Source: a virus. From it: a DNA stretch of 33,981 bases. The notes beneath the pieces are model-generated. The model did not search any database. It was not told the origin of the DNA and saw nothing but the letters and a program-made list of their open reading frames with translations. Both the position numbers and the translations under genes were made by a program. Below, piece by piece: positions 1-33,981 of the stretch. Numbering within the stretch: position 1 is the stretch's first letter; every line of letters begins with the position of its first letter. The stretch covers positions 1 through 33,981 of the IMG/VR virus record IMGVR_UViG_3300018080_000397; one strand, 5' to 3'.

Positions 1-2
1 AG

Positions 3-1241
3 ACCGCCGATAGCCAGATGTTCACGCCCCAGATCACCGAAGCCGACCGACCAAGCATGGTCGAGCTCGCCGGCGAGGATGTGGTGCGTGAGGCAGATCG
101 GCTTGGCGCGGTCACCATCAGCACCGATCCCGTCGTGCGGACCAGCCTTGAGGACGAGGAGGCCAGTCCCATCGAGCAGTTCGGCGAGTACCGCGTGAAG
201 CGGACGGACGGACAGGAGATGCTCGGGTGGGTCTTTCCCGTCGTGTTGGACTACGACGGCACCGCCCTGCCATTCACCATTTTCACGAACGGTTCCGAAT
301 CGGCCATTCAAGATTCCATCGTCGGCAGTCTGGTGGGCAAGAGCGCCAATATCATCCGCGGCAAGCCGCAGGGGTACGGGTTCTTTTATCGGGTGACGGC
401 CAACGGCAACGTCATTGCTTTTCAACCGTCGGAGATCAAGGGACGCTCGGTTGACGAGAAAGGGCCCCTCTTTCTCGTGCACACGTTGCTCAACCAAGTT
501 GTACGCATTCGTTTGATGCCCAACATCAAGCAGATCGTGGTGCTGGCAAAAGACGAGGACGCCGAGGAAATGGAAGTGGGCCTGCCCGCGGACATTCGCT
601 GGGCCCCGCTCGGCACGACCAGCACGAAGCTGGTGGACAACGCCGAGGACTTCGTCAAACAGGCGAGTCTCAATCGACGGCACAACACCGTCCAAATCAT
701 TTCGGACGGCCAGACTTGGAGCTTTCGCGGGGGCAGTGGCGTTACCAAGCTCGCTCATCGTTGGCGAGAGGGGCTGACCGGTGGCGACGCCATGTTCGTC
801 GCCTGTGCATTGGGGATGAGTCCCCCGCTTGCTCGCCAGACGCTCATCAAAGCGGCGCAGCAGGATGCGGCTGAGGTCGCCGGATGCCGGGAGCTGCATT
901 TCCCCGAGGAGCGTCTTGCCGTCGTTCGCAAAGAGGCAGCAGCGCTTTTCGAGCACCTGCCACCGAAACCGCTCTTGCTCAAAGAGGCCGCCGCGCTCGA
1001 GGATGTGTCGACGGTAGATCGAGTCCTTTCCGTCGGCTTCATCAATCCAGAAAACGTCCAGGTCTTCGTCGACTACCTGCCCGAGTTCGACAAGACTGTC
1101 AGCCGGCTGGCTGAGCTGCTGCTGGCCACGCGTGTCGGCCTGCAGGACGTTCCAGAAAATTCCGTGAAGAGTGCGATGGAGCGTCTCGAAGAAGTGGTTG
1201 AAGGTTTGAAGAAATTGGTGTTTCGTAAACTAGAAGCATGA
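3..1241 (+). CDS. Putative virion-associated protein, open at left edge
   Basis: The frame has no stop back to the window edge (codons from position 3) and no ribosome site precedes the first ATG at 18, so the gene probably begins outside the window. About 410 residues are visible. The N-terminal two thirds look like a mixed alpha/beta globular protein. The last 120 residues are helical and contain two KEA motifs (VVRKEAAALF and LLLKEAAALED) like those in the head proteins further right, which hints at a virion component. The stop overlaps the next start in an ATGA at 1238-1241, so the two are translationally coupled. I do not recognise a family. A portal-related role cannot be excluded, because no portal was found elsewhere in the window. 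Confidence 0.75.
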   Translation, partial: TADSQMFTPQITEADRPSMVELAGEDVVREADRLGAVTISTDPVVRTSLEDEEASPIEQFGEYRVKRTDGQEMLGWVFPVVLDYDGTALPFTIFTNGSESAIQDSIVGSLVGKSANIIRGKPQGYGFFYRVTANGNVIAFQPSEIKGRSVDEKGPLFLVHTLLNQVVRIRLMPNIKQIVVLAKDEDAEEMEVGLPADIRWAPLGTTSTKLVDNAEDFVKQASLNRRHNTVQIISDGQTWSFRGGSGVTKLAHRWREGLTGGDAMFVACALGMSPPLARQTLIKAAQQDAAEVAGCRELHFPEERLAVVRKEAAALFEHLPPKPLLLKEAAALEDVSTVDRVLSVGFINPENVQVFVDYLPEFDKTVSRLAELLLATRVGLQDVPENSVKSAMERLEEVVEGLKKLVFRKLEA

Positions 1242-2110
1242 TACTGGCACATCCAGCGAAATACTGGGCAAAATTCTACATCACCAGGCGACAGCATAGT
1301 TATGAGCAGATCTGCAATATGCTGCGTCTTTTCGGCTTGAGCGGCTACACGGCTGATGATCTGGAGACGCTCGAGCTATCAATGGAGTTCCCCGAAGACT
1401 TTCGGCCGAAGGATTTGCGTCATCGTGACTCCGTTTTGTTTTTGCGCCAAGAAGGCGTCTACGAGGCGTGGCACAGGAATGCCCATATGGCGCAGGCGCT
1501 ACAAGTGTTGGAGCATTCACGTGTCCGACACACGCTTGAGGCGCTCATCCTCTCGCCGCTGACGGTCGCGCAGGTCGTGCGTAAAGTTCACCAGAAAACC
1601 GGATTCTCGTTGACGCACCGGGCTTGCGAGCTTTTTGAGCACTACTTTTGGAACAAGCGTTTGCTCTCAGGTGTCGAGTGGGGGAAATTTATTCGGACCC
1701 GAGACGATGACTCCAGAGAATGGCTATCTCTGGCCGTCAACGCCAAAGATGCTGCTGGCGTGCAGACCCTGTTTTGGAAAATGGGTCTCGGATCCATGCA
1801 CCAGCTCGAGGCGTACAAAATCTTCTCCGACTTTCGCAACATGGCTTACGGCTGCGCCAAACAGATAGAGATGGATACGCCGGGGCGCGAACATGCCGCC
1901 GCACTTTTGGGATACGCCCGTGTTGCGAAAATTGGGCAGGAGGGAGTTGAGTCTACAGCCGACGCCGTGCATGATGTTGTTGAATCTTTCAACGCTTTCC
2001 GTCTTCAGCAAAGAGAGATCAACACGCCCTCAGTCGATCAGTTAACAAACGGAAATTTTTCTGAAGCTGAAACAGCAAGTGATGAAGGAGAAGATATTGG
2101 TGACTACTGA
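1238..2110 (+). CDS. Hypothetical protein upstream of terminase
   Basis: This 290-residue protein is coupled to the preceding gene by a four-base overlap. It is mainly helical. A central stretch around residues 105-150 (starting LSPLTVAQVVRKVHQKTG) could form a helix-turn-helix. The C-terminal 35 residues are acidic and disordered, ending SDEGEDIGDY. Position and possible DNA-binding helices would allow a terminase small subunit, but no diagnostic motif is present and the large subunit lies almost 4 kb away behind a reverse-strand island. The small-subunit idea is inference only. Confidence 0.75.
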   Translation: MILAHPAKYWAKFYITRRQHSYEQICNMLRLFGLSGYTADDLETLELSMEFPEDFRPKDLRHRDSVLFLRQEGVYEAWHRNAHMAQALQVLEHSRVRHTLEALILSPLTVAQVVRKVHQKTGFSLTHRACELFEHYFWNKRLLSGVEWGKFIRTRDDDSREWLSLAVNAKDAAGVQTLFWKMGLGSMHQLEAYKIFSDFRNMAYGCAKQIEMDTPGREHAAALLGYARVAKIGQEGVESTADAVHDVVESFNAFRLQQREINTPSVDQLTNGNFSEAETASDEGEDIGDY

Positions 2111-2492
2111 GAACATCACACCTGAAGAAGCTCGGCAAGCTGTTCGTGCAGAAAAGAGTTCGTTGGCGGCGGAGCCAGTTACCCTCACTCGTATCGATGG
2201 ACAAATTTTATGGGCCGAGTACGTCGTCCAGGATTACGATGTCGTCTTTCACTTCTTTCGACCTGAAGGTAGTTACTGGACCTATGAATTCGGTGATCTG
2301 CTCAAGTGTGTGCTGACCTCGATCTGGCGACTTGAGGGGCGCGAAGACCAGTTGGAAATCGAGTGGGTCCAGGAGGTGTACAGCTGGTACGCTCGCGTCA
2401 AGAACGTTGCGCGGCTGGAAACACCAAACAGCGATATGATGCAGAATGTCGTCAAGACCCTCAACGATATGTACAGTGAACAGGTGAGGTAG
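2100..2492 (+). CDS. Hypothetical protein, about 130 aa
   Basis: I place the start at the GTG at 2100, because a GAAGGAG ribosome site (2084-2090) sits nine bases upstream. An upstream GTG (2079) and ATG (2082) lie in or before this ribosome site and would be poorly served. The start overlaps the previous gene by 11 bases. The protein has a charged N-terminal segment and a compact domain rich in aromatic residues (VVFHFFRPEGSYWTYEF, EVYSWYARV). No family is recognised. Co-directional overlap with its neighbours says it belongs to the same transcript. Confidence 0.75.
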   Translation: MTTENITPEEARQAVRAEKSSLAAEPVTLTRIDGQILWAEYVVQDYDVVFHFFRPEGSYWTYEFGDLLKCVLTSIWRLEGREDQLEIEWVQEVYSWYARVKNVARLETPNSDMMQNVVKTLNDMYSEQVR

Positions 2493-2495
2493 TCG

Positions 2496-2846
2496 ATGCC
2501 ATTCAAAAGCGAGGCGCAACGTCGGCTGTTCTGGGCAAAGGTCGGTCGTGGAGAGATGAAGCGGTCGACCGCCAAGCATTGGGAGAAGGCGACCAAGGGC
2601 AAGCTGCCCGAGAAGGTGAGCCAGATGGGGCCGGGCTCCACACCCCTGCCTCCAACACTCCAGCCGGTGGGACAGCAGACAGCCCAGGCCGTGAGTCAGA
2701 ATATGATGGCCTCCACCTCGATGCCGCCACCCCAAGCGTCAGCGATGACCTCTCCGCTCATGAAAGGCGCTGCATTTCGTGAAGGGGAGGCTCACTTTAC
2801 ATCCTTCGCCGACGAGTTTTTGAAAATCGCTGAATCCCATAGGTAG
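2496..2846 (+). CDS. Small phage protein with SEAQRRLFWAK N-terminus and KIA tag
   Basis: The 116-residue protein starts MPFKSEAQRRLFWAKVG, a short basic motif that recurs at the N-terminus of many small phage proteins of unknown function. A Pro/Gln/Met-rich, probably disordered middle follows. The C-terminus reads FADEFLKIAESHR, the best example in this window of the recurring F-x-D/E-E-x-x-K-I-A tag, here at the end rather than the start of a protein. An AGGTGAGG ribosome site overlaps the stop of the preceding gene. The stop codon lies in a TAGGTAAG octamer at the boundary with the reverse-strand island. A head-internal or assembly role is inferred from the tag. Confidence 0.8.
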   Translation: MPFKSEAQRRLFWAKVGRGEMKRSTAKHWEKATKGKLPEKVSQMGPGSTPLPPTLQPVGQQTAQAVSQNMMASTSMPPPQASAMTSPLMKGAAFREGEAHFTSFADEFLKIAESHR

Positions 2847-2855
2847 GTAAGAAGA

Positions 2856-2887
2856 AGAGCGGAGTGGTCGTCGCCCATCTCCGCTCT
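2856..2887. terminator. Hairpin between convergent genes
   Basis: A perfect 9-bp stem (AGAGCGGAG pairing with CTCCGCTCT) with a 14-base loop lies between the forward gene ending at 2846 and the reverse gene ending at 2900. Neither side has a clear T-run, so if it terminates transcription it does so weakly or with help. Confidence 0.45.
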
Positions 2888-2893
2888 CCTTCC

Positions 2894-3149
2894 GGCCCTT
2901 CAGAAAGGGCCTATGAAAGTCGGGTGCGCCCAACGTTCACGCTCCGCAATGAGCGCTCGGAGAGACGACCCCTCATCAACCGGACGGTACAGGTCAGCCA
3001 TCCGGTTGATGAGCTCTTCTGGGAGGTGGGTTCGCACCCACTCCCAGAAAAGCCGCTCCGCTTCTCTTCGGACAGATTGGCGTTCGATCGAAGCGGGAGC
3101 TTCACCGACGGCTACGCCGGTGAAGCCGTCAAGCCATACGGCTTGACGG
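2894..3149 (-). repeat. Chain of inverted repeats in paralog A
   Basis: Five inverted repeats lie almost end to end. Arms 2894-2900 and 2905-2911 (7 bp) span the stop codon. Arms 2972-2984 and 3001-3013 form a perfect 13 bp. Arms 3017-3031 and 3036-3049 form 14 bp with one bulged G and a TCGC loop. Arms 3099-3107 and 3118-3126 form 9 bp. Arms 3126-3135 and 3140-3149 form 10 bp with a 4-base loop. The last two share a base and are alternatives at that point. This density is far above what I see by eye in the forward structural genes. Confidence 0.85.
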
Positions 3150-3193
3150 ACGAATTCCACCGCCCATTCCTGGGCGGGGGTGCCCTTTTTCAT
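2900..3193 (-). CDS. Small reverse-strand cassette protein, paralog A
   Basis: The start is ATG at 3193 because AAAGGAGG lies just upstream, and this aligns with the start of the neighbouring paralog (MKKGTPAQEW against MPKGVGTPEQRW). The 97-residue product is a small charged protein of unknown function. Its C-terminal half matches the protein at 3249-3530: AERLFW, then PV-EGS-LRAL-A, then RERWA, ending PTFIGPF in both. The coding region is packed with inverted repeats (2972-3013, 3017-3049, 3099-3126, 3126-3149), and a 7-bp hairpin spans the stop codon (2894-2911). A promoter-like CATAGAATAATGG lies directly upstream. It looks like a self-contained moron-type cassette inserted against the direction of the structural genes. 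Confidence 0.75.
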   Translation of the reverse strand: MKKGTPAQEWAVEFVRQAVWLDGFTGVAVGEAPASIERQSVRREAERLFWEWVRTHLPEELINRMADLYRPVDEGSSLRALIAERERWAHPTFIGPF

Positions 3194-3212
3194 TTGGCAC
3201 CTCCTTTCCATT

Positions 3213-3220
3213 ATTCTATG
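3213..3220 (-). promoter_or_regulatory. Promoter-like CATAGAAT box for the 3193 gene
   Basis: On the reverse strand this reads GGCATAGAATAATGGAAAGGAGG. The AGAATAATGGAAAGGAGG part is the same as upstream of the 4784 gene, so box and ribosome site look like one conserved leader. It is the weakest match to the TATAAG family. Confidence 0.4.
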
Positions 3221-3248
3221 CCAGAAAAAATATTTGAACTTTCAGCCC

Positions 3249-3530
3249 TTAGAAAGGGCCGATGAACGTGGGGTTTGCCCAACGTTCACGCTGGGCGAGA
3301 AGCGCTCGGAGAGCCGAACCTTCCGGGACTGGGCTGACTAGGGCAGCCATCTGTTCAGCCACCTCTTTCGGGAAGTGTTCGCAGACCCAATCCCAGAACA
3401 AGCGCTCGGCTTTTCGCTCGTTCGGGTTCTCCTCTCGATAGCAGCCGTCGGGAGCGGCATCCTGCCACGCTTTGGCGTGAGCAAAGTTTGCCGCCCACCG
3501 CTGTTCGGGGGTACCGACTCCTTTTGGCAT
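3249..3530 (-). CDS. Small reverse-strand cassette protein, paralog B
   Basis: This 93-residue protein is the tandem paralog of the one at 2900-3193. They share AERLFW-x-WV in the middle and the ending PTFIGPF. The N-terminal third differs more (MPKGVGTPEQRWAANFAHAK). An AAGGAG ribosome site and a GGTATAAG box precede the ATG. A 6-bp hairpin (3245-3250 with 3254-3259) spans the TAA stop, as in the paralog. Long inverted repeats are fewer here, although one near the 3' end (about 3263-3288) corresponds in position to one in paralog A. Function is unknown. Confidence 0.75.
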   Translation of the reverse strand: MPKGVGTPEQRWAANFAHAKAWQDAAPDGCYREENPNERKAERLFWDWVCEHFPKEVAEQMAALVSPVPEGSALRALLAQRERWANPTFIGPF

Positions 3531-3553
3531 TATTCAATTCTCCTTGCACCTTT

Positions 3554-3559
3554 CTTATA
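3554..3559 (-). promoter_or_regulatory. TATAAG box for paralog B
   Basis: The reverse strand reads GCGGTATAAGAAAGGTGC, about 20 bases before the ATG at 3530. No TTGACA-like -35 is seen at 16-18 bases upstream. Confidence 0.5.
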
Positions 3560-3633
3560 CCGCCCAGCTTCTCAATAATTTCGCCAATGGATAGGTAAGA
3601 GAGGAGGTACCAACCCCCTTCTCCAAGATCGGA

Positions 3634-3880
3634 ACTTCGGCTACCAGCCGAAGTCCCAACCCCTGCACGCCCTCACCGGACGGATGTCCGGCAAAGGCGG
3701 CACTAGATCTGCGCGGCGCAAACGGGGGCCTTCCTCTTGGAAGTCCCCGTCGATTTCGCAGGACGCGAAACCGACGGCCCCCGCCACGTAGACGTCGACG
3801 AGTTCGGTGTACCCGAACTTGTCGACGTCGTATACGAACTCGACGGTACCGGCTGGGGAACCCAGCTCGTCCTCGAGTTC
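3634..3880 (-). repeat. Inverted repeats in the 3641-4066 gene
   Basis: Arms 3634-3642 and 3646-3654 form a perfect 9 bp around the stop codon. Arms 3791-3807 and 3813-3829 form 9 bp and 7 bp separated by one G/T position, closing a 5-base loop. GAACTCGA near 3836 pairs with TCGAGTTC near 3873 and encloses a 6-bp GCTGGG/CCCAGC hairpin. A CCGGAC/GTCCGG pair also lies near 3676-3692. Confidence 0.75.
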
Positions 3881-4066
3881 ACGCGTGTACACGGTCACGT
3901 CGCCGTGCCGCGTACACCATAATCTGCCGCCCGCCCAGGCGTCCTCTACACGAGCGAACATCCACTCGCCGGAGAAGTTGTAGAACTCCCATTCCGGGCT
4001 GCGGACCCACGCCTCGTGGGGGACACCGAAAGCTGAGTTCAGCAGGTTGCGGAACTGTGTCTTCAC
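3641..4066 (-). CDS. Hypothetical reverse-strand cassette protein, 141 aa
   Basis: The start is GTG at 4066, preceded by GGAAGGGAG. The product begins MKTQFRNLLNSAFGVPHEAW and is aromatic and acidic (WEFYNFSGEWMFARVEDAW), probably a small beta-rich protein. No family is recognised. A 9-bp hairpin with a 3-base loop (3634-3654) contains the stop codon. The coding region holds further long repeats, the longest at 3791-3829. It is preceded by about 270 bases of structured, apparently noncoding leader whose promoter-like box lies at 4342-4347, so expression may be controlled through that RNA. Confidence 0.7.
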   Translation of the reverse strand: MKTQFRNLLNSAFGVPHEAWVRSPEWEFYNFSGEWMFARVEDAWAGGRLWCTRHGDVTVYTRELEDELGSPAGTVEFVYDVDKFGYTELVDVYVAGAVGFASCEIDGDFQEEGPRLRRADLVPPLPDIRPVRACRGWDFGW

Positions 4067-4340
4067 TGTTTTTACTCCCTTCCGGTTCCGAGTCTCCTCA
4101 GAACCACCGCCTCTTCCCTCTCATTGCGAGAGAGCTGAGGCCCGCTTCAATTTTCACAGACGAAGGCTGTTGGCCGTCACGTTGACCTCGTGACGCCACC
4201 TGGATTGGTGGACCTTCGCCTGAGAAGCAGTAGCCGATGACGTGGCCTATGCGTGCCCGTAACCGTGAGCAACGCGCCGCGACATTGCATCGCGGTCTGA
4301 GGGTGGGAAGTACACGAGTAGGTGCCCCGTGTACTAAAAT
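4067..4340 (-). ncRNA. Structured leader RNA upstream of the 4066 gene
   Basis: This 270-base stretch has no convincing gene. A reverse frame across it starts upstream of the promoter-like box and has no ribosome site. On the reverse strand the transcript would start near a perfect 8-bp hairpin (4309-4316 with 4328-4335). A 6-bp hairpin follows (4277-4282 with 4290-4295), then a three-way junction (4157-4222), then a nested stem (4096-4101 with 4135-4140, enclosing 4118-4122 with 4128-4132). It ends a few bases before the GGAAGGGAG ribosome site. It could be a cis-regulatory leader or a separate RNA. Confidence 0.5.
4157..4222 (-). ncRNA. Three-way-junction RNA element
   Basis: The closing stem is 10 bp, 4157-4166 with 4213-4222. 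Its only imperfect pair is G-U when read on the reverse strand but A-C on the forward strand, which supports a reverse-strand RNA. Inside are a perfect 7-bp hairpin with a 7-base loop (4175-4181, 4189-4195) and an abutting 5-bp hairpin (4196-4200, 4207-4211). The two inner stems could stack coaxially. It does not match any riboswitch class I can recognise. Confidence 0.5.
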
Positions 4341-4341
4341 A

Positions 4342-4347
4342 CTTATC
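4342..4347 (-). promoter_or_regulatory. GATAAG box for the structured leader
   Basis: The reverse strand reads TGTGATAAGTATTTTAG. The ATAAGTATTTT part is identical to the box at 9970-9975. The first leader hairpin begins about six bases downstream. Confidence 0.45.
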
Positions 4348-4390
4348 ACAGAAAATATTCTATTTTTTCACTTCATTACGCCGCTAAATT

Positions 4391-4513
4391 AAAAAAGCGC
4401 GGGAGAGCGTGTGCCCCAAGTCCTCCACGCTAAGTCCGAGCCCCGCCAATGGCGGAGCTCTTTCCAGGTGGCGCGCCGTGAGGCTTACTCATCTGCAGCT
4501 TTCCGTCTCGCGC
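4391..4513 (-). ncRNA. Candidate small RNA of about 120 nt
   Basis: No gene is found here. A TATAAG box (4516-4521) lies at one end and a run of six T on the reverse strand (4391-4396) at the other. The two ends can pair: 4397-4401 with 4509-4513, then after a 2-base bulge 4404-4406 with 4506-4508. An internal 10-bp hairpin with a 3-base loop (4438-4447 with 4451-4460) is complete on the reverse strand through one G-U pair but has a C-A mismatch on the forward strand. The exact 5' end is uncertain. A start 6-7 bases after the box would shorten the end-to-end stem. Confidence 0.4.
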
Positions 4514-4515
4514 TG

Positions 4516-4521
4516 CTTATA
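4516..4521 (-). promoter_or_regulatory. TATAAG box for the candidate small RNA
   Basis: The reverse strand reads TTGGTATAAGCAGCG. No gene start follows within 120 bases, and a T-run follows instead. Confidence 0.45.
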
Positions 4522-4595
4522 CCAAAAGGAGCACGGCTTTTTCACTATCGCGTATCGACGTAAAAGAGAGGTGCCCGAGCTGGGCGTGGGCGGGA

Positions 4596-4784
4596 TTAGT
4601 ACTTTCGGAGGGCCTCGGTGAGGTAGTGTCGATCCTCCTCACCGAGCTTCGCGATTTCCTCTTCTGTCAGGCAGTCGAGGAAATCGCGCAGTCCTTGACG
4701 GACGGCGCTAAAGGCGGGCCAGTCGCCATCCGTCTCTTCCAGAAGTCGCTCGTATGTCCGAACGACTTCGGCCAGATCGCACAT
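4596..4784 (-). CDS. Small acidic cassette protein, 62 aa
   Basis: The product begins MCDLAEVVRTYERLLEE and is an acidic, probably all-helical protein of unknown function. The leader is the clearest of the set: CGGTATAAGAATAATGG, then AAAGGAGG seven bases or fewer before the ATG. About three quarters of the gene lies inside four consecutive inverted repeats (4614-4646, 4650-4688, 4697-4734, 4742-4769), so the messenger should fold into a string of hairpins. A single-gene cassette is likely. Confidence 0.75.
   Translation of the reverse strand: MCDLAEVVRTYERLLEETDGDWPAFSAVRQGLRDFLDCLTEEEIAKLGEEDRHYLTEALRKY
4614..4769 (-). repeat. Four back-to-back inverted repeats covering a small gene
   Basis: Arms 4614-4623 and 4637-4646 form a perfect 10 bp. 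Arms 4650-4661 and 4677-4688 form a perfect 12 bp. Arms 4697-4707 and 4724-4734 form 11 positions, with one that pairs G-U on the reverse strand and mismatches on the forward strand. Arms 4742-4748 and 4763-4769 form 7 bp. Gaps between successive hairpins are only 3 to 8 bases. Confidence 0.85.
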
Positions 4785-4804
4785 AAAACCTCCTTTCCAT
4801 TATT

Positions 4805-4810
4805 CTTATA
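4805..4810 (-). promoter_or_regulatory. TATAAG box for the 62-aa gene
   Basis: The reverse strand reads TCGGTATAAGAATAATGG, followed at once by the AAAGGAGG ribosome site of the 4784 gene. No -35-like hexamer is at the expected distance. Confidence 0.55.
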
Positions 4811-4880
4811 CCGATTGCGGCACGAGAACTTTTGAACGATACCGAGCTAAGGAAAATGGCCGAGGAGGTTCGGCCGAGAA

Positions 4881-5231
4881 CTACTTGAAGTAGACCATGA
4901 TGCGCGGCGGGTAGTATCCCCAGTCGCAGAAATCCCTGCGAGATTTTCGTCCGCCGGGAACGCGGGTCGAAACCAGCTCCTCGCCGGCGTGGTGGGCAGC
5001 CACTTCAATGAGCTGCTCCAGCTCGACGCCGAGCTCGTAGGGCATGCTCATTTGGTCTTTGAAAACGATGGGGAACGTATGTTCCCAGCAGATGCCGTGA
5101 TCTGGGTGCTCCACCCGCTTGGCGGTGCCCGGCTCAATGGTCAGTCGGTCCTCGAGCAGCCGACTGACCTGAGCGAAGAGCTTGTTGAGCCACTCAGGCG
5201 AATGTCGAGACGACACGAACCCAATCCTCAT
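4881..5231 (-). CDS. Hypothetical reverse-strand protein, about 117 aa
   Basis: The product read from ATG at 5231 begins MRIGFVSSRHSPEWLNKLF. A downstream GTG at 5216 has a GAGG nine bases ahead and may be the true start. A TTG/ATG pair at 5276/5273 has no ribosome site. It overlaps the end of the upstream gene (5194), so the two are coupled. A hydrophobic-acidic helix (YELGVELEQLIEVAAHHAG) precedes a basic C-terminus (RVPGGRKSRRDF). Function is unknown. A 10-bp repeat (5139-5148 with 5160-5169), GGGAAC/GTTCCC (5071-5086) and GAGCTG/CAGCTC (5010-5024) lie inside the gene. A GGCCGA/TCGGCC hairpin (4858-4875) lies just beyond the stop. Confidence 0.65.
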   Translation of the reverse strand: MRIGFVSSRHSPEWLNKLFAQVSRLLEDRLTIEPGTAKRVEHPDHGICWEHTFPIVFKDQMSMPYELGVELEQLIEVAAHHAGEELVSTRVPGGRKSRRDFCDWGYYPPRIMVYFK

Positions 5232-5658
5232 CTTGGCAGTAGAAGTTGTGGATTCGCGCCGCTGTGCGGTCATCAAGCATGTCTAACTCAGGCACCTCGT
5301 CCACATTCGTCGGTAGCGGTAGCGCGGACCAGCCTGGCCGATCTGTCTTAAGCAGATCGTTTATTGCTGTCCGCGCGAAATGCTTCAACACCTTTACGGG
5401 CATGTCCAGCTTCTCCGCCACTCCCTTGAGAGGTGTCCACCGCTTTCGGCCCAGCGGATCTCCCTCAAAGGTCAAAGGCTCCCATTTCGCCCGCCCTCGA
5501 TATTGAGGGTCTCGAATTTCTGCAAACGCAGAAATGCCTGGCCCAAGTAGATAGGCCGCGCTGTTTGGGCCATCCAACAGGAGCAGCACATCGAGGTCGA
5601 CCAGCTCCTCCACCTCGCCGCTTTCCGTTTCCTTTATTTCGATGGCCGTGAGCCATCG
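5139..5658 (-). repeat. Inverted repeats across the 4881-5883 gene pair
   Basis: Arms 5139-5148 and 5160-5169 form a perfect 10 bp, and 5168-5173 with 5193-5198 form 6 bp. The 5322-5376 structure has 8 bp, a bulged C, 3 bp, then an inner 7-bp hairpin (5339-5345 with 5353-5359). Arms 5516-5523 and 5528-5535 form a perfect 8 bp with loop AAAC. Arms 5640-5646 and 5652-5658 form 7 bp with a 5-base loop. Confidence 0.75.
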
Positions 5659-5883
5659 GCATCCCGTGTAGCCTACGAATCGCTGATACGCTTTCTGCAA
5701 AAATTGTTGGCCCACAACCTGACTTCGCGAGCCCCGCCGCGTACGGGTCTCGGCGCCAGGTGTGTCCGTTGCCAGCACTACTGACGCAACGAACTCCAGG
5801 TCGAATTTCTGCAGGAATTCATCGATGACTTGCCTTGTCCAGCCCAACCTGAGCGCCGCGGCTGTTACCTGATCTTTGGTCAC
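5194..5883 (-). CDS. Hypothetical reverse-strand protein, 229 aa
   Basis: The start is GTG at 5883 with GGAAAGGAG six bases or so ahead. An out-of-frame ATG overlaps it and is stopped at once. The protein begins MTKDQVTAAALRLGWTRQVI. Its central region holds VDLDVLLLLDGPNSAAYLLG and a segment around FEGDPLGRKRWTPLKGV. No family is recognised. It is the first gene of a two-gene reverse unit with the 4881-5231 gene and diverges from the terminase across an 88-base gap. Several perfect hairpins (5322-5376, 5516-5535, 5640-5658) lie inside it. Confidence 0.7.
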   Translation of the reverse strand: MTKDQVTAAALRLGWTRQVIDEFLQKFDLEFVASVVLATDTPGAETRTRRGSRSQVVGQQFLQKAYQRFVGYTGCRWLTAIEIKETESGEVEELVDLDVLLLLDGPNSAAYLLGPGISAFAEIRDPQYRGRAKWEPLTFEGDPLGRKRWTPLKGVAEKLDMPVKVLKHFARTAINDLLKTDRPGWSALPLPTNVDEVPELDMLDDRTAARIHNFYCQDEDWVRVVSTFA

Positions 5884-5925
5884 ATTTGTCTCCTTTCCGA
5901 AGCTAACAGAATTCTCACCGACAAT

Positions 5926-5931
5926 CTTATA
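5926..5931 (-). promoter_or_regulatory. TATAAG box for the 5883 gene
   Basis: The reverse strand reads GCGTTATAAGATTGTCGG in the divergent gap ahead of the terminase, about 45 bases before the GTG start. Confidence 0.45.
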
Positions 5932-5971
5932 ACGCGTAGAGCGGTCACTTTTTATTTGGTAACGTGGTGGG

Positions 5972-8900
5972 ATGTCTACGGATTGTTTCGGCGCTCATGA
6001 TACTGAGTTGGTTGATGAGATTGACCAGCTGCTCGCATACGAGGAATCCGAGCTGGATACGCTCAATGTCTGCCCGGTAGGATCGGCTACACCGCAGCGG
6101 GTGGAAATTCAGCCTTCGGAGTTCACCGAGTTCGCAATCAAGGTCCCTACAAATGAGGCAATCGTCCCCTTCAGTTTCAACGAACGCCGTTATCTGCGCA
6201 GCATTTATGACACGCCAGCAAAGCGTGTTCTGCTCAAAGCCGCGCGGCAAGTGGAAAAGTGTCTGTTGGCCTCGGATCGGGTCGTCACTCCCGATGGTCG
6301 TTGGATTACGATTGAGGATTTGCGGATCGGCGATCGAGTCGTCTCCCTCCACGCTCTTGACCCTGATGCGGAAGAGTGCGCTGTGCCTCATGGCGAGATT
6401 CGACCCTTCCGGACCAACAACCGATTTGAGCAGGACATCGTCGTCGACAAACGTTCGGTTGGGAAAAAGCGTGCCGTACGGTTGCGCACGAAAATGGGAT
6501 GCGTGCTCCATCTCAGTGAGGACACGCCTGTCCTCGGCGGTCGTGGTTGGTGCAGTGCTGCCGGTATGGGGAGGGGTGAGCCTGTTGCGACCATTCGCTC
6601 TCTCGGCGACGCCGCCGTGTTCGGAGAGGGTTACGGGAAGAGCCTCGAGTTCAGCTCAACAATTCCCGACGGCCTTTTTCTCGAGGCGACGTCCAGCGAG
6701 CTTGTCGCGTTCATCAAATCTCTCTGGCGACGCAGCGGAAGCGTGTATGGGCGAGGCGGGAAGCTCCGCTGCGCGCTGTATCTGCCATCACGACTGACTG
6801 CTGAGCGTGCTCGTTGGTTGCTGCTGAAGATCGGCATTCCTGCGCATTGTCGGCGTGGGGAGGGCGACGCGCATTCGGTCAGCGTGGGTGGAAAGGCCGC
6901 GCAGGCGTTTTTGGACATGATTGTGACGGGCGTCCCACCTGAGCCCAAATCGAGTGATGTGCTGTGGGATACGGTTGTCGACGTCGAGCCGTTGGGGCAG
7001 GAGGAGGTGTACCACCTCGAGACCGCCAAGAATCACAACTACGTCCATGAAGGTGCCGTGGTCCACAACTCCACCTTCATTGGCAACAAGATGATCACCT
7101 ACTGTGCCGTGGTACCCAACTTCAAAACGCTCTACGTCAGCGCCACCCAGCAGCAGGCGCAGGTGTTTTCATCCGATCGCATAAAAGACCCAATCGACCT
7201 TTCCCCCGAGCTCGCCTACTTGTTGGACAGCAAGCTGTCGCAAAACGTGCTCTTCAAACAGTTTCGTAACCGTTCGCAAATTCGCATCCGATACACGTAT
7301 CATTCCGCCGATCGCACACGCGGCATCAGCGCTGATCTCGTAACGATCGACGAGCTTCAGGATATTATCTACCACCACATTCCCATCATCGAACAGTGCG
7401 CTTCCCACTCGCAATGGAAGCTCTTTTGCGATGCCGGAACGCCAAAATCGTTGGACAACACGATCGAAGTGCTTTGGGCACAGTTCTCCACGCAAAACGA
7501 ATGGGTCGTTCCGTGTGGACGGCACGGTCTGCCAAAACAGCCAGGCACGTGGCACTGGAACGTGCTGGGCATGAAAAACATCGGCAAAAAGGGTCTGATA
7601 TGTGCAAAGTGCGGGCAGCCTATCGACCCTACCCATCCGTTGGCGACCTGGGCCTCGATGCAGCCGCGAACGGTGAATAATGCCAATCGAGTGACGATGG
7701 ATGGCTACCGCATCTCTCAGTTGATGGTGCCGTGGATTGATTGGGAAGGGGACATTCTCATGAACCTGGACCGTTACGATCTGCCGCAGATCAACAATGA
7801 GATGCTGGGTCTGTCCTCCGACTCTGGTATCCGTCCTCTCACTCAAAGGTCGGTACGGGTCTGCTGTCAGCCCGACATCCATCTTGGTGATTTTGAGCTC
7901 AACGCGTCTCGGTGTGTCGACGGAGTTTTCGCCGGCATCGATTGGGGCTGCCACGACAACCAAACGCGCATCCTGACAGATTCCGGATTCAAATATTTTC
8001 GTGATCTGACCGACGATGATCTGGTTGCGCAATTTGATAAAGACACGCGCCAGATGTCCTTCGTCCGTCCGCTCACGCGGACCGTTCGGGATTGGAATGG
8101 GCCGCTCTACCACATCACGGGTCGCGATGTGGACATGATGTTGACGGGCACGCACAGAATGCTTGTCCAGCCGGCTCGCCAGAAGGACTGGTGCGTGGAG
8201 TCCATGGAGGAGCTCGCCGATCGGCAGGAAGGTGGGAATATGCGCGGTTGGGTTGACTGGGAAGGTGAGGAGCTCACCACCTTCACCGTTCCCGGCATTC
8301 CGCCATGCCTCGGCGACGAAGGTTGCGAGCCTGCGCAGATGGGCGGGGATTTTTGGATAACAAGGCTGGGGACCCTTTTGTCGTCGGGGCTTCCTGCTCG
8401 AGGGGTCTACGGCAGACAGCTGCAACGGTGGTGGATCGACAACGTGGGCCCGACCAAGGATACCGAACGCATTCCCCGCCGCTTCCTCAACCTCTCGAAA
8501 AGGCAGCTGCGCATCTTGTTCAGCGCGATGATGGCTGGAAAAGGTGGGGTGCTTGGTGGATACATGTCCGCCTCAAAGGGACTGTGTGAGGATTTTCAGG
8601 AAGTGTGCCTTCGGCTTGGTTACACGGCCACCGTCGAGATGCACATGTCCTCTAACAGCGACGGGAAGGTCCACTACAAAACCAGCTGGTCACAGAAAAG
8701 AGATTTTCGTCTGAGCCGCGAACAGATCAAGAAGATTCCGTATCGAGGGCAGGTGTACTGCTGCGCGGTCCCTTCCGGCCTCATCGTTACCGAACGAAAT
8801 GGGCGCATCGCCTATCAGGGCAACACGGGAGAACGAGAGTCCTACACGGTCCTCACGTTGGGCGGCTACATGGGGAAGGGATTTCAGGTGTTCTACGTCC

Positions 8901-9415
8901 ATCGCTTTGTTGGTGAGGATCTGGAGCCCAGCAGACAACTCGATCGAATTGCACAGATTTGTGTGCTTGTCGGCGTCAAGCTCATCGGTGCCGACTACGG
9001 TGGGGGTTACGATCGAAACGACTGGATAATGAGAAACTTCGGTATTCACAAGCTGGCCAAGTATCAGTACGCCGGCAATCCGAAGTCCAAAGTCAAATGG
9101 GAGCCTCGGCTTGGCCGCTTCATTCTTCATCGCAGCGAAGTGATGAAGGACATCTTCAGCGCCATCAAGCGGCGCCAGATTGGGTTGCCCTGCTGGGAAG
9201 AGTTCTCGTCTCCGTACGCGATGGACATGTGCAACATCTTCGCCGAGTTTAGTAAACAGCTACGGATGACGCAGTACATGGTCAGCCCGGGCAAGTCGGA
9301 CGACACATTCCATTCCATCCTCTACTGCTTTTTCGCATCCATGCTTGTGCGGCCGCGTCCCGACATTCTCATCCCGCGCAGCGCCAACGATGTGAACTTC
9401 CATCGACATAACTAG
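5972..9415 (+). CDS. Terminase large subunit containing two inteins
   Basis: This is the packaging motor subunit: an ATPase that translocates DNA into the prohead and a nuclease that cuts it. The 1147-residue precursor carries two inteins of 270 and 292 residues, so the spliced enzyme would be 585 residues, normal for the family. The P-loop region reads AARQVEK, then after splicing STFIG. Walker B is LVTIDELQDI (D460, E461 in precursor numbering), followed by the coupling motif DAGTPKS. A zinc-like cluster C515/H518/C544/C547 follows. The RNase H-like nuclease has D657 in GIDWG, D1008 in GADYGGG and D1110/D1111 in GKSDDTF. The ATG has a GTGGTGGG-like ribosome site. Portal and small subunit are not adjacent, unlike in many phages. 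Confidence 0.96.
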   Translation: MSTDCFGAHDTELVDEIDQLLAYEESELDTLNVCPVGSATPQRVEIQPSEFTEFAIKVPTNEAIVPFSFNERRYLRSIYDTPAKRVLLKAARQVEKCLLASDRVVTPDGRWITIEDLRIGDRVVSLHALDPDAEECAVPHGEIRPFRTNNRFEQDIVVDKRSVGKKRAVRLRTKMGCVLHLSEDTPVLGGRGWCSAAGMGRGEPVATIRSLGDAAVFGEGYGKSLEFSSTIPDGLFLEATSSELVAFIKSLWRRSGSVYGRGGKLRCALYLPSRLTAERARWLLLKIGIPAHCRRGEGDAHSVSVGGKAAQAFLDMIVTGVPPEPKSSDVLWDTVVDVEPLGQEEVYHLETAKNHNYVHEGAVVHNSTFIGNKMITYCAVVPNFKTLYVSATQQQAQVFSSDRIKDPIDLSPELAYLLDSKLSQNVLFKQFRNRSQIRIRYTYHSADRTRGISADLVTIDELQDIIYHHIPIIEQCASHSQWKLFCDAGTPKSLDNTIEVLWAQFSTQNEWVVPCGRHGLPKQPGTWHWNVLGMKNIGKKGLICAKCGQPIDPTHPLATWASMQPRTVNNANRVTMDGYRISQLMVPWIDWEGDILMNLDRYDLPQINNEMLGLSSDSGIRPLTQRSVRVCCQPDIHLGDFELNASRCVDGVFAGIDWGCHDNQTRILTDSGFKYFRDLTDDDLVAQFDKDTRQMSFVRPLTRTVRDWNGPLYHITGRDVDMMLTGTHRMLVQPARQKDWCVESMEELADRQEGGNMRGWVDWEGEELTTFTVPGIPPCLGDEGCEPAQMGGDFWITRLGTLLSSGLPARGVYGRQLQRWWIDNVGPTKDTERIPRRFLNLSKRQLRILFSAMMAGKGGVLGGYMSASKGLCEDFQEVCLRLGYTATVEMHMSSNSDGKVHYKTSWSQKRDFRLSREQIKKIPYRGQVYCCAVPSGLIVTERNGRIAYQGNTGERESYTVLTLGGYMGKGFQVFYVHRFVGEDLEPSRQLDRIAQICVLVGVKLIGADYGGGYDRNDWIMRNFGIHKLAKYQYAGNPKSKVKWEPRLGRFILHRSEVMKDIFSAIKRRQIGLPCWEEFSSPYAMDMCNIFAEFSKQLRMTQYMVSPGKSDDTFHSILYCFFASMLVRPRPDILIPRSANDVNFHRHN
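6260..7069 (+). other. Intein 1 in the terminase P-loop
   Basis: Residues C97 to N366 of the precursor form an intein with Ser367 as the +1 residue. Block A is present (CLLASDRVVTPDGRWITIED), as are block F (VYHLETAKNHNYVHEG) and block G ending VVHN before S. It splits the ATPase motif between K96 and the following S-T. Block B is unusual: the expected T-x-x-H is replaced by S-E-D-T, so the histidine that assists the first acyl shift is missing. The middle resembles a LAGLIDADG domain, but its motif reads SLWRRSGSV (residues 250-258), with R253 and S255 where acidic residues are expected. The endonuclease is therefore probably inactive. Confidence 0.9.
7949..8824 (+). other. Intein 2 in the terminase nuclease motif
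   Basis: Residues C660 to N951 form a second intein, followed by Thr952. Block A is CHDNQTRILTDSGFKYFRDL. Block B keeps the T-x-x-H (LTGTH). The C-terminal blocks run from YCCAVPSGL to RIAYQGN, with Gly in place of the penultimate His, which is seen in other inteins ending GN. It interrupts the nuclease motif GIDWG-TG, right after a catalytic Asp. Two LAGLIDADG-like segments are visible, RLGTLLSSG (798-806) and SAMMAGKGGV, with S805 and K857 at the positions normally held by the acidic catalytic residues. Cleavage activity is probably lost. Confidence 0.9.
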
Positions 9416-9446
9416 GTAAGGGAATTGCCGCGGAAGTCGCAGCGAG

Positions 9447-9710
9447 AAGCGGCGCTAGCGCGCCGCTTGGTGGATTGCAGGGGGAGGGGGCGCCTTGGCT
9501 TCTGCCTTGGCGGCTCTTTTTTCGATCGCCTCGACGGCCGCCAGGGCGGCCGCCTCAGCGGCGTGGAGAAGCTCTTGCTTCTCCACTTGCTCGGAAAAAT
9601 CCAGCCGTCCCACCGCATGGTGGGGCCGGATTTTTCCGAGCGCCAACGCGTCGGTGTACAGGAGGACGTCCGCTCGGACGTCCTCCAGTGCTCGGGCGCC
9701 TATGTAGGCG
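9447..9710 (-). repeat. Chain of inverted repeats in the membrane-protein gene
   Basis: Arms 9447-9455 and 9460-9468 form a perfect 9 bp spanning the stop codon. Arms 9535-9542 and 9545-9552 form 8 bp around AG. Arms 9563-9572 and 9577-9586 form a perfect 10 bp. Arms 9589-9602 and 9628-9641 form a perfect 14 bp enclosing a 6-bp hairpin (9609-9614 with 9619-9624). Arms 9661-9672 and 9675-9686 form a perfect 12 bp. Arms 9697-9702 and 9705-9710 form 6 bp. Most lie in the C-terminal half of the gene. Confidence 0.88.
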
Positions 9711-9895
9711 ACTGTGAAGCCGCCTACAGCGCCCGCGCCGGCGCCGGTCGCGATCCAAAGCATCTGCCCGTTCCCGAGCAGATACCCGACCACGCCGCCG
9801 CCGGCGCCGCCCAGCAGCACTCCGACAACGATCTTGCCGGAATGCTGCACGAAAACCTCACCGGCCGAAGCGCGGTGAGGGTTGAGGTGTCCCAT
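9455..9895 (-). CDS. Small glycine-rich two-helix membrane protein
   Basis: The start is ATG at 9895, preceded by GGAAAGGAG. Upstream in-frame codons have no ribosome site. The 146-residue protein has two hydrophobic glycine-zipper segments at about residues 21-40 (VGVLLGGAGGGVVGYLL) and 45-66 (IATGAGAGAVGGFTVAYIG). A long Ala/Glu/Lys-rich helix follows, with a Pro-rich end. It should sit in the host membrane with a soluble C-terminal tail. Two helices and a charged tail would suit a holin-like or superinfection-type protein, but no family signature confirms that. The gene stands alone on the reverse strand with its own TATAAG box and belongs to the hairpin-chain class. Confidence 0.75.
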   Translation of the reverse strand: MGHLNPHRASAGEVFVQHSGKIVVGVLLGGAGGGVVGYLLGNGQMLWIATGAGAGAVGGFTVAYIGARALEDVRADVLLYTDALALGKIRPHHAVGRLDFSEQVEKQELLHAAEAAALAAVEAIEKRAAKAEAKAPPPPAIHQAAR

Positions 9896-9969
9896 TGTTC
9901 TCCTTTCCAGACTTCTTGCGCGCACCAGTACGCACAAGGACCCAGCGAATGGAACTCTGGGTCAAAATA

Positions 9970-9975
9970 CTTATA
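9970..9975 (-). promoter_or_regulatory. TATAAG box for the membrane-protein gene
   Basis: The reverse strand reads TGTATATAAGTATTTTGAC. It shares ATAAGTATTTT with the box at 4342-4347. The leader to the ATG is about 75 bases. Confidence 0.5.
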
Positions 9976-9996
9976 TACAGATTTTTGCTTGATTTT

Positions 9997-10788
9997 TTAC
10001 CGTCGTTGACGGCGTTGTTTATGCTTTTTGCGGCCCTGCTGGATGTCGGGAAAATACGTTTCCTGTTCTGCGATCTCTTGCTTTACGAGTGCGTCAAACG
10101 CGTCGATGTTTGCTGCCGCCAGTATTTCCAGAAGTTTGCGGCTAGGCCCGAGCTGGGCGGCCTTCTCAATCATCAGAACGGCGACTGTCGATAGGTTCTT
10201 GCGGCCGACGTAGAGTAGGTCGCGCATATATTGGAGGTGGAGATCGGTCTTGAAGTCCTTCCGTTCGACGACGTACCGACTCATCTTCAGGCACAGCTCG
10301 TAGAATGGCTTCCAGGCATGGTCTACGGAAAGCAGCGTGTTCAGCTTGTCGATTTCAACTTCCGTGATTTTTGCGAAAATTTCACAATAGCTTAATATCC
10401 TCTTCTGCTCCCATGTGGTTTCTCCGAGGTCCTCGAGGAGGTTGTTGTAGAGCTGAAGTAGCTCAGTGTCCGGCATTGTGTGAAAGCGTGAGGCGGACAT
10501 ATTGTTCACTTCGTAGAGAAGATTCACCGCGTCCTGAAGACGTAAGACTGTCCGTTCCAGAAACAAAAGCCGACGAATGAGCTCGCCCGGTTTCATTTCG
10601 CCGGCAATGCGAAGCCGCTTGAGCTCGGCCACATCTTCCTGTCGAACATAGACGGTATCGCCCTCCATCTGACGCCGAACGAGACCTTCGTCACAGAGTC
10701 TGTGCACCTTCTCGACGGAACACCCCAATATCTCCGCGGCCTTGGAGGCTGTAATGAAACCTTGACTTCTTCCCATGGTAATCACCAT
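9997..10788 (-). CDS. Helix-turn-helix transcriptional regulator
   Basis: The N-terminal 55 residues form an excisionase/MerR-like helix-turn-helix: FITASKAAEILGCSVEKVHR followed by a wing ending VYVRQEDVAELK. The remaining 200 residues are helical, with a very basic C-terminus (GRKKHKQRRQRR). The protein should bind DNA and may control the diverging structural genes that start 58 bases away. Two starts are possible, ATG at 10788 and ATG at 10776, neither with a good ribosome site. A 5-bp inverted repeat (10775-10779 with 10784-10788) covers both and could be an autoregulatory site. A short hairpin (10000-10012) directly precedes the stop. Unlike the other reverse genes it has no chain of long repeats. 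Confidence 0.85.
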   Translation of the reverse strand: MVITMGRSQGFITASKAAEILGCSVEKVHRLCDEGLVRRQMEGDTVYVRQEDVAELKRLRIAGEMKPGELIRRLLFLERTVLRLQDAVNLLYEVNNMSASRFHTMPDTELLQLYNNLLEDLGETTWEQKRILSYCEIFAKITEVEIDKLNTLLSVDHAWKPFYELCLKMSRYVVERKDFKTDLHLQYMRDLLYVGRKNLSTVAVLMIEKAAQLGPSRKLLEILAAANIDAFDALVKQEIAEQETYFPDIQQGRKKHKQRRQRR

Positions 10789-10846
10789 ATGCTAATTTGA
10801 ACTTAGAATTAATAGGCCGAGCGTACGAGGTAGAAAGGCCAAGACA
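10789..10846 (+). promoter_or_regulatory. Divergent control region of regulator and structural block
   Basis: This 58-base A+T-richer gap separates the regulator from the first forward head gene. On the plus strand CTTAGAATTAATAGG (about 10801-10815) resembles the CATAGAATAATGG element before the 3193 gene and could be the promoter for the long forward block. A GAGGTAGAAAGG stretch just before 10847 can serve as ribosome site. Confidence 0.35.
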
Positions 10847-11737
10847 ATGTTTGATACGACGAGCCTCACGCTGGCTGACCGTGCTTCTCACGGCGTCGAC
10901 CCCGAACGGCTTCGCATGCTGGGGAAGAAGGCGAGCCTACTTTTTACCGAACGGGAGATGCCTTTGACCGACGCCGTCGTCCAAGTCGTTTCTGACCAGA
11001 GCGGCTTGAATCGTGAGCACGTGCACCGGGTCACGGAATTCGCAAACGGCTACGCGTTCGACACGTTGTACAAGCGCGCAAGCGGCAGTCACCGCGTCAT
11101 TAACTTTGAGGGAGGGCCTGCTGATCCCGCTGCGGTACTGCAGGAGCTGAATGCGGTTCCGATGAGAGGAGAAACCAAATTGGCCGCATACCGACCGACT
11201 CCGAAGTTCATCGCCGGACTTGAGGGTTTGGAGGATGCCTTCCAAATATCGAAGACAGCCTCGGCTGGTCCTGCGGACAAGCACGAAAATCCGAACAGGC
11301 CCATTTTTGAGCTGCAGGAGATGCTGAAGTCGGCACAGGACCAGCTCGGCTCGCGGATGGCTTCGCTCTACGTGGAGTTCGAGAGCGTGACGGACGGGTT
11401 GTACAAGGAGGCGAAGCAGGCCGTTCTCAACGGCGTCTCGCCAGCTGAGATCAGCGAGGTTTTCAAAGCTCGGTCACCGCACCCCAACATCACAAAGCTC
11501 GCCCTCAAGCGCATTGCGGAGAAGATGGATGGGGACATGATACCGGCGCCGCCGATGCGAAAGTTGGCTGGCCGGCGCGTGGTAAACTCGAACCACCCGC
11601 TGTGCGGTGCCTTCGACGGCTTCGCCAAGGTGGCCTACGACTACTTCGCCACGACGACCGCGGCTGAGCGAATCAACGAGCAACTTCGCGTGGCGGACAA
11701 AGCGGTTCGGGAGGTGTTGCAGCATGAGTCCCTATGA
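10847..11737 (+). CDS. Putative head-associated structural protein
   Basis: This is the first gene of the forward structural block, 296 residues, mainly helical, beginning MFDTTSLTLADRASHGVDPE. KTAS, KEAK and RKLAG motifs at several positions resemble the K-x-A tags of the other head proteins. FDGFAKVAYDYF near the C-terminus also resembles the tag. It overlaps the start of the next gene by 14 bases. The position between terminase and protease is where a portal is usually found, but the length and composition do not fit a portal. No family is recognised. Confidence 0.75.
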   Translation: MFDTTSLTLADRASHGVDPERLRMLGKKASLLFTEREMPLTDAVVQVVSDQSGLNREHVHRVTEFANGYAFDTLYKRASGSHRVINFEGGPADPAAVLQELNAVPMRGETKLAAYRPTPKFIAGLEGLEDAFQISKTASAGPADKHENPNRPIFELQEMLKSAQDQLGSRMASLYVEFESVTDGLYKEAKQAVLNGVSPAEISEVFKARSPHPNITKLALKRIAEKMDGDMIPAPPMRKLAGRRVVNSNHPLCGAFDGFAKVAYDYFATTTAAERINEQLRVADKAVREVLQHESL

Positions 11738-12104
11738 CCGATTGGCGCTGGCCGACATGCTTGTGCATCTGGAAAAGCGCGCCAGTGTTGGCGCTGGGAT
11801 TGGAACCGGACTCGAGGCGGGAGTCCGGGGACTCGGCGGAGTTCTGCGAGGCACACAAACGGTGGGCAGCGCCGCACTGCGAGCCGGCGCTGGCGAGGCG
11901 GAGAAGATTCTTGGCGGCAAAGCGTTGGGTCGAGCCATCGGGCTTGGGATACGAGCGGCTCCCTACGTTGGGGGCGCCTACCTCGTCAACCGTTTGCTGG
12001 GAGACCCCGTCGGGCAGATAGCGCGCTCGAAGTTGCAGCAGTTTCGTCTACAGCAAGCCATGCAGCGCTCGTCCTTCGATCCCAGGTCAGGAGTCATGTA
12101 CTGA
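11724..12104 (+). CDS. Small glycine/alanine-rich structural protein
   Basis: The ATG at 11724 has GGGAGG upstream and overlaps the previous gene. An upstream in-frame ATG would overlap much more. The 126-residue protein begins MSPYDRLALADMLVHLEKRA, an amphipathic segment ending in K-R-A like the head tags. A glycine-rich hydrophobic region follows (residues 25-95), then a polar, Gln-rich end. It might associate with membranes or line the capsid interior. The stop TGA overlaps the next ATG by one base. Confidence 0.75.
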   Translation: MSPYDRLALADMLVHLEKRASVGAGIGTGLEAGVRGLGGVLRGTQTVGSAALRAGAGEAEKILGGKALGRAIGLGIRAAPYVGGAYLVNRLLGDPVGQIARSKLQQFRLQQAMQRSSFDPRSGVMY

Positions 12105-12844
12105 TGACGGATCCACTGACAGAATTTCTTGAACACGAGGGTGTGACCAAGGAGGCGGGCCTTGCCCAAACATGGGAGCGGCTTCCATCCTTGGCGCGGG
12201 CAGCGATCGGGACAGCTGGCGTCTTCGCTGCGGGCCGAGTTGCCGACGAAGCGTACAGCGCGGCAAAAGACGCCATTGGAAAATCTATCGGCTTTCGGCG
12301 CGTGATGAAGTACAACCCGGCTTTGGAGAAGATGGATCGCAGCAAGGTCAAAACCATCTTCAACACGCTGCACAATGTCAGCCCCGATCTAGCCGGTGAT
12401 CCGATTGTGGCCAACTCGTGGATCAACCGAATGACCTATCAGGAGGACTACGTCGATCCGCGAACGCTTTCTGATTTGGCGACAGCTCAGGAACGAATGC
12501 GGAAGAAGGATCAGGGTAGGGGCGGTTTTATGAACCTGATGCAGCAGGCAACACTTGCGGCCGTCGCTGACCCCTATGCCTTCACCTCAGACGCCGAACG
12601 CATCAAGCAACAGCGACGAATGGCTCCGCAACTTGCGGCCCATACTGCTCAGGCGGCAGCACATGCTGCACAGCAGGATGAGAAGCGAATGCAGGAGCAC
12701 CGCAAGCACTTTCGCGATCCGAATATCGACATGCCGATGAAGCAGTACCTGTCAGAGTACGGGCCCGCGCAGCCGGCGCAGCCGGGTGGTGGGCAGGGCA
12801 AGCAGCAGGGCGGTAAGCAGCAAGGTCGCAAGTTCAAAATCTGA
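12104..12844 (+). CDS. Structural protein with N-terminal tag
   Basis: The 246-residue protein begins MTDPLTEFLEHEGVTKEAGL, matching the head tag pattern. A hydrophobic helix (AAIGTAGVFAAGRVADEAY) follows, then a conserved-looking domain (FNTLHNVSPDLAGDPIVANS to DYVDPRTLSDLATAQERM), an Ala/Gln-rich helix and a Gly/Gln/Lys-rich tail. It is likely a virion or assembly protein. The family name is not known to me. It is coupled to both neighbours, 1 base of overlap upstream and 9 bases of gap downstream. Confidence 0.75.
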   Translation: MTDPLTEFLEHEGVTKEAGLAQTWERLPSLARAAIGTAGVFAAGRVADEAYSAAKDAIGKSIGFRRVMKYNPALEKMDRSKVKTIFNTLHNVSPDLAGDPIVANSWINRMTYQEDYVDPRTLSDLATAQERMRKKDQGRGGFMNLMQQATLAAVADPYAFTSDAERIKQQRRMAPQLAAHTAQAAAHAAQQDEKRMQEHRKHFRDPNIDMPMKQYLSEYGPAQPAQPGGGQGKQQGGKQQGRKFKI

Positions 12845-12853
12845 GCGCATCCC

Positions 12854-14653
12854 ATGATCGTAAAACAGTGCCAATTTCCTGGGCAAGATGAGAATGGCAT
12901 CTACTTTCACCTCGTCCACCCCGGTTATGACAATCTGCATTTGACAAAGACGGCAGCCTCCACCGTCTCAGCTCCGCAGCTGGAAGTGGTCCAGCGAATT
13001 TTGCGGAGCATGAACAAGCGTGATGGCACGATCTACTCTCTCATCAGCACTCTTGGTGCCGCCGAATATTGGGGAGGCAACAACAACGGGGATCACTTCG
13101 GGCTCGATGCTCTCATCCACACGCCGCCCAACTGGAACCAGCTCAACCTCGAGCAGCAAAAAGTTGTCGGACGGCGGTGGGAATGGGGCTACCCGACTTT
13201 TTACAACGCGCACGCTTTTGCCCATCACGTGAATAGTGACCCTGCTCGAGCGTTCGGTACTATCGAGTACGTATTCTGGGACAGCTTGATGAAGCGCGTT
13301 CTTTTGCTGGTAGCCATAGATCGCGCTCGGGCTGCTCAATGCGGTGCTGGAAGTGTCCTCGACCGAATCGACAATGGCGAATTTCCTGATACTTCCATGG
13401 GAGCGAGAGTTCCCTTTGACGTGTGCAGCCTTTGTGGCGATTGGTCACGCATTCTTCCCAACAGAGACAACCCGCGACAGATTTTAGAAGAGCACCGCCG
13501 GAAACCGATTCGTGGTCTGAACATGACCACGGCGGACTACTGCTATCACCTGCGCTGCGAGCGGAACAAGATTTACCCAAACGGGCTGCAAGTCCGAATG
13601 GTAAACCTCCACCCGCGCTTCTTCGACATCTCCCTCGTTTTCATTGGCGCGGAGAAAACGTCGAAGATGCTGGCAAAGGTAGCTGATACTCGGTGCCCCA
13701 TTCGGGAAAATGCCCCCATGTGCAAGACAGGCTGCTACGACTACGCCATTCCATCTTCGCATGTCTCCGAAGTGTGGGCGCGGAAGGAAAAAACGGCTGC
13801 AGCACAAGACGGTGATTCCATGCTCAAAGAAGGCTTTGGCATCGAAGATTTCGACATTGATCCGCGTGAAGAACAGGATGTGGCGGCCTACTTTCGCCCG
13901 GGGCGGCTTCTCAAGCGTGGCGAGATCGCGAAGCGGGTGCAGTCGAATTTTCGGAAACTCGTTCTCCCGAAGCTTGAGGTAGAGGAGCCTGATTTCCCCG
14001 ATGAGCTGCAGGACTCCATGTCCGAACGTCTTTCCGACGCGCTGAGCACGGCGGGGAGCTTGGGGATCGTCGCCAAGCCGCGTGAGTTCCAACGCATGTA
14101 CGTCCGAGCTCTCGGGAGACCGCGGCTGGCGGATGATCTGAGGCAACGAGGAATTTGCTTCCGGCTCGGCCGCCCTCCGGCTGAGGACTTTCGGCTGTCG
14201 CGGGAAATAGTGCCTCGCCTGCTCAACGCACTACTTCCTTTAATATGCCGGCGCAGCGCTTTTTCTGATCCACTACATGCACGGATCATCATTATCGCAA
14301 AGAAGAAACCGGTGTCGGCCGATTCGACATGCGAGATGGAAGATCCGTTCTTAGACAAAGTCGGCAGCGCCTACTCGGCTTACCGGCGAGACCTCCTCTA
14401 CAAGACGGCCTCGTTGGTGGAAAATACGATTCATCTACACCCGCATCTTTTGGGACACGTGGTGGGTGACGTTGAACCCAAGCTTGTCAAGACCGGCAGC
14501 GATATGATGGAATCTGTAATTGGAATGCTCTCCACGGCGTATTTCAATCAAGCCTATACGCAACAGCCCGTATCGGGATTTGTGGATGAGCACTGCAACG
14601 TGGCTGGCCTTCGCGAAGCCGAAGAGCTGGCTGTTCGTGGCGGGGTGGCGTAG
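12854..14653 (+). CDS. Putative prohead protease with C-terminal extension
   Basis: The N-terminal 290 residues fit the assemblin-like prohead maturation proteases. NNNGDHFGLDALI is followed by a histidine cluster (HAFAHHVNSDPARAFG, H120, H124, H125) and then the serine motif FPDTSMGARV (S181) before CSLCG and YCYHLRC, a Cys/His pattern often seen after the serine in large-phage versions. FFDISLVFIGAEK follows, as in that family. The enzyme would cleave scaffold and head proteins before packaging. The remaining 300 residues have KTA/KVA motifs and no recognised fold, and could be a self-cleaved scaffold part. At 599 residues it is far longer than a minimal protease. The catalytic assignment is from motif reading only. 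Confidence 0.75.
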   Translation: MIVKQCQFPGQDENGIYFHLVHPGYDNLHLTKTAASTVSAPQLEVVQRILRSMNKRDGTIYSLISTLGAAEYWGGNNNGDHFGLDALIHTPPNWNQLNLEQQKVVGRRWEWGYPTFYNAHAFAHHVNSDPARAFGTIEYVFWDSLMKRVLLLVAIDRARAAQCGAGSVLDRIDNGEFPDTSMGARVPFDVCSLCGDWSRILPNRDNPRQILEEHRRKPIRGLNMTTADYCYHLRCERNKIYPNGLQVRMVNLHPRFFDISLVFIGAEKTSKMLAKVADTRCPIRENAPMCKTGCYDYAIPSSHVSEVWARKEKTAAAQDGDSMLKEGFGIEDFDIDPREEQDVAAYFRPGRLLKRGEIAKRVQSNFRKLVLPKLEVEEPDFPDELQDSMSERLSDALSTAGSLGIVAKPREFQRMYVRALGRPRLADDLRQRGICFRLGRPPAEDFRLSREIVPRLLNALLPLICRRSAFSDPLHARIIIIAKKKPVSADSTCEMEDPFLDKVGSAYSAYRRDLLYKTASLVENTIHLHPHLLGHVVGDVEPKLVKTGSDMMESVIGMLSTAYFNQAYTQQPVSGFVDEHCNVAGLREAEELAVRGGVA

Positions 14654-14721
14654 GGCCGTCAAGCCGGTTCCGAAGACCGTTCCAGCTCCGTCTTGAAGGA
14701 AACCACAGGAAGGAAACCACC

Positions 14722-15525
14722 ATGGACGAGTTTTTGGCGAACTACTACGGGACCGGCGGCGGCAACGGGCAGACTTCTGACGCGGACGCGTTGGAAAAGA
14801 TGGCCCAACTCACTCTCCTCACCAAGCAGGCTGAGGAAGAGGGTGTGGACATCTCCGACCTCTCTGAGGAGGAGCTCGACGAGCTCGCCGAGGAGCTGTA
14901 CGGCGAGGGCGGCGACGTGCTCGAGAAAGAGGCGCAGACCAAGTTTGAGGAATCCGATTTCCTCGGCCGTGTCATGGCCCACTCTATGTGGCAAGAGCTC
15001 GACAGCATCCAGAAAGAGGCGAGACTGCGGGATCTTCCGAAACGGGTTTATGAGCGCACGCTCGGCCGTCTTGGAACGAGAGCCCAAGAGTCGGTTATGC
15101 GCAGGACAGAGGCACCCACTGGCCGGATGGAGCAACTGATCCACTACTTGGGTGGCGCCCGAACGAAGCCTGGACGCAGAATTCAAGGCCCACCGAGACC
15201 GCGAAGCCACGAGACATATATGAGGGGGCGTGAACGGCTAGCGCGAGCGGCACGAGGAGCCGCCGAAATCGGGGCGCCGGCGCTTGGTGCGGCCGCCCTT
15301 GCTGGCGGGGCTGGCGTCACCCCCAGTGCGATCAGAAAGGTCAGAGAGCTTCGGAAGGGAAGTTCCGACAGCGCGTTCCAAGCGCTGATTGAGGCGCGGG
15401 CAAATGAGATGCTTCAGGCATCTGGGTATCTCAACAAGACGGCTTCGGATTTCGACATGGTAGTCGATCAAGCCGCGCTCGAGCTGCTGGAGGCCAACGG
15501 GTATCCCGTCGAGTGGGCTGAGTGA
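14722..15525 (+). CDS. Putative scaffold or internal head protein
   Basis: The 267-residue protein follows the protease, as scaffolds usually do. It begins MDEFLANYYGTGGGNG. The first 100 residues are strongly acidic (SDLSEEELDELAEELYGEG) and include four tag-like sites: ALEKMAQ, LTKQAEEE, VLEKEAQT and SIQKEAR. A fifth, YLNKTASDF, lies near the end. The middle is basic with a glycine/alanine hydrophobic stretch (about 180-205). Several protease-site-like motifs in one protein fit a scaffold that is chopped during maturation. GGAAGGAAA precedes the ATG. A 12-base sequence (GAAGGAAACCAC) occurs twice in the leader. Confidence 0.7.
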   Translation: MDEFLANYYGTGGGNGQTSDADALEKMAQLTLLTKQAEEEGVDISDLSEEELDELAEELYGEGGDVLEKEAQTKFEESDFLGRVMAHSMWQELDSIQKEARLRDLPKRVYERTLGRLGTRAQESVMRRTEAPTGRMEQLIHYLGGARTKPGRRIQGPPRPRSHETYMRGRERLARAARGAAEIGAPALGAAALAGGAGVTPSAIRKVRELRKGSSDSAFQALIEARANEMLQASGYLNKTASDFDMVVDQAALELLEANGYPVEWAE

Positions 15526-15571
15526 GCTTCCTTTCCCAAAAGGGACTCGCGTAAACTGTTTCTAGCACCCA

Positions 15572-15856
15572 ATGCTTTCCACAACGGTCATATGCGCATT
15601 TGTCGATGAGATGACAAAAATAGCCGCTGTCTCCTCACCGGCTATCAAAGCACCTCCGGCACCTGGCGGGATTGACATGAAGCTCTACGCTGAGCCGGCC
15701 AAACCAGTCTCGCCAAAAAGGATCGTTGCGAAAGCATTGAAGTCGACCAATTTGCAAAAGACAAATTACACCAACGTACACACGAGGGCGCAAAGTCCAA
15801 ACATCTCTCTGACCTCTGTGCAGAAGGCCCTGCCGCCTCCTGCGGTCAGAATCTAG
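15572..15856 (+). CDS. Small tagged head protein, 94 aa
   Basis: The product begins MLSTTVICAFVDEMTKIAAV, a clear match to the F-V-D-E-M-x-K-I-A tag. The rest is Pro/Lys/Ala-rich and probably disordered. No good ribosome site is seen before the ATG at 15572, so the start is less certain, although an in-frame stop just upstream limits alternatives. If the tag is cleaved, a peptide of about 75 residues would remain. Function is unknown. Confidence 0.65.
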   Translation: MLSTTVICAFVDEMTKIAAVSSPAIKAPPAPGGIDMKLYAEPAKPVSPKRIVAKALKSTNLQKTNYTNVHTRAQSPNISLTSVQKALPPPAVRI

Positions 15857-15864
15857 GAGGACCC

Positions 15865-16905
15865 ATGTCAGGGTTGACTCTCAACAGGATGATTGAGGCC
15901 GCGCTCCTTGAGGGCCGAGCAGAGGCGATGGACAAGATTGCCCAGGAATCTGGGCGAACGTGCGCCTTCGAGGGTTGCACCAAGCCTGCCATGCCGAACT
16001 CGGAATATTGCAAGGAGCACGCGGAGCGCATGGCGGAAAAGGAACGTGCCGCAACCGGTGAGGCACCCGGCGAGCAGGAGAAGACATCTTCAGCTCGTAT
16101 CGAAAAGCTCGCCGGGGCGGTTGAGTACGTCGTCAAAAACTTCGGGCAAATCAGGCAGACTCCCGGCCGACTCAAGGTAGCGCAGGGAGTGGCGGATGAG
16201 GCATTGCCCCATGTCGGACCCGGTCATGGTCCGAATGCACTGCCCGTGGCCCCAGCTGTCGACGGCAAGCAGGCGACGGAGTTCGGTCAGGCAAAAACTC
16301 AGGCCATCCCGAAAACGCCGCCTCGCGAGAGGGGAGCAACTCCCAAGTCGGCGCCCAATGCCATGGGCACCAACGAGGAAGAGATGCATCCGCCCATGCC
16401 CGAAGAAGGCGTGATGATCCAGAAAGGTGCCAATCGACGCGTCAATGCCATCCAGGCGGTCATGCTGCGAAAAGCGGCGGCCGAAGATAGCAACGTGAAC
16501 ATCACTCAGCCGAAAAGCACCGTGCTTCCTGAGGACCAGCCTTCTCAGGTCGCACGTCCAGCGGAGGTCACCTCCCAAGAGCAAATGATCGCCAGCAACC
16601 AAGCAGCGATCGACATGACCAAGCGTCAAGCCAAGGAGGTACCGAAGAAGCGAATGGGCGAGGTGCTCAAGGAGCCGGCGCAAACGGCTTCGACCGACTC
16701 CACGCTTCAGAAAAATCTGAGCCCGGAGGCGACGAAGGGAGCCAAGATCGCGTCGGCTCGTGAACATCTGCGGAAAATCGCGAGCCAGGGCTGCTCTTGT
16801 GAAGAAGAGGGCCTGACGAAAGGTGAGTGCGGTTTCTGCAAAATCGCTTCTCGAATCGAGCGGAGACGGGCTGGCAGCCAATCCGCTCACCTCGGCGCCC
16901 GGTAA
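15865..16905 (+). CDS. Tagged internal head protein with zinc-like clusters
   Basis: The 346-residue protein has a tag near the start (AEAMDKIAQESG, residues 19-30). A C-x4-C-x10-C-x2-H cluster follows (C33, C38, C49, H52), resembling small zinc knuckles. The middle is long and disordered, rich in Pro, Lys and Gln. The C-terminal region has two more tags (LRKIASQG, FCKIASRI) around a C-x-C-x8-C-x2-C group. It is probably scaffold-like or packaged with the DNA. AGGAGG sits just before the ATG. No family is recognised. Confidence 0.7.
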   Translation: MSGLTLNRMIEAALLEGRAEAMDKIAQESGRTCAFEGCTKPAMPNSEYCKEHAERMAEKERAATGEAPGEQEKTSSARIEKLAGAVEYVVKNFGQIRQTPGRLKVAQGVADEALPHVGPGHGPNALPVAPAVDGKQATEFGQAKTQAIPKTPPRERGATPKSAPNAMGTNEEEMHPPMPEEGVMIQKGANRRVNAIQAVMLRKAAAEDSNVNITQPKSTVLPEDQPSQVARPAEVTSQEQMIASNQAAIDMTKRQAKEVPKKRMGEVLKEPAQTASTDSTLQKNLSPEATKGAKIASAREHLRKIASQGCSCEEEGLTKGECGFCKIASRIERRRAGSQSAHLGAR

Positions 16906-16917
16906 AGGAGGACTGCA

Positions 16918-17283
16918 ATGAAAAAGATCAGCGCGGAGAAGGTGCTGTCGGTCCTCTCGGCAGTTCCCGAAACACTGAGGAAGCTCGCAGCTGAGCGAGA
17001 TCAGCTATTGGCTGAAGTCGAGGTTCTCCGTGAGGAGAACAACGGGTTCAAGCTGGATCAGCGGATCGAAAAGATCGCTCAGGAGATTCACGAGAAGGGC
17101 ATCCATCAAGGACGATCGCTGAGCGACACACGGGAGTTCCTGATGCAGAAGCATGCAGAGGGAACGTTGAACGTGGTTGCCGAGGCGATCTCCATGACGG
17201 CGCCCGAGCGACCTTTCGGTGTTCTTGGAGAGGTGCCGGCCGGAGGCGAAGGGTCGGACCTTGTCAGCTTCATCAACAGCTAG
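16918..17283 (+). CDS. Small coiled-coil protein, possible scaffold
   Basis: The 121-residue protein begins MKKISAEKVLSVLSAVPETL and has a coiled coil (residues 20-45, LAAERDQLLAEVEVLREENN) bracketed by tag-like sites RKLAAE and IEKIAQEIHEKG. The C-terminus is glycine-rich. Its place directly before the decoration and capsid genes suits a scaffold or capsid-assembly helper. An AAAGGAGG ribosome site precedes the ATG. Confidence 0.7.
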   Translation: MKKISAEKVLSVLSAVPETLRKLAAERDQLLAEVEVLREENNGFKLDQRIEKIAQEIHEKGIHQGRSLSDTREFLMQKHAEGTLNVVAEAISMTAPERPFGVLGEVPAGGEGSDLVSFINS

Positions 17284-17334
17284 CTGGGCAAGGTGATCTG
17301 AATTTAATTTGCATCTTGAGGAAGGACCACGGAA

Positions 17335-17808
17335 ATGGCTACCAAGACCTTCAAGTTTCTCGGTCCATCTCACATCGGCATTTACACCTACCACTTCGGT
17401 GTGGCTGATGCTTCGCTTCTCGACTTCGAGAACGCGAATCCGTTGGAGATGGGCGAGTGGCTGACGTTGGATTCGTCGCAGAAGTTGGTGCGGTCAGCGA
17501 ATCCAGGCGTCCCTCCTGGACCGTACGTCATGTACGCAGAGAAGGGACGCTCCGACACGCAATCGCTCGCGGACGCAGGTGTCCCCGTCATCTTCATCGG
17601 CGGCTTTTGGGCCGAAACGAAGATCTTCAACGCTGGCGCTGCTCCAGCTCTTGGCGCCGCTCTCGAAGTGGCGGATGTGACCTACTTGACCCTCACGAAA
17701 TCGGGTTTGCAGACGCACGCTGGCGGCGCAAACCCAATTATTGGCTACGTCACGCGGACAGCCGCCAACAATAACGGCTGGCTCCAATTCCAGCAGGTGC
17801 TGGTGTAG
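17335..17808 (+). CDS. Putative head decoration protein
   Basis: The 157-residue protein lies 15 bases before the capsid gene and has the composition of small beta-rich capsid stabilisers: many Gly, Ala, Thr and aromatic residues, and no tag. It begins MATKTFKFLGPSHIGIYTYH and ends in a segment around NPIIGYVTRTAANNNGWLQF. Decoration proteins bind the outside of the mature shell. Identification rests on size, position and composition. A GAGGAAGGA ribosome site is present. The 51-base A+T-rich gap upstream may hold a promoter, since strong capsid expression is expected, but no clear box is visible. Confidence 0.6.
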   Translation: MATKTFKFLGPSHIGIYTYHFGVADASLLDFENANPLEMGEWLTLDSSQKLVRSANPGVPPGPYVMYAEKGRSDTQSLADAGVPVIFIGGFWAETKIFNAGAAPALGAALEVADVTYLTLTKSGLQTHAGGANPIIGYVTRTAANNNGWLQFQQVLV

Positions 17809-17822
17809 GAAAGGGGAGAATC

Positions 17823-18944
17823 ATGACGACTTCCGCATCAGCATTCAACATGCGGTTCCTCTCCAAGCTCGACGTGCCCGAAGGGAAGGAGAAGATCGCG
17901 CAGTACGGCGGCACGTACATTCGTGACCATCTGCGTGAAGTCTCCTTCTGGAGGCAGGTCATTCCGCCCGAGAACGTGACTCGGGCCGACTGCCAGCGCA
18001 GCACCAATCACGACACGTTGACCAAAATCGTCGACGTCGAGCCCGAGAGCCGCGCCGTCGCCATATCGTTTCGAGGGGAGCCGAAGGCCCGTCTCATTGA
18101 CGCCCCTCGTGCCGAGTGCGGTTTCTTCACCATCTCGTCCGAGAGGTTCGAGAAGTACGAGCAGGAGCTCTTGGCGTACGAGATGCCTCTCACCAAGGTG
18201 ATGGAAACCAACAGCGGCAAGGACATTCAGGAGATCGAAGATCGCGAAGCCACCATCCACATGGAGGCTGCCGTCCAAGCACTGCAGCAGGAGCAGAACG
18301 GTGGCGCCGTCACCACGCTCAACAAGAGTGCCATCGTGGCGGGGACGGTCGTCGAGTACTCCATTCGCAAGGGCGAGATGGCTCGTGTTGCTGCTGCAGA
18401 CACCAACTACGTTTGGCCGTTGCAGCGACCCGACCTGGTCAACCTGGCCAAGATCTTGGACGGCCGCTATCACCGGGCGCAGAAGTACCTCATCAATGAG
18501 GCAGACTTCGACGACATCACTCAATGGACGGTCGAAGACTGGGGCGACAAGGTCCAGTCCGAAACCGGTGTTGAGGGGTACAAGTACTCGACCCTTCTGG
18601 GTCGGGCCTTCGTGCGGACCATCAAGAGCGACATCTTGCGGCGCGGGAATGTGTTCGTGTTCACGGCACCCGAGTTCATCGGGAAGTTCTACATCCTGAA
18701 CAACACGAAGTTCTACGCCGACAAGGTATTCAACAAAATCACGTGGCAGAGCTGGGAAGACATCGCCATGATGATCGTGAACGTCAGCTCGATCGGAAAG
18801 ATTGAACTGTACTCCGGCGATGCCACCACGAACGATGCCGACGGTATTCGGTCGGACGTGTTCCCGAAGGACCAGGCTGATCTCGGCGTGGTGAACAACC
18901 GTGTCGATTCCGGCCTCGTGTTCCCGACAGTAAAGGTGTACTAG
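17823..18944 (+). CDS. Major capsid protein
   Basis: The 373-residue protein is the likely HK97-fold shell subunit. It follows the protease, scaffold-like and decoration genes, and ends at a strong terminator. The sequence fits the fold: an N-terminal helix region (YGGTYIRDHLREVSFWRQVI), an acidic E-loop-like region, a long helix (EIEDREATIHMEAAVQALQQ) and C-terminal strands with IKSDILRRGNVFVFTAPEF. KEKIAQ at residues 22-27 is a possible processing site near the N-terminus. GAAAGGGGAGA precedes the ATG. Confidence 0.85.
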   Translation: MTTSASAFNMRFLSKLDVPEGKEKIAQYGGTYIRDHLREVSFWRQVIPPENVTRADCQRSTNHDTLTKIVDVEPESRAVAISFRGEPKARLIDAPRAECGFFTISSERFEKYEQELLAYEMPLTKVMETNSGKDIQEIEDREATIHMEAAVQALQQEQNGGAVTTLNKSAIVAGTVVEYSIRKGEMARVAAADTNYVWPLQRPDLVNLAKILDGRYHRAQKYLINEADFDDITQWTVEDWGDKVQSETGVEGYKYSTLLGRAFVRTIKSDILRRGNVFVFTAPEFIGKFYILNNTKFYADKVFNKITWQSWEDIAMMIVNVSSIGKIELYSGDATTNDADGIRSDVFPKDQADLGVVNNRVDSGLVFPTVKVY

Positions 18945-18973
18945 CACCTGAAGTTGCTGTGCGCGCTACCCTG

Positions 18974-19012
18974 GAGGCGCGGTGTCCAATCGGCGCCGCG
19001 CCTCTATTTTTT
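18974..19012 (+). terminator. Rho-independent terminator after capsid gene
   Basis: A perfect 9-bp G+C-rich stem (18974-18982 with 18996-19004) with a 13-base loop is followed by TATTTTTT on the plus strand. It ends the capsid transcript and implies either partial read-through or a new promoter for the neck and tail genes. Confidence 0.85.
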
Positions 19013-19042
19013 GAGCCAGCAGCATTGCTTGGGGAAAAACAG

Positions 19043-19582
19043 ATGGAACAGGAAACGAAATATTTTTTGGTGAACGCGGTTCGGCGGCGACACACTCGTG
19101 CGCAGCGAGCGCAATCTGCCACACGCCATCGATTCACCCAATTCGTGCTTGGTGGCTCGGTGCGCTTGGTACGCGGCCGGCCCTGTCAGACTCCTCTGAC
19201 AGGGGCGCAGATCAGAGCGCACTTCAACGAGCTGCGCGAAAAACAGAATGCGGGGCTTGTTGAGGTGCACGTGGGCAGTCCGGAGGGGCCCCTTTACAAT
19301 TTTGGCGATGTCGATGAGATGTCTCCGCCACAAGCTGCGCCCGAAAAGGAGCCGGAAGCACAGGAGCTCGAGAAGGAATTCGAGTCCGAGGAAGAGGAAG
19401 AGGAGGAGGAGGGGGAGGACACCACAGAGGAATCGACGGTCGATGAAACGTTGATGGAAAAGCCAAACTACGCTTCGATGAAAAAGTCGGAGCTTGTCGC
19501 GCATGTGGCCGAGCTGACTGGTGACGATCCAGCGACGCTGCAAAGGCTGACTCGCAATCAGCTTTTGGAGGTGCTGTCATGA
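19043..19582 (+). CDS. Structural protein with acidic stretch and SAP-like end
   Basis: I place the start at ATG 19043, after the terminator, because the upstream in-frame ATG at 18959 would lie before the hairpin. The protein begins MEQETKYFLVNAVRRRH and has a basic N-terminal domain. A run of Glu follows near residue 120. The C-terminal helical motif MKKSELVAHVAELTGDDP resembles SAP/Rho-N-type nucleic-acid-binding motifs. It probably belongs to the head completion or neck region, but no family is certain. It overlaps the next gene by four bases. Confidence 0.7.
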   Translation: MEQETKYFLVNAVRRRHTRAQRAQSATRHRFTQFVLGGSVRLVRGRPCQTPLTGAQIRAHFNELREKQNAGLVEVHVGSPEGPLYNFGDVDEMSPPQAAPEKEPEAQELEKEFESEEEEEEEEGEDTTEESTVDETLMEKPNYASMKKSELVAHVAELTGDDPATLQRLTRNQLLEVLS

Positions 19583-19863
19583 TGTACTACAACCTGACGG
19601 ACGTGACCCCGCCTTGGAGCAAGGGCCAGCAACCGCATCGGGTCAGGCTTGCCGGAACCTGCATCGAGCCGGGTGAGTGTGCGGACATCAAACGGGTTTC
19701 GCTGTCTGCCATCTCTGGCCTGGTGCGTTCCCACATTGTCAGCGTCGGTAGTCGCCCAGACTGGTACGTCCGGCGAAAAGAGGCTCAGCTCTCAGCTGAG
19801 GCGGCAAATGCCGCCAAGGCACCGATCGAGCCCGAAGAGATCGAGGACGAAGAGGGGGAGTAG
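19579..19863 (+). CDS. Small neck-region protein, 94 aa
   Basis: Coupled by ATGA to the previous gene and directly abutting the next. It begins MMYYNLTDVTPPWSKGQQPH, with a compact beta-rich first half and an acidic Ala/Glu C-terminal tail. Function is not recognised. Gene order suggests a head-tail joining or virion accessory role. Confidence 0.7.
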   Translation: MMYYNLTDVTPPWSKGQQPHRVRLAGTCIEPGECADIKRVSLSAISGLVRSHIVSVGSRPDWYVRRKEAQLSAEAANAAKAPIEPEEIEDEEGE

Positions 19864-20391
19864 ATGACTGCCCTCCAAAATCTGGATAATCCGCATGTAC
19901 CAGGCGCCTCCCCCACATTCAATCAGTTTGTGGCGGGTGTGCGTCTGTACATGCGGGATTATCCGGAACTGAACCGTCTCGTTGCTGGTGAGGAATCGAG
20001 CGGTCGGATGATTGCGTTTGCAGTTTTGGAGGCTCTTTCAGATTTCACCGCTCACCCGCCAAATCTTGGTGTGTTCTCCTTCGAGTATTTTTTGGCGAGA
20101 GGATGGACGCACCATTTGCGGATCGGGACGATCTGCAGACTTCTTGAGATGGTCGGTATTCTGCAAACGAGAAATCATCTGCCATTTTCGGATGGCGGAT
20201 TGAATGTCGCCGTTTCAGACAAAACACCATTGCTGCAAAGTTGGATTCAGCTTTTTGAGCGGCGGTGGGAAACGTGGAAAGAGCGAACAAAAATATCCGA
20301 GAACATTGCTCGCTGTATGGGAACGGGCGGTGAGGGTCTCGCGAGCGAGTATTTTGCCATTCACGGCTACTTTTCGCGGGCATATTGGTAG
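19864..20391 (+). CDS. Putative neck or connector protein, 175 aa
   Basis: The protein begins MTALQNLDNPHVPGASPTFN and is mostly helical in the middle (FNQFVAGVRLYMRDYPELNR). Several aromatic segments follow (FSFEYFLARGWTHHLRIG). It starts one base after the previous stop. No tag is present. The position between capsid and tail genes suits a connector or neck protein. No motif allows a firmer name. Confidence 0.65.
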   Translation: MTALQNLDNPHVPGASPTFNQFVAGVRLYMRDYPELNRLVAGEESSGRMIAFAVLEALSDFTAHPPNLGVFSFEYFLARGWTHHLRIGTICRLLEMVGILQTRNHLPFSDGGLNVAVSDKTPLLQSWIQLFERRWETWKERTKISENIARCMGTGGEGLASEYFAIHGYFSRAYW

Positions 20392-20403
20392 TGGAGGAGG
20401 GTT

Positions 20404-20874
20404 ATGGCCGGTTGGGATATTCGTCCTTTCGATTCTCTGAACAGGGTCAGAGATTATCTGAACGGAGTCATCATCGGAACCGTCGATCTCTCTGACGGAG
20501 CCAATGTCGACACGAAGACATTGGTCATCGATGTTGACGGAGGAGGCAACAGGACCGTCACGTTCGCGCCGGCCAAGAGTCGTGATTGGACGTTGGCGGA
20601 GATTGTTGCCCAGATCGAGGCGGCCCACGCTGATCTGGTTGGCGTTCCGGTTGTCTACATTGACGCGGCACCCGGTGGGGCCGTGGGCCCGAAGTTCTTG
20701 GTGCTGGTGAAGGATGGCTCCGTCATCACCATACAAAATACGGGGACAGCAAACACCGTGCTCGGCTTTCCAGCCCCGCAGACGATTGGGGATCCGGTGG
20801 CGATAGCCGAGCTCCACTCGTTGGTTCGCGACCCTGATAACATGGGGCGGTGGGTCACGGCGGTCTACAGATAG
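20404..20874 (+). CDS. Protein sharing a beta module with the tail sheath
   Basis: The 156-residue protein has, at about residues 37-125, a module starting TKTLVIDVDGGGNRTVTF, then WTLAEIVAQIEAAHADLVGV, then VITIQNTGTANTVLGF. The same pattern occurs twice inside the sheath protein at 25005-28151 (for example NKTLIVQVDGSGKQTVTF). It is probably a surface or accessory virion domain reused in several proteins. A GGAGGAGGG ribosome site precedes the ATG. Confidence 0.75.
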   Translation: MAGWDIRPFDSLNRVRDYLNGVIIGTVDLSDGANVDTKTLVIDVDGGGNRTVTFAPAKSRDWTLAEIVAQIEAAHADLVGVPVVYIDAAPGGAVGPKFLVLVKDGSVITIQNTGTANTVLGFPAPQTIGDPVAIAELHSLVRDPDNMGRWVTAVYR

Positions 20875-20883
20875 GAGAGTGGG

Positions 20884-22197
20884 ATGTCTGACGCGTTTGA
20901 ATCCTTGCGGCGAGAGGTTCACGACATCCCGTGGACATCCGCAGCCGTCTTCATGACGGAGCTCCGTCAGGTGGAGCGTACACCAGTCATGACGAAGCAA
21001 GCTTCAATCGGCCTGTTGAAGCTTGCGCGCATGCGTAAGCGTGCACAATCACCTGCCGATCTGGAAGAGATGCAGCGGCGCGCGCTGATGACGGATCCGA
21101 GCATCGTAGCGGCATTGGATCAACAACAAGCCGCGGTCGAAAATCAAGTGCTCGGCGAGCAGCTCGAGCGCATGCAAGTCGAGAGTCAGGAGTTGCAGGC
21201 GCAAATGGCCGCGGCCGAAACGGCCGCCATTCAAGCGCAGCAGCAAAATCAGATGCTGCAGCAGGAACTCCAGGCTGCCCACCAGGCTCGGCAGGCCGCC
21301 ACGGCACAAGCCCTCCAGGCTCAGGATGCGGCTCTGAGCGAGCAGGTGAATCAACAGCAGCACCGACAGCAGGTCATGGAGGCCGCCGACCAGCTCGCGC
21401 TGCAGCTGAAGCAGGTGGCCGCGACCAGTCCAGCCGAGCAGCAAGCGATGGCCCAGGCGGCCGTTGGAGGACCAGCGACGGCCGGTGGTGAGCAACCAGC
21501 TCCGCTCGAGGGTCAGCCGCAGGCGGCCTACGCCAAGACGCAGAAACAAATTGAGGAGGCTCAACGGGCCGAGCAGAATGCGGCGATGCAAGCGCAGGAC
21601 GCGGAAAAGGCCGTGGTTGAGGAGCAGAGTAAGTTGGCGCCAGTCGGGCCGATGCCCGGAGGACCCGTGCCGGCTGAACTTCCGCCAAAGACATCCTCTT
21701 TGCGCGTTGCTCGAGCAAAGCAGCAGTTGCGACAAGCCATGCAAAAGCGTGCACAGATTGGAGAAGTCACGTCGCTGGGGCCTGCCGCTCTTCGCTTACT
21801 CGGCTACGGCGGGGCGGGGGCGGCCCTCGGTGCCGGTCGTGAAGGCATTCGACAGCTGCACTACGCGAAGCGGGGGCGTCGGGCGTTGAGTGACCGCGAA
21901 ACCGAGCTGATGGGGAAGCTTCGGGAGGCTGAGCTCAATGCCGAACGTACGCCAACGTACAAGAACAAGCTGCGCGTGGTCGGGCTTCGTCATCAGCTTG
22001 GCAAGGCACAGCTGTCACGAGAGCATCCGGTGGGTGCCCTTGCCAGCGCGGCTGGAAAAGGGTTCGGAGCAGGAGTGGCGATTGGACCTTTCATAGGTCA
22101 ACTGGCAGGCAAGGGCATGGAGGCTGTGCGGGCGCAGCGCGCGCTCGCTGACCCGGCCGCCGAAGCGGCCGCTCGAGTGGTGAAGGGAGTCAGATAA
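20884..22197 (+). CDS. Gln/Ala-rich coiled-coil internal virion protein
   Basis: The 437-residue protein has three parts. The N-terminus carries tag-like sites (MTKQASIG, LLKLARMRKRAQSP). Residues 75-240 form a long Gln/Ala coiled coil (ELQAQMAAAETAAIQAQQQN). The C-terminus is basic with glycine-rich hydrophobic stretches, including LGYGGAGAALGAGREG. It is likely an internal or ejected virion protein, or a scaffold. Its stop overlaps the next ATG by one base. The low-complexity composition makes family assignment unreliable. Confidence 0.7.
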   Translation: MSDAFESLRREVHDIPWTSAAVFMTELRQVERTPVMTKQASIGLLKLARMRKRAQSPADLEEMQRRALMTDPSIVAALDQQQAAVENQVLGEQLERMQVESQELQAQMAAAETAAIQAQQQNQMLQQELQAAHQARQAATAQALQAQDAALSEQVNQQQHRQQVMEAADQLALQLKQVAATSPAEQQAMAQAAVGGPATAGGEQPAPLEGQPQAAYAKTQKQIEEAQRAEQNAAMQAQDAEKAVVEEQSKLAPVGPMPGGPVPAELPPKTSSLRVARAKQQLRQAMQKRAQIGEVTSLGPAALRLLGYGGAGAALGAGREGIRQLHYAKRGRRALSDRETELMGKLREAELNAERTPTYKNKLRVVGLRHQLGKAQLSREHPVGALASAAGKGFGAGVAIGPFIGQLAGKGMEAVRAQRALADPAAEAAARVVKGVR

Positions 22198-22442
22198 TGC
22201 TCGCAGAGTTTTTGAGTGGCGATGAGAAGGTCGAAATGGCGGCGGACCAATTTCGCAAGCTCGCCGAGGAGATCAGGCCCGAAGGGCTGTTCTCTTCGTC
22301 CTCCGCTCGAAACAGTCTGCGTGAACATCTGCGGAGAAAGGGTTTTGGCAAAGCGGGGAGAGTTTTTGACTTCGAGCAAGACGTGAAGCGCGGTGAGGCA
22401 GCATTTGCGGCGATCGCCAGGCGCGATGGGCAGATTGTCTGA
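22197..22442 (+). CDS. Small helical virion-associated protein, 81 aa
   Basis: The product begins MLAEFLSGDEKVEMAADQFR. KLAEEI at about residues 22-27 resembles the head tags. The rest is basic and helical (SLREHLRRKGFGKAGRVF). It overlaps the previous gene by one base and is followed eight bases later by the next gene. Function is unknown. Confidence 0.65.
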   Translation: MLAEFLSGDEKVEMAADQFRKLAEEIRPEGLFSSSSARNSLREHLRRKGFGKAGRVFDFEQDVKRGEAAFAAIARRDGQIV

Positions 22443-22449
22443 GGTAGCC

Positions 22450-22752
22450 GTGATCAACTTTTCTTCGTTTGCTGACGAGCTCGCCAAAATCGCGACCGCG
22501 AGTTGGCGCGAACCAGATCGGGAATTCCTGGCGCGCACGCGTGAGCTTGCCCCTCTCGGCGCGGCGTTGACGGGAGTTGCCGTCGGAACTCCGCTGGTTC
22601 GGGTAGCTCGAGCGTTTCCTGATGTGCCGCTTGGGACGAAAGCAAGATTCGTTAGCCGATATACGCTACCAGGCATGGCTGCTGTCGGCCTTCCGCTCGA
22701 AGCTTGGCGCCAGATAAAGGCCCGTTCGGGAAAGGCCAAGAAAAAAGTGTAG
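22450..22752 (+). CDS. Small tagged membrane-like protein, 100 aa
   Basis: I choose the GTG at 22450, because GAGG lies just upstream and the resulting N-terminus, VINFSSFADELAKIATASWR, is a near-perfect head tag. The upstream in-frame ATG would overlap the previous gene by 50 bases. Two hydrophobic segments follow (LGAALTGVAVGTPLV and LPGMAAVGLPLEAW), then a basic end (KARSGKAKKKV). A protein that enters the head by its tag and later inserts in the host membrane during ejection is conceivable but speculative. Confidence 0.65.
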   Translation: MINFSSFADELAKIATASWREPDREFLARTRELAPLGAALTGVAVGTPLVRVARAFPDVPLGTKARFVSRYTLPGMAAVGLPLEAWRQIKARSGKAKKKV

Positions 22753-22765
22753 AAGCGAGCGGTGA

Positions 22766-23650
22766 ATGCTCCAGGTGAAAAATATTCATGTGCGGTCATT
22801 TGACGTAGATCACCTCGACGTGTTTTGGGAGATCGGCGATACGTTTGAGGATCCACATGACTACACATTCATCGTCGAAAGGAGCGAGGCACCTTCTGGT
22901 CCATGGGACGCGATCAGCGAACCCTTTTCAGACAAATATTACTACCGCGACGTCATCACCAATCTGTTTCATCGGTGGCGCCAATACTGGTACCGAATCA
23001 AGATCACGAAAAAACTGGATGCTTCTGAGCGCTACTCCGAGGTAGCGACACTCGCTGCCGCGCCCGATTTGGTCGCGGCCGAGGTTCGTCGGCTCGAGAT
23101 GATTGCGTTTCGCGAGCACATCGGCCGACTCGCGTGGATATTCCCTGTCCGTACATTTGGTTTTCGGTGTCCCGCTTGCTACGACCGCATCTCGCAAACG
23201 CGCTACCGCTCTCAGTGTCTGACGTGCTACGACACGGGTTTCGCGCAGGGATACCTCAATCCCATCGCGCAGTACATTCAGATGGATCCGTCAGCGAAGC
23301 ACGGGGAGCAGCTGGGTATCACCAAGACGCAGCAGCAGAACACTACCTGTCGGTTGCCATACTTCCCGCCCCTCAAACCGAAAGATATACTGGTGGAAGC
23401 GGAGAATCGGCGGTGGAGAGTTGAGCGAGTCGGTCAAACAGAGAGACTCCGTTCCGTTCTCCATCAAGAGCTGACGCTCCACGAAATTCCCGAGTCAGAT
23501 ATTGAGTACAGGGTGCCGGTCAATATTGATGACTTGAGGAATCTTGAGCCAAGTCCCGCACGCGAGTTCACCAACCCCCACAATCTGGAGACGGTTGGGG
23601 ACGGTGACTGGTTCAAGAACATACTGATCGGGCATGGGTGGAGTGAGTAG
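22766..23650 (+). CDS. Structural protein with Fn3-like and zinc-ribbon domains
   Basis: The 294-residue protein begins MLQVKNIHVRSFDVDHLDVF and has an N-terminal fibronectin type III-like region to about residue 95 (DYTFIVERSEAPSGPWDAI). A zinc-ribbon follows with C135, C138, C151 and C154 (CPACYD and CLTCYDTGF). The C-terminal half is beta-rich. This layout is typical of a neck or tail-completion protein in large myoviruses, although I cannot name it precisely. No head tag is present. Confidence 0.7.
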   Translation: MLQVKNIHVRSFDVDHLDVFWEIGDTFEDPHDYTFIVERSEAPSGPWDAISEPFSDKYYYRDVITNLFHRWRQYWYRIKITKKLDASERYSEVATLAAAPDLVAAEVRRLEMIAFREHIGRLAWIFPVRTFGFRCPACYDRISQTRYRSQCLTCYDTGFAQGYLNPIAQYIQMDPSAKHGEQLGITKTQQQNTTCRLPYFPPLKPKDILVEAENRRWRVERVGQTERLRSVLHQELTLHEIPESDIEYRVPVNIDDLRNLEPSPAREFTNPHNLETVGDGDWFKNILIGHGWSE

Positions 23651-24157
23651 ATGAATGCGACCATGGAAGCCTTCAGCGATGAGTTCGTGAAGATTGCTGC
23701 TCGACGTCAGCCAACAGAAGAGGAGCTCATACGCCATCGTCAGTTTGACGAGGCGGTTGGATACCCCCGCACCATGAACAAGGAGCTCCTCAAGGAGTTT
23801 CTGAAGACGACGGGAATAATTGTGGGCGGCACGGCTTTGGGCACGGGCATCGGCGAGCTCGCCGCATGGAAGCTCAAGCGTCTTCGCCCCACATCCAAGA
23901 TTCGCCAGTACGCTCAGCGGTACGTGCCGATGTACGGCATGGCGCTTGGTACTGCCCTTTCGACGCTTGCCGAAAAGGAGAAGAAGCGGCGCTGGGATGA
24001 AGCGTACGAACGCGGGTTCCAGCGACAGCTGCGCGAGGCTCGCGAACGTGACGAGGCGAGCATCGTTCGGAAAGCCAAACCACCGATTGTGCGCAAGGCC
24101 AAAAGAATTGTGCGGAAGGCCAAGTTGGCCCCCGCGTCTCAGGTACGTGCTGCATGA
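23651..24157 (+). CDS. Tagged membrane-like protein with IVRKAK repeats
   Basis: The N-terminus MNATMEAFSDEFVKIAARRQ is one of the best examples of the head tag. Two hydrophobic glycine-rich segments follow (TTGIIVGGTALGTGIGEL and YGMALGTALSTLAE), then a strongly charged helix. The C-terminus has three copies of IVRKAK (encoded around 24060-24122). A second use of K-x-A at the C-terminus raises the question whether the repeats are cleaved too. The previous stop abuts this ATG. The stop overlaps the next ATG by four bases. Confidence 0.75.
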   Translation: MNATMEAFSDEFVKIAARRQPTEEELIRHRQFDEAVGYPRTMNKELLKEFLKTTGIIVGGTALGTGIGELAAWKLKRLRPTSKIRQYAQRYVPMYGMALGTALSTLAEKEKKRRWDEAYERGFQRQLREARERDEASIVRKAKPPIVRKAKRIVRKAKLAPASQVRAA

Positions 24158-24990
24158 GTGACAAGGTCCAGACCTCGACGCCGCTCGAGCCCATTAGCAG
24201 CTGGGAGGAAAATCCTTTGCTGCACCTGGAGCGTGTGGCTCTTGGTTTTCTACAGCAACTCTACGGCGCCGCCCCACGAGGCTACTTCCACTGGGATGCC
24301 GACGATCAACTGTCCGATCTATCAATTCACAAAAATGTTCCGATTGCGCCGGACGTTGTAGAAAAACGTCCAGCCATTGCTGTTGTCCGCTCCGGTGTGC
24401 AGTGGGCTGGAATTGGTCTTGACCAATTTCGTGACATGCGACTGCAGACAGGCGAGCGGACACACACGGACATGATTTCTGGCAATCTCACCTTCAATTG
24501 TTTGTCCAGAAATGACAATGAGGCCGTGCAGCTCGGTTGGCTGACGGGACGGCATGTGTGGATTCTGCGGCGCGTCCTTTTGAAGTTGGGATTTCACGAC
24601 ATCGGCCAACGAATCAATGTTGGTGCATCTTCACCACCCGGCGCGATCATTCAAGGTGACACAGAAGCAGAAATCACAAATGTTCCAGTGACCGTTCCGT
24701 TCCACTTTCAATGGACCGAAACGGTCGGGGAGCTGGGATTGGCAGTTCTCAACTCTGTTGAGGCTACGCTCACGGCCACCATGGCCGACGTCCAGCGATT
24801 TACGAACCATGCAATGGCTGGTGGATTTGGGACGGGTGTTCGTCAGGTCGACGGAAATCCGGTACAACATCAGAATATACAGGGTGTTATCAACCCTCCG
24901 TATGTTCGGAGCAGACGGCGAACGCCTCTCACTACCGGGCCCGGAGGGAATCGGGCGGAGCCACCCATACGGGTCACGGTAAAGACCTAG
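24154..24990 (+). CDS. Putative tail completion or terminator protein
   Basis: The 278-residue protein lies directly before the sheath gene, the usual place for a tail terminator or completion protein. It begins MSDKVQTSTPLEPISSWEEN. RPAIAVVRSGVQWAGIGLDQ and the following MISGNLTFNCLSRNDNEAVQ are compatible with a tail-terminator beta-sandwich. The C-terminal 40 residues are basic and disordered. No head tag is present. The assignment comes from order and general appearance. Confidence 0.55.
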   Translation: MSDKVQTSTPLEPISSWEENPLLHLERVALGFLQQLYGAAPRGYFHWDADDQLSDLSIHKNVPIAPDVVEKRPAIAVVRSGVQWAGIGLDQFRDMRLQTGERTHTDMISGNLTFNCLSRNDNEAVQLGWLTGRHVWILRRVLLKLGFHDIGQRINVGASSPPGAIIQGDTEAEITNVPVTVPFHFQWTETVGELGLAVLNSVEATLTATMADVQRFTNHAMAGGFGTGVRQVDGNPVQHQNIQGVINPPYVRSRRRTPLTTGPGGNRAEPPIRVTVKT

Positions 24991-25004
24991 GTGAGGAGTG
25001 ACAA

Positions 25005-28000
25005 ATGTCGGCAATACCAGAGCTTCCGGAACCTGGAGTAGAGGTAATCCAGGAGTACACGGACACAACACCGGTGGTGGTCATTCCCACCTTGGTTCCA
25101 TGCGTGGTGGGAGTGTGCAAGGAAATTCGGGAGGTGACGAACAGTGACGGGACATTGAACACCGACATTGTCGTCAGCGGTCCTGCCGTTGCCACCGATC
25201 CGAATGACGAGTCGAGCTACACCGCAATCAATGGTGAGACACTTCTGCTGCGCGTCAACAACGGCGTGCTCCAAACCTTCACCATGCCGCTGGCCGCTGG
25301 AAATCTGACGGCAGCGGAGGTGGCCGCGGCCATCAACGGGCATTCACCGCCACCGGTAAACTTTGCGGCCTACGTGTACGAGGATGATGCTGGCGACAAC
25401 CATCTGCAGCTGCGGACGGCGGCTGAGGGTGTGGACACCAGCATTCAGATCATCGGCGGCACGCTCATCACGAGCGGCAAGGTTGCGTTCGGTGAGGGGT
25501 ACACCTATTACGGTGTCGGGAATTACATCCAGGACACCGTCTATCTGCCGCAGTCCTCTTTCCCCGATCCGCGCGGGAATCTGACTGAGCTCGATATTGA
25601 CGAGACCACAATTCGCGTCGTTCTCGATCTGTCGACCGAGATTCGGGAGGTTCTGCAGACGGAATCGTTTCTCCGTCTGGGCGCCAGCATTGCCATTTTC
25701 GACGACGGCGATGGTGACCAGCTCACACCCTACATTGATTTGTCGGAAAATCTGCTGGCCTCGCCCGGCTCGGCCTCGATCACGGGAACCGTCGATCTGT
25801 CGACAGATAGATACCTGCACAACAAGACGCTCATCGTGCAGGTAGATGGCAGCGGCAAGCAGACGGTCACGTTCGTCGGCAACCCCGTTGTCTCGGCGGC
25901 TGTCGGTGGTCTCTTTCCGCTGACGACCAATCTGACGCTGACCATCAACGGCACGACCGGCATCATCGCCAATGTCGCGGCTGCCGCCGATCTGACTGAT
26001 CTGGTTGACCAGATCAACAACGACGCTGACGTTGTGGCAGCCGGCGTGGGCAACGTGGCCTTCGCGTCCGATGCCAATGGCAATGCGGGCGCGACCAACT
26101 TGGGCCTGGTCGTCGGTGGCAATCCGACGTCGCCGATCACCAACACTGAGGTCGAGGTGACGGCCGATTCGGGCGGCAGCTTGTGGCCGTCATTCGCCTC
26201 CGACGAAGGTCGGCAGACGCTTGGCTCGTCGGCGGCCGGACCACGTGATCCGGTCATCGATCAGATCAACGACGTCTTTCCGACCAGTATCGCGTCGATG
26301 GTGACCAACTTTCTCAAGCTGACGAGTCCATCATCTGGGTACGAGTCGAAGGTCGAGATCGACACCACCAGCACGGCGGTCGGGGACCAGCCGCCGGCAC
26401 CGGCCACCCTTCTCGGTCTCGACATCACGTCGAGCGGCAGCTCGTTCTTCGGTGCCCCCTTCGCCATGCGTGTCGGCGATGCGCTGTACGGTGATGGCGC
26501 CTTCATCGCCAACATTGCTGAGGTGCATCCGGGATCGGTCAGCGGCCGTGTCAAGTTGGATCGCGAAGTGAGCACGAGCGCGACCTGGTCGACGTGGTAC
26601 GCAATCGCCAAGAATCTGGGCACCGTTCCCTCAACTCAATGGGGAACAACGGTGCCGACGCCGGACCTGGTCATCGACACCGCAGGGGACGTCACCGTCA
26701 AGCACGACTTCTTGCGCGACGTGACGGGAGCGGCCGTGGGCACCGCGTCCGTGGGCATGTATTTGGCGTACGAAGCGTTGCGTCTGGATGTGACAGCGGA
26801 CGCAGCGTCGCCTGGTTTGCTGACCTTCGATACGACCACCGAGCTCGAGACAACGCTTGGGCCGGTCGTGCCCGAAAACCCGCTCGCCTACGGTCTTTTC
26901 ATTGCCTTGGCCAATGCGCCTGGATTGCAAGTCTCTGGTCTTGGCGTCAGTGCCGTCTCGGCCGACAAACCGTATGGCACGCTCGTCGCGTACCAGAAGG
27001 CGTTCGACTTTTTGATGACTCGAGAGGTGTATGGCATCGCGCCCATGACGTCGGATTCCGACATCGCCCTCATCCTTCACACGCACGCCACCGCCATGCG
27101 GGCACCGGCGGCGAAGGGAGAAAGGATTGGTGTCATCCATCTTGGTATTCCGACACGTGAGAGTGACACCATCGTCGCGTCCGGCAACGATGGGGATACG
27201 CAGACGGTCGGTATCGATACCTACTTCGATACCAAGGTGGCCTCGCTCTCGCAGGCGCTGCTGGCGGAGGGAATCAACCCCGCCAGCATCACCGTGAGCG
27301 ATGGCGTATTCATCGACATTGGAACGGACGCCTACAACTGGAATGTCATCGGCTCGGTGCTCGACGGCACCAAGCTGAAAATCAACACGACCTTTGCGGC
27401 CGGGGAGAATGATGACGGCTTCTACGCCACGGGAGCCTTCCCCACCGTCTTCAGCGACAGCTTCTCGGTGAAGATTCGCGGGGCGGCCATTGCGGATTCG
27501 ACGGCCGGCCGCAACAAGGAAGTGGAGACTGTCTACGCACGTGGCCAGGGCTTTGGTGACAAGGCCATGTGGATGGTGCAGTGCGATCAGCTGCAAGCAA
27601 CCATTGGTGGCGTCGAACAGCTCATTCCCGGTTTCTTCGGCTGCGCGGCCAAGGTGGGAATGGTCGGTGGTCTCCCACCGGCAGCGCCCATGACCCGTTA
27701 CCCGATCGCCGGCTTCACAGGTGTGACGGGCACGACTGACCGCTACACAAAAACGCAACTCAATCAGATGGCCGCTGGCGGCGCCGACCTACTCATCCAA
27801 GAGGCTTCCGGGGCCCCGGTCATGTCCCGCATGCAGGTCACCACCAGCATGACGAGCATCGAGGAGCGTGAGCAGTCGATCGTCAAGGCAATCGATTATT
27901 GCGCGAAGTTCTATCGTGGCACGTTCCGCCTCTACATCGGCAAGTACAACATCACCAAATCGTTCCTAGACACACTCGGTGCTGTTGGTGAGGGGGCGAG

Positions 28001-28151
28001 CTCGTGGCTGGTTGAGCAGGGGCAGGTTGTTGAGTCGGCCACGCCCAACAATATTTTGCAGTCCGAGGAATCACCGGACACGGTGTTGTTAGATGTCTCA
28101 CTCGATCCCTATTACCCGTGCAACACCATTCGCGTGACTCTTTTCATTTAG
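25005..28151 (+). CDS. Tail sheath protein
   Basis: This is the contractile sheath subunit. The N-terminus fits the family (PELPEPGVEVIQEYTDTTPV). The C-terminal region is typical: YPIAGFTGVTGTTDRYT, EASGAPVMSRMQVTTSMTSI, then the helical part with DYCAKFYRGTFRLYIGKYN and the ending DPYYPCNTIRVTLFI. At 1048 residues it is well above the 450-700 usual for sheaths. The excess includes two inserted beta modules (about residues 75-160 and 270-385) related to the protein at 20404-20874. These would decorate the outside of the tail. A GAGGAGTG ribosome site precedes the ATG. Confidence 0.93.
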   Translation: MSAIPELPEPGVEVIQEYTDTTPVVVIPTLVPCVVGVCKEIREVTNSDGTLNTDIVVSGPAVATDPNDESSYTAINGETLLLRVNNGVLQTFTMPLAAGNLTAAEVAAAINGHSPPPVNFAAYVYEDDAGDNHLQLRTAAEGVDTSIQIIGGTLITSGKVAFGEGYTYYGVGNYIQDTVYLPQSSFPDPRGNLTELDIDETTIRVVLDLSTEIREVLQTESFLRLGASIAIFDDGDGDQLTPYIDLSENLLASPGSASITGTVDLSTDRYLHNKTLIVQVDGSGKQTVTFVGNPVVSAAVGGLFPLTTNLTLTINGTTGIIANVAAAADLTDLVDQINNDADVVAAGVGNVAFASDANGNAGATNLGLVVGGNPTSPITNTEVEVTADSGGSLWPSFASDEGRQTLGSSAAGPRDPVIDQINDVFPTSIASMVTNFLKLTSPSSGYESKVEIDTTSTAVGDQPPAPATLLGLDITSSGSSFFGAPFAMRVGDALYGDGAFIANIAEVHPGSVSGRVKLDREVSTSATWSTWYAIAKNLGTVPSTQWGTTVPTPDLVIDTAGDVTVKHDFLRDVTGAAVGTASVGMYLAYEALRLDVTADAASPGLLTFDTTTELETTLGPVVPENPLAYGLFIALANAPGLQVSGLGVSAVSADKPYGTLVAYQKAFDFLMTREVYGIAPMTSDSDIALILHTHATAMRAPAAKGERIGVIHLGIPTRESDTIVASGNDGDTQTVGIDTYFDTKVASLSQALLAEGINPASITVSDGVFIDIGTDAYNWNVIGSVLDGTKLKINTTFAAGENDDGFYATGAFPTVFSDSFSVKIRGAAIADSTAGRNKEVETVYARGQGFGDKAMWMVQCDQLQATIGGVEQLIPGFFGCAAKVGMVGGLPPAAPMTRYPIAGFTGVTGTTDRYTKTQLNQMAAGGADLLIQEASGAPVMSRMQVTTSMTSIEEREQSIVKAIDYCAKFYRGTFRLYIGKYNITKSFLDTLGAVGEGASSWLVEQGQVVESATPNNILQSEESPDTVLLDVSLDPYYPCNTIRVTLFI

Positions 28152-28179
28152 GCGCTGATACTGGAAATGGGAGGCTCTC

Positions 28180-28905
28180 ATGCCTGGAAGATTTTCAACG
28201 TGGAATCCGCTTGAGCACTACGTACAGGGCGGAATGGTAGATGGCCGCTTCATTTCTGGTGGCCTGACGATGGTAGCCGCGGGGCCTCCCCGATTGGCGC
28301 AGCTGGGAAACCAAACAGCAGCGATCGGCGGAGAGGATGCGGACATCGTATTTCCGATTGGCGTGATGCAGAATTTCAACCACTCGCAGAACAAAACCTT
28401 CATGCGCGTGTGGGAGCTGGGCTCCGAGAGGAGTTATTTCATCGGCAGCCGGACGGTTGGTCAGATTCAGCTTTCCCGCGTGCTCTACCACGGTCCCTCC
28501 ATGCTGCGAGTGCTGTACGGCTACTATCAGGACCAGGTCGGGGCCGTACAGGTGCCGTGGCTTTGGCCAAATGTTGGCGCCGGCTACATGTTCAATGAGC
28601 ACGATGTTATCGTGCCGCCGGGGCACGAGAATCTGTACCTCAATCTGGCCTCCGATCTGTTCAATCAGCCCATCGGCCAGCTGATCTACATTCGTGACTC
28701 GAACCTGGATGTCATCGGTGCGGTGTATCTCGAGGCGTGCGTGGTACCGAACCACACGTGGGCTACCGATGCGCAAGGGACCATCGTGCAGGAGACCGCC
28801 GCCATCCAATACGAGCGGCTGCGGCCAGTTCGCGTTGGTTCTGTGGCGCTGGCCAGTGGGTTGGTCAACGCGGCTTCTGGTATCGAAGCTGTACTGGCGG
28901 CATGA
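28180..28905 (+). CDS. Putative tail tube protein
   Basis: The 241-residue protein follows the sheath with its own GGGAGG ribosome site, as tube genes do in myoviruses. It begins MPGRFSTWNPLEHYVQGGMV and includes FMRVWELGSERSYFIGSRTV and VLYHGPSMLRVLYGYY, consistent with a tube-type beta fold. The stop overlaps the next ATG in ATGA. Confidence comes from gene order, size and lack of competing candidates. Confidence 0.7.
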   Translation: MPGRFSTWNPLEHYVQGGMVDGRFISGGLTMVAAGPPRLAQLGNQTAAIGGEDADIVFPIGVMQNFNHSQNKTFMRVWELGSERSYFIGSRTVGQIQLSRVLYHGPSMLRVLYGYYQDQVGAVQVPWLWPNVGAGYMFNEHDVIVPPGHENLYLNLASDLFNQPIGQLIYIRDSNLDVIGAVYLEACVVPNHTWATDAQGTIVQETAAIQYERLRPVRVGSVALASGLVNAASGIEAVLAA

Positions 28906-29723
28906 TGACGAACGCCGACATCCTCGAGCTCGCCGTGCGGGCTCATTTTCAGAAGCTTGCGCGGCTGTCCGCTCGCGCATCGGCTGCGCAGGACATGGGT
29001 CGAGCTGTCGCTCGTCTGCGGCAGGAAAGAGGTCTCGAAAAAGAGGCCATCAGCGTGGGCGGTATTCGTCAAGCAGCCGGTGCGCTGTTTCGTCGAGCGC
29101 CGAAGGTCGTTGGCCCTTCGGCTCCAGCACCACGACGAGTGGCGGGTGTGGTCGGTACGTCAACACCCGTTATGCCGCATCGTTCCGGCCGTGTCCGGTT
29201 TCGTGGATCGGCTCCGTACCGTGCGCCGGGAAAGCTTGCTCCCGCAGCACCATCAATGGGCCCGCCGCCCGGCCTTGTTCAGCCGGCAGCGCCGGTTGCC
29301 CGTCGAGTTCGCCGGTATGGTCGTGGTGGGGCGGCGGCCCAAGCAGCGGAGAGAGAAGCTGCACGGCAACCGCGGGTTGTGAAGCGCCAACGCGCAATGC
29401 GTCAAGCCGTACCTGGTGCGCAAGCAGCGCCGAGTCCACAACCTCCGGCCGGCGTCACGCAACCAGCCCCCGCAGCACAAGCAGCTCCTGTAGCACCGGC
29501 GGCTCCCGCGGCACAAGCAGCTCCTGTAGCACAACCAGCCCCTGCAGCACAGGCGGCGCAGAAGGCGCGTTTTCCGTGGTTGCGGGCGTCGTTGGGAGTT
29601 GGGTTGCCACTTGGGGCGTATGCCGGAACGCAGACGGCCAACCAGTTTTTGCACCCGCAACATGGAACCTATCAGTACGGCATGGGCGCACCGACTCCCT
29701 GGAACACGCCGCAACAAATGTAA
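28902..29723 (+). CDS. Pro/Ala-rich tagged virion protein
   Basis: The ATG at 28902 overlaps the tube stop. The N-terminus MMTNADILELAVRAHFQKLA is a longer variant of the head tag, followed by GLEKEAISVGG. Residues 50-230 are Pro/Ala/Arg-rich and disordered, with an Ala-Pro-Gln repeat. A hydrophobic segment (LRASLGVGLPLGAYAG) lies near the C-terminus. It is likely a packaged or tail-associated accessory protein. It is the last gene of the forward structural block. Confidence 0.7.
   Translation: MMTNADILELAVRAHFQKLARLSARASAAQDMGRAVARLRQERGLEKEAISVGGIRQAAGALFRRAPKVVGPSAPAPRRVAGVVGTSTPVMPHRSGRVRFRGSAPYRAPGKLAPAAPSMGPPPGLVQPAAPVARRVRRYGRGGAAAQAAEREAARQPRVVKRQRAMRQAVPGAQAAPSPQPPAGVTQPAPAAQAAPVAPAAPAAQAAPVAQPAPAAQAAQKARFPWLRASLGVGLPLGAYAGTQTANQFLHPQHGTYQYGMGAPTPWNTPQQM
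29475..29546 (+). repeat. 36-bp imperfect tandem repeat in Pro/Ala region
   Basis: Two consecutive 36-base units start at 29475 and 29511. Their first 22 bases are identical (GCACAAGCAGCTCCTGTAGC plus AC) and they encode AQAAPVA-type repeats. Confidence 0.75.
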
Positions 29724-29727
29724 GGCT

Positions 29728-29771
29728 AAAAAAGAGAGCACCAACTGCTCTGTAGCAAAACGGGCTCTCTT
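29728..29771 (-). terminator. Reverse-strand intrinsic terminator
   Basis: An 8-bp stem (29732-29739 with 29764-29771) is followed on the reverse strand by six T (29728-29733). An alternative 6-bp hairpin (29735-29740 with 29746-29751) also ends next to the T-run and excludes the first. It ends the reverse block from 30952 and separates it from the structural block. Confidence 0.7.
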
Positions 29772-29780
29772 GCCTCTATT

Positions 29781-29786
29781 CTTATA
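29781..29786 (-). promoter_or_regulatory. Orphan TATAAG box facing the terminator
   Basis: The reverse strand reads ACGGTATAAGAATAGAGG, nearly identical to the box at 4805-4810. No gene follows. The terminator is only about 10 bases downstream, so a transcript would be roughly 45 bases of hairpin. Confidence 0.45.
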
Positions 29787-29828
29787 CCGTTATGATTCCT
29801 CAGCTTTTCAGGTCACCGATCGTGCCAA

Positions 29829-30107
29829 TCATGGTTGGCTATCAGGACTCCGCTGCTGGAGCTCGCCACTGTGGAGCAGTGCTACGAGCCGATGGAAGGC
29901 GGGCGAGGGAGCTTCGCCGAGAGCGACTTGCTCGACGGCGTCGAGCTCGTCTGGACTGAGCACCGAAACGTGCTCAAGTATTTCGGCATAGGGCAGGGGG
30001 ACCTGACCCCGCTCCTTTACGGAAGGGGGTCGGGCCGTAAGAGAGGAGACCAGGTCCCCCAGAGTGGGAGGGGATGCGATATACTTCAAGAGCTCCTCGA
30101 AGCTCAT
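29829..30107 (-). CDS. Small reverse-strand protein, 92 aa
   Basis: The start is ATG at 30107, one base after the stop of the upstream gene. Longer versions run through that gene. It begins MSFEELLKYIASPPTLGDLV. The product is acidic and helical (EILEHVSVLSPDELDAVEQV). Function is unknown. The gene is rich in inverted repeats (29861-30060), like the 2900-5883 island. It is the last gene of a reverse unit read from 30952. Confidence 0.65.
   Translation of the reverse strand: MSFEELLKYIASPPTLGDLVSSLTARPPSVKERGQVPLPYAEILEHVSVLSPDELDAVEQVALGEAPSPAFHRLVALLHSGELQQRSPDSQP
29861..30060 (-). repeat. Chain of inverted repeats in the 29829 gene
   Basis: GCTCG (29861-29865) and CACTG (29867-29871) pair with CAGTG (29877-29881) and CGAGC (29885-29889). 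Arms 29931-29936 and 29940-29945 form 6 bp with a 3-base loop. Arms 29957-29963 and 29970-29976 form a perfect 7 bp. Arms 29996-30005 and 30051-30060 form a perfect 10 bp and enclose a GACCC/GGGTC plus CCTT/AAGG hairpin. Confidence 0.8.
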
Positions 30108-30108
30108 C

Positions 30109-30399
30109 TCATTCGGTATGTCGATCCAGGTTGGCAAAAAACGTGAGCTCCAACTGATCTCGCATGACTTCGTGCTTCCATACCGTAGCATCATTGGAAT
30201 CGCGAGGCAGCATTTGAAGATCAGTTACGTGCCGTCTGAATAGCACGTTCAGTACGTCCGCTGGTCTGGCTTTGACACCGTAAAGATAGTGTATACGGCC
30301 GCACTCCTTGAGGAGCAACTCGTACTCCTCCAGGGTTGGCTTGACGGAAAGGATGGGTGTGTCATAAAACACATGATGGTCCGCCCTAGTGATCTTCAT
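30109..30399 (-). CDS. Hypothetical reverse-strand protein, 96 aa
   Basis: The start is ATG at 30399, with GGGAG nine bases upstream. It overlaps the end of the upstream gene by 14 bases. It begins MKITRADHHVFYDTPILSVK. The rest is mixed alpha/beta (EEYELLLKECGRIHYLYGVK). No family is recognised. Coupling to both neighbours makes a three-gene unit with the HExxH protein at 30386-30952. Confidence 0.7.
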   Translation of the reverse strand: MKITRADHHVFYDTPILSVKPTLEEYELLLKECGRIHYLYGVKARPADVLNVLFRRHVTDLQMLPRDSNDATVWKHEVMRDQLELTFFANLDRHTE

Positions 30400-30952
30400 G
30401 GTGCGCGCTCCCTGCCAAACGTACATGTTCCATCAGACGTTGCCAATCTGCGTACAGATAGTAGACTTTTGCCGCTTCAGGATGGTGTCGGTTCGTTTCA
30501 ACTTCATGCAGGCGCTTGGCGAGCTCGTTCACGGCGTCGCTGTAACGTATCCCGTACCCTTCAAGCATACGTGCCTTGATTTTGATATATGCATTTGAGC
30601 GACAGCGCGTAAAGCACATCATTTCGGTCTGTATGCATACGGATTCGTAGTACAACCGCCACTTTTTGCTAAGAAGGTATCTCAGCGCGTACGTGGTGGA
30701 CCAAAACACGACGTGAGTGAGCTCGTGAAGGACGAGCGGTGAGGGCTCGGTCGCGTAATTCCAGCGAGGATGGGCGTAGATTCGGTTGCCGATGGTTGTA
30801 ACGTAGTCCGTGATGAAATTTCTGATGTCGCAGATTTTGAGACGGTTCCCTACGGCAATGAGCAGCGCCACAAGTTTCATGAGCGGTGCCGTTGCCTTGT
30901 CTTTGAAAACAACTTTGTGCATCTCGGAGCAAAAATGGTTAAGGAAAGTCAT
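30386..30952 (-). CDS. Putative zinc metallopeptidase-like protein (HELTH)
   Basis: The 188-residue protein contains LVLHELTHVVFW. H76, E77 and H80 form the HExxH zinc and catalytic motif of metallopeptidases. E103 in LYYESVCIQTEM is placed where a gluzincin-type third ligand could be. IGNRIYAHPRW just before the motif suggests an active-site strand. There is no signal peptide, so it would act in the host cytoplasm or be packaged. The target is unknown. AGGAG lies six bases before the ATG. It leads a coupled unit with two small unknown proteins. Confidence 0.7.
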   Translation of the reverse strand: MTFLNHFCSEMHKVVFKDKATAPLMKLVALLIAVGNRLKICDIRNFITDYVTTIGNRIYAHPRWNYATEPSPLVLHELTHVVFWSTTYALRYLLSKKWRLYYESVCIQTEMMCFTRCRSNAYIKIKARMLEGYGIRYSDAVNELAKRLHEVETNRHHPEAAKVYYLYADWQRLMEHVRLAGSAHHEDH

Positions 30953-30963
30953 GGATACTCCTG

Positions 30964-31164
30964 TCAGTAACGGAACTTGTTTATCATTCCTCCGGCCTCC
31001 TTTTCATTTTTCATGATTTCTTCGGCTGCCGCAATCAGATGATCGGCGAGCTCGATGCACTGGCTGGCTCCACGCAAAATGAGACCGGCGTCAGCATCGG
31101 TGCGGCCTCCGTTGATGAGTCGGACGATGACGTCACGCCCATAAACATTCACTCGGTTATCCAT
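30964..31164 (-). CDS. Small reverse-strand protein, 66 aa
   Basis: It begins MDNRVNVYGRDVIVRLINGG and has a helical C-terminal half (QCIELADHLIAAAEEIMKNE). An AAGGGGG ribosome site precedes the ATG. A CATAAG box lies about 20 bases upstream. It is the first gene of the right-hand reverse block and ends 11 bases before the HELTH gene start. Function is unknown. Confidence 0.7.
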   Translation of the reverse strand: MDNRVNVYGRDVIVRLINGGRTDADAGLILRGASQCIELADHLIAAAEEIMKNEKEAGGMINKFRY

Positions 31165-31177
31165 AAGACCCCCTTGC

Positions 31178-31183
31178 CTTATG
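31178..31183 (-). promoter_or_regulatory. CATAAG box for the right reverse block
   Basis: The reverse strand reads GGGTCATAAGGCAAGGGGG, ending in the ribosome site of the 31164 gene. The leader would be very short. Confidence 0.35.
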
Positions 31184-31264
31184 ACCCTGGTACTTTATTT
31201 TTCCGACCCTACTACGGAAGCTTTCTATCACGATCTTGATCTGAATGAAAAGAGGATTTTGTGT

Positions 31265-31270
31265 TATAAG
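31265..31270 (+). promoter_or_regulatory. Forward TATAAG box for the right-end genes
   Basis: The plus strand reads GTGTTATAAGGAGGGTGC, 43 bases before the ATG at 31313. It is the only clear plus-strand member of the family found by eye. The 148-base gap 31165-31312 holds this box and the divergent CATAAG box and no gene. Confidence 0.4.
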
Positions 31271-31312
31271 GAGGGTGCGGACAGAAAACTATTATGTAAT
31301 CAAGGAGTTGGG

Positions 31313-31570
31313 ATGGAAAACATTGTTGTGTGTACTCGCTGCGGGCGCGAAATTTTTCGGTGCCTTGCAGTCGGCAGAGACCACGCCGGCGCCTCCATTC
31401 GAGCTGCAGACTTCGTTCCACTTGAAGACATTCCCTCGCCACAAGATTCCGACCTGATGCTTTGTCCCTGCTGTGGTGACGAGTTTGTCCACAGACGCGG
31501 ATCGGTCGCGATCCTCAAACTGCGGGATGGTTACTGGTGGCCCTCGCCCCCGTTGACGCATCTCCCTTGA
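31313..31570 (+). CDS. Small zinc-ribbon protein, 85 aa
   Basis: The start is ATG at 31313, with AAGGAG six bases upstream. An upstream in-frame ATG (31181) would begin before the promoter box. Two CxxC pairs, C7/C10 (CTRCGREIF) and C51/C54 (CPCCGDEF), should bind one zinc ion. It may be a nucleic-acid or protein-binding accessory factor. It diverges from the reverse block. Confidence 0.75.
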   Translation: MENIVVCTRCGREIFRCLAVGRDHAGASIRAADFVPLEDIPSPQDSDLMLCPCCGDEFVHRRGSVAILKLRDGYWWPSPPLTHLP

Positions 31571-31612
31571 CTGCAAGATCAGTAGCTGCGAAAAGATTTT
31601 CGGAGGAGATGA

Positions 31613-32308
31613 ATGATGCTGGAAGAACTGGCAGCAGTGAAAGAGCGAGCCCAACAGGCACGTAGTCGACTGGGGAAGCTTAAGAAGGACAAGGAGAAGG
31701 ACAAGGAGAAGGACAAGGAGAAGGCGGAGGCGGAGGCCGCACCAAAGAGCGTTGCGGCGAAGGCAGTACCGGCTGCAGCAGCCCGTGCCAAGCAGGCCGA
31801 GTACCCAGAGCTCACAAAGCGCGTGCAGCAAGCTCGCGCAAAGAAGAAGCGCGGCGCTGGCTCAAAAGCAGCGCCGTCGAACGGCACGGGGAAGGAGGAC
31901 AAGCTTCCCCGGCGAGGAAAAAAGAAAACCTTGGAGCATGCTCAGAAGGGGCGTGCGACAGGTGTGGCCGTAAAGGCCAATGGTGGGCGGCTCGCCCGTG
32001 TCGACGGGCTGACCCAGTTTGAGCGGGATCTCATTCAAATCGTCTGTTCGGCTAAGGATCCCGTGTCCATACGGGAGCTCACGGACGCCGTTTTTGGGGA
32101 GGGCGCCTTTGAGCGCTCCAAGTCAGCGGATTCTGTGGACTACCAGCGGCAGGTCCGCAACGGTATCCGAGTACCCATCCAGCTGGGGCACATTGTTCGG
32201 CTGCACTCCATCGATGCGAGTGCCAGCAGAGGATTCCTTGTTGGTCCACAAACTCAGAAAAAGAGCGGTCGAAAGAGGAAGAAGACAGATGCGGCGTGTC
32301 CCGCGTGA
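31613..32308 (+). CDS. Basic protein with Lys-rich tail and possible winged helix
   Basis: The 231-residue protein begins MMLEELAAVKERAQQARSRL. A KDKEKDKEKDKEK repeat follows, then about 90 residues rich in Lys, Ala and Pro. The C-terminal part (residues 130-210) looks like a winged helix: LTQFERDLIQIVCSAKDPVS, IRELTDAVFGE, then a wing region ending SRGFLVG. Basic Lys/Ala tails around a winged helix resemble linker histones and bacterial H1-like proteins, so DNA coating or regulation is possible. GGAGGAG precedes the ATG. Confidence 0.75.
   Translation: MMLEELAAVKERAQQARSRLGKLKKDKEKDKEKDKEKAEAEAAPKSVAAKAVPAAAARAKQAEYPELTKRVQQARAKKKRGAGSKAAPSNGTGKEDKLPRRGKKKTLEHAQKGRATGVAVKANGGRLARVDGLTQFERDLIQIVCSAKDPVSIRELTDAVFGEGAFERSKSADSVDYQRQVRNGIRVPIQLGHIVRLHSIDASASRGFLVGPQTQKKSGRKRKKTDAACPA
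31685..31720 (+). repeat. Three 12-bp tandem repeats
   Basis: The unit AAGGACAAGGAG is repeated three times and encodes the KDKE repeat. It keeps the frame, so copy number can vary without breaking the gene. Confidence 0.85.
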
Positions 32309-32702
32309 GAGCAAGCTGCAGCTGACGCAGCCCATGGCCGTAGAGAATGCACCGGAGCGGTGGGTCATGAATGCGCGGACCACTCATCAGCCAAAGGGCG
32401 TGCACATCCATCGTCCGGATTTCGTGACCATAGTTCTTCCTTGCCAGTGTGTAGAGTGCGTCAAAAAAGACCATCCGCACCTCGAAACAGGCCCTGCAGT
32501 ACCAACACACGAGGAATTTGATGCTTTGCGGGGCGACGATTTGGTTGGCCTTTACATTCCCGCCAATGCAATTGCGAGATGTGCCGAATGCGGGAATCCG
32601 ATACGCTTAGACGCAGACGAGGTACTGGATGATGGCGGGAGTGAAGGGAACTATGAGCTGCTCCACGACTCATGTGTTCGGCGAAGCAAGTTGCGCATTT
32701 AG
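32289..32702 (+). CDS. Cysteine-rich protein with CQC and CxxC motifs
   Basis: I place the start at ATG 32289, overlapping the previous gene by 20 bases. The ATG at 32334 is an alternative, and neither has a strong ribosome site. The 137-residue protein has a CQCVEC group (C52, C54, C57), then GP, AL and LVGLYI. A second cluster follows (C98, C101, H126, C129). The first part matches the protein at 33165-33386, so the two share a small zinc-binding domain. Function is unknown. Confidence 0.65.
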   Translation: MRRVPRESKLQLTQPMAVENAPERWVMNARTTHQPKGVHIHRPDFVTIVLPCQCVECVKKDHPHLETGPAVPTHEEFDALRGDDLVGLYIPANAIARCAECGNPIRLDADEVLDDGGSEGNYELLHDSCVRRSKLRI

Positions 32703-32961
32703 CATCAGCGATCGTGAGTATTTTTGGTACCCCAATGGGATGTTGGCGGAGCATGTGTATGACTCTGCACTGCGCAGTCGACTGCGGCACATTGCTCTCT
32801 ACACCCAAAAAGAACATGCGGGTGACATTGCCCGCATTTGCAAAGAGCTGATGTTGGAGACCGCGCGTGTCGAGGAAGAGCAGCAAACGCGTCGGCGGGC
32901 AATTGAGCTTCTTCGCCCGTGTGCCACTTTGCCAGTATCATCATTGAAACCGAAGCCATAG
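32653..32961 (+). CDS. Small helical protein, about 102 aa
   Basis: Translation from ATG 32653 gives MSCSTTHVFGEASCAFSISD. AAGGGA lies just ahead and the gene overlaps the previous one by 50 bases. ATG 32629 is an alternative, and a start after 32702 would remove the overlap. The C-terminal half is helical and charged (DIARICKELMLETARVEEEQ). No family is recognised. The exact start is uncertain. Confidence 0.55.
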   Translation: MSCSTTHVFGEASCAFSISDREYFWYPNGMLAEHVYDSALRSRLRHIALYTQKEHAGDIARICKELMLETARVEEEQQTRRRAIELLRPCATLPVSSLKPKP

Positions 32962-32970
32962 GACTTGCGC

Positions 32971-33192
32971 ATGTCAAAGAGGGACGTCCTCGCCGTCGTT
33001 GCGTTGCACTCGCCGGATCGGACCACCTGGGTTGTCCGCAAAGCGACTCTTCTTGACGAACGGGGCGATGAGCGGCTTGTGGTTCTCGAAGATGGTGCCC
33101 GTCTCTATGTTCCCGGAAAGGACGTCTTTCCGCGTGACCTTGACAAAGAAGCACGGATTGCAGCATGGGATCTCAATTTGGAGTCTGGGTAA
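32971..33192 (+). CDS. Small beta-rich protein, 73 aa
   Basis: It begins MSKRDVLAVVALHSPDRTTW. The pattern of strands (VVRKATLLDE, RLVVLEDGARLYV) suggests a small barrel. The ribosome site is weak (AGGA). It overlaps the next gene by 28 bases. Function is unknown. Confidence 0.6.
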   Translation: MSKRDVLAVVALHSPDRTTWVVRKATLLDERGDERLVVLEDGARLYVPGKDVFPRDLDKEARIAAWDLNLESG

Positions 33193-33386
33193 CGAACGTC
33201 CTTTCGGCAAAAGTCGCGCACCGAGACGGCCATTGGAAAAAGAACTGTCAATGTAACGACTGCATCGTCCGTCACTCTGACGGTCTGCTTGCTCCTGGAC
33301 CTGTATGGGCATCCTCTCGCGACCGTGTGCTTGCGCTAGAGCAAGCGCAATTTGTTGGTATCTATCGCGTACAACCAAAAAAGTAG
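33165..33386 (+). CDS. Small CQC-domain protein, 73 aa
   Basis: The product begins MGSQFGVWVTNVLSAKVAHR and contains NCQCNDC (C28, C30, C33), then GP, then AL and FVGIYRV. This aligns with CQCVEC, GP, AL and LVGLYI in the protein at 32289-32702. It looks like a stand-alone copy of that domain, probably zinc-binding. Long overlap with the previous gene and no clear ribosome site make the start less certain. Confidence 0.6.
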   Translation: MGSQFGVWVTNVLSAKVAHRDGHWKKNCQCNDCIVRHSDGLLAPGPVWASSRDRVLALEQAQFVGIYRVQPKK

Positions 33387-33394
33387 GAGGCATC

Positions 33395-33981
33395 ATGTCC
33401 TCGCTCAATAGTCTCGCGGCGATAAGTGCGGCCCCGCTCTGTACTCGCTGCGGGCTCTGCTGCTTTTCGCTGTCTGCCCGTGTCACCGAGGAGGAAGTGG
33501 CGCGTGTCTGTAAGGAGCACGACATTGAACGAGAGCGCTTTGCGCTCACTGAGAAGGAGGGAGAGTATGCCGGCGAGCTCGTCATCAACACGCCCTGTCC
33601 CTTCCTGCACGGCCGGCCACTCGAGCACGCCTGCTGCCGTATCCACGACCAGTACCGCCCTCGCGTTTGCGAGAACTACATCTGTCGCGTGGCGATGCGC
33701 TACAAACTGGGACTCATCGCGTTGGACGATGCGCTGCAGATTTTGCGGATCGCGTTTTTGCAAAAGGACACGCGCATCTTCAATTGGGATCCGGCACGAA
33801 AGGAGGACAGAGAGCTTTCTCGTTTGGGGGCAATCGCAATCGCTGTCGAGAATCTGCGCGGATCTATGAGTGACGAGATGCTGGAGCTACTGCTTGCGAG
33901 CCGGACAACCAATCACTATCAGATAAACGGACCATTGGCTAAGTTGGAATTGTCTATGTTATTTGATCTCCATGATAGGGG
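33395..33981 (+). CDS. YkgJ-like CxxCxxCC protein, cut at right edge
   Basis: The ATG at 33395 has an AGTAGGAGG ribosome site, and the frame is open to the window end (at least 195 residues). The N-terminus has CTRCGLCCF (C16, C19, C22, C23), followed by TPCPFLHGRP and then CCRIHDQYRPRVCENYIC. This is the signature of the YkgJ-type family, thought to bind zinc or an iron-sulfur cluster. The biochemical role of the family is poorly known, and its role in a phage is unclear. A different frame in the same stretch is a shadow. The C-terminus lies outside the window. Confidence 0.8.
   Translation, partial: MSSLNSLAAISAAPLCTRCGLCCFSLSARVTEEEVARVCKEHDIERERFALTEKEGEYAGELVINTPCPFLHGRPLEHACCRIHDQYRPRVCENYICRVAMRYKLGLIALDDALQILRIAFLQKDTRIFNWDPARKEDRELSRLGAIAIAVENLRGSMSDEMLELLLASRTTNHYQINGPLAKLELSMLFDLHDR

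What the first reader, a model, noticed from the sequence alone, without database searches (positions are those of the whole stretch)
2894..5658. Reverse-strand cassette genes built from chains of long inverted repeats
In the 2.8-9 kb-free island left of the terminase, coding sequences on the minus strand are made largely of consecutive hairpins. The best case is the 62-codon gene at 4596-4784: perfect 10-bp and 12-bp stems (4614-4646, 4650-4688), an 11-position stem with one G-U on the minus strand (4697-4734) and a 7-bp stem (4742-4769), separated by 3-8 bases. Others are 2972-3013 (13 bp), 3017-3049 (14 bp with one bulge), 3126-3149 (10 bp), 3791-3829 (16 paired positions), 5139-5169 (10 bp) and 5322-5376. 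Random coding DNA should not contain these in series. The transcripts would be near-continuous hairpin strings, possibly for RNA stability, translation control, or blocking antisense transcription of the opposite-facing structural operon. I know of no described phage system with this property.
Basis: partly seen in the sequence, partly recalled or inferred. Interest (0 to 1): 0.85.

Follow-up and report, generated by a model that had tools for sequence, protein, structure and literature searches.

The report
Phage genes folded into hairpin strings
Several small genes on one strand of an uncultured phage genome are written with codons that make their messenger RNAs fold into chains of tight hairpins, far beyond chance and beyond nearly all of about 1,400 genes from related phages, which suggests that RNA shape itself is under selection in this virus.

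Summary
They beat synonymous-codon shuffles (z about -6 to -11), dinucleotide shuffles and combined codon-plus-dinucleotide shuffles (z -4.6 to -8.5). By hairpin excess they rank 1, 2, 3 and 6 of 1,471 predicted genes from this phage and its relatives. The signal is mostly codon choice, is stronger on the coding strand (7 of 7 genes), and the hairpins have the codon register expected of codon-constrained pairing. That points to selection on the mRNA rather than to repeat insertion or random-register inverted duplication. It is not a rule of minus-strand genes: the minus-strand HTH gene 9997-10788 shows none (z +1.9), a paralog shows little, and orthologs in relatives are nearly ordinary. Milder coding-strand folding is family-wide in capsid genes. 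Helices turn over between relatives, so no particular structure is kept. Minus-strand genes also tend to have their own promoter-like motif, TATAAG (12 of 109 against 0 of 723 plus-strand genes). The function is inferred: most likely protection or throttling of short, separately promoted mRNAs. Antisense blocking is poorly supported. Verdict: a strong outlier of a known kind.

The parts
2900..3211 (-). g1, 103-aa orphan gene with consecutive hairpins at 2972-3013, 3013-3053, 3099-3126, 3126-3149 and 3160-3177; paralog of g2; SD GGAAAGGAGGT
   Evidence: synonymous-shuffle z -7.7, codon+dinucleotide shuffle z -4.8; rank 3 of 1471 genes by hairpin excess
3249..3530 (-). g2, 93-aa paralog of g1 (50 identical residues), only weakly structured; TATAAG motif upstream at 3559
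   Evidence: paralog alignment with third-position-biased substitutions 31/25/47 shows both are coding; z -1.9
3641..4066 (-). g3, 141-aa orphan gene with hairpins at 3668-3699, 3725-3748, 3747-3777, 3791-3829 and 3885-3917
   Evidence: z -6.2, -4.7 with dinucleotides kept; rank 6 of 1471
4596..4784 (-). g4, 62-aa orphan gene made of four hairpins (4614-4646, 4650-4688, 4697-4734, 4742-4769)
   Evidence: z -9.7; -97.3 kcal/mol against -62.4 +/- 4.1 in dinucleotide shuffles; rank 1 of 1471; 73% of bases in hairpins
4881..5276 (-). g5, gene with moderate structure (hairpin 5139-5169); ortholog in relative L126
   Evidence: z -2.8; ortholog 33% over 106 aa in L126 with z -1.3
5194..5883 (-). g6, conserved minus-strand gene next to the terminase, moderate structure; TATAAG motif upstream at 5931
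   Evidence: z -4.6; orthologs in L111, L112, L126 with z -2.5 to -3.4; hairpin 5423-5471 not conserved
9455..9895 (-). g7, 146-aa glycine-rich probable membrane protein; near-continuous hairpin chain 9502-9880, the strongest case
   Evidence: z -11.3; -280.8 kcal/mol against -202.5 +/- 6.2 in dinucleotide shuffles; rank 2 of 1471
9589..9641 (-). longest hairpin inside g7: 18 paired positions plus an inner stem, pairing in codon register
4788..4812 (-). promoter-like GGTATAAG and the shared 19-nt leader AGAATAATGGAAAGGAGGT of g4 (identical leader at 3199-3217 for g1)
   Evidence: exact 19-nt repeat; TATAAG upstream of minus-strand genes family-wide 12/109 against 0/723 plus-strand genes
4067..4521 (-). 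about 450-nt leader or candidate non-coding RNA between a TATAAG motif (4521) and g3, locally structured
   Evidence: z -5.7 at 4051-4200 on the minus strand; no Rfam match at gathering score
9997..10788 (-). HTH_17 gene, the negative control: minus strand, same neighbourhood, no hairpin enrichment
   Evidence: z +1.9; orthologs across the family

Best explanation
Codon choice, and to a lesser degree amino-acid sequence, in several small, separately promoted minus-strand genes has been shaped so that the coding mRNA folds into a string of local hairpins. No particular structure matters; what is selected is general foldedness of the transcript body, with the start region less paired than the body. 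The likely benefit is that these short mRNAs resist single-strand-specific endonucleases, or other RNA-targeting attack, or are translated slowly and at a set level. Shown: the enrichment, its codon basis, the coding-strand bias, the helix turnover in a related family gene, and the separate promoter-like motif. Inferred: that selection on the RNA caused it, and what it does. The phage family shows a mild version in capsid genes; this lineage carries it to an extreme in its accessory genes.
For: Synonymous, dinucleotide and combined shuffles all rejected. Excess from codon choice is -0.10 to -0.20 kcal/mol per base in g1, g3, g4 and g7, against mostly -0.03 to -0.05 in capsid genes of relatives and means of -0.012 and -0.006 in phages lambda and D3, whose lowest gene z-scores are -4.5 and -3.3. 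The coding strand is more structured than its complement in 7 of 7 cassettes, on average in capsid genes (mean z -4.4 against -2.7, 31 sequences) and in the gene before the capsid gene (-3.0 against -1.6, 73 sequences). G-T outnumbers A-C in stems 28 to 10, with 362 to 265 in shuffles. Codon register of the hairpins (13 of 19) equals that of codon-constrained shuffles (68%) and differs from random register (p 0.002). In homologs of the gene before the capsid gene, shared helices fall to 19% at 82% DNA identity while z stays negative. Start regions are less paired than bodies in all seven genes. Structured ORFs in E. coli are translated less efficiently, predicted-structure rho -0.52 (PMC5318159).
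Against: No homologs of g1-g4 were found, so compensatory change cannot be tested where the effect is strongest. The g7 counterparts in relatives are nearly unstructured, so the structure cannot be essential to that gene. g2, the paralog of g1, is barely structured. The G-T excess is modest against the shuffle ratio. The start region is clearly more open than in synonymous shuffles only in some genes, and g1 and g3 are slightly more closed. No expression data exist; the structures are predictions for the free RNA.
Confidence: 0.5

Rival explanations
1. Mutational origin: template switching at small inverted repeats (quasi-palindrome correction) repeatedly made perfect inverted copies inside weakly constrained orphan genes, and the hairpins have no function.
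For: Most affected genes are orphans and lineage-specific. Amino-acid sequences also carry more in-register complementary runs than permuted proteins (z 0.8 to 3.0 in seven cassettes, about 0 or below in five controls), as inverted copying would give. Many stems are perfect.
Against: Such copies should fall in random codon register, but 13 of 19 are in register 2, exactly the codon-constrained background, although growth from pre-existing quasi-palindromes could inherit that bias. DNA-level copying predicts equal coding and complementary strands, yet the coding strand is more structured in 7 of 7 genes. A milder version appears in conserved capsid genes.
Confidence: 0.2
2. ORF-wide structure as a translation dimmer specifically: these mRNAs are made from their own promoter but must give little protein, for example because the small proteins are harmful in quantity.
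For: In E. coli ORF structure correlates negatively with translation efficiency (PMC5318159). Cassettes have strong Shine-Dalgarno sequences and a promoter-like motif of their own, so a brake in the body is conceivable; g7 looks like a small membrane protein.
Against: Capsid genes, which must be translated strongly, carry the same sign of folding excess.
Confidence: 0.2
3. Hairpins keep the cassette mRNAs from pairing with antisense read-through RNA of the opposite structural operon.
For: The cassettes are transcribed against a long plus-strand operon; self-folding would slow hybridisation (inference).
Against: Minus-strand genes 9997-10788 and 30386-30952 have z +1.9 and -0.1; relatives' minus-strand genes have no higher hairpin excess than plus-strand ones (5.3 against 5.8).
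Confidence: 0.05
4. The stretches are structured non-coding RNAs and the reading frames are incidental.
For: The folding of g7 (-0.64 kcal/mol per base) is strikingly strong for a coding sequence.
Against: g1 and g2 are paralogous proteins with substitutions concentrated at third positions (31/25/47); strong ribosome-binding sites; positional counterparts of g7 and orthologs of g5 and g6 are protein genes; no Rfam family.
Confidence: 0.05

Closest known systems
Selection on local mRNA folding strength in coding sequences (delta-LFE; PMC7063772)
   Same: Codon-driven folding stronger than codon shuffles in the gene body, weaker at the start; [quoted passage not shown]
   Different: Here single short genes carry -0.10 to -0.20 kcal/mol per base, about three to five times the capsid genes of the same family, as discrete hairpin strings in poorly conserved accessory genes.
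Genome-scale ordered RNA structure (GORS) of RNA viruses (PMC3950689, PMC7642675)
   Same: Many local hairpins spread through coding RNA rather than one conserved element.
   Different: This is a double-stranded DNA tailed phage; the effect is confined to certain genes' transcripts and cannot serve functions of an RNA genome.
ORF-centric mRNA structure in E. coli operons (Burkhardt et al. 2017, PMC5318159)
   Same: Degree of structure is set ORF by ORF and differs between neighbours, with a more open start region.
   Different: Their link to translation efficiency is measured; here nothing is measured and the predicted structure is more extreme.
Quasi-palindromes made by template switching (from general knowledge)
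   Same: Near-perfect inverted repeats with short loops.
   Different: Register, strand asymmetry and the family-wide mild version fit RNA-level selection better.

Membership tests
Selection on local mRNA folding (delta-LFE) | Coding sequence folds more strongly than shuffles that keep protein and codon usage | tested here: met
   z -6 to -11 in g1, g3, g4, g7, also with dinucleotides kept
Selection on local mRNA folding (delta-LFE) | Signal on the transcript strand rather than DNA-symmetric | tested here: met
   coding strand stronger in 7/7 cassettes and on average in 31 capsid genes
Selection on local mRNA folding (delta-LFE) | Relaxed structure at the start codon | tested here: inconclusive
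   start less paired than body in all seven genes, but relative to shuffles more open in some and slightly more closed in g1 and g3
Selection on local mRNA folding (delta-LFE) | Stronger in highly expressed genes | not testable with these tools
   no expression data for this uncultured phage
Genome-scale ordered RNA structure (GORS) | RNA genome structured throughout its length | tested here: not met
   DNA phage; terminase, left forward genes and 31-34 kb show mean window z near 0
Conserved structured RNA family (Rfam) | Match to a covariance model | tested here: not met
   no gathering-score match; best sub-threshold hit E 0.57
Conserved structured RNA family (Rfam) | Helices conserved among homologs | tested here: inconclusive
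   not conserved where testable: helix overlap 53% at 90% identity and 19% at 82% in the gene before the capsid gene, g6 hairpin not conserved; g1-g4 have no homologs to test
Palindromic repeat elements inside genes (REP/RPE type) | Same palindromic sequence repeated at several places | tested here: not met
   no hairpin matches another place in the window or relatives beyond single 14-16-base hits
Template-switch quasi-palindromes | Random codon register and strand symmetry | tested here: not met
   register 13/19 as in codon-constrained shuffles (p 0.002 against random); 7/7 coding-strand bias

The most novel reading that the evidence does not exclude
This phage lineage armours the transcripts of a dedicated minus-strand gene set, many with their own TATAAG-type promoter, by rewriting codons and partly amino acids into continuous hairpin strings, as a general defence against RNA-targeting host systems or RNA decay. 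This would be a DNA-phage counterpart of ordered RNA structure in RNA viruses.
Probability: 0.2. Interest if true: 0.85.

Novelty: new variant of a known kind. Interest (0 to 1): 0.55.

Why it matters
If RNA shape is what is selected, this gives natural genes at the extreme of codon-driven mRNA structure in a DNA virus, hence a direct way to ask what ORF-wide structure does: lifetime, translation rate, or escape from RNA-targeting immunity. It also shows a milder family-wide version in a large uncultured phage group and a promoter-like motif that marks its minus-strand genes, both of which can be tested in other members.

Tried and rejected
Rfam and tRNA/tmRNA searches found nothing. Pfam and PHROGs gave no family for the cassette proteins. 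Terminase (intein-rich and C-terminal), g7, g1/g2 alignment, g3 and g4 queries found no relatives in viral contigs; protein searches of g1 and g3 against phages and g2 against plasmids found none. Comparing synonymous-shuffle energies with codon-permuted energies was meant to separate amino-acid from codon effects but is insensitive to complementary amino acids, so the run statistic was added; it shows a modest amino-acid contribution. Repeat-element insertion was rejected. Antisense shielding was rejected because other minus-strand genes are unstructured. Fixability of mismatches points towards selection but the numbers are too small to weigh. GGTATAAG with one mismatch is not enriched by raw count in the window; only the placement of TATAAG upstream of minus-strand genes is striking.
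Full report
WHAT THE WINDOW IS. The 33,981-base window is a whole virus record of the viral collection. The terminase matches PHROG 675 and carries intein-like insertions; the capsid gene 17823-18944 is distantly related (26% identity) to that of Salmonella phage Arash, a 180-kb myovirus with RNA polymerase subunits in its particles (PMC10585845). In IMG/VR 215 stretches encode a relative of the capsid protein; the 80 kept are roughly 60-70% identical and include contigs of up to 195 kb. So this is a fragment of a large uncultured phage group.

THE OBSERVATION. Seven minus-strand genes were examined: g1 2900-3211, g2 3249-3530, g3 3641-4066, g4 4596-4784, g5 4881-5276, g6 5194-5883, g7 9455-9895. 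Together they hold 19 hairpins of score 9 or more against 2.4 per synonymous shuffle. Folding z-scores against shuffles that keep protein and codon counts are -7.7, -1.9, -6.2, -9.7, -2.8, -4.6 and -10.7 (g7 there taken as 9455-9937); with dinucleotides kept as well they are -4.8, -1.0, -4.7, -4.6, -3.0, -3.9 and -8.5. Dinucleotide shuffles alone give z -8.5 for g4 and -12.6 for g7. Mean z per 150-base window on the minus strand is -3.2 in the island and -7.1 over g7, and close to 0 in the terminase and left forward genes.

CONTROLS. Lambda (46 genes) has mean z -0.86 and minimum -4.5; Pseudomonas phage D3 (64 genes) has mean -0.43 and minimum -3.3. Among 1,471 predicted genes of this phage and its relatives, g4, g7, g1 and g3 rank 1, 2, 3 and 6 by hairpin excess over synonymous shuffles (the gene calling was a simple codon-score method). 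Being on the minus strand is not enough: 9997-10788 has z +1.9 and 30386-30952 has -0.1, and relatives' minus-strand genes do not exceed their plus-strand genes. Forward genes in this window are mostly 0 to -4, with one exception, 19864-20391, at -6.9.

CODING OR NOT. g1 and g2 are paralogs with 50 identical residues and differences of 31, 25 and 47 at codon positions 1, 2 and 3. Good ribosome-binding sites precede them, and g1 and g4 share an exact 19-base leader. g5 and g6 have orthologs in L126, and g7 has minus-strand counterparts of the same general type in the same gap between the terminase and HTH genes of L015, L016 and L058. The frames are genes.

RNA LEVEL OR DNA LEVEL. The coding strand folds more strongly than its complement in all seven genes, on average in capsid genes (mean z -4.4 against -2.7) and in 73 homologs of the gene before the capsid gene (-3.0 against -1.6). 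G-T pairs outnumber A-C in stems 28 to 10, although shuffles already lean that way at 362 to 265. Most of the excess comes from codon choice, with a smaller contribution from amino-acid order seen as in-register complementary runs. Hairpins fall in the codon register that codon-constrained shuffles show (68%) and not in random register (p 0.002). These results favour selection on the transcript over inverted copying, without excluding the latter.

RELATIVES. g1 to g4 have no detectable relatives. Orthologs of g5 and g6 have z -1.3 to -3.4, and the g7 counterparts in L015, L016 and L058 -1.4 to -4.5. In the gene before the capsid gene, homologs keep negative z while shared helices fall to 53% at 90% DNA identity and 19% at 82%. 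General foldedness seems to be what is kept there, not any particular structure.

PROMOTER CLASS. TATAAG lies within 100 bases upstream of 12 of 109 minus-strand genes of relatives and 0 of 723 plus-strand genes, never on the opposite strand of the minus-strand ones; in this window 4 of 11 against 0 of 24. It precedes g2, g4, g6 and, at about 80 bases, g7, and the g6 ortholog of L126. The minus-strand genes therefore look separately transcribed. Timing is unknown.

MECHANISM. The best-supported account is selection on the RNA for a folded body, giving resistance to decay or a set translation rate. E. coli data tie ORF structure to lower translation efficiency (PMC5318159) and comparative work finds folding selection across life, reported as stronger in highly expressed genes (PMC7063772). 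Which of these applies here cannot be decided from sequence. The start region is less paired than the body in all seven genes, but not always more open than in shuffles.

VERDICT. The finding is real and unusual in degree, ordinary in kind. No step in this work was of the kind that had to be referred.

Noticed in passing
window minus strand 3559, 4521, 4810, 5931, 9975, 29786; relatives L003-L082: TATAAG (often GGTATAAGA) sits upstream of minus-strand genes family-wide (12/109) and of no plus-strand gene (0/723): a candidate phage promoter for a separate gene class.
   Followed up: partly
window 5972-9415: The terminase large subunit carries two intein-like insertions (about 6290-7072 and 7945-8826, the second with a LAGLIDADG-type match); the relatives L111 and L112 have uninterrupted genes.
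   Followed up: no
window 4067-4521, minus strand: About 450 bases with a TATAAG motif at one end, local folding z -5.7 and no convincing reading frame: a long leader of g3 or a non-coding RNA.
   Followed up: partly
window 19864-20391, plus strand: A forward gene of unknown function with coding-strand folding z -6.9 (complement -2.9), without long perfect stems.
   Followed up: no
L006 9497-9943, L003 1273-1719 and homologs: The gene just before the major capsid gene shows coding-strand folding in nearly all of 73 relatives, with rapid helix turnover.
   Followed up: yes
L128, L129, L130: Capsid relatives lie in contigs binned as Deltaproteobacteria, an uncultured bacterium and Methanoregulaceae, which may be binning errors or host hints.
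   Followed up: no
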